From Vulcanisaeta moutnovskia 768-28 (GTDB lineage Archaea; Thermoproteota; Thermoprotei; Thermoproteales; Thermocladiaceae): a DNA stretch of 64,000 nucleotides. Shown here one piece after another: positions 1 to 64,000 of this stretch. The position numbers and the translations under genes were made by a program. The notes beneath the pieces are model-generated. The model was not told the DNA's origin and searched no databases. It was given only the letters and a program-made list of their open reading frames with translations. Where the stretch lies: NCBI RefSeq assembly GCF_000190315.1, contig NC_015151.1, positions 620,001 through 684,000 of the forward strand, in the 5' to 3' direction. The stretch's first letter is position 1; every line of letters begins with the position of its first letter.

Positions 1-22
1 GACCAGGCTAGACTACGGCCGC
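1..22 (-). tRNA. 5' end of a tRNA, cut by the window edge (possibly tRNA-Gly)
   Basis: Read on the minus strand, the first 22 bases form a tRNA 5' portion: a 7-base acceptor strand GCGGCCG, then TA (positions 8-9), a D-stem start GTCT and a D-loop AGCCTGGTC like that of the tRNA-Thr near 14.8 kb. The rest of the gene lies outside the window, so the anticodon is not visible. The G1-C2-G3 acceptor start and GTCTAG D-arm resemble archaeal tRNA-Gly, but this identity is a guess. A TATA box sits at the right distance upstream. Confidence 0.6.
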
Positions 23-41
23 GGGTTCTGTTTATTCATTG

Positions 42-53
42 CTTATTTAAAAG
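42..53 (-). promoter_or_regulatory. TATA box of the partial tRNA gene
   Basis: On the minus strand CTTTTAAATAAG is centred about 26 bases upstream of the tRNA 5' end at position 22, the standard archaeal TATA-to-start distance. This supports the tRNA call. Confidence 0.5.
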
Positions 54-236
54 CGTTTTCCGTCATTCATGACGCATCAATGAACGCCATAAGAACTAGG
101 AAGTATGTACTAAACCTTGATAAAAAACTGAATAGTACCCGGAGAGAAACAATGCTTTGAGACCAAGCAAACTTGTTTTAGATATACTTAGTAAGTTGTT
201 ATTTTAAACTTCGAAGCTATTAAGAAGAAAGTTGAT

Positions 237-1430
237 TTATGCCCTTTGAATTATTATTGCATAGCCCTGTCCACCACCAACACATGCCGTTGCTAATCCA
301 TACTCCTTACCCATTAACTGCAATTGCCTGGCCAATGTACCGGTGAGCCTGGCTCCAGTTGCGCCGAGTGGGTGACCTATTGCCACGGCACCTCCTTTAA
401 TGTTTACCTTATTTTCATCAATGCCTAACTCCTTAATTGCATTTAATGTGACCACTGCAAATGCCTCATTTATCTCCCATAGGTCTATATCATCAACCTT
501 AAGTCCTGCCTTAGCCAATGCCTTCTTTGATGCTGGTACTGGGCCTTCACCCATTATTGACGGGTCAACAGCAGCCCAGCCAAGAGATACGACCCTAGCC
601 AATGGCTTCAAACCGAGTTCCTTAACCATCTTACCTGACATTAGTACGACTAGTGATGCGCCAGAGTTGAGGGGTGCTGAATTACCAGCCGTTATTATAC
701 CACCAGGTTTAAAGGCAGGCGGTAACTTAGCTAATGCCTCTATTGACGTATTGGGTCTAACGCTTAGATCCTTGTCAACCACAGTCTTCTGACCATCCTT
801 AACAACCTCTATTGGAAGTATCTCATCCCTGAAGTAACCCTCCTCATAGGCCTTAGTAGCAAGCATATGGCTTCTGTAGGACCACCTATCCATTTCCTCC
901 CTGCTTATTTTCTTGAGAGTAGCTAACTTCTCGGCGGTTAATCCCATTACGTATCCCGTAGCCATGTCATACATGGCGTATTCAGGATTTGTGGCTAATT
1001 CAAGGTGTGGAACTATGTATGGATTATTGTACATTGGTACTCTCGATAGGTGCTCATAACCACCGGCAAACACTATGTCAGCCTGTCCCGTCCATATTTC
1101 CATTGCACCGATACCTATTGCATCGAAGGAAGAGGCACACTGCATATCCACAGCCATGGCCGGTATGGTGACCGGAAACTTCGCTAAGAACACGGGTATT
1201 CTACCACCCATGCTCCAATTATCACCGCCCTGAAGTGCATTACCAACTATTACATGGTCTATCTGCTCAGGCTTTATGCCAATATCCTGAACTGCCTTGA
1301 CAAGTAACTTCGAGAATAGTGTTGGCCCACTTATTTCATAAAATACATCGAACTTTGGATCCTCCCTCTTAACCCTGGAGAATGCAGTCCTCTTAAAGTA
1401 AACCATGTATACTTCCTTGTCCTCGCCCAT
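237..1430 (-). CDS. acetyl-CoA C-acetyltransferase / thiolase family protein
   Basis: A 397-residue thiolase, normal length for the family. It shows the acyl-accepting cysteine in MQCASSFDA (about residue 98), the NEAFA motif, the histidine motif GGAVAIGHPLGATGAR, and a C-terminal cysteine in CVGGGQGYA. Thiolases join or cleave acetyl-CoA units (acetoacetyl-CoA or 3-ketoacyl-CoA); archaeal members also include the mevalonate-pathway enzyme that acts with HMG-CoA synthase. No DUF35 partner or HMG-CoA synthase is adjacent, so degradation and biosynthesis cannot be separated here. The window also carries acyl-CoA dehydrogenase and acyl-CoA ligase at 31-34.5 kb, compatible with beta-oxidation-like metabolism. 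Transcribed away from the Fur-like gene on its right. Confidence 0.88.
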   Translation of the reverse strand: MGEDKEVYMVYFKRTAFSRVKREDPKFDVFYEISGPTLFSKLLVKAVQDIGIKPEQIDHVIVGNALQGGDNWSMGGRIPVFLAKFPVTIPAMAVDMQCASSFDAIGIGAMEIWTGQADIVFAGGYEHLSRVPMYNNPYIVPHLELATNPEYAMYDMATGYVMGLTAEKLATLKKISREEMDRWSYRSHMLATKAYEEGYFRDEILPIEVVKDGQKTVVDKDLSVRPNTSIEALAKLPPAFKPGGIITAGNSAPLNSGASLVVLMSGKMVKELGLKPLARVVSLGWAAVDPSIMGEGPVPASKKALAKAGLKVDDIDLWEINEAFAVVTLNAIKELGIDENKVNIKGGAVAIGHPLGATGARLTGTLARQLQLMGKEYGLATACVGGGQGYAIIIQRA

Positions 1431-1521
1431 TCTAATCGGGCTTTAGTACTCTCAGCGTATTAATATTGCTTATTCACATATAAACTATATAGGGTTTAGC
1501 CAGGACGTGAGTTCAGAAAGA

Positions 1522-1529
1522 TTTTTATC
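1522..1529 (+). promoter_or_regulatory. TATA box deciding the start of the Fur-like gene
   Basis: TTTTTATC is centred about 27 bases before the ATG at 1552. A GTG at 1507 lies upstream of this box, so the transcript is probably leaderless and begins at the ATG. Confidence 0.5.
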
Positions 1530-1551
1530 CAGAAATAATTATTATCTCGAA

Positions 1552-1980
1552 ATGAATGAAACAGATGAAATAGTAAGATTACTAAGGAGTAGGGGGCTTA
1601 AGGTAACGCCGCAAAGAATTGCAATACTAAGATTACTGAAGAACGGTGGGCATTTTAATATTGAACAGGTGCTTAATGAGTTAAGGAAGATTGAACCTAA
1701 CATTAGCATATCTACCGTGTACAATGCATTAAATACCTTCGTAGAGCTGGGCATACTGAGATCCTTCGAGGTTGATGGTAAGACTTGGTATGAGATTCGT
1801 AAGAAACCGCATATTAATGTTGTCTGTGAAGATACAGGTCAGATAATTGATGTTAATGTTGATGTTTCCACAATAGAGAGGAAGATAAGGAGTATGGGTA
1901 TAATGATTAGGGATCTTACCATTGTAGTTCGCGGCAATTGTATAAGTCCCTCTCTTTCAGGTGGTAATTCTCAGAAGTAA
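1552..1980 (+). CDS. Fur/PerR-family metal-dependent transcriptional regulator
   Basis: A 142-residue Fur-type winged-helix repressor. The N-terminal helix-turn-helix is clear (LRSRGLKVTPQRIAILRLL and ISISTVYNALNTFVELGIL, both typical of Fur/PerR). The C-terminal dimer and metal domain keeps PHINVVCEDTGQI, but has only one cysteine there and lacks the usual CxxC pair and His-rich stretch, so a structural zinc site of the classical kind is probably absent. An upstream in-frame GTG at 1507 would add 15 residues, but the TATA box at 1522-1529 favours the ATG used here. Fifty-four bases downstream is rubrerythrin, so a peroxide-sensing (PerR-like) role is the simplest inference; iron regulation is the alternative. 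Confidence 0.82.
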   Translation: MNETDEIVRLLRSRGLKVTPQRIAILRLLKNGGHFNIEQVLNELRKIEPNISISTVYNALNTFVELGILRSFEVDGKTWYEIRKKPHINVVCEDTGQIIDVNVDVSTIERKIRSMGIMIRDLTIVVRGNCISPSLSGGNSQK

Positions 1981-1992
1981 GTTCTAACTCGA

Positions 1993-2004
1993 AATATTTA
2001 TAAA
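1993..2004 (+). promoter_or_regulatory. TATA box of the rubrerythrin operon
   Basis: ATATTTATAAAT lies immediately after the Fur-like gene and about 36 bases before the rubrerythrin ATG, so rubrerythrin has its own promoter and a short leader. A Fur-like repressor could act here, but no clear palindrome was seen. Confidence 0.45.
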
Positions 2005-2034
2005 TTAGAGCACAAAGCATTACTTAGATCAGGA

Positions 2035-2508
2035 ATGAGCACAAAAAGGATCCCAAAGGGTACGAAAACCTATGAAAACCTGAAGATTGCGTTTCAAGGT
2101 GAATCAATGGCAAATAGGAGATATCTATACTATGCAAGGATGGCTAGGCAGCTAGGGCTTAATGACATAGCCGAGGCCTTTGAGAAGACAGCGAATGCTG
2201 AGACAGGGCATGCCTTTGGACACCTAATGTTCCTAGGTGTTGATCCTGTTGCAGAGATTGAAATAAATACAATAGAGGACGCACTTAGGGCTTCAATATA
2301 TGGAGAGACCTATGAGTGGACACAGATGTATCCAGGTTTTGCCAAGATAGCTAGGGAGGAGGGATTCCTGGAGGTTGCCGAGTGGCTTGAGGCCGTGGCT
2401 AAGGTAGAGAGACTACATGCAAATAGATTCAATGAGGTACTTGAGAAGTACTATAGGGGTAAAGGAGTTAAAACTGAGGTAGAGGACGAAACACTGGGTA
2501 AGTTATAA
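2035..2508 (+). CDS. rubrerythrin-like ferritin-fold di-iron protein (no rubredoxin domain)
   Basis: A 157-residue four-helix-bundle protein. Iron ligands expected for rubrerythrin are present: Glu in QGESMANRRYL, Glu and His in NAETGHAFGH, a Glu in ASIYGETYEW, and the EWLEAVAKVERLHANRF helix. Classical rubrerythrin continues into a CxxC rubredoxin domain of about 45 residues; this protein stops short and has no cysteines, so it matches the short 'erythrin/sulerythrin' type known from aerobic or microaerobic crenarchaea. The likely role is peroxide reduction in the cytoplasm with an external electron donor. It sits between the Fur-like gene and a DUF3501 gene that starts 10 bases after its stop, which suggests co-transcription. 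Confidence 0.88.
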   Translation: MSTKRIPKGTKTYENLKIAFQGESMANRRYLYYARMARQLGLNDIAEAFEKTANAETGHAFGHLMFLGVDPVAEIEINTIEDALRASIYGETYEWTQMYPGFAKIAREEGFLEVAEWLEAVAKVERLHANRFNEVLEKYYRGKGVKTEVEDETLGKL

Positions 2509-2518
2509 GGCGTTAATC

Positions 2519-3127
2519 ATGGCAAGTGACCTACTTAAAATCATAAGCCATATATACCCACCATCACAATACTTAGGCATCAGAGAGAGGGTTTACGAAT
2601 TAGTGAGTAACTATAAGGCGAATAGGTACGTTAAGGTTGATGATAGATTAACCATACTCTTTGAGGACACTGTAACGGTATGGTTCCAGATAGAGGAGAC
2701 AGTATTTCTTGAGGGTGTTGATGATGAGAAAATACTAAATGAGGCTGTAAGGACGTACTTGCCCATGATACCTAGTGATAATGAGGTAAGCATGACGCTA
2801 TTTGTGTATATTTATAACGATAATGAATTACGAAACTTACTACCACTGTACAGAGGTATCGAGAAGTCGGTCTTTCTGGAAATCGATGGACAAAGAATTA
2901 ATGCTACACCAATATATCCCGAGGATTATGGTCCCAACGCACAGCCGAGGAGCATACACTATTTGAAGTTCCGTGAAGATGGTCTTGACAGAAAGATAAA
3001 CAATGCCAATGAGGTAAGGCTTGTGGTGACTCACAACATGGTTAATAAATCCGTGAAATTAACCATAAAGCAAATAAACGCCCTAAGGAGCTCAATAAAA
3101 AGATCGCAAATTTCCTGGGCCATTTAG
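2519..3127 (+). CDS. DUF3501 family protein
   Basis: A 202-residue protein whose pattern fits DUF3501: an N-terminal YxxxRERVYE region, TILFEDTVTVWFQIEE (FE...T..fQ.qE signature), LPMIPSDNEVSMTLFVYI, a YRGIEKSVFLEIDG segment and SIHYLKF near the C-terminus. DUF3501 proteins are known as neighbours of rubrerythrin and of Cys-rich heterodisulfide-reductase-like proteins in bacteria; their biochemical role is not established. Here the gene follows rubrerythrin by 10 bases on the same strand, so a shared function in peroxide handling or electron delivery is inferred. No HdrD/GlpC-like partner is adjacent. The family call is from memory of the motif pattern. Confidence 0.7.
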   Translation: MASDLLKIISHIYPPSQYLGIRERVYELVSNYKANRYVKVDDRLTILFEDTVTVWFQIEETVFLEGVDDEKILNEAVRTYLPMIPSDNEVSMTLFVYIYNDNELRNLLPLYRGIEKSVFLEIDGQRINATPIYPEDYGPNAQPRSIHYLKFREDGLDRKINNANEVRLVVTHNMVNKSVKLTIKQINALRSSIKRSQISWAI

Positions 3128-3132
3128 AGAAA

Positions 3133-5010
3133 TCATCCTTTCAAATACTCATCAATAGCACGCAGTATGTCGTTTGGATCAGCCTTACCCCTTAGATCCT
3201 TCATTAATACCTTCAATAGCTTGTCCTTATCTTTAATATTCAATTCCTTAGCCCTCTCAAAAACAACCTTCTTGACCTCCTCGTAACTCATCCTTAATAA
3301 GCCAAGTTCCTTAATTACGATGTTAATATCCTTATTTGGTTCCTTAGACCAAGCCTTAATTATGTCAGGTACTGCCTCCTTAGTTATCATATTAATAGCC
3401 AACGCATTAAACAAGGACTTAAGATGCTCCTCCGTTATAAATGATAAATCAACACCATCCCTTTGAAGAGACTTAAGTGTATTAACTAGGGTATTGGCTA
3501 TTAAGGTTGCCGAAACCTTTCCCTGAAACTCCTCAATTAGATAATCAATTAGGTCATAATACGGCGATCTAATGACTTGCATAGCCAATTCCCTACTCAT
3601 GCCATAGCTAACGTACCTACTAACCCTCGACTCAATAGGTTCAGGTATTAATAACTTGGCCTTCTCTATCATCTCAGGCGTAACCCTAATAGGCCTTAAA
3701 TCGGTCTCTGGATACATCCTCGCGGCGCCAGGTCTGGGTCTCATGAACTTATTGGTTCCATCGGGGTTAGCCGCCCTTGTCTCCTCGGGAACTCCATGAA
3801 GTGCCTCTTTAATCCTATCGATAATAACATCGACGGCATCGTTTAAATCCCTATCATTAATGCCAGCTAGAAGTATGAAAGAATCAATACCAAGCCTTGA
3901 AGATACCTTAGAAACCTCCTCAGCCGTTATTCCATAGCCTGGCAATTCATCACTATGAATAAGCCCGGATAGGCTCGTCCAAACCCTGACCCTATCAGCT
4001 AACTCCGTGCCAAACCTCCTATTCGGCTGAACCTCCCTACCTAGTATACCCCTTAGCCCCGGTGTCTTTATGGCTATGACCTTACCACCACCATCAAGGA
4101 CCCTCCTAATCAAGTTAGATTTCGTTGATGAGAATATGTCAGTAACGTCGACAAAGTCCTTAATGAACCACTCCTCCTTAACACCCCTCTTGATTAATTC
4201 ATCACGAATAGCCAGTAGGTTTAATTGACGCTGAACCTCATACTCAATGACCCTGGGTATCAGGCTAAGGTCTGGGACTCCCTTAATCTCCGTCTTAGCG
4301 CCACCCTCAATGGACACGTTCACGTCCTGCCTAACCGTACCAAGCCCCCTCTTCGCCTTCCCCGTCATCTTAATACTATGACCAATGTAGTAAGCCACCT
4401 CCATAACCTCCTGTGGGCTGTAGGTGAGTATTCCCGTGGAAATCTCAATAAGCGGTATACCAAGCCTATCAAGCCTATAAACAACCGTGTCACCCTTCTC
4501 CTCAATCTTCCTAGCCGCATCCTCCTCAAGGGCTATCGTCTGTATCGGGACCTTATAATCAAAGAACTTGGCCAAACCATCATGGGCTATTAACATGGTC
4601 CTTTGGAAACCCGAGGTGTTGGACCCATCAATCACGGTCTTTCTCATCACGTAAACCTCATCAAATATCTTGGCATTAAACATCATAGCAACGGCTAACG
4701 CAACCTCGAGAGACTCAGGGTCTGGGTCATGCGGAGGCTCCTCATCAAGCTCCACAAGACACGTGGTGTCGTAATAACCCTCATAAATGAACGTTCTATG
4801 CTTCCTAAACTCCCAAATGGCCGCTGGATCAACCTCACCAAGCTCACTCATGCTAGGTCTCAACCTCCTAACAACCCTGAAATGAGGCTCATCATTCCTA
4901 ATGACCGGAGAGCAATTACAAAACAACTTCCTACCAGTATTCAATTGAACATGAATCTCCAAACCAACCTTAAGCCCAACAGCCCTATAATCAATCGGCA
5001 TAATACCCAT
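3133..5010 (-). CDS. gatE: glutamyl-tRNA(Gln) amidotransferase subunit E
   Basis: A 625-residue protein of the usual GatE length. With GatD (not in this window) it converts Glu-tRNA(Gln) to Gln-tRNA(Gln), the archaeal route to glutaminyl-tRNA. Visible landmarks are the GatB/E N-terminal core (GLKVGLEIHVQLNT; LFCNCSPV; VVIDGSNTSGFQRT), the VRQDVNVSIEGG motif, the GatE-specific insert related to AspRS (about residues 290-420, with GVPEETRAA and RPRPGAARMYPETDLRP), and a C-terminal helical YqeY-like tail. Start could be the ATG at 5010 or the ATG at 5001; a TATA-like TAATTAAATAGG at about 5027-5038 (minus strand) fits either. The gene is convergent with the DUF3501 gene, only 5 bases apart. Confidence 0.95.
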   Translation of the reverse strand: MGIMPIDYRAVGLKVGLEIHVQLNTGRKLFCNCSPVIRNDEPHFRVVRRLRPSMSELGEVDPAAIWEFRKHRTFIYEGYYDTTCLVELDEEPPHDPDPESLEVALAVAMMFNAKIFDEVYVMRKTVIDGSNTSGFQRTMLIAHDGLAKFFDYKVPIQTIALEEDAARKIEEKGDTVVYRLDRLGIPLIEISTGILTYSPQEVMEVAYYIGHSIKMTGKAKRGLGTVRQDVNVSIEGGAKTEIKGVPDLSLIPRVIEYEVQRQLNLLAIRDELIKRGVKEEWFIKDFVDVTDIFSSTKSNLIRRVLDGGGKVIAIKTPGLRGILGREVQPNRRFGTELADRVRVWTSLSGLIHSDELPGYGITAEEVSKVSSRLGIDSFILLAGINDRDLNDAVDVIIDRIKEALHGVPEETRAANPDGTNKFMRPRPGAARMYPETDLRPIRVTPEMIEKAKLLIPEPIESRVSRYVSYGMSRELAMQVIRSPYYDLIDYLIEEFQGKVSATLIANTLVNTLKSLQRDGVDLSFITEEHLKSLFNALAINMITKEAVPDIIKAWSKEPNKDINIVIKELGLLRMSYEEVKKVVFERAKELNIKDKDKLLKVLMKDLRGKADPNDILRAIDEYLKG

Positions 5011-5407
5011 GACTAAAAACCATACCTATTTAATTACTTAACGCCGCCCATTGTCTTTAAGCATTAATAATTAATCTGTCAAGACCTTAAATCCTTAAAA
5101 TCTTAATACTGATCGGCGAGTAAGCCCTGGGAAACTTAAATATTGAGAATGTTTTAGGCGATTGATTAAGCCCTTATTAGTCGTTAAACTAATTATTCAT
5201 TTATCTTTTCATAAAATGGCATCACAATTCATAATGCGTAAGTCAATACATGGCTTATGGTCCGTAATACAATTATTAAGTATCATGTAAGGTTTAATCA
5301 TAACTGGGGTTTATAGATCCGAAAAATCATGTTTTAAATACGTGATATTAACCCAACTGGATATTGAGTGAAGTTTTATTAACCCAATAATGAATTATGG
5401 CTTAATC
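5011..5407. other. gene-free stretch between divergent gatE and rtcB
   Basis: About 400 AT-rich bases separate the two divergent starts. They hold the gatE TATA region near 5027-5038 and two candidate rtcB boxes (5331-5340 and 5373-5382). A short open stretch ending at about 5290 (24 codons from the ATG at 5218) was seen but has no recognisable features. No RNA gene was recognised. Confidence 0.4.
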
Positions 5408-6862
5408 ATGGTACCACCGTTAAGGAAAATAAGTGATTATGTGTGGGAGATACCGAAGGGATATAAGCCGTGCATGAAGGTGCCAGCTAGAATATTCGCC
5501 GACGAGACACTGCTTGAGAAGATGAAGACGGACATGACACTGGAGCAGGCGGCTAATGTCACGTGCTTGCCCGGCATTTATAAGTATAGCATTGCACTGC
5601 CGGATGCCCATCAGGGCTATGGATTCCCAGTGGGTGGTGTGGCGGCCATGGACATAGAACAAGGTGTAGTAAGCCCAGGAGGAATTGGTTATGATATTAA
5701 TTGTGGCGTGAGACTTCTTAGAACAAATTTAACAGAGAAGGATGTCAGGCCTAAATTAAGGGAGCTTGTGGATACTATATTCAAGTTAGTACCTGCTGGT
5801 GTTGGTGAGACTGGGTTGCTTAGGTTGTCCTTTGGTGACCTGGATAAGGTGCTTGATGATGGTGTTGATTGGGCATTGTCTAAGGGCTATGGTTGGAGTG
5901 ATGATAAGAACTTCATTGAGGAGTTTGGGCATTATGAGGGTGCGGACTCGAGTAAGGTTAGTCAGAGGGCTAAGGAGAGGGGTAAGGATGAGCTTGGTAC
6001 TACTGGCAGTGGTAACCACTTCATTGAGATTCAAGTCGTTAATAAGATATTCGATGCGAACCTAGCCAAGAGGCTTGGTATTGAGCAGGAGGGTCAGGTA
6101 ATGGTTCTGATACATACTGGTAGTAGAGGTCTTGGTCACCAAGTCGCCACTGATTACATAAGGGTTGCGGAGAATAAGATGAAGCAGTGGGGCTTGTTCC
6201 TGCCGGATAGGGAGTTGGCAGCGATGCCCCTGAGCACCAAGGAGGCCCAGGACTACCTAGCTGCCATGAAGGCCGCGGCTAACTACGCATGGACGAATAG
6301 GCAAATAATAACGCACTGGGTTAGGGAAGCCTTCAGGAGGGCCTTTGGTAAGGACCCGGACAAGCTTGGTCTTGAGATTGTCTATGATGTCGCCCATAAC
6401 ATCGCTAAGATTGAGGATCACGTGATTGATGACGAGGGTCACGTTAGGAGGGTTCTCGTGCATAGGAAGGGAGCCACAAGGTCATTCCCAGCGGGTAGGC
6501 TGGAGATACCACCTAAGTATAGGGATATTGGACAGCCCGTCCTAATACCCGGTAGCATGGGCACGGCATCCTACGTATTGATTGGTTTACCAACGTCATT
6601 CCAGGTAACCTTTGGTACGGCACCTCACGGAGCTGGTAGAACGCTAAGTAGGTCGGCCGCGGTTAGGATGCTACCACCAAATAAGGTTAGGAGTACTCTG
6701 GAGAGTAGGGGCATTATCGTGAGATCTGCAGAGAGTGAGATAATATCTGAGGAGGCGCCTGAGGCTTATAAGAACGTTGATAAGGTAGCTGAGATTGCCG
6801 AGTTAACTGGTATGGCTAAGAGGGTCTCGAGGCATACACCCATTGGTGTTGTTAAGGGCTAA
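5408..6862 (+). CDS. rtcB: tRNA-splicing ligase RtcB
   Basis: A 484-residue RtcB from the ATG at 5408, close to the mature Pyrococcus enzyme and starting like it (MVPPLRKI...). RtcB joins 2',3'-cyclic phosphate and 5'-OH ends, sealing tRNA exons after intron removal. Catalytic motifs are all present: GYDINCGVRL (metal Cys), GSGNHFIE, IHTGSRGLGHQ, DVAHNIAK, RKGATRSFP, PGSMGTASY and HGAGRTLSR (guanylylated His). No intein interrupts the gene. An ATG at 5390 would add six residues, but a GTTTTATTAA box at 5373-5382 lies about 30 bases before 5408. Its substrate class is in this window: the three-exon tRNA-Thr at 14.8 kb. Confidence 0.96.
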   Translation: MVPPLRKISDYVWEIPKGYKPCMKVPARIFADETLLEKMKTDMTLEQAANVTCLPGIYKYSIALPDAHQGYGFPVGGVAAMDIEQGVVSPGGIGYDINCGVRLLRTNLTEKDVRPKLRELVDTIFKLVPAGVGETGLLRLSFGDLDKVLDDGVDWALSKGYGWSDDKNFIEEFGHYEGADSSKVSQRAKERGKDELGTTGSGNHFIEIQVVNKIFDANLAKRLGIEQEGQVMVLIHTGSRGLGHQVATDYIRVAENKMKQWGLFLPDRELAAMPLSTKEAQDYLAAMKAAANYAWTNRQIITHWVREAFRRAFGKDPDKLGLEIVYDVAHNIAKIEDHVIDDEGHVRRVLVHRKGATRSFPAGRLEIPPKYRDIGQPVLIPGSMGTASYVLIGLPTSFQVTFGTAPHGAGRTLSRSAAVRMLPPNKVRSTLESRGIIVRSAESEIISEEAPEAYKNVDKVAEIAELTGMAKRVSRHTPIGVVKG

Positions 6863-6938
6863 GGCTTTATTGCTTTAAACCATTCCCAGCTGGATAATAG
6901 TAAATCTTTAAAAAGGTGCCCGTTTCTTATCCTGCGTA

Positions 6939-7607
6939 ATGAGTGATCGAGGAATTACACTGTCTAAGGAGACTGTTACTTATCAGGTTAGTGGTGTAAC
7001 GATAATTGAGGAGTGTCCGAGGGATTTGAAGGCACTGGATGGTGAATCAATTAAGTTATTTGGTAAGTGGCCCTTTGATAACGTTATTGTTAAGGACCCA
7101 GGTCTTAGGAGATACCTATGCCTTAAGCCCATGTACTTACCGCACACGAGTGGTAGGTATCAGAAGAGAAAGTTTGGTAAGGCGAAGATACCAGCCATTG
7201 AGAGATTGATTAATCAATTAATGCACCCAGGTAGGAACGCTGGCAAGAAGCACAAGGCCTATAATATTGTTAAGAGAGCCTTCGACATGGTTTATCTAAA
7301 GGCAGGCCAGAATCCAATACAGATCTTTGTTGACGCCCTGGTTAATGCTGCACCAAGGGAGGAGATCACTAGGGTCGTATATGGCGGTATTGCATACCCA
7401 GTATCCGTTGATGTTTCGCCATTGCGAAGACTAGACCTAGCCATCAAGTGGATAATTGAGGGAGCTAGACAATGTTCCTTCAATAATCCTAAACCCATTG
7501 AAGAGTGCCTTGCTGATGAGATAATCGCTGCCGCACAGAATGACCAGAAGTCCTATGCCATTAGGAAGAAGGATGAGATGGAGAGAGTAGCCGCAAGCGC
7601 AAGATGA
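6939..7607 (+). CDS. rps7: 30S ribosomal protein S7
   Basis: A 222-residue archaeal/eukaryotic-type S7 (uS7), which nucleates the 16S rRNA 3' domain and lines the mRNA exit channel. Landmarks are [17 protein letters not shown], the basic [36 protein letters not shown] and the C-terminal [13 protein letters not shown]. The N-terminal extension of about 60 residues is usual for crenarchaea. A TATA box (TCTTTAAAAAGG, about 6904-6915) lies some 30 bases before the ATG, so the mRNA is probably leaderless. It is not in the usual str operon with S12 and EF-2; neighbours are rtcB and the clamp loader. Confidence 0.95.
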
Positions 7608-7760
7608 CAATACCTAATTACTCTATATTCAACTACTCGCAATAACTTAATATTAACCTGCATGAAACAATACACCATGCACTTCTTAAATTTTAATATT
7701 ATTTTACTGGCCACCCAGGAGGAATATTTATTTAACTAAGTAATTCAATAATTACTCGTA

Positions 7761-8777
7761 ATGTCAATCGCAGAATTGATATGGGTTGAGAAGTATCGTC
7801 CTTCGAGGATTGATGACATTATTGACCAGGAGGAAGTTAAGGAAAGAGTGAAGCAGCTTCTTAAGACTGGTAACATGCCTCACATGCTTTTTTATGGTCC
7901 TCCTGGTACTGGTAAGACTACGATGGCTCTTGCCATAGCCCGTGAGCTGTATGGTGATGCTTGGCGTGAGAATGTCCTTGAACTAAACGCAAGCGACGAA
8001 AGAGGAATAACAACAATTAGGGAGAGGGTTAAGGAATTCGCAAGGACTGCCCCTATGGGTAAGGCACCGTATAAGTTGATAATACTTGATGAGGCTGATA
8101 ACATGACATCCGATGCACAACAGGCCCTTAGGAGAATGATGGAGATGTATGCGAACGTGACCAGGTTCATACTGATTGCCAATTACGTGTCCAGGATCAT
8201 CGATCCAATACAATCCCGCTGCGCCATGTTTAGATTCTCGCCGCTTCCTAAGGATGCTGTTCTTGGTAGGCTTAGGGATATTGCTTCGAGGGAGGGTGTT
8301 AAGGTTACTGATGAGGCCCTCGAGGCCATCTGGGACATAAGCCAGGGAGACATGAGAAAAGCAATAAACACACTACAGGCAGCGACTGCCACGGCCAGGG
8401 AAATAACGCCTGAGGTTGTTTATAAAACCGTGGGTTATATAGAACCTAAGGATATTGTTGACCTAGTAAATATTGCACTCAATGGCGACTTCATTAGAGC
8501 ACGGGATAAGTTAAGGACTTTAATGTATGAGCATGGTGTATCCGGAACTGAAATACTGAGGGTAATACAGAGACAGATAATGAGCGGTGCCATTAATGTT
8601 CCTGATGAAGCTAAGGTTGAGATTGCTGAGACAGCGGCTGACATTGATTATAGACTCACTGAGGGTTCTGATGAGGAGATACAGCTTTCAGCTTTCCTGG
8701 CTAGGCTAATGTTGATTGGTAAGAAGTATGGGTTAGTAACTGGTAAGGAGACCAAGGCACCTGCCAAGAAGAGGTGA
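7761..8777 (+). CDS. rfcS: replication factor C small subunit (clamp loader)
   Basis: A 338-residue AAA+ clamp-loader ATPase that, with RfcL, loads the PCNA sliding clamp onto primed DNA. It has the RFC N-terminus [13 protein letters not shown], Walker [10 protein letters not shown], Walker [11 protein letters not shown], the arginine-finger SRC motif ([10 protein letters not shown]), sensor 2 [11 protein letters not shown] and the C-terminal collar helices. Crenarchaeal genes often lack inteins, as here. A TATA box (AATATTTATTTAAC, 7722-7735) lies about 30 bases upstream. rfcL begins 6 bases after its stop, forming a standard rfcS-rfcL operon. Confidence 0.96.
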
Positions 8778-8783
8778 CACTAA

Positions 8784-10091
8784 TTGTCTAGGAAAATACC
8801 ATGGATAGAAAAGTATAGGCCGCGTAAATTATCTGAGGTTGTTAATCAGGAGGAGGCTAAGAAGGCGTTACTTGATTGGATAAATAGCTGGGAGAAGGGT
8901 AAACCAAGTAGGAAGGCTGTGATGCTTGTAGGCTCACCTGGCACTGGTAAGACAACACTTGCCTATGCATTGGCCAATGAGAAGGGTTATGAAGTTCTCG
9001 AGCTTAATGCAAGTGATGTAAGGACCGGCGAGAGGATTAGGCAGATAATTGGTGGCTCGATGAAGATGGGCTCGCTCTTTGGCTTTAGGGGTAGGATTAT
9101 ACTATTTGATGAGGTTGATGGATTAAATGTCAGGGAGGATAGGGGTGGGTTGGCAGCAATTGTGGAATTAATTAGGGAATCTACATGGCCCATTATAATG
9201 ACCGCAAATAATCCGTGGGATCCTAAGTTCAGGGAGTTGAGGGATGAAGCTGAAGTTATTCAGTTAAAGCCTTTACGTGAGAATGATATTTTAACAATAT
9301 TAAGAAGAATATGTAATAACGAGGGTATTAAATGCGAGGAAGACGCCTTGAAGCTTATTGCAGAAGCTTCTGGTGGTGATGTTAGGGCTGCGATAAATGA
9401 TTTACAAGCCGCTGCTGAGGGTAAGAAGGTCTTAACAAAGGATGACGTTACAGTAACAGAGAGGGCGCACCAATTTGATATGTTTAAGGTGCTTGATAAG
9501 GTATTTCATGCAAGGAGGTTTGATGAGGCCAGGTCTGTCACGTTCTTACCCAGTTTTGATTGGGAGAATTACTATCCATGGGCATTGGATAATATACCCT
9601 CTGTGTATGCTAAGTCCATAGAAGCTGTTAGTGATGCCTTCGATAATTTATCACTATCCGACGTAGTTAAAGGTAGGATTACAAAGACTCAGGAGTGGGA
9701 GTTGATGCCGTACATGCTTGAGTTAATGACGGCGGGGGTAGCGCTAGTGCGTAATAAACCTCCGCTTCCTAGATTCGCTAGGTTATCATTTCCTGAGAGG
9801 ATTAGGCTAATGGCCAAGACAAAGGAAATTAGGCAACTAAGGGATGCATTGATTAATAGGCTTAGGGTTGAACTTCATGTTAGTAGTTCCGAGGTATCCT
9901 TATACTACATACCATTACTTAGGTTAATGGCAACAAGTGATACCTTCAAGAAGAAGCTACTTGAACGCCTAATGAAGATCATGGGTTACTCGCTGGAGAG
10001 TGTTGAGAAGACACTCGGCGTTGGAGGGGTGAACACCAGTGGTGAGGGTGAGGGGGATCAACGTAAGTCGCCGAAAAGACCCGGAGGGTAA
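8784..10091 (+). CDS. rfcL: replication factor C large subunit
   Basis: A 435-residue AAA+ clamp-loader large subunit starting at TTG 8784 (MSRKIPWIEKYRPRKL); the RFC box and the 6-base gap after rfcS support this start. Walker A is GSPGTGKTT, Walker B IILFDEVDG, sensor 2 GGDVRAAINDLQ. The C-terminal collar is present, but the tail ends GEGDQRKSPKRPGG and shows no PIP-box (Qxx-hydrophobic-xx-aromatic-aromatic), which many archaeal RfcL use to bind PCNA. A small ORF in another frame overlaps its last 53 bases; that frame does not supply a PIP-box either. Confidence 0.94.
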   Translation: MSRKIPWIEKYRPRKLSEVVNQEEAKKALLDWINSWEKGKPSRKAVMLVGSPGTGKTTLAYALANEKGYEVLELNASDVRTGERIRQIIGGSMKMGSLFGFRGRIILFDEVDGLNVREDRGGLAAIVELIRESTWPIIMTANNPWDPKFRELRDEAEVIQLKPLRENDILTILRRICNNEGIKCEEDALKLIAEASGGDVRAAINDLQAAAEGKKVLTKDDVTVTERAHQFDMFKVLDKVFHARRFDEARSVTFLPSFDWENYYPWALDNIPSVYAKSIEAVSDAFDNLSLSDVVKGRITKTQEWELMPYMLELMTAGVALVRNKPPLPRFARLSFPERIRLMAKTKEIRQLRDALINRLRVELHVSSSEVSLYYIPLLRLMATSDTFKKKLLERLMKIMGYSLESVEKTLGVGGVNTSGEGEGDQRKSPKRPGG

Positions 10092-10269
10092 TTATGTCGT
10101 TGTCATGGACATCGAGACTTATGAATTATTAGAACCATCGTTAAGCAAGTTAGGCTTAAATGCTGAATTCATGGGTAATGTTGTAATAATTAGAGATAGA
10201 TCGTGGAGCCGCATTAATAAGTTAATGAATATAGCCCGCGAATTGGGCATTAACTTGAACGAGGATTAA
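10039..10269 (+). CDS. small protein overlapping the end of rfcL, function unknown
   Basis: Up to 76 residues from GTG 10039, or 54 from ATG 10105 (MDIETYELLEPSL...). The later start lies 13 bases after the rfcL stop and looks like the more natural operon start. The sequence has a protein-like mix (ETYELLEPSLSKLGL, FMGNVVIIRDRSW, ARELGINLN) suggestive of a small alpha/beta fold, but no family was recognised. It overlaps the convergent TRIC gene by 20 bases at its end. Probably translated from the rfcS-rfcL transcript. Confidence 0.5.
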   Translation: MVRVRGINVSRRKDPEGNYVVVMDIETYELLEPSLSKLGLNAEFMGNVVIIRDRSWSRINKLMNIARELGINLNED

Positions 10270-10936
10270 CACCTCTTTGCTCGGTACTTTTTACATTCTC
10301 TGATTTACTATGGGTTGATAGATGCACCGTCACATACGCCTTATCAAGACCTTTCATTATTATTACGAACCTAGTAATTATTATTATAATCGCCGTAGCA
10401 AACACCGCAGTCTCACTACCTAGTAATGACCTAAACACTAGGTATATTATACCACCAAGCACTGCTACTGTTGCGTAAATATCGCGTCGGAAAATTGTAG
10501 GAATCTCACCGGCTAGCACGTCCCTAACAACACCACCACCTGTAGCAGTCACCGCAGCCATTAATATCACGCCAAGTATGTTAAGTCCATGCTCAGCGGC
10601 TATCTCAGCACCCACGGCAGAGAACGTGCCGAGACCAATCGCGTCTGCATACATGAGCGCATTCCTATATCTGGAGATGCATGGGTAGAATACATAGGCC
10701 ATTAATGATGCGATTATCGCCATTATTGGATAGGGCAAGTAAACAATATTCGTTGGTGGAAACACACCAATGAGGATGTCCCTAATTATACCACCAGCAA
10801 GGGCAACTGATGAACCAAGTACAACACCGCCCAAAATATCTAGGTCTTTCTCATATGCCTTAAAAGCGCCGGATGCCGCGAACGCCATTATCCCAATATA
10901 ATTAAATATGTTTATTAATAGATTTACGAAACCCAC
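10250..10936 (-). CDS. TRIC-type cation channel / UPF0126 (YadS-like) membrane protein
   Basis: A 228-residue integral membrane protein with about seven TM segments. It has the two signature glycine-rich repeats of the UPF0126/TRIC family, GGIIRDILIGV near residue 48 and GGGVVRDVLAGE near residue 134, each at the start of a re-entrant helix; the two halves are an internal duplication. Prokaryotic TRIC proteins form trimeric, monovalent-cation channels in the cytoplasmic membrane. The C-terminal 25 residues are polar. The gene is convergent with, and overlaps by 20 bases, the small ORF behind rfcL. Confidence 0.85.
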   Translation of the reverse strand: MGFVNLLINIFNYIGIMAFAASGAFKAYEKDLDILGGVVLGSSVALAGGIIRDILIGVFPPTNIVYLPYPIMAIIASLMAYVFYPCISRYRNALMYADAIGLGTFSAVGAEIAAEHGLNILGVILMAAVTATGGGVVRDVLAGEIPTIFRRDIYATVAVLGGIIYLVFRSLLGSETAVFATAIIIIITRFVIIMKGLDKAYVTVHLSTHSKSENVKSTEQRGVNPRSS

Positions 10937-11111
10937 GGAAGACGAAGTACGTACTAGGTATTTAATCCTAACTATCCATTTTAATTACACACCTAAAAGC
11001 GAGCATCCCATTATCTTTGCCTAGTCTCTAAGACATGGAGAGTTTAAGTTCACTATTAATTTTAATGAGCCATACCTAAACCTATTAAAAGTAGCCTTGA
11101 CTTAGTAAATC

Positions 11112-11777
11112 GTGATTAAAGCAATCGATGAAATCTTCAAGACCGCATTAAGTAGGCCATGTGATAAGTTAGTTTACAAACGTGAATTACCACCAAACCA
11201 GAAGATTATACCTCGCTTCATAATTTATGACGTTTATGACCCTCCTAAAGACCCTGATCTATTTAACTATAGGTTAAGGGTAACTGGGGTCGTTGAGAAT
11301 AATATTGAAATACCGTACGTGGACCTACTCACAAAAGCACCTTGTATGGACCTAGTTGCTGATTTTCACTGTGTTACGGGATGGAGTGTGTTAAACGTAA
11401 CATGGAGAGGCGTGCCTACTAGATACGTAATTGATATGGCAAAGCCTAAAGGCAATTATGTAATGGCCGTAGGCATTGATGGTTACACAACAAACCTACC
11501 ACTGAGTACCCTGCTTGAAAAAACAACAATAATTGCCTACGCAATGAATGGGAAAATACTGCCTAGGGAGCATGGCTTTCCACTGAGGCTTGTTGTGCCG
11601 TCGCGCTACGGCTGGAAAAGTGCTAAGTACCTTAGTGAGTTAATTGTCATGGATAGTAATGAAGCTGGTTATTGGGAATTACTTGGTTATCATGATAATG
11701 GTGATCCATGGCTTGAAGAGAGGTTTAGTGAGGGTAATCCAGTAACGATGAGAAGGAGAGTTAGAGTGGTGAGGTGA
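11112..11777 (+). CDS. molybdopterin-dependent oxidoreductase, sulfite-oxidase fold
   Basis: A 221-residue protein of the oxidoreductase molybdopterin-binding domain family (sulfite oxidase/YedY type). The molybdenum-ligating cysteine is in FHCVTGWSV (about residue 96), and the family motifs YTTNLPLS, HGFPLRLVVPSRYGWKSAKYL and GYWELLGYHDNGDPW follow. There is no Tat or Sec signal, so it is predicted cytoplasmic, and there is no Mo-co dimerisation domain or heme domain. Substrate is unknown. Start is GTG at 11112, about 25 bases after a TATA box (CTATTAAAAGTAG). It overlaps the following DUF89 gene by four bases, implying translational coupling. Confidence 0.87.
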   Translation: MIKAIDEIFKTALSRPCDKLVYKRELPPNQKIIPRFIIYDVYDPPKDPDLFNYRLRVTGVVENNIEIPYVDLLTKAPCMDLVADFHCVTGWSVLNVTWRGVPTRYVIDMAKPKGNYVMAVGIDGYTTNLPLSTLLEKTTIIAYAMNGKILPREHGFPLRLVVPSRYGWKSAKYLSELIVMDSNEAGYWELLGYHDNGDPWLEERFSEGNPVTMRRRVRVVR

Positions 11778-12634
11778 CGCTTATGCGTGGTCCATGGTAT
11801 ATAAGCATCAGTGACTGCTTGCTCTGTGTCCTTGAGTCCAGGTTCAGTGAGTTGAGAAGATTGGGCATTAATGACGCTAGATCCTTCACTGACCTGGGGA
11901 AAATCGTGATGGAATTAGCGCCTTTGGGTAGGGCAACCGTGTTTACTGAGACGTTTAACTACATGGCAAGATCCCTTAATAATGTGGATCCACATGCTGA
12001 TGAGAAGTTAATGCTTGAAAGAACTGCGAGGGAATTAATAGGTAGGTTAAGCCTTAGTGATGATGTTATTGATTATGTAAAGCTCGCAGCTTCGGCAAAC
12101 TCTGTTGACATACCAATGAGAGGTTACGATTTTAGTGTTGATGACTTCGTGAAGAACATACTTGAGGAACCAACTTGGTTAGGCACAAATCCCATAGATC
12201 TAAGGAATGAGCTTAATCATGCTAGGAAAATCGCGTATCTAGTTGATAATGCTGGTGAGTTTCAATTCGACTTATTACTCATTGAAAAGCTGGCTTCGAT
12301 AGGTATTAATGTCGTGGTATACGCTAGAGATAAACCATATGAGGTTGATGTTACATACGATTACGTTATTAATAAAGCGAGAAACGCAGAGGTTAGGGAG
12401 CTACCAGGTAATTACTCGGCATTTTGGTATGATGAAGTAATTAGGGAATTGATGAATTACGATCTCGTTATCTCCAAGGGTCTTGATAACCTGGAGACAT
12501 TTATGGAAAAAAGCCCAATACTTAAAAATGTACTATTCCTATTTAGAGCCAAGTGCCCATTAATAGCCAGGTTATTTAGTGTCGAGAGGAATAAACCAGT
12601 CATTTCAATGGGGCTAAATTATCACCAACCATAA
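11774..12634 (+). CDS. DUF89 family protein (ARMT1-like damage-control phosphatase)
   Basis: A 286-residue protein (or 283 from ATG 11783). The N-terminal ISISDCLLCVLESRF fits the family's CxxC entry. Metal-site motifs are recognisable: SANSVDIPMRG (N..D), VDNAGEFQFD (the DNAGE motif), VISKGLDNLET (KGxxN.E) and FRAKCPLIA. DUF89 enzymes are metal-dependent phosphatases that hydrolyse phosphorylated sugar or pantetheine metabolites arising from damage or side reactions. The start overlaps the molybdopterin oxidoreductase by four bases; a functional link is possible but not documented to my knowledge. Its end overlaps the convergent exported-protein gene by 13 bases. Confidence 0.83.
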   Translation: MTLMRGPWYISISDCLLCVLESRFSELRRLGINDARSFTDLGKIVMELAPLGRATVFTETFNYMARSLNNVDPHADEKLMLERTARELIGRLSLSDDVIDYVKLAASANSVDIPMRGYDFSVDDFVKNILEEPTWLGTNPIDLRNELNHARKIAYLVDNAGEFQFDLLLIEKLASIGINVVVYARDKPYEVDVTYDYVINKARNAEVRELPGNYSAFWYDEVIRELMNYDLVISKGLDNLETFMEKSPILKNVLFLFRAKCPLIARLFSVERNKPVISMGLNYHQP

Positions 12635-14523
12635 TTAATTAGTGTACTGGTTTCTGCACCCGTTACTATAAAGAACATTAATTGCTCATCATTGCTTAAG
12701 TATAACTTACCGTTTAACACCGCCGGTATATAGGTAATGGGTAAATGCCCGTTGCAATTTACCGTAGTACCCTGCGAAACCTCAACATTGCCTGATGCAC
12801 TTAAACTCGACACACTCGTAATCCTATTATTGGTAATAGCTAGGCCTAATTCAAGGGCGCCCTGGGTATTTGCGCTTATTTCAACAGCCTTTGTGAAGGA
12901 GCATGTTAACCCTCCAACGCTGAATCCATTTATGTATAGGTTTTCCTGGGTTGGGTTTGTTATGTTTATTGTTAATTCAGCACTTCCATTAGTGCCAATT
13001 AATAACTCACCAGTGGCGCTGGGTGTAGTGGTTATCCAGGTGGATGTTGGTATATAGGAGTGCGGTGCTACGGGTATTCCTAAACAACCTGCGGCTAATG
13101 ATGGTGTTGAATTAATGACTCTGCTTAGATATTCATTTATTAGGGTTTGAGCCTCCATGGGGCTTATCGTACCATTAAACACTGCCTTAATTATCGAGGT
13201 TATATTACTCATAATACTATTATTAAGTTCCACATAGCATAACATGGGTGTCACTCCGCTAATCCCATGTTGCCTTGCAAGGTTCTGGACAGTAGAGTTC
13301 ACGTATGATAGGTAATTCCTCGTCATATTCACAGTCCAAATAGCGTAATGCACCTCGCCCTCATAATTATGAACCTTATAACTGCATTGATTTAGCACCT
13401 GCATTATCAGAGTCGTATTACCACTATTGAAGGCATTGATTAACTCGGACTTGCATTGGGAATACGTATTGATAATGTAGGGTGTTAAGTTCGATAACCC
13501 AACATTACTTAATTCCTTAGTAATATTCATGAATTTAATAATTATGACTTGTGTAGTGTTTGTTTCATTAATTAACGCCTTTATCTGCCCTAGGCAGGTG
13601 GTATAATTATTGATAAAATCGTTAGCCATGACATAAACCTCAGGTTCATTCAATGGCTTACTCATCAATAAGAATAATGTCTCATTTATTTTACCCATGC
13701 ATTCCATTAATTGCGGTGGCGTGGGAATGGTCGTGTTTAATGACATTGATAGCCGATTAATAGCCCTTGAAGCATTCTCACTTAGTGTCATGAGGTATGG
13801 CGTGAGTACTCGTGATAGCACGTAAGTCCTCAGTCCTGGAGGAGTTAATAGTGAGATTGTTATTACCTCGATCTTTATAATAACTATCTGCCTAACTGTT
13901 GAGTTATAACCAGCGCTTAATAATGCGTTGTATGTCATGTTCAGTATATTCATAGTAGTATTTAGACCTATAAGAGCGTTAGGTGGCACGTAATGATGAA
14001 AACTCTTCTCCTCATTACCCAATATTGCCATGCTCATATTAATTATATACGTTGCATTATCACTCTTACTCAATACTGATAACGCCCTTAATGTGAAGTT
14101 CACTAGGCTTTCATTACTCAATAAATTACTAATTACAGTATTATTTACCGCTGATGTTAATGAGACGTAATTATTAATTACCGTCTGCGTTGAATTAACG
14201 TGCGCATTAGTCATTAAATGAGCAGCCAGATTAATCGCGTTATTCAACGTAATAATAGCACTTAAGTAATTACCTATATTGGCATAGGACTCAGCCTCGT
14301 TAATTAACTCAATTAAAGCCGTAGAATTAATACCACTGGCATTTAACGCCTCAATCCAATGCTCAGCTATGAATAAATGAACGTAATAAGATGCGACAAG
14401 ACCCGTTACATTCACACCACTATTAAAATTAACGGAGGAATTAACACCCTGGGCATGCAAAACAGCAACACCCATAATAGCCAATAGGGCAATTCCTATA
14501 ACGAGGAATACTAGGGATCTCAT
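12622..14523 (-). CDS. large exported, Asn-Thr/Ser-rich surface protein, function unknown
   Basis: A 633-residue protein with a Sec-type signal at the N-terminus (MRSLVFLVIGIALLAIMGVA, then a probable cleavage after LHAQG). The mature part is extremely rich in N-x-S/T sequons (NSS, NVT, NAS, NST, NNT and more), consistent with heavy N-glycosylation outside the membrane. The middle looks helical; the C-terminal 150 residues look beta-rich with four cysteines (CLGIP, LTCSF, VNCNG). No C-terminal TM anchor was obvious. No family recognised. The gene stands alone and runs towards the DUF89 gene. Confidence 0.75.
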   Translation of the reverse strand: MRSLVFLVIGIALLAIMGVAVLHAQGVNSSVNFNSGVNVTGLVASYYVHLFIAEHWIEALNASGINSTALIELINEAESYANIGNYLSAIITLNNAINLAAHLMTNAHVNSTQTVINNYVSLTSAVNNTVISNLLSNESLVNFTLRALSVLSKSDNATYIINMSMAILGNEEKSFHHYVPPNALIGLNTTMNILNMTYNALLSAGYNSTVRQIVIIKIEVITISLLTPPGLRTYVLSRVLTPYLMTLSENASRAINRLSMSLNTTIPTPPQLMECMGKINETLFLLMSKPLNEPEVYVMANDFINNYTTCLGQIKALINETNTTQVIIIKFMNITKELSNVGLSNLTPYIINTYSQCKSELINAFNSGNTTLIMQVLNQCSYKVHNYEGEVHYAIWTVNMTRNYLSYVNSTVQNLARQHGISGVTPMLCYVELNNSIMSNITSIIKAVFNGTISPMEAQTLINEYLSRVINSTPSLAAGCLGIPVAPHSYIPTSTWITTTPSATGELLIGTNGSAELTINITNPTQENLYINGFSVGGLTCSFTKAVEISANTQGALELGLAITNNRITSVSSLSASGNVEVSQGTTVNCNGHLPITYIPAVLNGKLYLSNDEQLMFFIVTGAETSTLINYGW

Positions 14524-14720
14524 TGGGATAGAATTAGGAAATAGATATATTTAAGGAAGCGCTCGTGAAAAGACCGTGAAAAGCTAGAAATGCTATAACT
14601 GATTAATAACCTCGTATTTTACCCACAATGTAAGTACATCGCATTAAGCGGAGATATACTGGTGAAAAACCACAACCAATACCCTTTCAACATAAAGTAT
14701 TTACGCAGTAAATGAACTGG

Positions 14721-14856
14721 AGCCCCGGCCGGGATTTGAACCTTATCCCAAGCTCAGCCCAGCTGGACCGGGCTAAGCTTGACGGGACCTCCCGCTTACG
14801 AGGCTTGCACGGGGCTACTGCCCCAGGGCGCTCCGACCAGGCTGAGCTACCGGGGC
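14721..14856 (-). tRNA. tRNA-Thr (anticodon CGT) with two introns
   Basis: On the minus strand the gene has three exons: 14856-14826, 14804-14783 and 14742-14721. Joined, they give a perfect 75-base cloverleaf: acceptor GCCCCGG/CCGGGGC, D-stem GCTC/GAGC, anticodon stem CCCGC/GCGGG with loop CTCGTAA (anticodon CGT, threonine), T-stem CCGGG/CCCGG with loop TTCAAAT, and discriminator T73, as is usual for archaeal tRNA-Thr. Intron 1 (21 nt, 14825-14805) interrupts the anticodon stem at 29/30; intron 2 (40 nt, 14782-14743) interrupts the T-stem at 51/52. Each junction folds into a bulge-helix-bulge. No CCA is encoded. Confidence 0.93.
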
Positions 14857-14879
14857 GAAACACTTGTTATGTTGCGTGG

Positions 14880-14890
14880 GTTTTAAGCTT
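14880..14890 (-). promoter_or_regulatory. TATA box of the tRNA-Thr gene
   Basis: On the minus strand AAGCTTAAAAC is centred about 28 bases upstream of the tRNA 5' end, as expected for an archaeal tRNA promoter. Confidence 0.5.
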
Positions 14891-15316
14891 TTCGTGATGT
14901 CTCTTATAGGAACTGACTATTGCTATTTAATTATGATAAAGCAATGATTATTATCTCAATAATTGAGAGATCTTTAAGTTGTAGATTGTACGTTACCTGC
15001 GCAGAGAAGAAATAATTAAGGGTATTGTACGATTCAGGTGTCTTCATATTGAATAGGTATTGAAGAGCTGCCAGAGAGTATAATGATCACGTGATCATCA
15101 CAAATGATAAAAATGAGCAACTGAAATTATCCAAAGAGTACTTAGTGCCTTTCTAAGAAAACTGGAAGTATTATGAAGAAGATATTGTGGTTAGGAATCC
15201 AGGATTTTTAAGTACTCGCCTAAATGATGACAGAAGGTACTGCACTTAAGTACATTGGTCAGGGCAAGAAGATTGATAATACCGTGAATATAACTTATGA
15301 AACTTGATTATTAGAT
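14891..15316. other. gene-poor stretch with a decayed ORF
   Basis: Between the tRNA-Thr promoter and the next gene no intact gene is visible. The right half holds a run of protein-like codons broken by stops, listed separately. It also contains the 10-base palindrome GATCACGTGATC at about 15085-15096. Confidence 0.4.
15022..15246 (+). pseudogene. decayed small gene, possibly a PIN-domain remnant
   Basis: One frame reads VLYDSGVFILNRY, stop, RAAREYNDHVIITNDKNEQL and onward to YLVPF, stop, then ENWKYYEEDIVV to RRYCT, stop. The stops at 15061 and about 15154 break an otherwise protein-like reading. A start like VLYDSGVFI and the acidic ITNDKN motif recall a VapC/PIN toxin with an internal deletion, but the match is weak and no antitoxin is present. 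It may also be chance coding-like sequence. Confidence 0.3.
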
Positions 15317-15979
15317 TTAGAATTCCTGGTTTGCCATTACATCCTCAACTGCTTGATTGAATAGGTAGCCTATTTCATGTACCTTGACTGTGTCCTCATG
15401 TCTGGGTCTTGTTACTGTGGCTACGTAAATCCCATAATCTGAGTGGCTTCCCTCCTCGGGCCCCTCAGGACTTCCATACGGTGAGAATAGTATTATGTGC
15501 GTTATGCCGCTCTTCATGATTAGAGCCCGTAATGCATTATCGAGTTGATTATAGATTTCACACTTAAGTTGCGGCTTTGTGTGTAGGAATCTGTCAAGCG
15601 CATTAATTGAGGCTATCACAGGCCTTGTCTGAGCCTCGGCTATTATGGCGCTTATTACATTGTTTATCTCCGTTGCTGGATCCACCTCCTGGTTCATCCT
15701 TATGCTATACTTACCGTATGTCGGGTCCGTAATTGGTATGTTTATTAGTGACGCTCTGGTCAACTTAACAAGTGGCGACTGCGTAGGGTCTATGTTCGGC
15801 TCCTCCTTTACTGGTTCCATCATTAACACAGACCACCACGACTTATTAGGGTATTGCGGTTTTCTATTCTCCGTAACACCCCTCTCTATTGAGTTCATTA
15901 GTGATAGTAGGAAGTTAGTCTCACACTCCATGAACCCTTGGTACTCAAGCCCCAAAACGCCCAATAATATTGGCTGCAT
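15317..15979 (-). CDS. diverged alkaline-phosphatase-superfamily (nucleotide pyrophosphatase-like) protein
   Basis: A 220-residue protein. The start (LLGVLGLEYQGFMECETNFLLSLM) resembles the 'GlDglEy.lv......nLlq' opening of archaeal type I phosphodiesterase/nucleotide pyrophosphatases, and the end (ILFSPYGSPEGPEEGSHSDYG) resembles their 'SDHG...G.HS.yG' metal site. In this copy the SDHG metal ligands read SPYG, and no nucleophile Thr/Ser is obvious, though the GSHSDYG histidine remains. This suggests a shortened, possibly inactive or retargeted member. The assignment rests on motif resemblance only. Confidence 0.45.
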   Translation of the reverse strand: MQPILLGVLGLEYQGFMECETNFLLSLMNSIERGVTENRKPQYPNKSWWSVLMMEPVKEEPNIDPTQSPLVKLTRASLINIPITDPTYGKYSIRMNQEVDPATEINNVISAIIAEAQTRPVIASINALDRFLHTKPQLKCEIYNQLDNALRALIMKSGITHIILFSPYGSPEGPEEGSHSDYGIYVATVTRPRHEDTVKVHEIGYLFNQAVEDVMANQEF

Positions 15980-16048
15980 CTTGTTGTGCCACTACTTTGT
16001 CTTTAATATTATTTCTTAGTCATAAATATGACTTAGTAATGAGATGAT

Positions 16049-17398
16049 TTACGTGAAGTCAATCTCAGGTTGCTTACTCTTCATTAATTCTCTAAGGAGT
16101 GCCGTGGCATAATTGCCACGGGGTAGTCTGAAGACTATGTTTAATTCATTACCAACTAGGTTAATATTAATGATGATGGGTTTTACGGATAGTGACCTAT
16201 AGCTACCCTTAATTGATAATTCAGGTATTGACTTAACCCTAAACATTGATAGATCAACACCTTCTCTCTTAAGCACATCAATCTCTATATCACTCTGAGG
16301 ACCAGGTGGAAATTTGGTATTATAACCGACCAGGTGACCAATAGGAATCGCACGCCCCTTCACGATTAGCTCATTCACCTTATCAACCATGGACTCATTT
16401 ACGTAAATAACATGCTTAGTTGGTAATCCATGCTCATCAAGTAGTGCAATCATATCACCAGGCAATGCCCTATTTATTGGTAAACCTCTACCGATTCGCT
16501 CACTCAGGGCTAAGTTGAATAGGTATGATTGATAGGATTCAACATAAAGGATTAATAATTCACGGGGTAATTTCCTGAGAGCATTCACGAAGTCCCTGGG
16601 ATTACTGGATAACTGCCTAAGCACAGCCCTCTCTGGGTAATATCTGTATCCCCTGGGCATTAATTCAAGGGCCTTCGAGTAATCACCAGTCCTCGCAATG
16701 AACTCCCTGATTTCCCTTATCCTTGGAGGCTCCATTGGATATGCATGAGCCAATAACTCGCTGACAGCGCTCTCAAACTCACCGAGAATTATGTGCCTAC
16801 CTATGACGTGGGAATTCGGCCTCTTTAAGCCAAATCTTTGATAACCATAGTAAGTGGGTAAACCTCGCTCCATTAATTGATTAACCACGCAGTTAATACT
16901 ATCCCTCTTGGAAATATCAATGTTCCTAACCCTAATGGTGAATTCATTACCCCAAATATTGCCCGTAATGAAGGCCCTATCCATACCCACCGCACTAAGC
17001 ACCTTAATATCCCTACCAAAGTCACTAGGTACGTCATTAATCGAGATCCCACGCACGGAGACTATTTGCGAGGTTACGGCCACCGCATCCTTAAAGCCAC
17101 CGAAACTAATGTCACGAGGACTAACACCAAGCTTCCTACTTAGTATTAACGATAATGTTATTGCGTCAATGCCCCTCTTCTCAATAATCATCCAAACCCA
17201 GGGACCAGGCTTACCAACAATCCTGGGTAGTGGCTTACCCGTAATGCTGGTGGGCACGACTTGTCCATCAATTAAGACCTCCTCAACTATGAAATCCTCG
17301 AGGTTCTGCTTCACCTTACCGTCGATACCCTCGCAGTCAGTAATGTAGTAATTCATTCCAATATACCTATCTAACCAGGCCTCTGATGCTAGTGGCAT
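16049..17398 (-). CDS. truD: tRNA pseudouridine(13) synthase TruD
   Basis: A 449-residue TruD-family enzyme, which isomerises uridine 13 in the D-loop of tRNA (archaeal/eukaryotic Pus7-like members also modify other RNAs). The catalytic motif is GFKDAVAVTSQIVSV near residue 100, with the catalytic Asp after Lys. Other landmarks are NLEDFIVEEVLIDG at the N-terminus, the GNEFTIRVR segment, the YYGYQRFGLKRPNSHVIGR motif and the inserted TRUD domain in the C-terminal half. ATG at 17398 is used; a second ATG (MNYYITDCEG) 14 codons in could also serve. Confidence 0.93.
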   Translation of the reverse strand: MPLASEAWLDRYIGMNYYITDCEGIDGKVKQNLEDFIVEEVLIDGQVVPTSITGKPLPRIVGKPGPWVWMIIEKRGIDAITLSLILSRKLGVSPRDISFGGFKDAVAVTSQIVSVRGISINDVPSDFGRDIKVLSAVGMDRAFITGNIWGNEFTIRVRNIDISKRDSINCVVNQLMERGLPTYYGYQRFGLKRPNSHVIGRHIILGEFESAVSELLAHAYPMEPPRIREIREFIARTGDYSKALELMPRGYRYYPERAVLRQLSSNPRDFVNALRKLPRELLILYVESYQSYLFNLALSERIGRGLPINRALPGDMIALLDEHGLPTKHVIYVNESMVDKVNELIVKGRAIPIGHLVGYNTKFPPGPQSDIEIDVLKREGVDLSMFRVKSIPELSIKGSYRSLSVKPIIININLVGNELNIVFRLPRGNYATALLRELMKSKQPEIDFT

Positions 17399-17429
17399 TT
17401 TTATTGACTAGGTAGTACAAGGAAATTTA

Positions 17430-17729
17430 TTATTTAAGAAGACATTGATTCGCGACCTCCGCAATAACTGAGTAAGTATTACTTAGGCATTCCTGGCATA
17501 CAACTTTAATGACCTTATTACCCACTATCTCCACATAACCAAAATCCTCAGGCTTAATCCAACGACCACATATCGAGCACCTCCTGAGCCCAAGTAACCT
17601 ATTTACCTCCCTAACTATTTCAGAAGTCTCATTGTTTACTAGGATATGCCTTTTATTGTTTATTACGGTTACGGCAATGACTAACTCCCTGACCCTCATT
17701 AGTGAAAGTTTTCTGAAGCTACTCATCAA
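17430..17729 (-). CDS. small zinc-binding protein (two CxxC), function unknown
   Basis: A 99-residue protein. The N-terminal half looks like a small beta/alpha segment (VRELVIAVTVINNKRHILV). A metal site follows with RCSICGRWIKPEDFG and VVCQECLSN, i.e. CxxC-x(~20)-CxxC, typical of a zinc ribbon or treble clef. It lies 31 bases upstream of truD on the same strand and is probably co-transcribed. A role with RNA is only a guess from the neighbour. Confidence 0.65.
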   Translation of the reverse strand: MMSSFRKLSLMRVRELVIAVTVINNKRHILVNNETSEIVREVNRLLGLRRCSICGRWIKPEDFGYVEIVGNKVIKVVCQECLSNTYSVIAEVANQCLLK

Positions 17730-17805
17730 CTAAATACTCTCTCTGCGATTAATAAATTACTTCCAGACTTATGTATATAGCAAGTAACAGAGTTTACTGA
17801 AACTT

Positions 17806-18711
17806 TCACTTCACTTCCTGCTCACGACTCGATAGGCAATGCTCGATAAGCTCATCAACGCGGGTAAATGGTGACCTACGCACGTTATATCCCATACCCA
17901 TTAACTTACCAATTAAGGATAGATAGTCACTAAGCCCCATACTCTGGGGCAGGGAGACGAATACATTACCAACGCAGTAATCAGCATCAGTCTTAACATC
18001 CATGGGCTTGGGTAAGGTTAGTATGAAGTCCTTACCAACAACCCTACTCACAGCCCTAACACCAAACCTGACAATAGCCGAGAAGACAGGGTCCGAAACC
18101 TCAACACCCTCAACCCTAGGTAACGCGAACTTACTATACGGTATTAAGCCGGGGTTAGACCAATCAACCACATAAATACTAGACTCATACTGCCTGGATA
18201 GGTAGACGGAGAACGACCTCTTAACAACCATACACTTAGCCTCCAGGTCTATAGTCAACTCCCTACTAACCAACTTATTCGGCACAAGGTCAGCCGGCTC
18301 CCTAACACCCGCTAATATCGACTCAGGGTTCTCGTAGAATACGGCAAGCCCAAGGTCTAGGACATTAATATCATTAACAAGCTTGAGGTAGTTATTCATC
18401 ATTATCAAATCAACCAGGGAAAAACTCCTCCTACTAAGCAAATCAATCAACTCCCCAGCAAAATTCGCCTCCCTAATCAACCCCCTCCTATATTGAATAG
18501 CCAATGCATGAACATCCTCAATAAAACCGGCATTACCCGTCAACCCATTCCAAACCCTCAAAAACACGCTATTGATCGACTCATCATAACCACCGCCAAC
18601 CATCACAACAAGCGAGAGGGCTTGCCTCATATTCCTCATCAGTAACTCATCTAACGTTGTGTAATCCTCAATCAAGCGGCGCCATTCGGGATAGTCAAGA
18701 TAGGCAAACAC
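17806..18711 (-). CDS. conserved hypothetical protein, function unknown
   Basis: A 301-residue soluble protein without signal or TM segment. The N-terminal 130 residues look helical (EWRRLIEDYTTLDELLM, LIDLLSRRSFSLVDLIMM), the rest mixed with strands (SRELTIDLEAKCMVVKRS, IYVVDW). The C-terminus has a segment (GLSDYLSLIGKLMGMGYNV) that looks like the last helix-strand of an alpha/beta domain. No family recognised. It is transcribed divergently from the dephospho-CoA kinase gene across a 40-base gap carrying an inverted repeat. Confidence 0.7.
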   Translation of the reverse strand: MFAYLDYPEWRRLIEDYTTLDELLMRNMRQALSLVVMVGGGYDESINSVFLRVWNGLTGNAGFIEDVHALAIQYRRGLIREANFAGELIDLLSRRSFSLVDLIMMNNYLKLVNDINVLDLGLAVFYENPESILAGVREPADLVPNKLVSRELTIDLEAKCMVVKRSFSVYLSRQYESSIYVVDWSNPGLIPYSKFALPRVEGVEVSDPVFSAIVRFGVRAVSRVVGKDFILTLPKPMDVKTDADYCVGNVFVSLPQSMGLSDYLSLIGKLMGMGYNVRRSPFTRVDELIEHCLSSREQEVK

Positions 18712-18726
18712 GCAATATTCCTTATT

Positions 18727-18748
18727 AATGGCTTGTTAATAAGCCATT
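18727..18748. promoter_or_regulatory. inverted repeat in a 40-base divergent promoter region
   Basis: AATGGCTT and AAGCCATT form perfect 8-base arms around a 6-base AT-rich spacer. The element fills the gap between the divergent starts at 18711 (minus) and 18752 (plus) and overlaps the only AT-rich TATA candidates there. It is well placed to be an operator for a dimeric regulator of either or both genes. Confidence 0.4.
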
Positions 18749-18751
18749 GCT

Positions 18752-19276
18752 GTGTATGTACTCGCCAGTAAGTGGGCTAGATCTATGATGGCTTGGCCAC
18801 TTGGTATAGCGATTAGTAGGGAGGCGCCTGAGTCGATTGTTAGGGTAAGGAGTGAGTATGAGAGTTCCTTCCTAATAACGGTTGGTGATGTGGTCACAAT
18901 GAACACGATTAAGTATTGGAGGGTGCCCAACCTGGCATTCATGGATTTAAAGACCAGGAGGACTATCGACATGGGTATGGAGATCACGGGCTTTGATAAG
19001 GTCATTAATATAATTAATAGACCGGCCACGCTAAGTATTGAGGTGATTAATGCCATAAGGGGAGCTATGAGAGAGGCAATGGGTGGATCGAGAGTGCTCA
19101 TACAAGTTGATGGTGAGGAAGACTTGCTCGCTATACCTGCCGTGCTCCTGGCGCCGAAGGGTTCCCTGGTGCTGTATGGTCTCTATACCGGTTACTTAAT
19201 CGCCATACCAGTGGTTGATGAGTATAAACTCGCCATGTTTAAATTATTCTTAATGATGAGACCAGGTAATGCCTAA
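18752..19276 (+). CDS. GTP-dependent dephospho-CoA kinase (DUF359)
   Basis: A 174-residue DUF359 protein. This family was shown in Thermococcus to phosphorylate dephospho-CoA with GTP, the last step of archaeal coenzyme A synthesis. The family signature is present: VGDVVTMNTIKYWRVPNLAFMD with DLKTRRT, then NRPATLS, and the VDGEEDLLAIPAVLLAPKGS loop followed by VLYGLYTGYLI. ATG 18752 is used. Its last 8 bases overlap the start of the riboflavin-pathway reductase, so the two cofactor genes are translationally coupled. Confidence 0.88.
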   Translation: MYVLASKWARSMMAWPLGIAISREAPESIVRVRSEYESSFLITVGDVVTMNTIKYWRVPNLAFMDLKTRRTIDMGMEITGFDKVINIINRPATLSIEVINAIRGAMREAMGGSRVLIQVDGEEDLLAIPAVLLAPKGSLVLYGLYTGYLIAIPVVDEYKLAMFKLFLMMRPGNA

Positions 19277-19928
19277 GCCTTACGTTATTATTGTTTCAGC
19301 AGCCTCAATAGACGGTAGGATAGCCAGTAAGACTGGTTATTCAAGGCTTTCCTGCCCCTTCGACCTCAGGAGACTCCATGAGGTTAGGGCAAGCGTTGAT
19401 GCAATAATGGTCGGTGCAAACACAGTGATTAATGATGATCCGTCACTAACGCCCAGGTACGTTAAGGCCATTAAGAACCCCATAAGGGTTATTATTGATG
19501 GGAAATTGAGAATACCACTAACGGCTAAGGTGATTACTAATAAGGAGGCACCAACAATAATAGTTACTACAGAACAGTCAGACCGTAATAAAACCGCTCA
19601 ATTAATGAACATGGGCGTTGAGGTATGGGTAATGGGTAAGGAACGCGTTAACCTTAGAGACGTCCTTGAGAAACTATTCACGGAGAAGGGCGTTAAGAGA
19701 GTACTTGTGGAGGGTGGTGGGCACCTTAATTGGGAATTGATTAAGGAGGAGATTGCGGATGAGATTAGGCTTACGATATCGCCATACGTGTTCGGAGCAG
19801 GTACATCATTCATAGAAGGCGAGGGATACCCAACAACGATGGAAGGACCAAGGTTAAGGCTTAAATCCGTTAATATATGCGAGTGCGGTCAAGAGGTAGT
19901 GCTTGACTACACCATTGAAAAAGGCTAA
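19269..19928 (+). CDS. arfC: 2,5-diamino-6-(ribosylamino)-4(3H)-pyrimidinone 5'-phosphate reductase (RibD C-terminal domain)
   Basis: A 219-residue stand-alone RibD-C/DHFR-fold reductase. In archaea it reduces the ribosylamino-pyrimidine phosphate to its ribitylamino form with NAD(P)H, an early riboflavin/F420 precursor step. Motifs: YVIIVSAASIDGRIA at the N-terminus, HEVRASVDAIMVGANTVINDDP, NPIRVIIDGKLR, VLVEGGGHLNWELI and DEIRLTISPYVFG. There is no fused deaminase domain, the usual archaeal arrangement. It overlaps the DUF359 gene upstream by 8 bases. Confidence 0.9.
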   Translation: MPKPYVIIVSAASIDGRIASKTGYSRLSCPFDLRRLHEVRASVDAIMVGANTVINDDPSLTPRYVKAIKNPIRVIIDGKLRIPLTAKVITNKEAPTIIVTTEQSDRNKTAQLMNMGVEVWVMGKERVNLRDVLEKLFTEKGVKRVLVEGGGHLNWELIKEEIADEIRLTISPYVFGAGTSFIEGEGYPTTMEGPRLRLKSVNICECGQEVVLDYTIEKG

Positions 19929-19945
19929 TTACCTTTCCTTAATAA

Positions 19946-20034
19946 AATCGCTGCGATTAAATCACATGCCATGTTGGAAACATGGCATGAATCACCGATT
20001 CCTATACCGCTAAACACGTAATTCATAATTACGT
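19946..20034. repeat. cluster of three tight inverted repeats (hairpins)
   Basis: Three perfect inverted repeats follow arfC within 90 bases, each with a 3-base loop: AATCG-ctg-CGATT (19946-19958), an 11-base-arm hairpin CATGCCATGTT-gga-AACATGGCATG at 19965-19989, and ACGTAATT-cat-AATTACGT (20016-20034). The middle one is by far the strongest. They lie between arfC and a frameshifted PaREP1-like gene. They could be transcription terminators, the remains of a transposable-element end or RNA-processing signals. No T-run follows the hairpins. Confidence 0.65.
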
Positions 20035-20105
20035 AAATTCTGTTAGACTTAACAATGCATCGACAAAATTACTAAGGATTTACTGCATGACTTTAAAGTA
20101 GAGCT

Positions 20106-20518
20106 ATGGCTGCGGGTAAGATTGAGAGGGTAAAGATGATTCTTGATGATGTCGAGAGCTTCCTTACCAGGGACTCCGCGAGCTTGAGGAGGATATTAGA
20201 CTTAATGACCAACTTAAGATCCGTGACGCTGCAAAGAAACTTTGGAACACCATTGTAAGTGCCACAAATGCCTTAATCCTTCATTACCTGGATGTCGTAC
20301 CAGCTGATCATTGGGAAAGGAGGAAACTCCTTGAGAGGCTGGAGAATGGGGTGTCAAAAGTTGAAAGACTTGGTCTTAGGGATAGGTATGGGACCAGGGA
20401 GAGGTATTTGCACCAAATGACTTTCTACGATGGGATAATAGACCTTGAGATACTTAGGAAGGAGGTTGATAAGGTAAGGAAGTACATCAATGACGTGAAG
20501 AAGCCAATCATGACCTAA
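20106..20518 (+). pseudogene. frameshifted PaREP1-like (HEPN-type helical) gene
   Basis: From ATG 20106 the frame reads MAAGKIERVKMILDDVESF and runs to a stop at 20256, but from about codon 17 the plausible protein continues in another frame (GLRELEEDIRLNDQ, then RDAAKKLWNTIVSATNALIL, a bundle ending KVRKYINDVKK) to a stop at 20516-20518. The second frame has no ATG, GTG or TTG at its start. AAKKLWNTIVSATNALIL matches the core helix of PaREP1 proteins, a family expanded in Thermoproteales. One indel between about 20150 and 20165 would explain the break. A sequencing error or recoding is the alternative. The last bases overlap the convergent retropepsin-like gene. Confidence 0.6.
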
Positions 20519-20880
20519 AGAACCGCCAATCCATACTGCCTCGAGTACTCTAATCGGCCAGTAGTTGAGTCAACACGGAGACCAAGGCCCTCAAATGTCA
20601 CGACACCAAGTAATGGTTCTGGCGATTCCATAATAACCACTGGAAACACGCCATCCCTATCGAGAAACTTCATGTAGGCTAGCGATAAACCAGCAATGAC
20701 CTCACGGTCATCATCAGCTAACCTTAATCTTATACTTGTTATCGGCTTAATTCCCAAGTCCTTAGCAAGGCTTGGACCTATTACCGTATAAAATGCGCCA
20801 GCGTCGACTAAGAATTCAACCTCCTTAACGATCAACCCATCCACATTACCTATAACCTCCCTAACCTTAACGTAACCCAT
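20515..20880 (-). CDS. retropepsin-like aspartyl protease family protein (clan AA)
   Basis: A protein of 121 residues from ATG 20880 (127 from ATG 20898). It has the single-domain aspartic-protease signature VEFLVDAGAFYTVIG (D-x-G-A-x-x-T/S-x-I; normally DTGA or DSGA) and a second hydrophobic-glycine element PLLGVVTFEGLGLRVD, typical of clan AA proteins widespread in archaea. A dimer would be needed for an active site. The 20880 start is favoured by a minus-strand GGTTTAATCG box at about 20905-20914. Substrate unknown; the gene overlaps the PaREP1-like pseudogene end to end. Confidence 0.78.
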   Translation of the reverse strand: MGYVKVREVIGNVDGLIVKEVEFLVDAGAFYTVIGPSLAKDLGIKPITSIRLRLADDDREVIAGLSLAYMKFLDRDGVFPVVIMESPEPLLGVVTFEGLGLRVDSTTGRLEYSRQYGLAVL

Positions 20881-21072
20881 ATATGCAAATAACGACATAA
20901 AGGCGATTAAACCTTATGTAGATACCCATCAGCATTTTAGTATCATTAATAAATAACAATTCATGTATTAATGCTGAGAGTCAACGGCGTGAAAATAATG
21001 AGAAATAACTGTCTATAAAACCGAAATTAAGAAAAGCAATTAATGCAGCAATCGTAAAGATGGCCTAGCCCT

Positions 21073-21112
21073 GCTCGATTAACTTTTATGAACAGCCAGA
21101 GCAAAAAAAGCC
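21073..21112 (+). promoter_or_regulatory. promoter cassette, copy 1, shared with copy 2 at 22860
   Basis: The stretch beginning GCTCGATTAACTTTTATGAA and ending in an A7 run followed by GCC is closely similar to the one at 22860-22899. The TATA box is CTTTTATGAA; transcription is expected near 21111, just after the A-run. Both copies sit in front of the tandem paralogous exported-protein genes. Confidence 0.5.
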
Positions 21113-21136
21113 TACTAGTAGATATAGGTGATTGGT

Positions 21137-22627
21137 ATGGGCTTATCTAAACCATGGGCTCTAGCCTTATCAATACTCGCCTTAGTGATGGCAATAGCCC
21201 TTCTTCTCACAAACCAGTACTTCCTGGTGCTCAGGCATGGTAAACCTATTGAGAACCCATCAACGTACTTCTCACTACCCTCCAATGTCCATGTATTTAT
21301 GATAGGTCCTAAATCATTGATTAACAATTTGACAAGTATGGGCATACCATCAAGCTCCATAAGTCTTATCACCCCCAATGAATTACCATCGATACTTAAT
21401 GATTCTGTAGTAATTATTGATTGGAACTACGTAAATAAGACATTGCACATGAACTATGATGAACTAGCGAAGGCTTTAGAGAACTCAATGGGTAGGAATG
21501 ACCTTATTGTAATCATTAGCGAAAACCCAAACGAGGTTTTAATGCTTGAGGAGACAATAGCCGTTGCCTGGGGTAACTATTACCGCAGTAAGGTCATAGG
21601 CTTCCCGGTATTCCCTGTCAATGGTCCCTCATATGTAGTTGGCTTTGGCAGTGCAGGTTTAATAATTAATGTAATACCCATCAACCAAACTCAACGATTA
21701 AAATTGGAAATAGAATATTGGTACAGCACGACACATAAAATACCGATGACAGTTGGTACGAACTTTGATTCCACAAATCAGGATCCATGTCTTTATATAC
21801 AGACTAACTATGGTGGACAACTCAACGGACAGTACGGCTGGTTCTTCAGTACAGGTCTTCAATCTATAAAAGCGTATTATAATGGATTGCAATCTACGTA
21901 TCAATTCGATTATTGTATTATAGTTGCTAATTCCATGAGTACGGGAACCATACCCGAGATCCCCATTGAATACCTTGGATTCATGACTTATCAACCTGGT
22001 TTTAGTGGTGGTTATTTTGCCTATTATAGGGCTGGCATTAATATGACAACTGCGTGGAATGACTATTACGGTGTACTCAACGGCATCAATTCATACATGG
22101 GGTACGCAGGTGGTACAGGCATAGAGCCAGGTACAATAACCTGCATGCCTGGCGTATTAAGCTACATTAGCATATCGGTACCCTTACCATTGGGGGTTAC
22201 GCTGAACTTCCAGTTCCAATCAACGGCATCTGGCATAAGTACAACCGATAGGAACTTCATAACGGACAGTCAATGGACTCCCACGGTTGCGCTCAACGAC
22301 ATTGTTTGGTGGTTCGCATTCCTTAATCAATGGACCTGCCTACCACAAATAACCAGCGCTGGAGCTTGGTATCCAGTGGGTTTTGAGGTTGATAGTGGCG
22401 CGTGGGCGTTGGTCCAGGGTTCCAATAAACTTAATACCGCAGTTTCGCCGGTCTATTGGGAAAGAGGTGTGGTGTGCTACGGCTCTTACAAGAACTCATT
22501 CAGTAGCGTTGTATACTTCGTGCTTGAGTACCAACCAGGCACGCCCTGGACTGTTAAGCAATTATCAATTAACTACCCATATGGCGGTACATATAACGTG
22601 ATTTACGGTACTAATACATGCCCATGA
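21137..22627 (+). CDS. exported/membrane-anchored paralog 1, function unknown
   Basis: A 496-residue protein from ATG 21137 (a GTG at 21128 would add three). GGTGAT five bases upstream is a strong Shine-Dalgarno match and decides the start. One N-terminal TM segment (WALALSILALVMAIALLL) anchors or exports it. The first 190 residues (NELPSILNDSVVIIDW, NDLIVIISENPNEVLMLEE, AVAWGNYYRSKVIGFPV, YVVGFGSAGLIIN) match paralog 2 at 22921; the rest is a Tyr/Gly/Trp-rich beta-type ectodomain with few cysteines. No catalytic motif or known family was recognised. Confidence 0.75.
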   Translation: MGLSKPWALALSILALVMAIALLLTNQYFLVLRHGKPIENPSTYFSLPSNVHVFMIGPKSLINNLTSMGIPSSSISLITPNELPSILNDSVVIIDWNYVNKTLHMNYDELAKALENSMGRNDLIVIISENPNEVLMLEETIAVAWGNYYRSKVIGFPVFPVNGPSYVVGFGSAGLIINVIPINQTQRLKLEIEYWYSTTHKIPMTVGTNFDSTNQDPCLYIQTNYGGQLNGQYGWFFSTGLQSIKAYYNGLQSTYQFDYCIIVANSMSTGTIPEIPIEYLGFMTYQPGFSGGYFAYYRAGINMTTAWNDYYGVLNGINSYMGYAGGTGIEPGTITCMPGVLSYISISVPLPLGVTLNFQFQSTASGISTTDRNFITDSQWTPTVALNDIVWWFAFLNQWTCLPQITSAGAWYPVGFEVDSGAWALVQGSNKLNTAVSPVYWERGVVCYGSYKNSFSSVVYFVLEYQPGTPWTVKQLSINYPYGGTYNVIYGTNTCP

Positions 22628-22653
22628 TCATTAACAGGAGTAACCTATTCTAA

Positions 22654-22845
22654 TTATTAAAAACGGTCTTATCTCATGTTCTTCTCAGGAATGATTATTC
22701 ATATATAATAAATACGATAAAGCCGGAGATACTCCTTGAGCCAAGGGATTCGCTGGAAAGCTTTAAGAAGGGAATCGAGGCTATGACCAATGCGTTAACA
22801 AGGCAGGTAAAAGCCCTACTGACGGGTTCGATAGGCACGGCCTAG
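22654..22845 (+). repeat. decayed coding fragment, copy 1 (second copy at 24644)
   Basis: One frame is open for 63 codons and protein-like (INTIKPEILLEPRDSLESF, KKGIEAMTNALTRQVKALL, ending GSIGTA) but has no proper start codon. The EAMTNALTRQVK part corresponds codon for codon to KAMINAPNKQVK downstream of paralog 2 (24644 onward). The pair look like remnants of one duplicated small gene, now each next to an exported paralog. Family unknown. Confidence 0.4.
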
Positions 22846-22859
22846 GAATTTTCAACCCC

Positions 22860-22899
22860 GCTCGAATCACTTTTTATGAATAGGCGAAGTAAAAAAAGT
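22860..22899 (+). promoter_or_regulatory. promoter cassette, copy 2
   Basis: GCTCGAATCACTTTTTATGA, a purine-rich spacer and an A7 run followed by GTCC repeat the cassette at 21073-21112. The TATA box is CTTTTTATGAA; transcription is expected near 22900, shortly before the ATG at 22921. Confidence 0.5.
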
Positions 22900-22920
22900 C
22901 CTGTGAATTAATGATTCCCG

Positions 22921-24543
22921 ATGAACATGAAAACCGCCTCCCGTAAATGGTTGGTTGCAACCGCCTCGATTGTTGTTGCTGCTGTCGTCCTAGGCCTCGT
23001 CTTGTCAATTCATGTCATTCATAGGCCGTTGGTGAGGGTCGTCAATACAAACGGTCAGGAAGGCCCAGTAACAGTCAACACACCAGCACCAGTAAGCATA
23101 AACGTGCCAATCTACGTAGTCGGACTGGCAACGCTTGTTCAGAAACTCATCAACGCCGGCATAAACCAATCACTAATCAAGCCAGTAACAATCAATGAAT
23201 TACCGAGTCTACCAAGCAATAGCTTAGTAATCATTGATTGGTCTGTTCTTGGTCCGAGTCTCGTTGTTAATAAGAGTGGTGTTGTTTTTGTCAATACCAA
23301 CTCGACGGTGTTTGGTTTGATTGTGTTGTTGATTGAGCGTGGTGATTTCCTGATAATCCACGGAAACGCCAGTGATGTCTTGCTTATTGAGCGTGCCCTA
23401 GCCCTGGCGTGGTCTAGGGCATACAACACGAGCATAGTCGCAATGCCAGTACCGAAATACCTAAACGGCCTAAACTACGTGGTAGCCTACGGAAACGAGA
23501 AAGCCCTCATAATAGGACCACACACACTATCATCAGCACTGGAAACAACAAACAACCTATGGACACCAATAATAACAAAGCAGCCTTCAATTGATCCTAG
23601 TGATGATGTATGTGAGCAGGTTATCCAGGAGTACGGTGTGCCGGCCAATCAACCGGCCCAGGTTAATAATGCATACGTCATTGTCTATGGTGAGCAGACT
23701 TATAGTGATTCGTATGGTTTAGCTACAGTTGATTTCTGCGTCTCTTGGGCGGGGATAGTTGATACTCAGTATAACGGTTACTCAATCGGCTATGCCGAAC
23801 TTTATAACTATATCTACTATGAACCGAACAGTGGGACTTATATTAATTATTTGAAGTCCTTCCAGGATGCCTATGCATCGTACATGGTCTATGAGTATGA
23901 GAATGGCGAGATCAGTGCATCTCAATTACCCCTGGATGTCACATACATAGCGGGCAGTGGTGGCGGCTACTACCCAGGCTACTGGACTAGCACGGCTGGG
24001 TTTAGTCCTCATGCTCAGCAGTGTTCAGTAAGCGGTAGTTACACCGTCTCTTTTGCGACTGGCTTCTCTATATCAGCCACAGGTCCGAGTGGAGGCATAA
24101 CTGTGAGCAACTCCATAACCCAGGGGTATTCCTGTCCACAGGTTACCTTAAATGTTGTTGGGGATGGCAGTAACTCGACACCGATAGGCGGTGCTGTTAA
24201 TACCACGTGGATTTACCAACCAACTACAACAAACACAGATATTAATGATCTTGCGACAGAGAGTGAAGGCAATACATACATGGGTCCTGCGTATAATCCG
24301 CAACCCTCGGCATATACAATACCTGCTGGTGCCTCGGTTGACGTGAGTGTTGGTGGTTGTGACCTCATAGGGACGGAGCATGAGCACATTGTCTATGACA
24401 TTAACTGGGACGTTTGGGTTAACTCAAACGGTGCTATGAGCAGTTACAGTAATGGCGCATACATACCACCGCCAGCCTACTACTACAATGAGAACTCCTG
24501 GACAACAAACAACGGCTTCTATACAACCCAATACTGCACCTGA
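22921..24543 (+). CDS. exported/membrane-anchored paralog 2, function unknown
   Basis: A 540-residue protein with an N-terminal TM/signal segment (WLVATASIVVAAVVLGLVLS, residues about 10-30) and a long ectodomain. Residues about 65-205 match paralog 1 (INELPSLPSNSLVIIDW, FLIIHGNASDVLLIERALALAW, YVVAYGNEKALII). The later ectodomain is Tyr/Ser/Gly-rich with several cysteines and diverges from paralog 1. Codon use alternates between blocks (for example 23220-23350 prefers T-ending codons, 23440-23580 A/C-ending), perhaps a mosaic. Likely a cell-surface component; no family recognised. Confidence 0.75.
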   Translation: MNMKTASRKWLVATASIVVAAVVLGLVLSIHVIHRPLVRVVNTNGQEGPVTVNTPAPVSINVPIYVVGLATLVQKLINAGINQSLIKPVTINELPSLPSNSLVIIDWSVLGPSLVVNKSGVVFVNTNSTVFGLIVLLIERGDFLIIHGNASDVLLIERALALAWSRAYNTSIVAMPVPKYLNGLNYVVAYGNEKALIIGPHTLSSALETTNNLWTPIITKQPSIDPSDDVCEQVIQEYGVPANQPAQVNNAYVIVYGEQTYSDSYGLATVDFCVSWAGIVDTQYNGYSIGYAELYNYIYYEPNSGTYINYLKSFQDAYASYMVYEYENGEISASQLPLDVTYIAGSGGGYYPGYWTSTAGFSPHAQQCSVSGSYTVSFATGFSISATGPSGGITVSNSITQGYSCPQVTLNVVGDGSNSTPIGGAVNTTWIYQPTTTNTDINDLATESEGNTYMGPAYNPQPSAYTIPAGASVDVSVGGCDLIGTEHEHIVYDINWDVWVNSNGAMSSYSNGAYIPPPAYYYNENSWTTNNGFYTTQYCT

Positions 24544-24887
24544 TGATTGAGAACAAAACCCCCAATCTCAATCAATCCCCAACCCTCTTTAAACCCCCTT
24601 AAATCAATCATTAATCATTATTGATGAGAAACTTCCTTGAAGCATGAAGGCAATGATAAATGCCCCTAATAAGCAGGTAAAGGATGGCGGCGCCCGATAT
24701 TACGGGCAGACGAGGATAGTGCCAATCAAATTACGTTAATGATGACCCCACACTAATTACCTTTTGATAGTGCTATATACTTTAATTATCGTCGGGACAA
24801 TAACGAGGACAGTATTCTGGTTAATACCTAATCCTCATACCCTCAATAGATTGCGAAAATTACAAAAACACCATTAATTTCACCTTT
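24544..24887. other. intergenic with decayed coding fragment, copy 2
   Basis: From ATG 24644 a 31-codon frame reads MKAMINAPNKQVKDGGA onward to a stop at 24737-24739; its first part corresponds to the fragment at 22654-22845. A small GCCCG/CGGGC inverted repeat lies near 24692-24707. Nothing else was recognised in the remaining bases. Confidence 0.4.
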
Positions 24888-25631
24888 ATGATGAGAAACA
24901 TCTTGGTGGGCACTTGCGGATTCCCCACGGCACGGTCTAGGTATTACTCGTTGTTTAGGGTTGTTGAGTTACAGGAGACCTTTTATGACCTGCCGACACA
25001 GGATAAGATGAGTAGTTTGAGGGGGGAGGCTCCCGCTGATTTTCAATTTGCAGTTAAGGTGCTTCAGGGATTGACCCATACCAGCGATTCACCGACTTGG
25101 CGTAAGATAAAGAGAGCTAGACTCACGGGTAACCTGAGTAATTACGGATTATTGAGACCCACGAGGGAGAATCTCGAGCTTTGGGATGAATTTGTCAACG
25201 TAACCAGGTCCCTTAACCCGGTGTTTTATGTCTTTCAGACGCCGCCTTACATGGAGGTGACTGAGGATAGTGTTAGGGATGTTATTGAATTCTTCCGCAC
25301 GATAGGTAATGGCGATAGGATTGGTTGGGAGCCTAGGGGCCTTAGTTATAATAACGTTAACTTACTAAAGAAGATATTTGAGGAGACCGGTATTGTGCAT
25401 GTTGTTGATCCCTTTAAGCACGAGGCACTAGTTACCCGCAGTATAGCCTACTTTAGGCTTCATGGGATTGGGAAGGGCGAGGTTAATTACTCATATAAGT
25501 ACACTGATGATGACCTTGGGAGACTTAAGGCCATCATTGATGATACCGAGTCATCCACAGTGTACGTGATGTTTAATAACGTGCACATGCTCGATGATGC
25601 CATCAGGTTCATGAAGTTAATTGGGAAGTGA
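24888..25631 (+). CDS. DUF72 family protein (YecE-like)
   Basis: A 247-residue TIM-barrel-like DUF72 protein. Signature elements are LVGTCGFPTARSRYYSLF, RVVELQETFYDLP, APADFQFAVKVLQGLTH, IGWEPRGLSY and the C-terminal SIAYFRLHGIGK and TVYVMFNNVHM. Function of the family is unknown; it has been suggested to act on nucleic acids or as a nuclease-like barrel, without proof. First gene of a three-gene run: the DUF364 gene starts one base after its stop, and the third overlaps the second by four bases. Confidence 0.85.
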   Translation: MMRNILVGTCGFPTARSRYYSLFRVVELQETFYDLPTQDKMSSLRGEAPADFQFAVKVLQGLTHTSDSPTWRKIKRARLTGNLSNYGLLRPTRENLELWDEFVNVTRSLNPVFYVFQTPPYMEVTEDSVRDVIEFFRTIGNGDRIGWEPRGLSYNNVNLLKKIFEETGIVHVVDPFKHEALVTRSIAYFRLHGIGKGEVNYSYKYTDDDLGRLKAIIDDTESSTVYVMFNNVHMLDDAIRFMKLIGK

Positions 25632-25632
25632 T

Positions 25633-26409
25633 ATGGTGAATAACTTCAGTAGGCAGGTCGCTGAGGGCGTCTTGAAACTGCTCGGCAATGATGATGTTAG
25701 GGTCCTTGACCAATGCAACTGCCTCAACTACACATACGTGCTCATAGGGACCAGGCTTGGGAAGTTCCTCGGTATTGCCTATACTCCACTTGAGGATTTA
25801 AGGGCTGGCGAGGTCGGTGTCGTTCCAAGGGTTGAGGAACTCCCTGAACTTGTCGTTAACCTGGATTCCCTGGTTAGGGCCTTAGGGATTGCACTAGTCA
25901 ACGCCATATCCCATTACTTAGTCGTGCGTGAGAGGCTTAGGCTTATCCAGGGTGATTTGAAGAGAGAGATTTTAAAGTACGCTAGGCCCTTGTGCACTGC
26001 CTGCTTTGTTGGTAGTATTACACCGGTTGCCGAGACGCTTAGAGGTCAGTGCACCGTTTATCAACTTGAGAGAAGGAGTGATTTGAGGCATGATAGTTAT
26101 CCAGATGTTGATGCGCCGTTCATAATACCGAGGTGTGACGTATTAGTGATAACGGGTTCCGCGATTATCAATAATACAATTAATCAATTATTAGCCATGA
26201 AGAAGGAGGGGGCGACCACCGTATTAAGCGGACCTTCTGCTGCTGCATATCCTACTGTACTTCATGAGTTAGGTATTGACGTTATTGGGAGTTCCCTGGT
26301 TAAGGAATCTCATTCAGTTATTGAGCTTTTAAAAGTTGGCGCAGGATATAGGTTACTTGATAGGAAGGGGTTATTGTTTAAGTACATATCTACGAGGAGT
26401 GTTCAATGA
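25633..26409 (+). CDS. DUF364 (putative heavy-metal chelation domain) protein
   Basis: A 258-residue protein from ATG 25633 (a TTG at 25621 is less likely). It has the C-terminal Rossmann-like DUF364 pattern: DVLVITGSAIINNTINQLL, a strand-loop ATTVLSGPSAAAYP and a hydrophobic ELGIDVIGSSLV. The N-terminal part carries CNCLNYTYVLIG and a CTACF pair in the middle, possible metal ligands. DUF364 proteins are suspected to bind metal or chelates. Translationally coupled to the following gene through an ATGA overlap. Confidence 0.7.
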   Translation: MVNNFSRQVAEGVLKLLGNDDVRVLDQCNCLNYTYVLIGTRLGKFLGIAYTPLEDLRAGEVGVVPRVEELPELVVNLDSLVRALGIALVNAISHYLVVRERLRLIQGDLKREILKYARPLCTACFVGSITPVAETLRGQCTVYQLERRSDLRHDSYPDVDAPFIIPRCDVLVITGSAIINNTINQLLAMKKEGATTVLSGPSAAAYPTVLHELGIDVIGSSLVKESHSVIELLKVGAGYRLLDRKGLLFKYISTRSVQ

Positions 26410-26987
26410 GTAAGAGTGTTCTCGTTATTGTTAATTGTAGTAAGAGGAAGTCAGTTAGGATGGAGTTAGTTAGGGAGAGACTTGGTTTGGTGCCTGGTTT
26501 TGATCTTGAGAGGGAAGATGAGTATAGGAAGGTGTTGAGCGATTTAATGAGACCAGCGATTGACATGTATGATGGACCTGAGTTCAGTGTTCTTAGGCGT
26601 TTTAGGAGCCGCATTGATGTCTTTATATTATCCGCTAGGTATGGCGTAATAAGTGGTGAGAGGTGGATAATACCTTACGATGCTTATTTAGGGAAGGCTG
26701 ATGAGTCTGTATTGAATAAGTGGATGGTTTATGGTAATCCTGATCTGGAACGATTAATTAATGGTAGGTGGGATTACGTGATTATTAGGTTAACGAAGAC
26801 GTATATTAAGTACTTCAGGAAATTAATAAGTGATCCCTGTAGGTTAGGGACTGAGATTCACGTAATTACTGGTAAGGATAATACCCTTAATTGTGACAAT
26901 GTGATTTACCATTATGTGAGAGGACCTGGTGAATCTCAATCTATATTGAGGAGATTATTAGTTGAGAGGAATTCTTTCAGTTTCTAA
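26406..26987 (+). CDS. DUF6884-like protein
   Basis: A 193-residue protein with the DUF6884-type layout: LVIVNCSKRKSVRMEL at the N-terminus, a MYDGPEF segment (usually lY.G..f), FILSARYGVISGERWIIPYD and a C-terminal Rossmann-like end. Related domains occur in archaeosine/TgtA5-like enzymes and as stand-alone proteins near mobile or defence genes; the function is unknown. Overlaps the DUF364 gene by four bases. Confidence 0.65.
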   Translation: MSKSVLVIVNCSKRKSVRMELVRERLGLVPGFDLEREDEYRKVLSDLMRPAIDMYDGPEFSVLRRFRSRIDVFILSARYGVISGERWIIPYDAYLGKADESVLNKWMVYGNPDLERLINGRWDYVIIRLTKTYIKYFRKLISDPCRLGTEIHVITGKDNTLNCDNVIYHYVRGPGESQSILRRLLVERNSFSF

Positions 26988-27121
26988 TAATTCTACATAG
27001 AAAAATTTTAAAAGCAATTAATTAAAGTATCGTTTATATACGGCATTTTAAACGAACATTTTAGTAAAAGACAGTTAGTTTTTTAAAGACTTCATTTCGT
27101 GTTATCACTAAAGCCATAGAT

Positions 27122-28564
27122 ATGAATAATAATTCAAGTAATAATGCACGTAATAGCACGAGCGAGGTAGGTTTACGTAGAGTGCTTGGATTTTGGGACG
27201 TATTCTTTGCAAGCCTAGGTGGGCAATCACCATTTCTCAGTGACTTGACCTATGCCTCTGTAGTTTTAGCCATAGCTGGCTTAGCGGGGCCTGTGGCAAT
27301 AATAATTGGTACGATTGTTGCCTTCATTAATGGTTTTGTAGTTGCACGGTTAAGTAAGAGAATTACCGAAACTGGTGGTTATTATAGATACGCCACTAAG
27401 TACCTTGGTGGTACACCGACAGGTTTCTTCATTGGTTGGAATTACCTATTCTATGCTATTCTTTACGGTGACGCTTATGTAATTGGTGCGTCGTATATTT
27501 CCCAGTGGATTTTAGGCATTCCCTGGCAGATAAGTCTTCCCATATCGCTGGTAATAATAACAATATTAGCTTACCTAGGTGTTAGGATATCGGCAAGGTA
27601 CGCTATTTTCGCCGGTTCATTAGAAATGACAACGCTTATTTTAATATCCGTGGTTCTATTATTAATTCCGCACGGGGTATTCTTTAATCCATTTAGTTAT
27701 GTATCTTCAGTATCATTACCCACATTAATGGTTTCTGTGGTTTATGCAATAGCAATACCTACAGGATATGGAACAATTGCGCCACTGAGTGGTGAAGTTA
27801 AGAAAGCGAGAGAAACCATTAGTCGTGCTGTTGAGGCAGTAATAATCACGGGGGGCGCCTTAGCTGCATTAGCCATTTACTCAACAGCTGTTGCTGGATT
27901 ATCTTACATGAATCTTCACGAGTTCGTGAAATTCCTAAATGAAGCAGCAGATAAGGGCTTATCACCTGTGGTGATAATACTACATCACTTCCTAGGTATA
28001 TTGTTAGACCCAATAATTATTTTCGTAATGATAAATGATGGTGTACTTGGTGGTCTCGCATATGTATTAGCAGCATCAAGGACTCTCTACGCAATGGCTT
28101 ATGATAATCAATTACCAAGCGCATTATCACTTGTTAATAGTAAGGGCAATCCCACAATCTCCGTATTAATTAGTGCACTATCGCTTGATACTATTGCGTT
28201 AATAACAACTTACTTACTTGGTCCATTTAACGCATTTTTACTCCTTGGTTTCTTATCAATGCTTGCTAACCTAATAGTTCACCTATCATCTAATCTTGCC
28301 CTGTTTAGAGCGGCGACTATGAAAATGAAGGCTGTACTGTATGGAGTTGATACCATGAGGGGTTTAGATAAGGCCATGTCTATTGCGGCGGTATTAATAA
28401 CGATATTTACGGCAATAGAATCCACACTAGGTATAAACCCTGTTAAGTTGATGCCCTACTTCATTAGTCTAGTTATAATTATATCATACCTAATGATAAA
28501 GGCATTAATAACACGAAGAAGATTTTTCAAGGCTGGAATCCATAATTATAGAATGACCAAATAA
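27122..28564 (+). CDS. APC-superfamily amino-acid permease
   Basis: A 480-residue, 12-TM permease of the amino acid-polyamine-organocation superfamily. The first helix is broken by the substrate-binding FFASLGGQSPFLSDLTYAS, and TM6 carries the matching GYGTIAPLSGEVKKARETI, both APC hallmarks. It probably takes up an amino acid or related organic cation with H+ or Na+. Convergent with the MFS gene; their stops are one base apart. Confidence 0.88.
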   Translation: MNNNSSNNARNSTSEVGLRRVLGFWDVFFASLGGQSPFLSDLTYASVVLAIAGLAGPVAIIIGTIVAFINGFVVARLSKRITETGGYYRYATKYLGGTPTGFFIGWNYLFYAILYGDAYVIGASYISQWILGIPWQISLPISLVIITILAYLGVRISARYAIFAGSLEMTTLILISVVLLLIPHGVFFNPFSYVSSVSLPTLMVSVVYAIAIPTGYGTIAPLSGEVKKARETISRAVEAVIITGGALAALAIYSTAVAGLSYMNLHEFVKFLNEAADKGLSPVVIILHHFLGILLDPIIIFVMINDGVLGGLAYVLAASRTLYAMAYDNQLPSALSLVNSKGNPTISVLISALSLDTIALITTYLLGPFNAFLLLGFLSMLANLIVHLSSNLALFRAATMKMKAVLYGVDTMRGLDKAMSIAAVLITIFTAIESTLGINPVKLMPYFISLVIIISYLMIKALITRRRFFKAGIHNYRMTK

Positions 28565-28565
28565 A

Positions 28566-29651
28566 TTATCTCAATAATAGAAGTAATGGGAGGAGAACCA
28601 GGGATATGATTATCATTAATATCCATGGTAATAAGTACGAAATAACCATAACCTCAGTAAATAATATACTAAGCCACATACCTATAGCCATATTCAATGC
28701 ATTCAAAGTGGCCAGTGATAATGCTGGATTCTCATGTTTAGCAACCAATACGTATGCTGCAGTCAATGTTAACTCATTAGTATAACCCATTAATCCACCA
28801 GCGATTATTATAGCTGCTATATTAAGCGTAGGTATAGAAATAAGGGGTATTGTACCCAACACCGTCAATGCAACTATCAGCAAAACCTTATTCCTAATGA
28901 CATCGATTATTCGTCCTGAAAGCCCTCCAAATATGCTTGAAAATAGCATAATCGATGTCAACAATGAGGACAAGTAAAGAGGTAAACCCCTGGCAACTGC
29001 GTACGTTGGTAGTAAATTACCGGCTGCGTAATAAGCGCCCCAGAAGCCGCTGGTTGCTATACCAATTATTACTGCATTATAGCTGAACCTAATACGTAAT
29101 CTACGCATGTAACCACCCTGTATGAAAAATACGATAAATGCCAGTGGAATGCCAATAATACTAAGCAATAGTATGGATGATTTCCATCCAAGGAAGGTGT
29201 ACATAACGCCCCATGCTAATCCTATTCCTGAACCAAGACCAAAGGCGGCATTATAAATGCCAAGCAATGTACCTACTCTATCAGGATACGTTGATGAGAG
29301 GATGGCAGCACCCGTTGAAAAGAAGAGGGCAGCACCAATTCCTGCAATTAATCTAAGGATCAGTATCTCATAGAAATTGCTACTGAATGGTATTAATGAA
29401 CCTGTTATAGACATGATAAGTAAACCAAGACCTGCCGTCCTTGCATTGCCCATGTAGCTCGCGATAATACCCGCCGGTACTTGAAATGATGCAGCGCCAA
29501 CAATGAACATTAGAGGAATTAAGCCAAGTAGCGCCTTACTTACCCTAAGCTCAATGCTAATTATCGGTAATGCCGGGGCCAGGTAAAACCAATAAACGCT
29601 ATAGATTATTCTTGCTAATATTATGATTATGGCAATAGTACTTCTTCTCAT
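28566..29651 (-). CDS. MFS transporter
   Basis: A 361-residue protein with about 11-12 TM segments. MFS landmarks: LPIISIELRVSKALLGLIP with TM2, the loop 2-3 region (GIIASYMGNARTAGLG), RLIAGIGAALFFSTGAA in TM4 and GIYNAAFGLGSGIGLAWG in TM5. Substrate unknown. Loop 2-3 lacks the full GxLaDrxGrkr consensus. The single gene is convergent with the APC permease. Confidence 0.82.
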   Translation of the reverse strand: MRRSTIAIIIILARIIYSVYWFYLAPALPIISIELRVSKALLGLIPLMFIVGAASFQVPAGIIASYMGNARTAGLGLLIMSITGSLIPFSSNFYEILILRLIAGIGAALFFSTGAAILSSTYPDRVGTLLGIYNAAFGLGSGIGLAWGVMYTFLGWKSSILLLSIIGIPLAFIVFFIQGGYMRRLRIRFSYNAVIIGIATSGFWGAYYAAGNLLPTYAVARGLPLYLSSLLTSIMLFSSIFGGLSGRIIDVIRNKVLLIVALTVLGTIPLISIPTLNIAAIIIAGGLMGYTNELTLTAAYVLVAKHENPALSLATLNALNMAIGMWLSILFTEVMVISYLLPWILMIIISLVLLPLLLLLR

Positions 29652-29800
29652 TGGGATGAACTATGCAGTATCGCATTAATTTTTTATTATTTAAGAGCTA
29701 TCCATGGTTTAATATATATTAATCTCTAGTTTATAGATAGTATAAATATAAAAAGTAAAACATATACTCTAATCTAAGTATTAACTATTCATTGTCTTGT

Positions 29801-30349
29801 ATGAGTGCTATCTCTAGCATGGCTCTGGCGGCAACAGACCTTGTGTATATAGTTGGTGGTGCCATGTTAATAACAGTTGGCAGTGTTAATATGAATATTG
29901 GGAAGAAGAATGAACCTAGAGATCTCGGCATAGTTTTTATTAGTGGCGCCATTATGCTGTTAATAGGGACGCTATTTGATGTTCTTGCTGGCAGCGCATT
30001 GTCTGCTGCGGCCACGGCGGTTTTCGATGCGATCCTTTGGATGATTGGTATAGCAGCGACGGTGGGTAAAAGCAATTTATTTGCCATGAACCATGCATTA
30101 CTTTATTCAGGGATATACTTTTTATTTGTTACAGTCTTGGCTGGATTAACGGGACAAGTACTATTAGCATTAGCGCTCCTTCTCTTAGCGTTCCAGGTAT
30201 TGACAGCAGCAATAGCGGGTTATAGAGCAAGCGCTAGGCTGCATTGGACTTCAGGTCTCCTAGCAATTATTGATGGCGTATTATTCTTAATACTTGGCGC
30301 CATAGTATCACTAGGAATACCACCGCCACTTGGTATAATACCGCCATGA
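29801..30349 (+). CDS. six-TM membrane protein, possibly AceTr (GPR1/FUN34/YaaH)-like
   Basis: A 182-residue protein from ATG 29801 (TTG 29792 would add three) with six hydrophobic segments and short loops (NHALLYSGIYFLFVTVLAGL; SGLLAIIDGVLFLILGAIV). Layout and the W/S-G-L-L-A-I-I-D ending resemble the acetate/succinate transporter-like AceTr family or the AmiS/UreI channels, but the AceTr 'NPAPLG' signature is missing. Promoter AT-rich region (TATAAATATAAAA) lies at about 29740-29753. Confidence 0.55.
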   Translation: MSAISSMALAATDLVYIVGGAMLITVGSVNMNIGKKNEPRDLGIVFISGAIMLLIGTLFDVLAGSALSAAATAVFDAILWMIGIAATVGKSNLFAMNHALLYSGIYFLFVTVLAGLTGQVLLALALLLLAFQVLTAAIAGYRASARLHWTSGLLAIIDGVLFLILGAIVSLGIPPPLGIIPP

Positions 30350-30378
30350 AGCCCAACGCCTTCTCAGAATCAAAATTA

Positions 30379-31299
30379 TCATACCCCATTCTCTATTTCC
30401 TCATCTTCAGGATTTACATCAATGTCCTTTAGCAGGTAAATAGCATTATCAAATAATATCGATTCTAAATCATGCCTCGGTAATCCAGACAACTCTACAC
30501 ATCTTAGATTCATAATTACCTGCTTAAACCTTAAATAAGGATAACCACCACCGTAAATGATTCTATCCGTACCTACTGATCTTACAAAATTCCTACCCAT
30601 TAATGTATTAAATAATATGCATGAAATACCAGTCGACTCTATGTAGACCCTATCATACCTCTTCATTAACTTAACTATTCTCTCAAGCCACGGATACGAC
30701 ATACCCTCAGATATGCCTAGAGCAGACAATACTAATTTAATGCTATATCTCTCGAGAAAATCATTGAGAATATCAGGCATAAGGCTTTCAAAGCATATAT
30801 CCACACTATATGGACATGGATCCAAGTGCATTATGAGTAATATATCATTTCTTTCGACATATTCAAGGATTGCCTTAAAGGCTTTCGTCTTTATTGGATC
30901 AAATAATTGAAGCGTCGGTGATACTACAATACCTTTAACATTAAGTCCCTCTAATTCATTAAGTTTCTCATAAACATACTTAATACCTAAAGATGGATTA
31001 ATGCTAGCTAATGGCACGAAGAAACCATTGTAATTACTCATCGCTTCATACCATAACTTTACATTGTCATACATCCTCGATGACCACATACTCGTTAATT
31101 TAGTGATGAATTTACTCCAAAGCAATGCTGAGTATTGATCTTCTGCTGATAATTTCTTGAGAAAATCATTAGGTAATATATGAAATAATGGCAAGGCATC
31201 TATTGGTTGTAAAATAGCCCTTGTAACTTTAATTGATGAAAGTCTATCCTTAATTAAGGATAAGTCTACGGACGGACATGCATGGAAATCAATTATCAT
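30379..31299 (-). CDS. amidohydrolase-fold (Amidohydro_2) protein with altered metal site
   Basis: A 306-residue TIM-barrel protein like Amidohydro_2 enzymes (decarboxylases such as ACMSD and gamma-resorcylate decarboxylase). The usual N-terminal HxH reads IDFHACPS (HxC), and the usual 'G.DrilfGSDyP' with the catalytic Asp reads GTDRIIYGGGYP. The middle LLIMHLDPCPYS keeps a His. Loss of one His and the Asp suggests weak or no metal-dependent hydrolysis, or a changed metal site. Gene stands alone between a membrane protein and acyl-CoA ligase. Confidence 0.68.
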   Translation of the reverse strand: MIIDFHACPSVDLSLIKDRLSSIKVTRAILQPIDALPLFHILPNDFLKKLSAEDQYSALLWSKFITKLTSMWSSRMYDNVKLWYEAMSNYNGFFVPLASINPSLGIKYVYEKLNELEGLNVKGIVVSPTLQLFDPIKTKAFKAILEYVERNDILLIMHLDPCPYSVDICFESLMPDILNDFLERYSIKLVLSALGISEGMSYPWLERIVKLMKRYDRVYIESTGISCILFNTLMGRNFVRSVGTDRIIYGGGYPYLRFKQVIMNLRCVELSGLPRHDLESILFDNAIYLLKDIDVNPEDEEIENGV

Positions 31300-31357
31300 A
31301 TAGAATACATATAGTATCTGTGTTTTTAAATACTATTTAATATATACTCTATATACT

Positions 31358-33061
31358 TCATGTCATAAGCACGTTCTTATAAAGCTCCCTAAGAACCTTC
31401 TTATCCGCCTTAGCAGTACTCGTCTTAGGCAATTCCTTCTCACTAATTATTACCTTATCTGGTACCCACCATTTTGGTATTTCGCCCTTTTCCACGAACT
31501 TCATTAGGTAGTTCTTGATATCATCCTCCGTAACCCTCTGACCAGGTCTTGGAACCACGACCGCTATCGGCCTCTCACCCCACTTTGGATGAGGAATACC
31601 AATAACGGCAACCTCACCAACCGCTGGATGAGTACTAATTATGTCCTCCAGTTTCGTACTCACGATCCACTCACCACCACTCTTAATCACATCCTTAAGC
31701 CTATCCATAATCCATATATGGCCATCAGAATCCCAAACGGCCACATCGCCAGTATGTAGCCAACCACCGCGCCATAACTCCCTAGTCTTCTCAGGATCCT
31801 TGAAGTAGGCTGGTGTTAGCCAGGGTGATCTAACCACGATCTCACCAATGGTCTTACCATCCTTAGGCACATCCCTACCGTACTCATCGACAACTCTTAT
31901 GAACGTTAATGGTATTTGCCTAAGTCCCTTCATTAGGTATGTTTCTTTCTTATCCTCAGGCCAGTTGAAGGATTGTGGCTTAAACAATGCCTGGGCAATC
32001 ACTGGCGCCGTCTCCGATAAACCATAACCATTAATGACAATTATACCCCTAGACCTAGCCAACTTATAAAGACCCTCAGGCATTGCTGAACCTCCATTAC
32101 CGTATTTAAGACCCCTCAGATCGTACTTTGTTGAATCAGGATGCGTAAGGAGTAGATATAGTATTACGGGAACCCCATAAATATACGTAACCTTTTCCTC
32201 ACTAAGCGTCTTCAGTATATAGCCCCAATCCATACGCCCTGTAAAGACGTACTTTTGACCAGCAAGGAACATTGCATATGGACCTCCCCATGCATGCACA
32301 TGATACATTGGTACAAGGGGCATTACAACATCTCTAATACTGAGTTCATAGGGTGGCGCAGCCGTTGAGATCGCGATGGCCGTTGCATGAAGCACTAATT
32401 GCCTATGGGTGAAGAATACGCCCTTCGGCGGTCCAGTAGTACCTGAGGTATAGAATAACGTGGCCACTGTTTTCTCATCAAGGTCCTTAAAGTCATAAGG
32501 ACTTGAACTCTTTATTAAATCCTCATAGTTATAAACTTCAATACCTGGAAGCTTTACCTGAGGAGGTACTGGCATATCAGTCATTAATACCACCTTCTTA
32601 ACGGTCTTAAGCTTCGGCATTATTGCCTGTATTAACGGTATGAACTCATCCTTAACAAATAGTATTTCATCACCAGCATGATTAATCGTGTAGACCAAGT
32701 CCTCTGGTGAATATCTAATGTTTACCGTGTGTAATACTGCACCAAGACCTGGAACAGCGTAATAAAGCTCTAAATATCTATGTGAATTCCACTCTAATGC
32801 GCCAACCCTGGTACCCAGTTTCTTAGGATCACCTGGCTTAACACCAAGCTGCTCAAGCGCTGCGGCGAGTCTCCTAACCCTATCCCAAACCTGAGCAAAT
32901 GTGAGCCTTAACTTAGGTGCGTCAGGTGGCGCATAAATAATTTCCTGCTCAGGGAATGTATCGGCACCCCATTTTATTAGGTTAGTAAGTGTTAATGGGT
33001 AGTCATAAAATTCAGTAGCTCTTTCTACCAGTTCTTCAAGAGACATCCTAATTAATGACAT
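31358..33061 (-). CDS. AMP-dependent acyl-CoA synthetase (long/medium-chain fatty acid-CoA ligase)
   Basis: A 567-residue ANL-superfamily enzyme that activates a carboxylic acid to its acyl-CoA through an acyl-adenylate. Motifs are TLFYTSGTTGPPKGVFFTH (P-loop), YGLSETAPV, GGWLHTGDVAVWDSDGHIW, and hinge/CoA region DRLKDVIKSGGEWIV; the catalytic lysine is in LPKTSTAKADKK. Start ATG 33061 (MSLIRMSLEEL) is chosen because a minus-strand TATA-like ATTATATATTAA (about 33084-33096) is some 28 bases upstream; an ATG at 33091 also exists. Divergent from an acyl-CoA dehydrogenase, so fatty-acid or aromatic-acid use is likely. Confidence 0.92.
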   Translation of the reverse strand: MSLIRMSLEELVERATEFYDYPLTLTNLIKWGADTFPEQEIIYAPPDAPKLRLTFAQVWDRVRRLAAALEQLGVKPGDPKKLGTRVGALEWNSHRYLELYYAVPGLGAVLHTVNIRYSPEDLVYTINHAGDEILFVKDEFIPLIQAIMPKLKTVKKVVLMTDMPVPPQVKLPGIEVYNYEDLIKSSSPYDFKDLDEKTVATLFYTSGTTGPPKGVFFTHRQLVLHATAIAISTAAPPYELSIRDVVMPLVPMYHVHAWGGPYAMFLAGQKYVFTGRMDWGYILKTLSEEKVTYIYGVPVILYLLLTHPDSTKYDLRGLKYGNGGSAMPEGLYKLARSRGIIVINGYGLSETAPVIAQALFKPQSFNWPEDKKETYLMKGLRQIPLTFIRVVDEYGRDVPKDGKTIGEIVVRSPWLTPAYFKDPEKTRELWRGGWLHTGDVAVWDSDGHIWIMDRLKDVIKSGGEWIVSTKLEDIISTHPAVGEVAVIGIPHPKWGERPIAVVVPRPGQRVTEDDIKNYLMKFVEKGEIPKWWVPDKVIISEKELPKTSTAKADKKVLRELYKNVLMT

Positions 33062-33137
33062 AGTATGGCCCTTAGGTTTAATCCTTATCATTAATATATA
33101 ATTCTATATAGGATTTTAATAAAGACAAAAGATAATA

Positions 33138-33314
33138 ATGATAAATGACGATAATAATTATAGTGAAAATCAAGATAAATATTATATAAAGTTAGAGCTA
33201 AGAGCAAGTACTATAGTTTTAGCGTTATTAGGTTATGTATCATTGATGTTGATTAATGGTGTTGATACATATATAGGATATTTATTAACTAGGTTTAAGT
33301 TGTCTAGGGTTTAG
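33138..33314 (+). CDS. possible 58-residue membrane mini-protein or MFS N-terminal remnant
   Basis: ATG 33138 opens 58 codons: a polar, Asn/Asp/Lys-rich start (MINDDNNYSENQDKYY), then a hydrophobic stretch (STIVLALLGYVSLMLINGVD) and TYIGYLLTRFKLSRV. This looks like a TM segment, and its order resembles the first helix of an MFS permease. It ends 10 bases before the acyl-CoA dehydrogenase ATG and is on the same strand. It could be a small protein in that operon or a truncated transporter. An inverted repeat lies inside it. Confidence 0.4.
   Translation: MINDDNNYSENQDKYYIKLELRASTIVLALLGYVSLMLINGVDTYIGYLLTRFKLSRV
33234..33271. promoter_or_regulatory. inverted repeat upstream of acyl-CoA dehydrogenase
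   Basis: TATGTATCA and TGATACATA form perfect 9-base arms 20 bases apart, just upstream of a TATA box (GGATATTTATTAAC, 33277-33290) for the dehydrogenase gene. The spacing (one arm per about three helical turns, centre to centre) would suit two dimers or a looped regulator such as a TetR-family fatty-acid regulator, but no such regulator is adjacent. Confidence 0.4.
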
Positions 33315-33324
33315 GTTGTCCTTA

Positions 33325-34533
33325 ATGACTGATGTTTTGGATTTGTTTCCGCAGTACGCTGAGGAGTTGAAATTGTTAAGAAAAACTGCTAGGGAATATG
33401 CCCAGAGGAACTTCTCGCCTGAACTTGCTAGGGAGTATGAGAAGAAGGAGGAGTTTCCATGGGATCTTTATAAGAAGGCTGGTGAACTCGGCTTACTGGC
33501 TCCATCAATACCCACTGATTATGGCGGTGGTGGTTTCACAACATACATAGCCGATATAGTCGTTACTGAGGAGTTAGTTAGGGCAGAACCAACACTAGGA
33601 CTTGCAATAATGGCTGGTCCCTTCACATCTCACATGCTTTACTTCTTCGGCACCGAGGAGCAGAGGAAGAAGTACCTACCGCCTGTTTATAGGGGTGAGA
33701 ATACATTTTTTGGCGCATATACCGAGCCTGAGCATGGTACCGACATTACCCAGTTAAATACGGTTGCAGAGAAGAAAGGTGACAAGTACATAATTAGGGG
33801 TATGAAGACCTTCATAACAAACGCGCCAACAGCAAAGTACGGCCTACTCCTTGCACAGACAGAACCCGAGAAGAGACATAGGGGTCAGACACTATTCATA
33901 ATACACACTGATTGGCCTGGTATTACCATTAGGAGATTAACGGGAAAGATGGGACAGAGGACAATCCCGGTTGGTGAGATCTACCTCGACAATGTTGAAG
34001 TACCTGCCGAAAACGTATTAGGTGGTGAGGAGAAGGGCTTGAACCAGGGATTCTACTGGACACTGGCGTATTTTAACGTATCGAGAATCGGCGTGGCAAC
34101 CTTAGGCCTTGGCATTGCATTAGCTGCCTTTGATAAGGCCCTTGAGTATGCCCAAAAGAGAAATCAATTTGGTCAACCACTAATAAACTTTGAAATGATT
34201 CAGGAAAAGTTAGCCAGAATGGCTATGCTAATTGAGGCAGCTAGGTCATTAATATATAGAGCTGCGTATTATGTTGATGATTACTTAAAGTTTAAGATCG
34301 ACCCAAGAGCCATGGGGGCAATCGCAGGCGCCGCTAAGGTTTATGGAACTGAGGTTGCTAATTACGTGGTTGACGAGGCCATACAAATACATGGTGGTTA
34401 TGGATACTTTGAGGAATTCGATGTGGAGAGGTATTGGAGGGATCACAGGGTTACGAGAATTTATGAGGGAACTAACGAAATAAACCTACTAACAATAAGT
34501 GATGCCTTAAGAAGAGGCGTGTGGAAGCCATAG
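33325..34533 (+). CDS. acyl-CoA dehydrogenase
   Basis: A 402-residue FAD acyl-CoA dehydrogenase (ATG 33325; TTG 33316 adds three). It catalyses alpha,beta-desaturation of an acyl-CoA and passes electrons to ETF or another carrier. Motifs: FGAYTEPEHGTDI (FAD/substrate loop), MKTFITNAPTAKYG, AALAFDKALEYAQKRNQFGQPL, and IQIHGGYGYFEEFDVERYWRDHRVTRIYEGTNEI in shorter parts. The catalytic Glu expected in the 'YEGTNEI' region (as in medium-chain enzymes) is present. Divergent from the acyl-CoA ligase. Confidence 0.93.
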   Translation: MTDVLDLFPQYAEELKLLRKTAREYAQRNFSPELAREYEKKEEFPWDLYKKAGELGLLAPSIPTDYGGGGFTTYIADIVVTEELVRAEPTLGLAIMAGPFTSHMLYFFGTEEQRKKYLPPVYRGENTFFGAYTEPEHGTDITQLNTVAEKKGDKYIIRGMKTFITNAPTAKYGLLLAQTEPEKRHRGQTLFIIHTDWPGITIRRLTGKMGQRTIPVGEIYLDNVEVPAENVLGGEEKGLNQGFYWTLAYFNVSRIGVATLGLGIALAAFDKALEYAQKRNQFGQPLINFEMIQEKLARMAMLIEAARSLIYRAAYYVDDYLKFKIDPRAMGAIAGAAKVYGTEVANYVVDEAIQIHGGYGYFEEFDVERYWRDHRVTRIYEGTNEINLLTISDALRRGVWKP

Positions 34534-34627
34534 GTTTGGCTATTTAAAATAATTTTCTTATACGTTCAATATTCACTGATGCTATATATAAGTTATATTT
34601 AATTAATCTCCCTTGGGAACTTTACCT

Positions 34628-36037
34628 ATGCCTAGATCACCAATTGAGTACATGAACTCTGTTAAAGACGGCAGGGTTGTTTACTACAGGGGTAAGAGAG
34701 TTGATGATATAACAACACACCCAGTGATTAGTATAGCGGTTAGGCATGCATCGGATTTGTTTAGCGTTAAGGAGAGATTGTATGAAGATCCTAATTACGG
34801 TCTCGTAAGTAAATACTTTAGGATACCCAGGAACACGAATGATTTACTTGATAGGTATAAGTTGATTTACGAAGATACGCTTAGATTCGATGGTTTATTT
34901 AACATAGTACAGGCCATTGGTAGTGACGCACTCTTCTCATTAATGATAATTGCCAAGAAAGTTGATAGGAAGTACGGCACTAATTATTATGATAGAGTAA
35001 TGAGGTATTACGAATATGCTGTTAAAAATGACCTCGCAATGGCTGTTGCACAGACTGATGTTAAGGGTAACAGGGCTAAGAGACCCCATGAACAGGAGGA
35101 TAAGGACATGTACCTGAGGGTTATTGAGGTGCGTGATGATGGCATAGTGGTTAATGGAGCAAAGATACACACGACACAGGGACCGGTGGCAAACGAGATA
35201 ATTGTACTGCCATATAGAGCCCTCGTTGAGGAAGATAAGGACTATGCAGTTGCCTTTGCAATACCAGCGAATACCAAGGGTCTTAAATTTATCGTTAGAC
35301 CCGTGCTTGAGTACGATGGTAACTCCAATGCCGTTAATGCAGCGAGTAGATTTGAAGTAGAGGCACTGATTGTTTTTGACCATGTGTTTGTACCGTGGGA
35401 CAGAGTATTCCTATTCAGAGAGTGGGATCTGGCTGGGCAGTTGGCTTGGACTTTCGCGACATACCACAGGTTCACGGCAATATCCTACAGGGCAGCCACG
35501 GCTAATTTATACCTGGGTGCAGCACTTTATGCGGCTAGGGCTAATGGGATAGAGAATGCACCGCATGTCAGGGATTGGCTAGTCCAAATGATTATGTATA
35601 AGGAGATACTGAGTATGGGCGCCATGGCTGCCGCCCTAGAACCCTGGATTGATGAGGGAATAGCCATACCAAACCCAGTTTACACGAACGTGAGTAAGCT
35701 ATATGCCAATGCTCACTTCATAGATGTTGTTCATGGACTCATAGACATTGCAGGTGGTCTAATAGCCACAATGCCTTCACATGATGATTATGTAAACCTA
35801 GAGGAAAGGCAGTATATTTCGAAATACCTTAGGGGTGCTGTTGATGGCGATACAAGGTACAAAATAATGAGCCTAGTTAGGGAGTTAGGTGCAAGCCACT
35901 TAATGGGTTATTTATTGACGGCTATGATACATGCTGAGGGTTCTGAGGCAGCGAGTAAAATAGGCATGTTAAGAGAGTATAATTATAAGGAGGCTGAAGA
36001 ATTAATAAATAAAATATTGAGTAAAATAAAAATTTAA
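34628..36037 (+). CDS. HpaB / 4-hydroxybutyryl-CoA dehydratase family protein without Fe-S cysteines
   Basis: A 469-residue flavoprotein-fold protein from ATG 34628 (MPRSPIEYMNS), about 32 bases after a TATA-like TTATATTTAATT. The core looks like 4-hydroxyphenylacetate 3-hydroxylase/4-hydroxybutyryl-CoA dehydratase (AVAQTDVKGNRAKRP, VRDDGIVVNGAKIHTT, VFVPWDRVFLF, HDDYVNLEERQYISKYLRG). In true 4-hydroxybutyryl-CoA dehydratase, Cys99, Cys103 and Cys299 ligate a 4Fe-4S cluster; the corresponding region here reads LFNIVQAIGSDALFS with no cysteine. So a flavin monooxygenase or a cluster-free dehydratase/isomerase is likelier. Gene neighbours are acyl-CoA metabolic genes. Confidence 0.83.
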   Translation: MPRSPIEYMNSVKDGRVVYYRGKRVDDITTHPVISIAVRHASDLFSVKERLYEDPNYGLVSKYFRIPRNTNDLLDRYKLIYEDTLRFDGLFNIVQAIGSDALFSLMIIAKKVDRKYGTNYYDRVMRYYEYAVKNDLAMAVAQTDVKGNRAKRPHEQEDKDMYLRVIEVRDDGIVVNGAKIHTTQGPVANEIIVLPYRALVEEDKDYAVAFAIPANTKGLKFIVRPVLEYDGNSNAVNAASRFEVEALIVFDHVFVPWDRVFLFREWDLAGQLAWTFATYHRFTAISYRAATANLYLGAALYAARANGIENAPHVRDWLVQMIMYKEILSMGAMAAALEPWIDEGIAIPNPVYTNVSKLYANAHFIDVVHGLIDIAGGLIATMPSHDDYVNLEERQYISKYLRGAVDGDTRYKIMSLVRELGASHLMGYLLTAMIHAEGSEAASKIGMLREYNYKEAEELINKILSKIKI

Positions 36038-36645
36038 CCAAGAATTATTTCATAAAGATAAAAAATAAATACTTATTATTAAATTTCAGTGGAGACCGTG
36101 ATAAATCTAAGGGTGGTTATAAAAGAAAATCAAAGAAAATAAAAGATAACTCTCAAATGAACGGTTAATACAGCGTCGCTGAAACTATTTTCCTCAAACT
36201 TTATTTATGGACCTAGGCAGATGACTTACTAAGTAGGATTCTTTTAATTACCATACTTAATCACGTTGATACTAATATGGAGAATAGGGAGGTTAAGGAC
36301 TTAGGAAATTGATTAAAGTGCACCGAATAAGTCCCACCCATATAGAGAGATCTCATTCTGGTCGGCGTTAAGGCACTTGATGAAATAATAATGGTCAGGA
36401 TAATAAGGACGCAACCTAACCAGGATTAACTAGGTAAACCGTACAACAGTCAATAGTAAGGCAAATTGATGTTCTTTTGCTTAGTAATTTCATGGGTTAT
36501 GAAGTCAAGTATGGAAGGAGAAACGAGCGCATATGCATTAGGGTAGGTATGATGAAGAGGGCACTAACGATACCAAGGAGAACGGAGTATATTGATGTAA
36601 TACCTGCCCATATATTTTTATCGGTAACTCAACGTCTAAGGAATT
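36038..36645. other. 608-base gene-poor stretch with coding-like remnants
   Basis: No intact gene was convincing. Coding-like pieces occur: a frame around 36353-36428 reading LILVGVKALDEIIM and ending at a stop, and a frame from ATG 36492 reading MGYEVKYGRRNERI onward for some 50 codons before running antisense into trpB. They look like fragments of lost genes. The left third is AT-rich with no recognised element. Confidence 0.4.
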
Positions 36646-37971
<1,326 letters not shown>

Positions 37972-38091
37972 CTATTTTTTCTTTATAAGCATTATCTGGC
38001 CATACATAAATTACTATTATTTAGAGTAATAATAAAGACAATATTTATGTCGTAAACAATTTAACCTCAATAGAATAATGAATTTATCTAA

Positions 38092-39888
38092 TTACTTTGA
38101 TGATCGCCTAATTTTCAGGATCTCTCTAAGTAATGATAATTCATCCTCAGATAGTTGATCCTTGAATTGTGTCATTAGGGTTATTACATGCTCCTCAGGC
38201 ACATCCACGTATAACTCATCACCCTCCTTAATCTGCCTACCAACCATTAAATTACCCTCTATTGATATTGCCACTTCCATGCCCTTCTTAGCCTCTTGAA
38301 TGTTCTTACCCTTATCCTGTATTTGCATTATTGTACCTATTCTCTTACCATCCCCCCTCATTAATGGATACCCAGGCTTTATCAATCCCTCAATTACTGC
38401 AACACCGACTATCACTGGATTACTTCTTCTGAATACATAGCCAGGAAGAATCCTTATTTTTCCAGGCCTTATGTATCTATCAAGTTCCATCTCGATAAGC
38501 TTGGTTTTCTGCTCCTTATACCACTGGGTAAACTCCTCAACAAGCCTATAAAGTATTTCATTTCTAAATATCTTAACTCCATACTGCATGGCCTCGACCT
38601 CAATATCATGAGGAACCTTAACATTGAAAGCCAGGATAACTCCATATAACGGGTTCTTCTTCCTAACTATGGAAGCATCAACAACATCTCTCCTACTTAC
38701 ATTACCAACATCAGCCTTCCTAACAGGTATTCCCTGGCTTCTAAGGTAAATAACCATTGCCTCAAGAGTACCTAGAGTATCTGCCTTAGCAACAACACCT
38801 TCCTTATCAGTCTCTATCTTAACCTCCGAAACCTCCTCTCTAACCAACTTAACATACTCATCCAGCGAAGCTCCCTGAGGAACAACAAACACCGGTGCGC
38901 CTGGAACAACCTGCTCAAGACCATCAGCAATTATCTTAACACCAGCCGCAGCCCTAACCTCATCCATGAACATGTACCTATCCTCAGGATCCCTCATCTC
39001 ATTAAGTGGCTTAGGCATCACAAGCATCTTGACCTTGGTACTCACATAACCCTCAAGGCCGGCCGTAACTATTAAATCACCCTTTCTAATAACTCCATCA
39101 TATAGAACAACATCAGCCGTGACCCCCCAACCTTTTTCCTCCCTAATCTCCATAACGACCCCCCTACCAGGTCCATACGTTATCCTTAACTTATCCCTAT
39201 TAAATCTCTGGCTTAACCCCGCCAGGACAACGAGCAAGTCGGCTAAGCCCTCTCCAGTGACTGCGCTTGTGGGTACAATAGGCACTTGGGCATCGAAATC
39301 CCTCACCCTATCGTACCTATCAGCATCCATCCCTAATTTATTGAATTCCTCTATTATCCTTGCAATGGCCTCCTCAACCCTACCCTGGACATCCTCCCTC
39401 TGCTTTTCATATGAGTCAAGGAACGGTGCGTTTTCATGAGGTTCCCAACCGTATATTCTATCGAGCTTATTCGCCGCAACCACGAAGGGTATATTCCTTG
39501 ATTTAATTAGGGTGAGGCTTTCGTAGGTCTGTTCCTCAAATCCCCTGGTAATGTCTATGACGAGAACAGCCAAGTCAGCCACAGAGCCACCTCTACGCCT
39601 TAAGTTGGAGAAGGCGGCATGACCTGGCGTATCAACCATTAGGAAACCCTTAATCCAAACCTTGCCCTTAAGCCTAAATTTCATGAGTAGTGGATCAGCT
39701 ATTCTCTCTATGGCATTCCATGGTATGAAGGATAGACCAATGTGTTGTGTAATCATCCCGGGCTCTCTATAGGCCACAAACGTACCTCTTATTTTATCGA
39801 GTAATAATGTCTTACCAACATCAACATGACCAACTACTACGGTAATCGGTGGTCTATAATCCATTAATGAATTATCAACCTTACTCAT
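38092..39888 (-). CDS. infB: translation initiation factor aIF5B
   Basis: A 598-residue aIF5B/eIF5B GTPase for ribosomal subunit joining. G-domain motifs are [16 protein letters not shown] (G1), MITQHIG (G2, preceded by EPG rather than the usual EAGG), [13 protein letters not shown] (G3), ANKLDR (G4) and PTSAVTGEG (G5). Domain II, III and the long linker helix to domain IV follow; length equals that of archaeal homologues. A minus-strand TATA-like GATTTTTAAATC lies about 30 bases upstream of the ATG. Confidence 0.95.
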
Positions 39889-39925
39889 AATTATCTAGAG
39901 TGATGGAGAGAGCTTGATTTAAAAA

Positions 39926-40453
39926 TCATTTTTCTTCATAGCATAGAAATGCAGGTATTACTCTCTTTAATAATAGGATTACTAGAAATAAAATGAAAAT
40001 CGATAATGATGATGCAAGCATTAATGTAAAATAATTAGTGTTAATACCCAGTATTATCATGTACATTGTCATTACATGACCTAGCAATGAGTATATATAG
40101 TATGTGAGTACTACGGATAATGAGAGAACAATTAATGATATTAGAAAGATACGAATATCAATTAATTTACTTAAGGATAGAAATATTATGAGAGCTGATA
40201 TCACTAATAAAGAAAGAAGCAATGCATCGCCCACAGCCCTAGGTACCAGGAATAATTCAATTACCGAGTATGCTTCAATAATAATGAATAAATGCCATGA
40301 GTAATGAGAATTTAAGGCAACGATTACATATGATAACAGGATTAGAACAACGCCAATTATGCTGAGAATCCTTAATCCTAATCCGTAAATTAGCAAATTA
40401 ACTATTAGTAAGATCGTGATCCCCATCGCTATCGGTAATCTTAAGGACCTCAT
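39926..40453 (-). CDS. six-TM membrane protein of the DUF58/transglutaminase-like cluster
   Basis: A 175-residue, very hydrophobic protein with about six TM segments and a short cytoplasmic tail (KRVIPAFLCYEEK). No family recognised. It begins 3 bases after the stop of the DUF58 gene, so it is part of the same transcript and probably of the same membrane assembly. Confidence 0.62.
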   Translation of the reverse strand: MRSLRLPIAMGITILLIVNLLIYGLGLRILSIIGVVLILLSYVIVALNSHYSWHLFIIIEAYSVIELFLVPRAVGDALLLSLLVISALIIFLSLSKLIDIRIFLISLIVLSLSVVLTYYIYSLLGHVMTMYMIILGINTNYFTLMLASSLSIFILFLVILLLKRVIPAFLCYEEK

Positions 40454-40456
40454 AAT

Positions 40457-41608
40457 TCATTCACCGAGAACTATCACATTCACGTCACTTAGGTCAATGT
40501 TAGCCTTAATTAATTCATTAAATGAAGCCTTGGTTATTAATAATAAGGAATTCTTATTCAAGTATTTGCTGATAATGTTTACATCCTCCCTTGATAAGCC
40601 GTAATTAGTCTTTACCGGGTAAAGGAACAATGCTAATTCATCAGTACTTACTTCCTTAACGTACTTTCCAAGAATACTCGTGGCCCTATTAATTAATTCC
40701 TGGGTATTTTCCATGCCTATTACTATCTCCCTAAGCTTAAGCTCTAAATCAGCCAATGAAGTACTTGATGTTATAGTTAATAACCTTACTAAGCCATTAC
40801 CGATTAATACGAGAATAAAATTCAAACCCTTTAGATAACTCAGGTATACTAATGCTTCATCGATTGGCCTATTATCATTCAAGGGTTTAAGCATTCTAGG
40901 TGTGTATTCCATGATTACTAACCTAGGTACATTACCTGCCTCAGATCTCGCCACGCTTATTAAGTCATTAACCCTAGCACTGGTTATCCAATGAATATTA
41001 CTGGCAGGTTCCAGGAAATTATACCCCCTTAGATACATGAAATCGCCCAGTCTTGACTCCATTAATGTTATACTCCTCATGTAATCACCAGGCATTTTTT
41101 GACCACCCATTGCTAATAATACCCATTTACTAGGTTCTATTGGTATTGTACGTTCAATTTTAATAAAACGGGAATTCCCAATAATACCGAGGGGGTCGGA
41201 AATCCTGATAATAATACTCAGGATCTCAGCAATACCAAACCACCTAGCCCTTACGTTAAATTGCTCCTGAGGCCCATTTATTACTACGTAATAATCATCA
41301 TTGCATAATAAGTGGGGAGAGCATATTAGGGATACGTGGGCAGGTATTTTTAAACGTAATGGCGATGCCGCAGTAATACTTAGTATGACACTTTGCCTGG
41401 CGAGAATTACCTCATAACTAATCTTAAGTGCCCTTAGGACTATACTGGTTATTAGATCCCACGTTAGGAAGTACGATGTGAACACTAGAAATAAACCAAT
41501 ACCAGTTAGTAATGGTGCCTCATTTTTCGCGTAAATCCCCAGGTACATTAGTAATGCCAATACTACGTAGATAATTAAGACAGCATTATTCCTAGTAATG
41601 GAGCCCAT
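40457..41608 (-). CDS. DUF58 family protein
   Basis: A 383-residue protein with two N-terminal TM helices (AVLIIYVVLALLMYLGIY; LTGIGLFLVFTSYFLTW), a beta domain with IRISDPLGI, and the DUF58 core LGDFMYLRGYNF and HWITSARVNDLIS, where the usual 'RxYxxGDxxRxIdW' reads RGYNFLEPASNIHW, a weakened version. DUF58 proteins carry a degenerate vWA domain and work with MoxR AAA ATPases and transglutaminase-like proteins in envelope or complex maturation. No MoxR gene is visible here. Confidence 0.75.
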   Translation of the reverse strand: MGSITRNNAVLIIYVVLALLMYLGIYAKNEAPLLTGIGLFLVFTSYFLTWDLITSIVLRALKISYEVILARQSVILSITAASPLRLKIPAHVSLICSPHLLCNDDYYVVINGPQEQFNVRARWFGIAEILSIIIRISDPLGIIGNSRFIKIERTIPIEPSKWVLLAMGGQKMPGDYMRSITLMESRLGDFMYLRGYNFLEPASNIHWITSARVNDLISVARSEAGNVPRLVIMEYTPRMLKPLNDNRPIDEALVYLSYLKGLNFILVLIGNGLVRLLTITSSTSLADLELKLREIVIGMENTQELINRATSILGKYVKEVSTDELALFLYPVKTNYGLSREDVNIISKYLNKNSLLLITKASFNELIKANIDLSDVNVIVLGE

Positions 41609-41692
41609 CCCTCAAGCCCCACACTAACCCTTAACATTACTTAATTACTTTTATTGGAATGCGCAAACCAATTAATGAAGGATAACACAATG

Positions 41693-43009
41693 CTAAGACC
41701 TCCTGCTTAAGTAGTAATAAATGTAGTACCCTATTATCCACGGAATCATTAACAAGAAGGAGACTAATGCCGTATATAGTACTATTGACAACAATTGTGA
41801 ATAATCATGAAACTGCGAAGTACTTATTGGTTCAAAGGCCACCCAACCAAAGCTTGTAAATGCCTCAACCCAAATCACGGCATTACCATCTAAGTGATAT
41901 ACATAAGCGTCATTACCCAGGGACTCACCTGCAAAACCCAACGCTATCCTCGTTGGTATCCCCAATGACCTAAGTATAGCCATGGTTAACACTGCATAGT
42001 CCGTAAAGCTTCCCGTACCATTAACCAAGGTATAATCAATGGGGTATGTTGTATTGGATATCATGAAATGATCACCATTTAGGTAACTCAATAATTCCTT
42101 AATCGCCAATACCCCACTTGCATTAAATGATATTGGTATTAACCCCCACGATATGTTAATACCCAGTGGTTCCACATAATCCCTGGCATAAAGCGCCTCA
42201 ATACCTGTATAATTAAGGCCCTGGGATACGTGGCATATCATTAACTTAAAAACCGCAGCATCAATAGGCTCCTTACTTGCTAATAAGTCACCAGGCTCAA
42301 GTACATTAACCTCGGTAAATGGCATAACGGATACTAGGGTTATGTTTGAGACTATGAGCGTTAATGACTTACCTACATTGATGATGAATGGCATGGGTAT
42401 TACCTCAATTGGTTGTGAGAAGTTCTCGTAAATAATGAATGTATTACAGTCAGTACCAACGGCAAGGCTTATCGTTATTGGAGGATAATCCGTAATCACT
42501 GGAACGGAACTCTGCGTACTAATCAATTCATTACCTGTTGAGTTATAATTATCGAACGTGAAATACCTCAATAATACGGGTATTCCTGACTTAACGTATA
42601 CCGTGAGGTTTACATTTACCAAGCTAGATAAGGCAGAGTATGACAAGGTGCTTGGCTTACCAACCTCAATTATCGGTGTAAAGGTACCTATGAATGATGT
42701 ACTGTTTATTGAACCCTCGTAAAAACCAGCATAATCCGAGTCATTGGCAAAATCAAGAATTCCAGGAAATATTCCCTGCCCCTCAATGGCATTAGAACTC
42801 ATTAATTTAACAGATGCCCTTGGTATTACCATTACCGCATACTTAACATTGCTTTGTTGAGCTATTAATTCAATTATGAAGTCATTATTAGTGCTGGCCA
42901 CTATGAAGTAGGGAGCACTTATTGATATTGAGTACGTCACTGATGAACCTGATGCTGCAGGCCTAATCGCAAGCATTACCCCCAGCAAAAGCATTATTAA
43001 TGCGCTCAT
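41693..43009 (-). CDS. transglutaminase-fold membrane protein lacking the catalytic triad
   Basis: A 438-residue protein: N-terminal signal (MLLLGVMLAIRPAASG), long beta-rich ectodomain, transglutaminase-like domain, and C-terminal TM (VLYTALVSFLLMIPWIIGYYIYYYL). The transglutaminase core aligns as GSFTDYAVLTMAILRSLGIP (usual G-x-C-x-h-x-A), NAVIWVEAFTSFGWVAFEPIS (usual HAW.E......W..fDP). The Cys is Phe, the His is Val and the Asp is Glu, so enzyme activity looks lost. A structural or binding role in an envelope complex is inferred. Transcribed towards DUF58; its start is only 15 bases from the divergent DUF4129-like gene. Confidence 0.78.
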   Translation of the reverse strand: MSALIMLLLGVMLAIRPAASGSSVTYSISISAPYFIVASTNNDFIIELIAQQSNVKYAVMVIPRASVKLMSSNAIEGQGIFPGILDFANDSDYAGFYEGSINSTSFIGTFTPIIEVGKPSTLSYSALSSLVNVNLTVYVKSGIPVLLRYFTFDNYNSTGNELISTQSSVPVITDYPPITISLAVGTDCNTFIIYENFSQPIEVIPMPFIINVGKSLTLIVSNITLVSVMPFTEVNVLEPGDLLASKEPIDAAVFKLMICHVSQGLNYTGIEALYARDYVEPLGINISWGLIPISFNASGVLAIKELLSYLNGDHFMISNTTYPIDYTLVNGTGSFTDYAVLTMAILRSLGIPTRIALGFAGESLGNDAYVYHLDGNAVIWVEAFTSFGWVAFEPISTSQFHDYSQLLSIVLYTALVSFLLMIPWIIGYYIYYYLSRRS

Positions 43010-43042
43010 TAATTGTTTGATTTAATGGACCTTAAAAAATTT
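42987..43042. promoter_or_regulatory. overlapping divergent promoters
   Basis: The minus-strand ATG (43009) and plus-strand ATG (43025) are only 15 bases apart. A minus-strand box AATTTTTTAAGG (about 43031-43042) lies inside the plus gene, 28 bases before the minus start; a plus-strand box GCATTATTAATGC (42987-43000, itself palindromic) lies inside the minus gene, about 31 bases before the plus start. Each promoter therefore overlaps the other's coding sequence, allowing mutual interference. Confidence 0.45.
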
Positions 43043-43849
43043 CTTTTGCACTCCCTAATTCTCATTGCACTAATCATTGAATTACTGGTATTAATAAATA
43101 CACAAAGCATTGAAGCATCGACTCAGTTGAATTACCTGTACAGTGGTAATTATGAGCCTATAGCATGGCCCATACTCAATGTAACCCTTACAGTAAATAA
43201 GTCATTAACTAATGGTATAGTAATAATAGTATCTCCTAGTACAGAATCAATAAACAAAGCCTTCACAGGACTACTTATCTTACCTAACAATACCTCCTAC
43301 GTAATTACGGGCTTTTTAGGAAGCTCATTAATCTACATAATTAGTATTGAGAGGATGCCCAATCAAAGCGTAATTAATAATCAATATAGTCAATACTATG
43401 AAACAAACGGAAGGGGTAATATTAAGAAGAACCTAGGAAATGCTGCGGATAATTTAACCACCAGCTCATCAATGGGTAACCTAACTAAGGCAGGAGGTAA
43501 GGGAGAAAGCAGGAAATATGAGGCGCCCTGGAACCTTAATTATCCATTAATAGTAATAATAGTAACAATTATCATGATTTCAGTCTCATTAGCAACCATG
43601 TACATGAGAAGGAGCATGAAATACCCTGATTGCCTTGAATACGGCATTATGAAGATCATGCAGAAGATGAGGATTAGGGAACCAGGGATAACGCATAGGG
43701 AATTAGGTAATTACATAATTGACCGAGTTAATGAAAGGCAAACGGTCGAGGAAATGGTGAGACTGTTTGAGGAGGGTATGTACGGCAATAGGGAAGTTAA
43801 TTGTAGAAGGTTTATGACACTGGTTAGGAGAATCCTCAAGAGAATTTAA
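43025..43849 (+). CDS. membrane protein with a DUF4129-like cytoplasmic domain
   Basis: A 274-residue protein from ATG 43025 (a TTG at 43013 would add four). An N-terminal signal anchor (FLLHSLILIALIIELLVLIN), an ectodomain with several N-x-S/T sequons, a second TM (YPLIVIIVTIIMISVSLAT) at about residues 175-195, and a cytoplasmic end reading REPGITHRELGNYII and MVRLFEEGMYGN, which matches the DUF4129 pattern R-x-P-G-x-T-x-R-E...YG. DUF4129 is found as a C-terminal or partner domain of transglutaminase-like membrane proteins, which supports a joint function with the divergent gene. Confidence 0.68.
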   Translation: MDLKKFLLHSLILIALIIELLVLINTQSIEASTQLNYLYSGNYEPIAWPILNVTLTVNKSLTNGIVIIVSPSTESINKAFTGLLILPNNTSYVITGFLGSSLIYIISIERMPNQSVINNQYSQYYETNGRGNIKKNLGNAADNLTTSSSMGNLTKAGGKGESRKYEAPWNLNYPLIVIIVTIIMISVSLATMYMRRSMKYPDCLEYGIMKIMQKMRIREPGITHRELGNYIIDRVNERQTVEEMVRLFEEGMYGNREVNCRRFMTLVRRILKRI

Positions 43850-43891
43850 TTTGCATAAACTTTAAAAATCATTACTGAGAACGAACGCTGT

Positions 43892-44086
43892 ATGAGAATT
43901 TACACATGCGCCTTCTGTGGAAGACCAATACCACCAGGCACCGGGATAATGTATGTCAGGGCTGATGGCACAGTACTTAGATTCTGCAGTAGGAAGTGCT
44001 TTGTAAGCGCCATCAAGTATAACCGCGACCCAAGGAAACTGGCTTGGGTAAGGAAGGAGACGAAGAGCGCCAAGGCCCAAAAATGA
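43892..44086 (+). CDS. rpl24e: 50S ribosomal protein L24e
   Basis: A 64-residue L24e with a zinc finger: [15 protein letters not shown] and [11 protein letters not shown] (four cysteines, CxxC-x(~28)-CxxxC), then the basic tail. Short, as is normal in archaea. A TATA box (ACTTTAAAAATC, about 43859-43870) is some 27 bases before the ATG. It stands alone rather than with S28e/L7Ae, a variation seen in archaea. Confidence 0.94.
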
Positions 44087-44122
44087 GAAGTTTTTAAGTG
44101 AATTCTTGCTTGCCTTAGGTTA

Positions 44123-44638
44123 ATGGTCATAGTCTATAAGGGCAGGCGCGTTATGCTGGACGTATCTAAGGTCGTACTACCAAATGGTCGTGAGATGAAC
44201 CTGGAGAAAATTGTCTTTCCTCATGCCGTAGCTGCACTACCGATTTATGAGGGTAATAAGGTCGTATTGCTACGTCAATTCAGACCCGTTGTTAATGACT
44301 ACGTAATTGAAATACCAGCAGGCGTTATTGAGGAGGGTGAAAACCCTGAAGAGGCCTTAACCAGGGAACTTAGTGAGGAGATTGGCGCTGAAATCGATTA
44401 CTTTGGGAAGCTATTCGAGGGCTTCACCACACCTGGCTACTCCACTGAATATATGGTAATTTATTACGTCAGTATTAGAAGACTTGGCGAACCGAGGCCT
44501 GAACCCCATGAGGTTATTGATAGGATTGTTATTGATCTTAGAGATGCTGTAAACATGGTTATTAATGGCAGTATAAGGGATGCTAAGTCGGCGTTGGCTA
44601 TAACGCTATACATGCTTAAGAAGGGTGCTAAGGCGTGA
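44123..44638 (+). CDS. Nudix hydrolase, ADP-ribose pyrophosphatase-like
   Basis: A 171-residue Nudix enzyme with the full box G-x5-E-x7-REUxEExGU: GVIEEGENPEEALTRELSEE IG. The N-terminal EKIVFPHAVAALPI and VVLLRQFRPVVNDYVIEIPAG fit the ADP-ribose/NDP-sugar group (the RQFR element). It probably hydrolyses ADP-ribose to AMP and ribose 5-phosphate. TATA box (GTTTTTAAGTG, about 44090) precedes it. It runs six bases into the endonuclease III gene, suggesting a two-gene operon for nucleotide and DNA housekeeping. Confidence 0.9.
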   Translation: MVIVYKGRRVMLDVSKVVLPNGREMNLEKIVFPHAVAALPIYEGNKVVLLRQFRPVVNDYVIEIPAGVIEEGENPEEALTRELSEEIGAEIDYFGKLFEGFTTPGYSTEYMVIYYVSIRRLGEPRPEPHEVIDRIVIDLRDAVNMVINGSIRDAKSALAITLYMLKKGAKA

Positions 44639-44644
44639 TTTCAT

Positions 44645-45340
44645 ATGGTTTTGACTGAGGAGTTGGTACTTAGGGTTCTCGCTGATATTAAGATCGAGCC
44701 TAGGAAGTTCGCAGCCCTCTACGTATTTAGAAATAGTAATGATATCTTTAAGGCACTCGTTGTGACAATACTGACGCAAAACACGAATGATAAGAATGCA
44801 CTTAGGGCTTACGAAAACCTCGTTAGGATTATTGGCGATATAACACCTGAGAAATTGGTGAATATTGGCGAGGATGCCTTGGCTAATGCCATCAAACCCG
44901 CTGGTATGCATAGGATTAGGGCTAGGAAAATTATTGAGTTATCTAGGGTAATCCTTGAGAACTATAGAGGTGATTTAACGTGGATTAAGGACCTACCTCT
45001 CGATGAAGCTAGGAAGGCATTACTTGAACTTCCTGGTGTTGGTGAGAAGACTGCCGATGTAATACTCGTTAATTTAGGTAAGCTAGCATTCCCTGTTGAT
45101 ACTCACATAACTAGGATATCCATTAGGCTTGGCATTGCCAAATCGAGGAATTATCATGAGATACAGAGGGCTTGGATGAGAATATTAACGCCAGACCCAA
45201 GCAGGTACTTAGAGATCCATCTTAAGCTTATTCAGTTTGGTAGAGACATATGCATTGCTAGAAACCCGAGGTGTGATATGTGTGGATTTAGAGAGGTCTG
45301 TACTTATTATATTAGTAATGTCAGGGGGAAAGATAATTAA
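44645..45340 (+). CDS. nth: endonuclease III family DNA glycosylase/AP lyase
   Basis: A 231-residue HhH-GPD enzyme for base excision repair of oxidised pyrimidines. The helix-hairpin-helix LELPGVGEKTADVIL keeps the catalytic Lys, and FPVDTHITRISIRLGI keeps the catalytic Asp; thus it has both glycosylase and lyase residues, unlike MIG/TDG-type members that replace the Lys. The C-terminal Fe-S loop CIARNPRCDMCGFREVC matches Cx6Cx2Cx5C. Starts six bases after the Nudix gene. Confidence 0.92.
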   Translation: MVLTEELVLRVLADIKIEPRKFAALYVFRNSNDIFKALVVTILTQNTNDKNALRAYENLVRIIGDITPEKLVNIGEDALANAIKPAGMHRIRARKIIELSRVILENYRGDLTWIKDLPLDEARKALLELPGVGEKTADVILVNLGKLAFPVDTHITRISIRLGIAKSRNYHEIQRAWMRILTPDPSRYLEIHLKLIQFGRDICIARNPRCDMCGFREVCTYYISNVRGKDN

Positions 45341-45345
45341 TGGTT

Positions 45346-45996
45346 TTAATGAATTAATTCCTTAAGGTATGGTGTTGAGTCAACCTCCTTATAACCTTCC
45401 TTGGTTATTGTCACGACATCAATACCCTCACCACTTCCTGGATCATGATATATGGCTGACCTGACCGCTCTAACGGCTAATCTAACAGCTTCCTCAATGC
45501 TCATGTCTCTCTTATAACCATCCTCAAGAACGCCAAATGCCGTTGGTGAACCACTGCCCGTCGCCATGAACTCAGTCTCCTTGGTTAGAGTCCCGAAGAA
45601 GTCCAGCATGTATATCACGGGTCCTTCGTCAGGATCCCAACCACCAAGTATCATATGCACTAAGTAGACAAATGGCCTACTTGAGAATACCACGAGAGAT
45701 GCATAATTGGCTAGAGCTCTTATTGATATGGGTTTCCCAGTATCCACTTTATACTGTATGGCTGTTGCTGTTAGAGAATCAAGAACCTTTTGCAGATCTG
45801 CAACACCACCACTCATCGTTGCTGCTATATGATTATCTATTTTCCAAATCTTAACGCCCTTCTTTCTATGGGCTATATAATAACCTGCCGTGACTCTTCT
45901 ATCCGTGGCTAGCACAACACCGTCATTAATCACTATACCTACCGTGGTTGTTCCAGTCATTAATCTGGTAAGGTTTTCATTATTATTGCTAATCAT
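45346..45996 (-). CDS. psmB: archaeal proteasome subunit beta
   Basis: A 216-residue precursor from ATG 45996; the GTG at 46005 would add three residues. The propeptide of 15 residues (MISNNNENLTRLMTG) ends in Gly before the catalytic Thr (TTTVGIVINDG). The Asp17 (ATDRRVTAG) and Lys33 equivalents (KKGVKIWKI) are present, so this is an active beta subunit, as are the GSGSPTAFGVLE and DGYKRDMSIEEAV parts. A minus-strand TATA box (GATTTATTAATAAAG, about 46013-46029) lies 25 bases before the ATG. It convergently abuts the endonuclease III gene, 5 bases apart. Confidence 0.94.
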   Translation of the reverse strand: MISNNNENLTRLMTGTTTVGIVINDGVVLATDRRVTAGYYIAHRKKGVKIWKIDNHIAATMSGGVADLQKVLDSLTATAIQYKVDTGKPISIRALANYASLVVFSSRPFVYLVHMILGGWDPDEGPVIYMLDFFGTLTKETEFMATGSGSPTAFGVLEDGYKRDMSIEEAVRLAVRAVRSAIYHDPGSGEGIDVVTITKEGYKEVDSTPYLKELIH

Positions 45997-46046
45997 CAAC
46001 CTCACTAAGAATTACTTTATTAATAAATCTTAACCTAATACCCTAT

Positions 46047-46820
46047 TTATTGAGACGATTGTTGGGACTCAGGTTTTGATTCCGCCTGCTTCTCCTCTGC
46101 CTTCATCTCAGCCTTAGCCTCCGCCTCCCTCTTAATCTCTATTTCATCAATGAAAACAACCTTATTTATATTCGTGAATTTATTACCTATATCATCCGCA
46201 ATTCTAGCCTTTATCGTGCCTATATTTTCCATGAACAACGTCTCAATAGGTAACTTTATGGTTATTATAGAACCACCTTCACCAAGCTCGACATTTACCT
46301 TATCTATCTCAATCCTCGGTATGTACTGCTTAACTATGTACTTTACCTTATCCTCAGTTGTTTCGAGCTTTTTAACTACCTTCGCCGTGATGATTAACGT
46401 CCTACCTGCCAATGGATGATTAAAGTCTAGGGTAACCCTACCACCCGTTATACTGACGACTCTACCCTGCTGATTATTAACCTCAACAATATCACCAACC
46501 TTAGGCAACTTACCATACCTATAAAACTCCCTAATAGATATTACCCTAACCTTACTTGGGTCTCTCTGGCCGAATGCCTTGTCTGGAGGAACCTCAACCG
46601 TTATTTCCTGCCCCTCACTTACATTTGTTATCGCTTGCTCCAAAGGCTCAAAGAGCTTTGTTTCACCTATTATTATTAATCGTGGTTCATAAATTTCATC
46701 AGGTCTATAAATACCCGCCTCCTTAGCCTTATCCTCTACCGTGGTTTCCACGACTTTATTATCATCCTTATCAATAACCGTATACTCAAGCAGTACATAG
46801 TCACCCTTCTGAAACGGCAT
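46047..46820 (-). CDS. FKBP-type peptidyl-prolyl isomerase (SlyD-like) with charged tail
   Basis: A 257-residue long archaeal FKBP. The FKBP core (FQKGDYVLLEYTVIDKDD; GETKLFEPLEQAITNVSEGQ; VEVPPDKAFGQRD) encloses an insert-in-flap domain (KVGDIVEV, GRVVSI, LDFNHPLAGRTLI). A C-terminal domain of about 90 residues follows, and the end is Lys/Glu/Gln/Ser-rich (EAKAEMKAEEKQAESK). These proteins act as chaperones and proline isomerases in the cytoplasm. The gene is alone; a TATA-like AATTTAAAAGG is some 30 bases upstream. Confidence 0.9.
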   Translation of the reverse strand: MPFQKGDYVLLEYTVIDKDDNKVVETTVEDKAKEAGIYRPDEIYEPRLIIIGETKLFEPLEQAITNVSEGQEITVEVPPDKAFGQRDPSKVRVISIREFYRYGKLPKVGDIVEVNNQQGRVVSITGGRVTLDFNHPLAGRTLIITAKVVKKLETTEDKVKYIVKQYIPRIEIDKVNVELGEGGSIITIKLPIETLFMENIGTIKARIADDIGNKFTNINKVVFIDEIEIKREAEAKAEMKAEEKQAESKPESQQSSQ

Positions 46821-46903
46821 CGACTATGAACCAAGCGATCACCCTTTTAAATTTTAAGCTGGAAGGGAATTAGGTTTTAATTCCCCTTAAAAAGTAATAT
46901 AGA

Positions 46904-47188
46904 GTGATGAATATAACCTATATAATAGGCTTGGCAATTATGCTATCAATAATATTGGCACTATTGGGAATTGTGCTTATAGTAATTGATGTGATGAGAA
47001 GTCATAAGGAAGATGAGGATAAGGATGATGAGAAGAAGGGGAAGTCGAGTGTTGGTGGCGTCGTATTGATAGGGCCTATACCAATAGTGTTTGGTAATGA
47101 TCCATCAATCATTAAATGGGCAATAGTGTTAACCATAATAGTTGTCATACTATTCATAGTACTCGCATTATTACCTGGGATCCTATGA
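46904..47188 (+). CDS. DUF131 (TIGR00304-type) membrane protein, first copy
   Basis: A 94-residue protein with two TM segments and a charged middle loop (RSHKEDEDKDDEKKGKS). The glycine-rich GGVVLIGPIPIVFGNDPSIIKW is the signature of DUF131/TIGR00304, a small archaeal family of unknown function. The second copy starts 10 bases downstream, so they form a pair in one operon. Confidence 0.75.
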   Translation: MMNITYIIGLAIMLSIILALLGIVLIVIDVMRSHKEDEDKDDEKKGKSSVGGVVLIGPIPIVFGNDPSIIKWAIVLTIIVVILFIVLALLPGIL

Positions 47189-47198
47189 GGTGATTAGG

Positions 47199-47516
47199 AT
47201 GAGGCTTTATCAGCTTGGCATTCTATTGATAATCCTTGCCATACTCATACCAATTATAGCGGTTATAATAGCCATTACAATGGGGGTAACCAGTACGTAT
47301 ACAGTGCCCACCAGTGTTGGTGGTGCTGTCATAATATTCCCAATAGTTCCAATACCAATACTCATAACCTTTGGTAAACCACAAATAACACAACCGTTAA
47401 TTTGGTTTACTTACGTAATATTCATAGTATTTCTAGCCCTAATAATATTCTCAGTGATACAGTATTACAGAACACGGAGAGAACTCACAAGGCATTGGCA
47501 GGAAGAACATAAATAA
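47199..47516 (+). CDS. DUF131-like membrane protein, second copy
   Basis: A 105-residue protein from ATG 47199 (GTG 47190 also possible). Same layout as its neighbour: TM (GILLIILAILIPIIAVIIA), the signature GGAVIIFPIVPIPILITFG, second TM, and a basic tail (YYRTRRELTRHWQEEHK). It diverges in the loop and appears to be an old tandem duplicate of the preceding gene. Confidence 0.7.
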   Translation: MRLYQLGILLIILAILIPIIAVIIAITMGVTSTYTVPTSVGGAVIIFPIVPIPILITFGKPQITQPLIWFTYVIFIVFLALIIFSVIQYYRTRRELTRHWQEEHK

Positions 47517-47539
47517 GGCTTGAGGAATTAATTATTTCG

Positions 47540-48664
47540 ATGAGATTATATTGGTCACCAGTTGAATTAGCCAGCAGGTTGGCTAGAAGAGGCGTTAGGT
47601 ATAATTTCGCTAGTGGTGCACCAGATCCTGGTTTACTACCGATAAATGAGATAAGGAGATCCTTCGAAAGAATTTATGAGAAGTATGGAGCAGCAGTAAT
47701 AGCTTATCCAGGTGCTGGTGGTTTGAGGGAACTAAGAATTGAATTATCCAGGTACATTAACAAAGCACTTAATATAAGGGTTGATTGGAGAAATATAATA
47801 ATAACTGCAGGAGCTCAACATGCCATTAAAATACTATCACAATTATTAATGAGAAGGAGGACAATAGTGTATGTTGAAAATCCAACATTTGTTGAAACCA
47901 TTGCACCAATGAAGTTTCAGGGAGCCCGATTAATAGGTATTCCAATGGATGATGAGGGCATGAATACGCATAAACTAGAGAACCTAGTTAGGAACTACGG
48001 ACCTGGTATTGTCTATACAGTGCCTAATTGTCATAACCCAACTGGAGTTTCACTCAGTAGTGATAGAAAGAGGCACCTACTCGAGATTGCGGAGAAACAT
48101 GGATTAAAGATTATTGAGGATGACCCCTATACATCACTATACCCCAATACTGGACAAACCCTTAAATCCATGAACAATGATGTCATTTATGTTGGAACTC
48201 TATCGAAGATTTTAGGCCCCGGTTTAAGGATTGGGTTTGTGATAACTAGCGGTAAATTGAGGAATGATCTAGAGAAGATTGAACAACATGACTTTGCCGC
48301 ATCAACATTAACACAGTACTTAGTTTATGACTTGTTAAGAAGAGGTGTTGCCTATGATGTTATTCAGAAGGCTCATGAATTATATCCTAGAAAGCTTAGG
48401 GAACTTATTGAATCGTTGGATGAGTATTTACCGAGTGCGTTAATGTATAGACCATCCTGTGGGTTCTACGCCTTCATAAATACTAAGGCGAATGCTTGGA
48501 ATCTCCTGAGAAGAGGTATTAAGCAAGGTATATTGTTTGTTCCAGGAAATAAATTCTTCATAAATGAGAATAGACCAAACACCGCTAGACTTAGTATTGG
48601 ATCAATAGGTATTAACTTGATAAGGGATGGAATAAAGGTATTAAGCGTTATCATGAACAATTAA
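47540..48664 (+). CDS. aminotransferase class I/II, LysN/2-aminoadipate type
   Basis: A 374-residue PLP aminotransferase. The Schiff-base lysine is in YVGTLSKILGPGLRIGFV; other landmarks are IAYPGAGGLRELR, TAGAQHAIKILSQLL, VPNCHNPTGVSL and EDDPYTSLY. The sequence type is that of the fold-I aminotransferases used for 2-aminoadipate, lysine or aromatic amino acids; exact substrate is not decidable. Its stop overlaps the convergent exported-protein gene by 4 bases. Confidence 0.88.
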   Translation: MRLYWSPVELASRLARRGVRYNFASGAPDPGLLPINEIRRSFERIYEKYGAAVIAYPGAGGLRELRIELSRYINKALNIRVDWRNIIITAGAQHAIKILSQLLMRRRTIVYVENPTFVETIAPMKFQGARLIGIPMDDEGMNTHKLENLVRNYGPGIVYTVPNCHNPTGVSLSSDRKRHLLEIAEKHGLKIIEDDPYTSLYPNTGQTLKSMNNDVIYVGTLSKILGPGLRIGFVITSGKLRNDLEKIEQHDFAASTLTQYLVYDLLRRGVAYDVIQKAHELYPRKLRELIESLDEYLPSALMYRPSCGFYAFINTKANAWNLLRRGIKQGILFVPGNKFFINENRPNTARLSIGSIGINLIRDGIKVLSVIMNN

Positions 48665-50556
48665 TTAATGACCACATAATCATTATTACCACCACCTGAC
48701 CTACCACCTAATCCCTTAACTATTGATGATATGACTATGAGAAGTGTCAACAAACCTAGTATTATCAGTAATGATTTAATGCCCAATGCACCAAGTGTCC
48801 AAACCCTAACATAGATATTACTGTTAGTGATATTTACTACATAAACGTCATTTCCATAAATAACCATACCTACTGACGAGTTAATAGGTACACAATACCT
48901 ACCAGGACCTATGTAATATAGATTACCAATATTTAGTACTGCAGTTGACAGTTCATTATTAAGAAGGTCCATGGGTATAAAATTTATTACACGAGGACTA
49001 AGTACTAAGCTCTCCGGATTGCTTTCATTTACTATTAATTCACGTTGATAAAGTACTGATCCATTACCCAGTAATGCCATTTGAATATGATCACCAATTA
49101 CGACGTTTGGTATATCTATTTGCTGTTGGATATTGCTTAGTGGAAAGACATATTGATTATTGCCATACTTAATCAATAATTCAAGGTTTAGGTCAGGGCA
49201 TTTCTGAGGAATCGCAATATTTAGAGTGTAGTTTGAAAAGATTGGGATTTTCAATGTGTTGTCCTGGATAATACTGCTTGTACCTAAATCCATTAACTCA
49301 CCATTCACTAAGGCATATATATCATATATACCTGGATATACACAAGTGCCGTTCATAAATGGTAATAAGGTACCATTAACATTTAAATAAATTAATGCAT
49401 TTATGGGATTACCAAGTTCGTCTGTTACTGATAGGCTTGATCGCGAAATCAAGGGGATGTGCACCGTAACTGTTGATGTAGGTATTGAGTTAAGGTAAAT
49501 GCCTATAGTCCTTATGCCACTAATGGTAACGTATAATACTCTACTTAGCGTTGGGTTGATTGTTAAATTACCGGTTAAGCTCAATATCGAACCACTTTGT
49601 GTGGTAACGAAGACATTATTACATTTTAATTCCTGTAGCGATTCACCAATGAAGTTAATCGTAATGGGATTAATGGAGGAGTTAATGATACAGTAAGGTG
49701 TGTATGATAGGTATGTGGTCCATGGAGTAATCCCTGGAATACCTGGATTAATTACCGTGCAGTTATCATAGGAGTATTTAACCCATGGCGCACCCGTTAG
49801 CATTACCATGGGCTTTGAAGAACCAGATAATACTAGGTTCTCTATATTATTACCTATTGGTACGTAGTAATACGGCGTTATTATAATATACGTGGTTCCA
49901 TTAGCCGTAATTTCAATATTACTTGAATACGTAATGTATGTCGTTATTTCAGCATACGTATTTAAGTAACCAATGTTAATGCTTGAGTATTCCGTACTTA
50001 ATTCCGCTGTTAAATAATTACTAATACTGGCTTCGGCAGGTGATATTGATATTATCTTAACTATTGCGAATATGTAATTAAGACCTGGAATTAATGGTAT
50101 TGATGCATTAATAGAACCTTGAGTTAATGTGTATGTAATGTTAGAACTAGGTATTACCAAGGCCTCAAGTGGGTATGGATCATATGAACCTATACTGAGG
50201 TAAACACCATATATTGGTAATGAACAGTTAACTTCCATGCTAATGTACTTAGGGCTATAGTCAATGACCGGAATACTTATGAAAGACCCATTATATAGTA
50301 CTAAAGATACAGACACTATGCCTAAATTCGAAAGTGGATCTAGGTATGCATTAAATAGTACATTACTTTCCTGTGAACAATACTGATAGATCGGTATTAC
50401 TAATTGGTCACTTGTTATGTTAATTACATTGGTAATTGATTGATTACCGTAATAAATACTCATATTTATATAATTAATAGTTACCTGCGCATAAGTCAAC
50501 ATAGGAAGTACCATGAATACTCCAATAATCATTATCCAAAATATGCGCCCTATCAC
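48661..50556 (-). CDS. large exported/membrane-anchored protein, function unknown
   Basis: A 631-residue protein from GTG 50556 (an ATG at 50607 would add 17). This GTG lies 24 bases after a TATA box and is directly followed by a signal segment (IFWIMIIGVFMVLPMLTYAQ). The mature part is a long beta-rich, N-x-S/T-sequon-rich ectodomain with repeated Ig-like hydrophobic strands and a few cysteines, then a C-terminal TM (SLLIILGLLTLLIVISSIV) and a short Gly-rich tail. Likely a surface protein. The convergent aminotransferase overlaps its end. Confidence 0.72.
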   Translation of the reverse strand: MIGRIFWIMIIGVFMVLPMLTYAQVTINYINMSIYYGNQSITNVINITSDQLVIPIYQYCSQESNVLFNAYLDPLSNLGIVSVSLVLYNGSFISIPVIDYSPKYISMEVNCSLPIYGVYLSIGSYDPYPLEALVIPSSNITYTLTQGSINASIPLIPGLNYIFAIVKIISISPAEASISNYLTAELSTEYSSINIGYLNTYAEITTYITYSSNIEITANGTTYIIITPYYYVPIGNNIENLVLSGSSKPMVMLTGAPWVKYSYDNCTVINPGIPGITPWTTYLSYTPYCIINSSINPITINFIGESLQELKCNNVFVTTQSGSILSLTGNLTINPTLSRVLYVTISGIRTIGIYLNSIPTSTVTVHIPLISRSSLSVTDELGNPINALIYLNVNGTLLPFMNGTCVYPGIYDIYALVNGELMDLGTSSIIQDNTLKIPIFSNYTLNIAIPQKCPDLNLELLIKYGNNQYVFPLSNIQQQIDIPNVVIGDHIQMALLGNGSVLYQRELIVNESNPESLVLSPRVINFIPMDLLNNELSTAVLNIGNLYYIGPGRYCVPINSSVGMVIYGNDVYVVNITNSNIYVRVWTLGALGIKSLLIILGLLTLLIVISSIVKGLGGRSGGGNNDYVVIN

Positions 50557-50573
50557 GGTGACAGATAAGAAGG

Positions 50574-50587
50574 GATTATAAATAATA
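50574..50587. promoter_or_regulatory. near-symmetric TATA box serving both strands
   Basis: GATTATAAATAATA: on the minus strand it is about 24 bases from the GTG of the exported protein; on the plus strand it is about 27 bases before 50607, just upstream of the C box of the sRNA candidate at 50612. One element could therefore promote both transcripts. Confidence 0.45.
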
Positions 50588-50611
50588 CAATCTCGTAAAA
50601 TAACCAAGTTA

Positions 50612-50661
50612 ATGATGATGCAGTTCGCAGTGGATTGAATGACAGAGCCTTCGAAAACTGA
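50612..50661 (+). ncRNA. candidate C/D-box sRNA (weaker)
   Basis: C box ATGATGA (50612-50618) and D box CTGA (50658-50661) lie 50 bases apart, the usual size. A candidate internal D' is TTGA (near 50635), but the expected C' is poor (ATGACAG). The 11 bases before the D box (GCCTTCGAAAA) would be the guide. A plus-strand TATA box ends 25-30 bases upstream, which supports a real transcript. It ends exactly where the pyrG stop begins on the opposite strand. Confidence 0.4.
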
Positions 50662-52308
50662 TTATGCGTATACCGTAGTATTTATACTATATGGAGATGG
50701 CATTCCACGTTTCCTACTATAGGCAGCATTTAGTAGTGCGGCGAATAATGGATGAGGTCTAAGAGGTCTACTTCTGAATTCTGGGTGGAATTGTGTAGCC
50801 ACGAAGAAGTAATGACTAGGTATTTCTATAATTTCCACCCTGGGCACATCAGCTCTCCATGCAGAAAATACTAGACCCTTCTCCTTAAGTAAATCAAAGA
50901 ATTTGGGATTAACCTCATACCTATGCCTATGTCTTTCCGTAATTTCCGTAGTACCATAAATAGCGTAGGCTATTGTATCCTTAATAATGTTTATCCTCCT
51001 ATTACCAAGTATCATGGTACCACCCAACTCCTCAACATTTTTCTCCTCTGGCGTTATGTCAATGACTGGGTATGGAGTATTTGGATCAACCTCTGTCGTG
51101 TGAGCACCCTTAAGACCAGCAACATTCCTTGCAAATTCTACAACGGCAAGCTGCATACCATAGCATATGCCTAGAAATGGAATGTTATTCTCACGTACAT
51201 ACCTTATAGCCTCAATCTTACCCTCAACACCCCTGGCACCAAATCCTGGCAATACAATTACTGCATCCGCATTGTTAAGCTCGGCAATCTTAACATGATC
51301 CTTCTCTATATCCTCAGTATCGCACCAAATAATGTTTGGCTTAAGCCTTAACTTAGCGGCCGCATGTTTAATAGCCTCAACAATGCTTATATAAGAATCA
51401 TGAAGCTTAACGTATTTACCGCACATATAGATATTAATAACCTCCTCACTATTTTCAAGGGCATTAACAAAGGTTATCCAATCACCAAGCTTAGGTTCTA
51501 CCTGCGTTAATCCAAGTTTACTCAATAAGTATTTTCCTAAACCTTGTTCTTCAAGAATTAATGGTACTTTATATATAGTATCTACATCATATGACGTGAA
51601 AACCGCGTTAATAGGTACGTTCGTAAACAACGAAATCTTCCTTCTTGTCTGCTCATCCAATGACCTAGGTGACCTAGCAATTATTATATCAGGTTGAATA
51701 CCAACCCTCCTGAGTTCAGCAACACTATGCTGTAACGGCTTTGTCTTAAGTTCACCGGTAGTTGATAATATGGGAACTAAGGCAACATGAACGAATAGCA
51801 CATCACTAGGCATTTCAAGTCTCATTTGCCTGGCGGCTTCAAGGAATGGTAATCCCTCGTAATCGCCCACCGTACCTCCAATCTCTATTAAAACAATATC
51901 TGGCTTTTCCCTTTTTGTTACAAGAAGTATTCTTCTCTTAATCTCCTCGATAACGTGTGGTATTAATTGAACAGTTTGACCAAGATACTTACCCTTACGC
52001 TCCCTCCTTATAACAGTATAATACACCTGGCCGCTGGTTATGTTGTGATATTTCGGAACCTCTATGTCTAGGAATCGTTCATAATGACCTAGGTCAAGGT
52101 CTGTCTCACCGCCATCGAACGTCACAAAGACCTCGCCGTGTTGAAATGGATTCATTGTTCCAGCATCAACATTTAAGTATGGATCTATTTTGATTGCAGT
52201 TACATGATAGCCCCTTGCTTGTAGGATTTTTCCAATTGATGCCGTTGTGATACCCTTACCTAAACCTGATAATACGCCACCAGTTACAAAGATGTACTTT
52301 GTCGTCAT
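50662..52308 (-). CDS. pyrG: CTP synthase
   Basis: A 548-residue CTP synthase from ATG 52308 (MTTKYIF); an ATG at 52317 is less likely because a TATA box (GTATTAAATATT, about 52328-52340) is 26 bases before 52308. N-terminal synthetase: [41 protein letters not shown], and the C-terminal glutaminase with the Cys nucleophile in [11 protein letters not shown] and FHPEF. Makes CTP from UTP and glutamine. Length is normal for archaea. Confidence 0.96.
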
Positions 52309-52362
52309 AATAAGCACGGTACAGCTTAATATTTAATACTTTCTTTTATACTGAATAGATTA

Positions 52363-52650
52363 CTACTTCTTATTTTTCGTTAATTCCTCATAAACCCCCG
52401 TTATTATTTCATGCCTCCTCCTTACTTTCCTCTCTAAATCATATAACTCAGTTCTCATTTTATAGAGATCAGTCCTTAGCTTATTCATTCTATTAATTAA
52501 GTCTAATTCGGTGGGTGATAATAAATACTCAAGCTTTGTATCCGGCTTTAGGGTCCTTAATATTAAATATATGTCTAGTTTACTGAAGCCCTTGCTCCGT
52601 AATTCATTCACAATGCTCTTTATGTCCTTAGCTTGTGAAATTGAAAGCAT
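52363..52650 (-). CDS. small coiled-coil protein behind the pilin-like gene
   Basis: A 95-residue protein from ATG 52650 (MLSISQAKDI); an ATG at 52674 would overlap the pilin-like gene even more. The first half looks like a small helix-turn-helix-type domain (AKDIKSIVNELRSKGFSKLDIYLIL), the second half is a strong coiled coil (LINRMNKLRTDLYKMRTELY, DLERKVRRRHEIITG). No family recognised. It starts 23 bases inside the pilin-like gene, so expression is coupled to it. Confidence 0.58.
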   Translation of the reverse strand: MLSISQAKDIKSIVNELRSKGFSKLDIYLILRTLKPDTKLEYLLSPTELDLINRMNKLRTDLYKMRTELYDLERKVRRRHEIITGVYEELTKNKK

Positions 52651-52858
52651 TCGAAACCACCCTCTGAAGATCATTTACAAACCCACTTAGTGCATTATTA
52701 ACGGAGCCCTGTAAATGAGTTATACCTGTCACGGCATTGCCGAACAATCCACTAATTAATGATACCAGGGCTACAAGCACTGCCATTGATATTGCTATAA
52801 GTAAAACTTCCTCAATGAATATATCCCCCCTCCTTCTCCTTATTTTTATGCTCATCAC
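52628..52858 (-). CDS. type IV pilin-like protein (class III signal)
   Basis: A 76-residue protein (75 from ATG 52855). It begins with a basic leader ending KIRRRRG followed by DIFIEEVLLIAISM: a type III (prepilin/archaellin) signal with Gly at -1, Glu at +5 and an uninterrupted hydrophobic helix, as cut by PibD. The mature part is short (about 65 residues) and ends in a Ser/Asn tail (GITHLQGSVNNALSGF, VVSNAFNFTS). It could be a minor pilin or a pseudopilin. No PilT/FlaI ATPase or PilC is in the window. Confidence 0.65.
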   Translation of the reverse strand: MMSIKIRRRRGDIFIEEVLLIAISMAVLVALVSLISGLFGNAVTGITHLQGSVNNALSGFVNDLQRVVSNAFNFTS

Positions 52859-52894
52859 TATTAATAACTCAATTTTATATATAAGGCACTACAC

Positions 52895-53890
52895 CTAGTT
52901 AATGACCCTAACACCTTTCCTAAAACCAATCTTCTTAATTATATAGGGTATTAATATCGGTAGTACTACCGTTGCATCTTCAAGAACAAAGGCCTGCCTT
53001 GCCGTTGGTTTCACCTTACCCCAAGTGATAGCCTCCTTTGGTCGAGCACCACTAAGCGAACCATCCCACTCAATCGCCATTGTAATATAAACCACGTAAT
53101 CAAGTCCACCAGCAAATTGACTCCACCATATCACATGGTGCTTAGAAATACCACCACCAATTATTAATGCACCTAGGGACTTACTCGAATAGACGATATC
53201 CATCAACTCATGCTCATCCCTAAGTAAATCAATTCTCACCTGCTTACCTCCAGTCCTCGTTCTCTGCATTTCATTATACGTGAGTATTGCCGTACCAAAG
53301 GCGCCATCCACAAACCCAGGAACATAAATTGGCACCTTAGCCTTAGACACTGCCCTTAGTATTGAATAATCATCATCAATCCTCTTACCTAACTCCCAAA
53401 GCAACTCCCTAACGCCCCACTCCTCCCTTGTTTTTGATAGATCCTCCAGCGACGAATGTACAAACTTCTCGATTAACGGCCCATAATGCTCCTTCCTAAC
53501 CGCAACATTACCAATCCTATGAATACCCGCCTTGCTCATCTCAATATCATCAACATCAAAATAGCTCTGGTAATACTTACCACCCATTGATTTGGCAATG
53601 TCATGGTCTAAAGTACCTGCTGTAGTTATTATAACATCGACAAAACCACTCTCAATGAACCTAGCTATTAAGCCCCGAAGACCTGTTGAAATTAAATTAC
53701 CAGTAAACGATAGAAAAACAGTCGTGTTTAAATCGTTATACATGCTTAAGAGAACCTCCGCTGCATCTGCCATGTACCTACCTTGAAAACCACCAATTCG
53801 TTTATAAGCCTCTATCAAGTCGTCAATGGTATTTATACCAACGTCTAGATCAGAAACCTCACCCGACAGGAATGGTGAATCATTCATCAA
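52895..53890 (-). CDS. dys: deoxyhypusine synthase
   Basis: A 331-residue enzyme that transfers the aminobutyl group of spermidine to a lysine of aIF5A. Motifs are VFLSFTGNLISTGLRG, TTAGTLDHDIAKSMG (usually 'GG.edD.ik'), VYVPGFVDGAFGTAILTYN, GGGISKHHVIWW and the catalytic-lysine region SGARPKEAITWGKVKPTA. Either of the two adjacent ATGs at 53887/53890 may start. Lies 36 bases upstream of the pilin-like gene on the same strand. Confidence 0.94.
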   Translation of the reverse strand: MMNDSPFLSGEVSDLDVGINTIDDLIEAYKRIGGFQGRYMADAAEVLLSMYNDLNTTVFLSFTGNLISTGLRGLIARFIESGFVDVIITTAGTLDHDIAKSMGGKYYQSYFDVDDIEMSKAGIHRIGNVAVRKEHYGPLIEKFVHSSLEDLSKTREEWGVRELLWELGKRIDDDYSILRAVSKAKVPIYVPGFVDGAFGTAILTYNEMQRTRTGGKQVRIDLLRDEHELMDIVYSSKSLGALIIGGGISKHHVIWWSQFAGGLDYVVYITMAIEWDGSLSGARPKEAITWGKVKPTARQAFVLEDATVVLPILIPYIIKKIGFRKGVRVIN

Positions 53891-53929
53891 AACTGATATT
53901 AAGTTATTATTTTTAATGTTTATTTAACT

Positions 53930-54688
53930 TCACTTAACAATCCTGACCTCCTTAATTAGGCCTTGCTTCATTAGTTCATTTATTACTCCTCTAACACTCC
54001 TTATTGTTAATTGTGTCTTATTCGATATATCCTCAACGGATCTATTACCATCTATTAATTCCAGAACTTCTAGGTACTTCTCGTTAAGTTGTATATTCCT
54101 TAATTTTTCCTCTATTCCATCAACGGGTATCGGTATTTCAAGACCAGGTATTTTATACAAGTAAATCTTATGACTTCTCCACTCCTCATAGAGATCTTCC
54201 ACAATTAAGGGTTTCCAACCAGGAACTTCAAAATCATGAGACACAACCCTAGTGCTAGGTCTTAATTCACGCTCAAGTTTAGGCTTTATTCTTTCGTTAA
54301 CGCTGGTGAGTAGGTACATTGTAACCACATCAGCCTCTGATATGTTCTCCTCAAAGAAGTTACCGTAAATCACACGGATCTTATCCTCAAGCCCTAAATC
54401 CTTAACCCTTCTAAGCGTTTGTTCGTATAGGTCCTTCCTAATTTCAATGCAAGCGGCTTGGGCGCCAAATTCCCTAGCGGCCATTATCACTATCCTTCCA
54501 TCACCACAACCTAAATCATAAAGAACCTCATCCCTTTTAACATTAGCCAATTGAAGCATCCTCCTAACCACAATCTCTGGTGTGGGTACAAACGGGACGT
54601 CGTAAGGCATATTGAAATACGGAAAGAAATTGGGGCTATAAATATCCTTCTCTAGCGCATTTTCATAATAATCATCAAAATCACTCAC
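53930..54688 (-). CDS. aKMT-type protein lysine methyltransferase fused to a winged helix
   Basis: A 252-residue protein. Residues about 15-175 closely follow the Sulfolobus aKMT: YDVPFVPTPEIVVRRMLQLA, VLYDLGCGDGRIVIMAA (SAM-binding), GNFFEENISEADVVTMYLLT, VNERIKPKLERELRPSTRVVSHDFEVPGW. aKMT is a broad-specificity lysine methyltransferase of the 7-beta-strand class that modifies many archaeal proteins, including chromatin and Mcm. Unlike that stand-alone enzyme (about 160 residues), this has a C-terminal extension of about 55 residues (LELIDGNRSVEDISNKTQL, RSVRGVINELMKQGL) that looks like a winged helix. Its start overlaps the neighbour gene by four bases. Confidence 0.8.
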   Translation of the reverse strand: MSDFDDYYENALEKDIYSPNFFPYFNMPYDVPFVPTPEIVVRRMLQLANVKRDEVLYDLGCGDGRIVIMAAREFGAQAACIEIRKDLYEQTLRRVKDLGLEDKIRVIYGNFFEENISEADVVTMYLLTSVNERIKPKLERELRPSTRVVSHDFEVPGWKPLIVEDLYEEWRSHKIYLYKIPGLEIPIPVDGIEEKLRNIQLNEKYLEVLELIDGNRSVEDISNKTQLTIRSVRGVINELMKQGLIKEVRIVK

Positions 54689-55107
54689 GAATTCTCATTA
54701 CTGATCTTATTTATTATTTTTACCTTGAGTCCCTCATTATCATAATTAATATCAAGATCAATTGCACCCCTCTTCTTAAGAACCTTAATTGCATCAATTA
54801 ATAATTGTCTCTCCTGAGGCGTTACTCTAGCTAATGCGTCATTTAAATCATCAGAACTGTTAATTATATCTAAGTATTTCCTTATTAATATTGAATTTAA
54901 ATTTATTGATATTGGATCTTTTTCAAATATTAATTCATGAATTGCAGAATCTGCGATTGAGTATATATTTAGTAACACATCAGAAAGGGATACGCATTTA
55001 GTTATTATGTCATTTATTAACGATGATAATTCCGATAACTCGGGATACTTAGTCTCCAATCTACTTATCAATATCCTTAATTCGCTCATTTTTTCAATCA
55101 AGTCCAT
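54685..55107 (-). CDS. helical protein coupled to the aKMT gene, function unknown
   Basis: A 140-residue protein from ATG 55107 (MDLIEKMSELRI); an ATG at 55167 would give a hydrophobic leader that looks spurious. A minus-strand GTTTAATTTTT lies about 29 bases before 55107. The fold is largely helical, with a 'TPQERQLLIDAIKVLKK' element and a basic C-terminal end. No family recognised. Its stop overlaps the aKMT start by four bases, so the two are translationally coupled; substrate or regulator of the methyltransferase is an open guess. Confidence 0.6.
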   Translation of the reverse strand: MDLIEKMSELRILISRLETKYPELSELSSLINDIITKCVSLSDVLLNIYSIADSAIHELIFEKDPISINLNSILIRKYLDIINSSDDLNDALARVTPQERQLLIDAIKVLKKRGAIDLDINYDNEGLKVKIINKISNENS

Positions 55108-55169
55108 GTATACACCAGGGCTTAAAGCAAAAATTAAACTAACCACTAAATAATTAACGAAATACAAAA

Positions 55170-56414
55170 TTACCGTATTATCTTAACCAACCTACTCGAT
55201 ACTGATGGATGCGATGTAAAAATCCTTAACCTCCTACTCATTAATTCACTATGTAGCTCCTTCCAGGTAACCTTAATCAACGCCATTGCCAAGTCCTTCC
55301 TAGATATGAACCTCATTGCATACTTATCCGCTGAGTACTCACTCAGTTTCATAACCGAGATAATACCAAACAATTCAAGAAATAATGCCGTAATAAGTAT
55401 AGGTATTGCAGGTAAGCTCATTAATGGAATTATGTACGTTATCAACGCAATATTATCTAATTGAGCCAGCGATATTAAGAATAATGTTTTCGCTGAATCG
55501 CCATGAACTATATGACCAATTTCATGCATAACCACTGCAGTTAATTCATTACTATTTAAGCAGGAAACAAGTCTCGATGTTAAAATTACATAATTAATAC
55601 CGGGTAAGCCAATGGATGCTGCATTGCATTGATTCACATTTACCAGGTAAATACCGTAATTCTTAATTCCCGAGTTACTAATTACTGACTCAATATCTAT
55701 ATACTCCTCATAAAAGTTCTGGGGCTTTGTCCTTATATCATTAACTAATGATAATACGAATCTCCTTATTTCATTTAATGATTTACTATTCTCAATTCTG
55801 GATAAAAGCCGTAGAGCATCATTAAATTTCTGTTCCTCAAGATCCCCATATTCTAGTACGAACTTTATGATGCGCGAATTCCTCAAATCCCCATGCCTTA
55901 TCCTTAACTGAAGGATGTATGAGTATATTATTGGTATGATAAGTGGTGATAATAGTAATATTATTATTAGGTGTATTGATGGTATTATATTTATAATCCT
56001 TAAGACCGCAATGATTATTGATAGTGCTATTATTGATATTAACATAAGTCCTATTAAACCGATGGGTAATGATTGAACCCTCGGTAAATCATTAACCCTA
56101 TAAATCCTATTATTCCTTTGCAGGAGTAGTATTGTTATTTTGCGCGTGCCATCCGTACCTAAGTACCTCAGAACTAAGGCATTTAGTAGGTTCCTCATCT
56201 TACCGTTACCTTTTATCCTTACTTCATGATTAACACTTAATTCAGCGTTTCCATAGTCATCATATACTATTAATTTCGTAGTATTATCATCAATCTCCTT
56301 AGCCACATATGACGAATCAGCAACTTTTAACAGATAGTTCTCTACGTAATTAATTAGGGACTGAGGATCTTTTATTAGATCACGGATTACTTGATATATT
56401 TTTATTCCCACCAT
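55170..56414 (-). CDS. M48-family membrane metalloprotease (HtpX-like)
   Basis: A 414-residue protein with the zinc-protease motif AVVMHEIGHIVHGDS (HExxH, about residue 295) and the third ligand Glu in KLSEYSADKYAMRF. Two hydrophobic TM segments near residues 122-170 (IGLIGLMLISIIALSIIIAV and VIRLIILLLSPLIIPIIYSY-like region) and others after the motif. M48 HtpX/Ste24-type proteases cut misfolded membrane proteins or process precursors. The N-terminal 35 bases overlap the winged-helix gene upstream. Confidence 0.83.
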   Translation of the reverse strand: MVGIKIYQVIRDLIKDPQSLINYVENYLLKVADSSYVAKEIDDNTTKLIVYDDYGNAELSVNHEVRIKGNGKMRNLLNALVLRYLGTDGTRKITILLLQRNNRIYRVNDLPRVQSLPIGLIGLMLISIIALSIIIAVLRIINIIPSIHLIIILLLSPLIIPIIYSYILQLRIRHGDLRNSRIIKFVLEYGDLEEQKFNDALRLLSRIENSKSLNEIRRFVLSLVNDIRTKPQNFYEEYIDIESVISNSGIKNYGIYLVNVNQCNAASIGLPGINYVILTSRLVSCLNSNELTAVVMHEIGHIVHGDSAKTLFLISLAQLDNIALITYIIPLMSLPAIPILITALFLELFGIISVMKLSEYSADKYAMRFISRKDLAMALIKVTWKELHSELMSRRLRIFTSHPSVSSRLVKIIR

Positions 56415-56838
56415 TCGTGGCTGTCTGTGCCAGGTTTATTTTTTGGGCATTAGCTAATTCCCTTAACATATTTATACTTGTATTACCTCTCTTCGTAGAT
56501 TTATAACCATCAATGAAAGACAATATTTCGTGAACATTATTATGCTCAAGTATTAACCAGAACTCCGTATTCCTTATTATACCGTAAACCTTACCCCTCG
56601 CACTCCTCTTAATGACCTTAATGAGCCCAAGCTCCACAAGCTCCTCAAGGAAATTCCTAACTATGACTGACTCTGAGCGTGGGCTTTTCCTAGTCCATAT
56701 GGATATGTCCTGGGCAACCTTTGCAGGTCTAAAGGTTATTAATTGACCCTTGGCATTAATAACAAGGTCCTTCAGCATCTGGAGTATTAGAATTTTCACC
56801 TTCTTCGTATCTATCATTAAATTTTCCGAGGCTGTCAT
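56380..56838 (-). CDS. winged-helix-like protein coupled to the M48 protease
   Basis: A 152-residue protein. The core (ILILQMLKDLVINAKGQLIT, VAQDISIWTRKSPRSESVI, VRNFLEELVELGLIKVIKR) reads as a winged-helix domain with a basic recognition helix, followed by a Lys/Asn-rich tail. No family recognised. Its 3' end overlaps the M48 start by 35 bases, so the protein may regulate, or act with, the protease. Confidence 0.6.
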   Translation of the reverse strand: MTASENLMIDTKKVKILILQMLKDLVINAKGQLITFRPAKVAQDISIWTRKSPRSESVIVRNFLEELVELGLIKVIKRSARGKVYGIIRNTEFWLILEHNNVHEILSFIDGYKSTKRGNTSINMLRELANAQKINLAQTATNGGNKNISSNP

Positions 56839-56943
56839 TAGGGCACCAGGGTTCTCGTATATATCCGCTTAAATAAATAAATTAAGAATTAGAGACACTC
56901 TTGAAGTAAATAAACGTCAGAGTTTCATGAAATCTCTTTATAA

Positions 56944-58356
56944 TCAACTGTGTATATTATTTTTCAATTTACCATCAAGCTCTAGTATTCTTTCAATGAT
57001 TTTTTCATCAGCGTCTAGTATTCGTTCTATCTCACTAACCTTATCACGTAAATTAACGACCTCCCTCTCCAATTCCATTATTTGCTTTCTAAATATGGAA
57101 TCATCACTGGATCTCGTGCCGCTTGATGATACGGCCTTACTATCATTAATGGAATTTACCAATCTCATCGACGCTCTATCGCTATTATTACCTAGGTCCT
57201 CACTTGTTTTAGCATTTGCGATTAATTTATCATTAATGCTTAACTTATTTTCATTGCTAATCCTCTCAGTGAACCCATTATTTACTGGTACATTAATATC
57301 CTGCTGAGATTCGTTCTTTACATCATTAAACCTCCTAATAACCACATGCGAGGGCTCAATAATTGCCCTTAATGGTCTTATTTTAGTAACACCCCTATTA
57401 GTTATCACTATGGCTTCCTCCATTGATATCTCATTCATTTTATTAATTAAATCCCTGGAAAGCGTGACTTCGCCATCTAGGATTTCAGGACTTATCTTAA
57501 ACAGTACTATATTACAATGCTTAAGTATTGATGACTTTGGGACAGCATTACTAACTAGGACTGCCCTTAATCCATACTTCGCTAATTCCATTATTATATG
57601 GTCGACTATGGAATAACTAGGGCCATTTATATCCAGTAGATTCTGAGCCTCCTCAACTATTAATACGTGCTTAACACCCTTTTCTATCAAACCCATCTTC
57701 ATATAATGCATGTAAAGGGCTGCTAATATTAATGATGAAACAAGTCTCTTTTCTTCAATAATCGTTAAGTCACTAAGATCTATAACAGCATCACCCTCCA
57801 TAAGTGCATCAATGCCTACAATACCCTTACCAATATTCATAGCCGAATACTCAAGCCTCCTTAGAATAGCCGCCTTCATCTCAGCCTCCGTCCTAGTATT
57901 GACCAGGTAATTATCTATCTTATTTATTAAGTCATTAAAATTGGTATAATTCCCGTCACGAATCATTCTATATAGCATGTACATGCTTGGTTCATTAAGT
58001 CCTAAGCCAAACCCCAATATTTCAGTCAATAACTTTGGTGGTATTTTCTCAAGATCTATGGTTATTGCAGACGTCGGTAGTGTTGGTAATACACCTGTGT
58101 ATTCACCGTGCCAATCAAGTACTGTAACAACATATTTTCGACGAAGACCCTTAATCATAGCCTTAACAAGAGATGATTTACCACCTCTAGTGGGACCGAG
58201 TACACATAAATGCCTATCGAGTGGTACTTTGTAAGGTAATATAAAGCGCGTGCCTACTGTAACACTATCAGTTGAGAAATCTCTCATTAGTGATGCCACG
58301 GCTATTGATGCAGGTATGGCAATGGCACCAATGCTTAGTACGTCCATATGCATCAT
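56944..58356 (-). CDS. HerA-like (DUF87) ATPase with coiled-coil C-terminus
   Basis: A 470-residue protein from ATG 58356 or 58353; an in-frame ATG at 58431 is upstream, but a TATA box (CTTATAAATT, 58375-58384) lies about 26 bases before 58353. It has a HerA/FtsK-type P-loop CVLGPTRGGKSSLVKAM, Walker B VLIVEEAQNLL and an arginine-finger region; the last 80 residues form a coiled coil (LEREVVNLRDKVSEIERIL). HerA-like ATPases translocate DNA and work with nucleases in repair, conflict systems or conjugation; no NurA is adjacent. It lies 58 bases downstream of the XPD-like gene. Confidence 0.82.
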   Translation of the reverse strand: MMHMDVLSIGAIAIPASIAVASLMRDFSTDSVTVGTRFILPYKVPLDRHLCVLGPTRGGKSSLVKAMIKGLRRKYVVTVLDWHGEYTGVLPTLPTSAITIDLEKIPPKLLTEILGFGLGLNEPSMYMLYRMIRDGNYTNFNDLINKIDNYLVNTRTEAEMKAAILRRLEYSAMNIGKGIVGIDALMEGDAVIDLSDLTIIEEKRLVSSLILAALYMHYMKMGLIEKGVKHVLIVEEAQNLLDINGPSYSIVDHIIMELAKYGLRAVLVSNAVPKSSILKHCNIVLFKISPEILDGEVTLSRDLINKMNEISMEEAIVITNRGVTKIRPLRAIIEPSHVVIRRFNDVKNESQQDINVPVNNGFTERISNENKLSINDKLIANAKTSEDLGNNSDRASMRLVNSINDSKAVSSSGTRSSDDSIFRKQIMELEREVVNLRDKVSEIERILDADEKIIERILELDGKLKNNIHS

Positions 58357-58414
58357 AAAGAAATTCCCATTGGAATTTATAAGGCACTTAATTTCTACTT
58401 CGTTTAAACGTGCA

Positions 58415-60007
58415 TTACCATAATGATGCATTCAAGAATTGAGAAATGCCCATGGGCCTCATCCTCAATGAGAGCCATTTAGGCATATACTTTCTATAAC
58501 GATAAAACCTGCTGTCCAATAACACGGCAACCTTCCTATGCCTATCTAAATCCCTTAATAACCTACCGATTATTTGGGTGGTGGTTGATACCGCTGGAAA
58601 TAGATAGGTGGTTGCAAACCCACTAATTCCCAATCTCTTATAATAATGGGATTTTAAGAAACTCCATTGACTATATTGAGGAAGTGGAAATCCAATAATC
58701 ATAACGCCGATTAACTCCTGCTCGAGAAAGTTTATGCCTTCACCAATTGGGTTCTGGGCATACGTTATTATTAATGACTTAGTAACCCTGGCACTCTCCT
58801 TAAATGGCTCAATGACCCTTACGGCCTCAGAACCATCCCTAAGTATGAATGTTGGTATTCCCCAAACCGGCGGTGTATAATAATTAATGTATGAATTCAT
58901 GTACTCAATGCTCGGGAAGAAAACTGCTAAGCCACCTGCCGGTGGTGATGACCGAATAAACACTTTAATACTTTTATTAACAATATCTAGGTACTCCTTC
59001 AGTAACCTATTACGATGCGTAAACTCGACATCAATTACCGAAAAAACCACGAGATTCTCTTGATATTCCTTAGGTAAGGAGTCTATCGCTATGTAATACG
59101 ACGACTTGGAAAAAACGTCTATAATGTACGAGAACCTCCTACTAATGGATGCCGTTAAAAGAAGGACCTTTTGTGACTTTGTTATTAAATCATAAATAGG
59201 CTTAATTGAAAGACACCTTAATCTAATTGATTTACCATCATACGTGAATGCACAAAGATCATTACCAAAGTGAGTAAGCATCTCAATAACCCTATCGTCA
59301 AATGTCTCGGACCCCTTTAATAAATCATCAACATCAAACCTCCTTAACACCACAGTTTCTCTTTGCGGTACGTAATTCTTTATCTTATTAAATAATTTAT
59401 TGGCCAGGTCATTACCGTTTAATGCCCATTGTCGTAACTCATCAATACTAATACTAATTGACTCCTCAAGACCTGCGGCGACATTATGAAATTCATCAAT
59501 TATTGCAAGGGGTTTATTCCAATTATCAATTATATTAATTAATCTACTGTAAAGTTCAGGACTAGATAAATATGCATGTGTTGATATAACTATAGGTAAC
59601 TGGTATGCCAGGGCTTCATTCACTTCATATGGGCACAAGCCATCACTGAGTAACTCAGGGGGATTGCACGTTAGAATTGGCAATGGTACCTCAGTCTTAC
59701 TGACCCTACACCTACCACTTAATCTGTATAGGAAGCATTGCTTAGAATTATGCGCGTTAAATGGACATAGTGATTCTCTACCGAGGAAGATTGATGTTTT
59801 ATCCCTAATACCAACCTGCTTCGTGAATTCGCAAAGCTGTAATGCCTCGGCCCTAGACCTTGTTATTATGAGCACCTGGCCGTCCTCATTAATCCATTTA
59901 CTGGCTATGGTCACTGCAATTCTTGATTTACCAAAACCTGGATATGCATTTAGCAATACTATGTCCCTCTCCCTCAATAGTGAATATACGTAATCAGTAA
60001 TATCCAT
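58415..60007 (-). CDS. XPD/Rad3-like superfamily 2 helicase with a cysteine cluster
   Basis: A 530-residue XPD-related helicase. Motif I is unusual (AYPGFGKSR for APTGTGKT), motif II is IIDEFHN (normally DEAH), motif VI is QIIGRLLRD. Cysteines at about residues 81, 91, 100, 114 and 125 (LCPFN, QCFLY, GRC, LTC, LCPYE) stand where XPD keeps its four 4Fe-4S ligands; spacing differs (no Cx2C pair). Shorter than Sulfolobus XPD. Its likely role is 5'-3' DNA unwinding in repair. The window's nearest candidate partner is the HerA-like ATPase downstream. Confidence 0.8.
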   Translation of the reverse strand: MDITDYVYSLLRERDIVLLNAYPGFGKSRIAVTIASKWINEDGQVLIITRSRAEALQLCEFTKQVGIRDKTSIFLGRESLCPFNAHNSKQCFLYRLSGRCRVSKTEVPLPILTCNPPELLSDGLCPYEVNEALAYQLPIVISTHAYLSSPELYSRLINIIDNWNKPLAIIDEFHNVAAGLEESISISIDELRQWALNGNDLANKLFNKIKNYVPQRETVVLRRFDVDDLLKGSETFDDRVIEMLTHFGNDLCAFTYDGKSIRLRCLSIKPIYDLITKSQKVLLLTASISRRFSYIIDVFSKSSYYIAIDSLPKEYQENLVVFSVIDVEFTHRNRLLKEYLDIVNKSIKVFIRSSPPAGGLAVFFPSIEYMNSYINYYTPPVWGIPTFILRDGSEAVRVIEPFKESARVTKSLIITYAQNPIGEGINFLEQELIGVMIIGFPLPQYSQWSFLKSHYYKRLGISGFATTYLFPAVSTTTQIIGRLLRDLDRHRKVAVLLDSRFYRYRKYMPKWLSLRMRPMGISQFLNASLW

Positions 60008-60058
60008 TCAATAGAGAATGCTCAATTCAATTAATTAGGTACTATAAGGAGGTTTTGA

Positions 60059-60469
60059 TCATGCTGATGGTTCGTAAATCCTCGTCTTAGAACCTTCAAG
60101 GAACTTCTTCTTTATACCCTTCATACTCTCAAGGGCATTATTAATTGCATTGAGTACCTTAGAATCTGACTTAACTTCATCAAGCTCCTTACAATTATTT
60201 AATACCCTCTCGAATAAGTCATCAACCATCTTATCGGGAAGTCTCTCAAGGGCTTCCCCATAAATCTTTGGTAATTCCTCACTTATGAATTTCACAACAT
60301 CATTGATGTTCTCCCAATTATCCTCAGCCTGCCTAATAATTGATAGTATCGTTTCTAGGCTATACCTCTCATCAGCCGATAATTTAGAGTCATCTATCTC
60401 CAGATAAGCCCTATTTAGGCAATACCTAACGAACCTGTATATTAATGGGTTTATATTAAGTGTTGACAT
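60059..60469 (-). CDS. small helical protein upstream of the XPD-like helicase
   Basis: A 136-residue helical protein (YRFVRYCLNRAYLEIDD; RYSLETILSIIRQAEDNW; EELPKIYGEALERLPDKM; NALESMKGIKKKFLEG). It lies 51 bases upstream of the XPD-like gene on the same strand. No family recognised; the order of charged helices is compatible with a protein-protein module such as a helicase accessory factor. Confidence 0.6.
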   Translation of the reverse strand: MSTLNINPLIYRFVRYCLNRAYLEIDDSKLSADERYSLETILSIIRQAEDNWENINDVVKFISEELPKIYGEALERLPDKMVDDLFERVLNNCKELDEVKSDSKVLNAINNALESMKGIKKKFLEGSKTRIYEPSA

Positions 60470-60579
60470 CGAGTTGCATAATAACCGCGCTTTAAAAATC
60501 TATACCTAAACATAAATTCTGATATTAACAACTCAGTAAATTAATTTAAGGGTGCTCACTATGAATTCATGAAAGAACC

Positions 60580-61332
60580 TTGATAGATACGCATGCGCAC
60601 TTAAGTAGGTCAGATGTGTATGGCTATGCAGATGAATTGATAAGTGAGGCTCATAAGGAGGGATTACTTGGTATTATCAATGTAACAATGAGACTTAATG
60701 AAGTACGGAATGCATTAAGTCTCGTAAATAAGTATAGAGGTTTTGTCTATACTGCATTGGGATATGATTATAGTGGTTTCGATATTAAGGAGGTCCAGGA
60801 AATCATGAGAGCTATTAATGAAAAGAGGGATTTACTCGTTGGTATTGGTGAGGTTGGTTTAGACTATAGTAAGGTTAGGGATAAGGTGCTTAGGGAAATT
60901 TCACGACACATATTCACTAAGTGGGTATTATTTGCTAAGGACCTTAATCTACCACTCATTATTCATTCTAGGGATGCTGAAAATGATATTATAGAAATAC
61001 TAAGTAAGTACGGACCCGTTAAATGCGTAATGCACGCATTCAGCGGTAATAGAAACCAGGTAACTAAATTACTGGATTTAGGATGTTACTTTTCTATACC
61101 GCCAACCATAGTTAGATCGCAACAAAAAAGAGACCTGGCGACAATGGTTCCGCTTAATCGGTTACTCCTCGAAAGCGACACACCCGAGTTAGGGCCTAGG
61201 CCTGGTGAGGAATCGAGACCTATTCATATTAAGATCGTATTGGCAGAATTATCGAAAATACTTAATACTAACCTAGGGGAATTAAGTCATATAATCGTTG
61301 AGAACACATTATCATTATTTCAATTAGATTAG
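60580..61332 (+). CDS. tatD: TatD-family metal-dependent deoxyribonuclease
   Basis: A 250-residue TIM-barrel hydrolase. Signature MIDTHAHLSRSD (HxH), IGEVGLDYSK (Glu), LPLIIHSRDAENDIIEIL (His), CVMHAFSGN (His) and LLESDTPEL (Asp) give the five metal ligands. TTG 60580 is the start: the frame upstream is closed by stops for the two nearby ATGs, and a TATA-like TTAATTTAAGG (60541-60551) is some 33 bases before it. Such enzymes cut DNA 3' ends or act in RNA/DNA turnover. Confidence 0.9.
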   Translation: MIDTHAHLSRSDVYGYADELISEAHKEGLLGIINVTMRLNEVRNALSLVNKYRGFVYTALGYDYSGFDIKEVQEIMRAINEKRDLLVGIGEVGLDYSKVRDKVLREISRHIFTKWVLFAKDLNLPLIIHSRDAENDIIEILSKYGPVKCVMHAFSGNRNQVTKLLDLGCYFSIPPTIVRSQQKRDLATMVPLNRLLLESDTPELGPRPGEESRPIHIKIVLAELSKILNTNLGELSHIIVENTLSLFQLD

Positions 61333-61341
61333 AGAGAATAA

Positions 61342-61389
61342 TCAGTCCTGCGTGGTCTCTTCATTGTTCATATCTCCGGTCCTCATCAT
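61342..61389 (-). ncRNA. C/D-box guide sRNA
   Basis: Read on the minus strand: C box ATGATGA (61389-61383), 11-nt guide GGACCGGAGAT, D' ATGA (61371-61368, one change from CTGA), 3-nt spacer, C' ATGAAGA (61364-61358), 12-nt guide GACCACGCAGGA (61357-61346), D box CTGA (61345-61342). The 48-nt length, 3-nt D'-C' spacing and 11-12-nt guides are typical of archaeal 2'-O-methylation guides. The predicted target of the D guide is RNA complementary to it, methylated five bases from the D box; not identified here. A minus-strand AAATTATTTATTA box (61408-61420) lies about 26 bases upstream. Confidence 0.75.
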
Positions 61390-61460
61390 TAATCTTATTT
61401 CCTTTAGTAATAAATAATTTATTAACCCATTGATAGGTTATCTAAATCGAGGAATTTATC

Positions 61461-62003
61461 ATGAAGATTATTAATAAGATTATTGAGGAATTTAGGAACA
61501 GGGGGTTTAGGATCAAGGTTATTCATGATGATTCGATTAAGGCAGACCTTAATAAGCTCAGGGTTAGAGTTTGGATTACCCCAAGTGATTATTTCCCATG
61601 GTGGTCAAATCTACTTGATATGGTGGATGAATTAGAACTTAATGATATTAATGCATTATTTGTTGTTTCTGAGAGACCCTACGTTATAAGTGATTACGTT
61701 GTTAATAATTTATCCAGGATTCGTTATTGGTTTAATAAGGAATTGAATATAAAGGTATACGCAATAAATATTGATAGATTAGAGGAAGATTTAGAGGATG
61801 GTATTAACCTTGTAATAACAAACTTCTATAGGGAGGCCAGTAATGTGGCATTAATGGGTAGTACATGCCCTAACTGCGGCTTACCCATGACAATAATGTA
61901 CTCCTCTAGGTATTATTCACGTAGATGGAGAACATGGGTTAATGAGTATGTCGAGGTTTGCGAAAGGTGTAAAGTGGTTTCCCATAAATTAATCCTCTCA
62001 TAG
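61461..62003 (+). CDS. zinc-ribbon protein of unknown function
   Basis: A 180-residue protein. The N-terminal 110 residues read as an alpha/beta domain (IEEFRNRGFRIKVIHDD; VRVWITPSDYFPWWSNLL; ALFVVSERPYVISDYVV); the C-terminus is a treble-clef/zinc ribbon with STCPNCGLPM and VCERCKVVSH, CxxC-x(~30)-CxxC. No family recognised. A TATA-like AATTTATTAACC (about 61416-61427) lies some 39 bases upstream, overlapping the promoter side of the divergent sRNA. Confidence 0.62.
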   Translation: MKIINKIIEEFRNRGFRIKVIHDDSIKADLNKLRVRVWITPSDYFPWWSNLLDMVDELELNDINALFVVSERPYVISDYVVNNLSRIRYWFNKELNIKVYAINIDRLEEDLEDGINLVITNFYREASNVALMGSTCPNCGLPMTIMYSSRYYSRRWRTWVNEYVEVCERCKVVSHKLILS

Positions 62004-62081
62004 GCAGTAATTATACGTCGAGATTTCACTCGAAAATAATGTTTATTAATCACTAAAGAATCTACTTATGGAATAGGTTTT

Positions 62082-62567
62082 ATGCCTGGTTTACCATTTA
62101 TGCCATTAGATGCAAGATTTGCCGATGTATTGGGACTTATAGACACGCTTGCCAATGAGTTTAAGGGACAGGCCGACATATTCATGATTGCCAAGGAAAT
62201 GGAATCTGACATTGATGATTTAATGCCAGCCCTAAACGCAGCTGTTTACCTTGGTTTTGTTGAGGTTAAGGGTGGTGATGTTAAGATTACGGATGAGGGT
62301 AAGGAGTTTCTGAATGCTAAGATTAGCGATAGAAAGAAAATACTCCGACAGAAATTACTTAGCCTTGAACCATTTCATACGGCCTATAGTTTGGGATTAC
62401 GTAAACCATTCACCATCGATGACCTCATCGAGGAACTAAATGACGAGGGATACGTAGAGGCTAGGGAACCAGGTATTAGGCATCTACTCGAAATATTGCT
62501 GGCCGAATGGGGTGTATTTGCTGGAATGCTTAAGAAGAGAGGTGATGTGTATATTGCGATACCGTAG
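62082..62567 (+). CDS. stand-alone AAA-associated C-terminal domain protein (AAA_assoc_C)
   Basis: A 161-residue protein resembling the AAA-associated C-terminal domain normally fused to ABC-type ATP-binding proteins: an opening PFMPLDARFADVLGLIDTLA, then DIDDLMPALNAAVYLGFVEVKG, DVKITDEGKEFLNAK and a closing LEILLAEWGVFAGMLKKR. Here no ATPase is attached or adjacent. The fold is winged-helix-like. It could pair with an ABC-type ATPase elsewhere or act alone. Confidence 0.68.
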   Translation: MPGLPFMPLDARFADVLGLIDTLANEFKGQADIFMIAKEMESDIDDLMPALNAAVYLGFVEVKGGDVKITDEGKEFLNAKISDRKKILRQKLLSLEPFHTAYSLGLRKPFTIDDLIEELNDEGYVEAREPGIRHLLEILLAEWGVFAGMLKKRGDVYIAIP

Positions 62568-62575
62568 TATTTTTA

Positions 62576-63022
62576 TCATTTATTAACCTTAACAAAAACC
62601 ATCCCCGAGACAATAACCTCCTCAATGACGCCATCATTCAGTAATTGATTATAGACTAACCGCCAATTCTCAGAAACATTATTACTAAGCCACTCCTCAA
62701 ATTGGGGCTTTGGTATAATTCCCTGAATCTCACTCCTTATCTTATCCACAAGCCTCTGAAGATTTAGCTTGTTCCTGCCATTATTTGTATCATTATTAGA
62801 ATTATTAATTATAAGATCCTTAATGACCCTCCTCCTTATGTAGAATGTGCCATCCAACGTACTGTACATTACCTCGAAAAGCCCTGATCTACTCAATTTA
62901 TTAATCATATCAATACCAATCTTTATACTTAGTAAATTCTCTATCTCATCAATGCTAACCCATTTATCATCAACCACTCCTATTAATCTTCTTATCATAT
63001 CGTCATTTACTGCTAATGTCAT
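62576..63022 (-). CDS. winged-helix-like protein, function unknown
   Basis: A 148-residue protein with a possible winged-helix N-terminus (DDMIRRLIGVVDDKWVSIDE, then INKLSRSGLFEVMYS), an Asn-rich linker (NNSNNDTNNGRN) and a second helical domain (LVDKIRSEIQGIIPKPQFEE; WRLVYNQLLNDGVIEEV). No family recognised. A minus-strand TATA box (ATTTATATAAGC, about 63038-63049) is some 23 bases upstream of the ATG. Convergent with the AAA_assoc_C gene, 8 bases apart. Confidence 0.6.
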   Translation of the reverse strand: MTLAVNDDMIRRLIGVVDDKWVSIDEIENLLSIKIGIDMINKLSRSGLFEVMYSTLDGTFYIRRRVIKDLIINNSNNDTNNGRNKLNLQRLVDKIRSEIQGIIPKPQFEEWLSNNVSENWRLVYNQLLNDGVIEEVIVSGMVFVKVNK

Positions 63023-63191
63023 ACGAAAGGTATTGCGTGCTTATATAAATCTTAAATAATTAATTTAAAAAGGAACAATCAATGATCACCACCTTTAAGG
63101 TATGATCAATGGAGTTCTACCAATACATTCTTATTCTGATGCAGACGCATATGGTATTAACATACTTAGCAAACTAAAGGGCCACTCCTTA

Positions 63192-63220
63192 AGCATTAAA
63201 ATGCTAGCCTATTTCTAGCA
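63192..63220. repeat. two overlapping short inverted repeats
   Basis: AGCATT-aa-AATGCT (63192-63205) overlaps TGCTAG-cctatt-CTAGCA (63203-63220). Only one of the hairpins can form at a time. They lie upstream of the last, truncated gene; a possible operator or transcript-end structure. Short arms make chance a fair alternative. Confidence 0.35.
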
Positions 63221-63286
63221 CTGATATTCCTTTATCACAGGGTCCGGACTAAAAACAAAAAATCGCTTTAAAATAGGTAAATACAT

Positions 63287-64000
63287 ATGTACACCTTTAA
63301 AATCTCCAGGACACCCGCGGTATTAGTAATCGGTCGAGTAGGTAAGGAATTAGCAGTATGGAGTATTGACGGTACTATTACGACTCTGGGCAGTATTAAT
63401 GGTATTGAGTTAGTTGATGAGCTTAAGGTAGAGAGGCAGATAGTGGGTCATGTTGCCATTGCATCCTTTGGACAGTACATAATTAAGGCTATGGATATGG
63501 GTAGTAAGTATGGCTCATACACATTAAGCGAGGATTCACTGGTTAGGATACCCAGCAGGGGTGGTATTGACCTTAGGAAGTACAATGATTGGGTTACAAT
63601 TAGGAACGCCTTCATATTAATAGGAGATCCCAATTCCAATTATTCTGATTACTACCCATTGATATGCCCATACAGGGTTGGTGATACATTATTCATTAAT
63701 ACTGGGTATACAAGTACAGGGAGTATTAGGGTGGTGCTGACTATACTCGGTATTCTACGTAATTATGCGGATAGAGGTCGAGTAAATGCATCATGTATGT
63801 GCAGAATACCTTCAATGCCCCTGGAAATAGCTCTGATGAACGGTGATAAGTACTTATTGATTAGGACGCATCTTAATGAGGGACAAGCATCTACGGGTAA
63901 TAAGTACCTAGTTTTGTTAACTAAGGGTGGTAACGTGATTAGTAAGTACTCATTGAATGATAACCCAACTGATATTGTGGTGAAAATGCTTAATGAAATG
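63287..64000 (+). CDS. unknown protein, 3' end beyond the window
   Basis: ATG 63287 opens 238 codons with no stop to the window edge, beginning MYTFKISRTPAVLVIGRVG. The sequence is beta-rich with repeated hydrophobic strands (LAVWSIDGTITTLGS; VGHVAIASFGQYIIK; KYLLIRTHLNEG; YLVLLTKGGNVISKYSL) suggestive of a repeat beta-structure such as a propeller, not proven. No signal peptide or known motif. A TATA-like GCTTTAAAATAGG at about 63265-63277 lies a little close to the ATG. Confidence 0.6.
   Translation, partial: MYTFKISRTPAVLVIGRVGKELAVWSIDGTITTLGSINGIELVDELKVERQIVGHVAIASFGQYIIKAMDMGSKYGSYTLSEDSLVRIPSRGGIDLRKYNDWVTIRNAFILIGDPNSNYSDYYPLICPYRVGDTLFINTGYTSTGSIRVVLTILGILRNYADRGRVNASCMCRIPSMPLEIALMNGDKYLLIRTHLNEGQASTGNKYLVLLTKGGNVISKYSLNDNPTDIVVKMLNEM

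Follow-up and report, generated by a model that had tools for sequence, protein, structure and literature searches.

The window analysed here is a 64,000-base stretch (bases 620001-684000) of the single 2,298,983-base chromosome of Vulcanisaeta moutnovskia 768-28. In it, four intact ORFs are flanked on one side by infB (38092-39888, encoding IF2) and on the other by a small zinc-ribbon ORF and a NUDIX gene (44123). Three of the four are on the minus strand: P0001, a small polytopic membrane protein of 175 residues (ORF, 39926-40453); P0002, a DUF58-like protein of 383 residues (40457-41608), assigned from its ORF and profile-profile evidence; and P0003, a membrane-anchored pseudo-transglutaminase (TG) of 438 residues (41693-43009), identified by Pfam, alignment to TgpA and Foldseek. 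The fourth gene, P0004, is divergently oriented on the plus strand (ORF 43013-43849, first ATG at 43025) and has a sub-threshold DUF4129 match. The compact four-gene cluster of the preliminary description is therefore real, and its claim that the cluster carries no MoxR ATPase also holds at this locus, where only 84 bp (41609-41692) separate the DUF58-like and TG genes, at the site that MoxR occupies in the orthologous cluster L038. In what follows, same-genus loci are those of Vulcanisaeta, and the next genus (g2) is Caldivirga.

The accessory proteins of the cluster

P0001 has no Pfam or NCBIfam match. It had been described as a six-TM protein; Kyte-Doolittle analysis gives four strong hydrophobic segments in P0001 and seven in its paralogue. 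Its orthologues match at 59-62% in two MoxR-less relatives and at 39-42% in MoxR-retaining and hybrid loci.

P0004 consists of an N-terminal signal or TM segment, an ectodomain, a TM segment (residues 179-197) and a cytosolic C-terminal DUF4129-like domain (residues 222-272). The match to PF13559 (DUF4129) falls below threshold, with 14.4 bits against a cut-off of 24.8 (E=0.04), but the label is supported by the position of the domain after the TM segment and by gene fusion in relatives. In loci L147 and L130, a DUF4129-like stretch, below the Pfam cut-off in both, is fused to the C-terminus of a TG with intact Cys and His, and the single TG-DUF4129 protein adjoins MoxR and DUF58. Because of this fusion, P0003 and P0004 resemble the two parts of a divided TgpA-type protein. 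Bacterial TgpA itself ends C-terminally in DUF4129.

P0002 comprises an N-terminal TM hairpin, an Ig-like beta sandwich, a variant DUF58 motif (YNFLEPASNIHWITSAR) and a VWA-like C-terminal domain without a MIDAS motif. None of the 13 family members, P0002 included, gives a Pfam hit to PF01882 (DUF58), and the MIDAS motif is absent from all 13 sequences; P0002 also has no NCBIfam match. Its structural model returned no PDB fold below E=0.001, the matches being mostly to Ig-like beta sandwiches. The DUF58-like assignment is a tentative one, made on profile-profile evidence below the curated cut-off: in an hhalign comparison with two canonical DUF58 proteins from this genome, E is 1.6e-4 and the probability 50%, and the family profile finds a DUF58 in L130 that is itself Pfam-positive, with E=1.9e-4. 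Across the family the motif reads roughly YDYxxPASxIHWxTSAR, with I205, H206, W207, S210 and A211 invariant in the 13 sequences. What had been called a degenerate DUF58 signature is instead a conserved clade variant, kept also in the MoxR-less copies, and conservation of the motif in the family rules out decay of DUF58. Among MoxR-bearing copies 32 columns are conserved, and all three MoxR-less copies carry the same residue at 30 of them; positions 131 and 197 depart from this.

The transglutaminase fold and its former active site

P0003 begins with a signal sequence (residues 1-20), continues with an N-terminal beta ectodomain and a TG core (residues ~300-395), and ends with a C-terminal TM segment (residues 409-427). 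This signal and TM pattern points to an extracellular type I membrane protein located at the cell surface. The core matches PF01841 (Transglut_core) over residues 318-394 with 42.2 bits, against a Pfam cut-off of 23. The sole PDB sequence match is TgpA (6g49, E=0.022), and Foldseek, using an AlphaFold2 model of moderate confidence (mean pLDDT 61), placed the periplasmic domain of TgpA first among fold matches (6g4h, E=1.6e-9, probability 1.00).

Alignment to TgpA (6g49) and to archaeal relatives with intact Cys and His puts F335, V378 and E393 of P0003 at the positions of the catalytic Cys, His and Asp. The preliminary description had taken all three replacements as evidence of a dead enzyme. 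The changes of Cys to Phe and His to Val are confirmed, and P0003 has neither catalytic residue; the change of Asp to Glu is probably not a loss, because Glu is also common at the third position in relatives whose Cys and His are intact, and the disabling changes are therefore probably just the first two. An alternative triad elsewhere in the protein can be ruled out. The TG core has no Cys, nor does any part of residues 260-438, and the only two cysteines of P0003, C188 and C259, both lie in the N-terminal beta domain. Since these are outside the core and invariant across all homologues, including those of genus g4 in which the catalytic Cys and His are intact, they look like a structural disulfide.

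The loss is not peculiar to this cluster. Homologues of P0003 occur in 19 of 25 searched genomes of the taxonomic family, and not one of the 18 aligned homologues from Vulcanisaeta and Caldivirga, including copies adjacent to MoxR, has retained the catalytic Cys or His. This family alignment excludes loss of the triad in the present cluster only, and does not support the view that a dead TG is a trait of a MoxR-less system. Among the 18 sequences, the first catalytic position is occupied by F, Y, P, I or V and the second by V, A, T, I or L. When the 77 core positions are ranked by entropy, the sites that once held the catalytic residues come 58th, 60th and 67th, placing them among the most variable, and R347, R354, W380, E382 and W389 of the core are invariant. 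As judged from this alignment, substitutions are tolerated at the catalytic site but not in the residues that make the fold.

Intact active sites are found elsewhere. Genus g4 (L051, L054) has full-length P0003 homologues with Cys and His, encoded apart from the MoxR-DUF58 pair of that genus, and in genera g3, g6 and g8 TGs with intact Cys and His adjoin MoxR and DUF58. A regex search of both strands found intact triads in 24 of 33 loci, a figure that is not a rate, as the loci were picked for high score and a few of the matches are spurious. The TG tree with outgroups places g4 outside Vulcanisaeta plus Caldivirga (support 88/89), which suggests a single loss of Cys and His. In the infB tree, g4 instead falls with Caldivirga (97/98), which suggests two. 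A TG tree built without outgroups lacks resolution.

A sister cluster and the deletion of MoxR

The genome holds a second cluster, paralogous to that of the window. This sister cluster (L035, ~2.28 Mb) adjoins rnhB and has the order 6TM-DUF58-MoxR-TG followed by a divergent DUF4129 gene; Caldivirga locus L055 has the same order, with MoxR present. The TG, DUF58 and DUF4129 proteins of the two clusters are homologous by blastp, and the 6TM proteins are equivalent by position and membrane pattern. Phylogenetic trees resolve the paralogues as clades (infB-type TG, 100/100; rnhB-type DUF58, 99/99; infB-type DUF4129, 95/99).

Absence of MoxR from the window cluster is not an original state. An orthologous cluster at the infB/NUDIX site (L038, genome G023) keeps a complete MoxR gene (6664-7620) between TG and DUF58, and MoxR was therefore deleted in cis in one Vulcanisaeta subgroup, namely the window and loci L036 (G018) and L037 (G015), in which only 73-84 bp remain at that position. 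All three genomes with a MoxR-less copy also carry a MoxR-bearing cluster on the rnhB side. The candidate for a distant MoxR partner, for which a search had been suggested, is the MoxR of the sister cluster, at ~2.283 Mb of the same chromosome (G000:C1).

In five other Vulcanisaeta genomes no such cluster occupies the infB-NUDIX site, which marks the infB-side copy as accessory. Together with the near-complete genome G024, which lacks both copies, these empty sites indicate that the system is dispensable.

Models for a transglutaminase-fold protein that has lost its chemistry

Clusters of MoxR, DUF58 and transglutaminase genes are widespread, and their role is poorly understood. A search of a limited collection of papers found none on the Vulcanisaeta/Caldivirga cluster; several known systems resemble parts of it. 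The TgpA operon of Pseudomonas aeruginosa spans PA2875-PA2872 (PMC3507681). P0003 shares with TgpA its fold and a membrane-anchored extracytoplasmic TG domain; TgpA, however, is an active enzyme whose single chain carries both an intact triad and a polytopic N-terminus, whereas the Vulcanisaeta cluster lacks the catalytic Cys and His, and none of its polypeptides combines a polytopic N-terminus, a TG domain and a C-terminal tail in the TgpA manner. PA2874 and PA2875 are presumably the DUF58 and MoxR genes of the operon; by comparison, the parts in the window are split over separate genes, the TG and DUF4129-like genes are divergent, and MoxR is absent in cis. In bifidobacteria, the PFNA cluster (pkb2-fn3-aaa-atp-duf58-tgm), for which an envelope or signalling role has been proposed, contains adjacent genes for a MoxR-family ATPase, DUF58 and a TG protein (PMC8430577). 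DUF58 and TG also occur in the window cluster, but the kinase, FN3 and MoxR genes do not.

Two further comparisons bear on mechanism. Cyk3 of budding yeast has a TG-like domain without the catalytic Cys and regulates chitin synthase (PMC4758748), providing an example of such a domain that acts by regulating another enzyme. Unlike P0003, Cyk3 keeps His and Asp and is cytosolic and eukaryotic, and the comparison between the two is at the superfamily level. In the NorQ/NorD system, a VWA adaptor links a MoxR AAA+ ring to a membrane target, which is remodeled (PMC9976466). The likeness to P0002 is one of general principle, a VWA protein serving as adaptor between ring and membrane target; NorD has and needs a MIDAS motif and P0002 has none.

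We give about an even chance to a model in which the window encodes a paralogous, stripped-down and split TgpA-type MoxR/DUF58/TG envelope system with a pseudoenzyme ectodomain and with MoxR supplied in trans. P0003 would be a membrane-anchored pseudoenzyme made of the extracellular beta domain and the TG fold, its catalytic Cys and His having probably been lost by about the time that Vulcanisaeta and Caldivirga diverged. It would act by binding a substrate-like surface peptide, glycoprotein or partner rather than by acyl transfer. P0004 would give the system the cytosolic tail that is fused to TG in relatives, and P0002 would be the adaptor through which a MoxR ring acts. Most likely, P0002 would use the MoxR of the sister cluster in trans, a reading favoured because the conserved DUF58 residues are kept in the MoxR-less copies.

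The preliminary description suggested that the cluster may act as a scaffold or binding module. Binding is indeed the natural reading for a protein without catalytic Cys and His that is under purifying selection and in which the active site varies and the fold is invariant, but the MoxR-less framing of that proposal is not supported in the form given. Its strictest form would be a static, ATPase-independent surface scaffold, in which DUF58 and the membrane proteins hold a dead TG ectodomain with no AAA+ motor. Three assemblies with MoxR-less clusters, the missing catalytic residues of P0003 and the missing MIDAS motif of DUF58 all fit such a scaffold. We nevertheless consider it possible but doubtful, as the MoxR-less copies retain nearly all DUF58 residues conserved in MoxR-bearing copies, each of these genomes has a sister cluster with MoxR, and MoxR-family adaptors are known to operate with a ring (PMC9976466). 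A related proposal, that a derivative of the MoxR/DUF58/TgpA system free of both MoxR and enzyme activity would have been selected, after loss of the catalytic site and the motor, as a purely binding archaeal surface receptor or scaffold, seems to us unlikely.

Deletion of MoxR, the empty infB-NUDIX sites of relatives and split ORFs in L036 and L037 could instead mean that the infB-side copy is a redundant duplicate decaying toward loss. The split ORFs, however, are probably draft sequencing errors, because the frameshifts at these loci also affect infB and other neighbours; the four ORFs of the window are intact and the TG core scaffold is invariant. Moreover, comparing the TG gene of the window with its two closest orthologues gives dN/dS values of 0.12-0.15 (NG86) or 0.20-0.24 (YN00), which are approximate, as dS is near 1, but well below 1 and close to those of the neighbouring NUDIX gene (0.11-0.17, window-L037 pair). 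TG is thus under purifying selection, which speaks against decay and, with the intact ORFs, makes a pseudogene improbable; we regard the decaying duplicate as quite improbable too. That P0003 is still an enzyme, through a displaced nucleophile or other chemistry, is the least credible reading and highly improbable. Retention of E393 and of W380-x-E382 and the family-wide invariance of C188 and C259 could be cited for it, but no Cys is available in residues 260-438, the two disulfide-like cysteines sit in the beta domain and persist where the catalytic Cys and His are intact, conservation of C259 does not extend to the adjacent H260, and the former catalytic positions vary freely.

What appears to be new, set against the known MoxR/DUF58/TG type of cluster, is a variant with a family-wide pseudo-TG and a MoxR-less paralogue. 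The observation is more informative than when first described, because the dead site extends across the Vulcanisaeta/Caldivirga family and because one genome has both types of copy. In this hot-spring archaeon, the window cluster would be a spare copy of a cell-surface machine, the enzyme part of which most likely binds or holds instead of reacting. That two genera drop TG chemistry yet keep the protein suggests a second, non-catalytic job for the fold, and the presence of MoxR-bearing and MoxR-less copies in a single genome offers a natural test of the purpose of the motor.

Transglutaminase domains and cluster distribution

Across the whole V. moutnovskia genome, searched at Pfam sensitivity, only two Transglut_core matches were detected, both lacking the Cys and the His, and no intact transglutaminase was found. 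Neither cluster copy is present in G024, a 99%-complete Vulcanisaeta genome, where the infB–NUDIX site (L189) holds small ORFs only. In a relative, G006, a 1395-aa protein (L130, 5130-9317) combines one intact transglutaminase domain with a degenerate one, in which Phe replaces the Cys and Val the His, and carries a DUF4129-like stretch at its C-terminus; MoxR and DUF58 come after it.

MoxR paralogues and a hybrid cluster

The MoxR gene of the sister cluster (G000:C1 2283504; L035, 7070-8017) has a paralogue elsewhere on the V. moutnovskia chromosome (G000:C1 345055; L002, 1066-2022). The two share an identical run of 69 bp and match at 85.5% across 276 bp, falling to ~50% beyond that stretch, a pattern that gene conversion might explain, as might strong constraint on the AAA+ core. 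Contig ends fall within this MoxR gene in three relatives' genomes (G015, G021 and G022).

The cluster at L045 (G020:C27 2602-8604) reads rnhB, rnhB-type DUF4129 and transglutaminase-fold genes, MoxR, infB-type DUF58 and six-TM genes, and infB. This hybrid represents either recombination at MoxR that joined the two cluster copies or a chimaeric assembly.

The divergent start region

In the window, the transglutaminase-fold and DUF4129-like genes diverge, with 15 bp between their start codons (43009-43025). Similarly tight spacing occurs at the orthologous loci L036 and L038, and the promoter of each gene must lie within the opposite gene.
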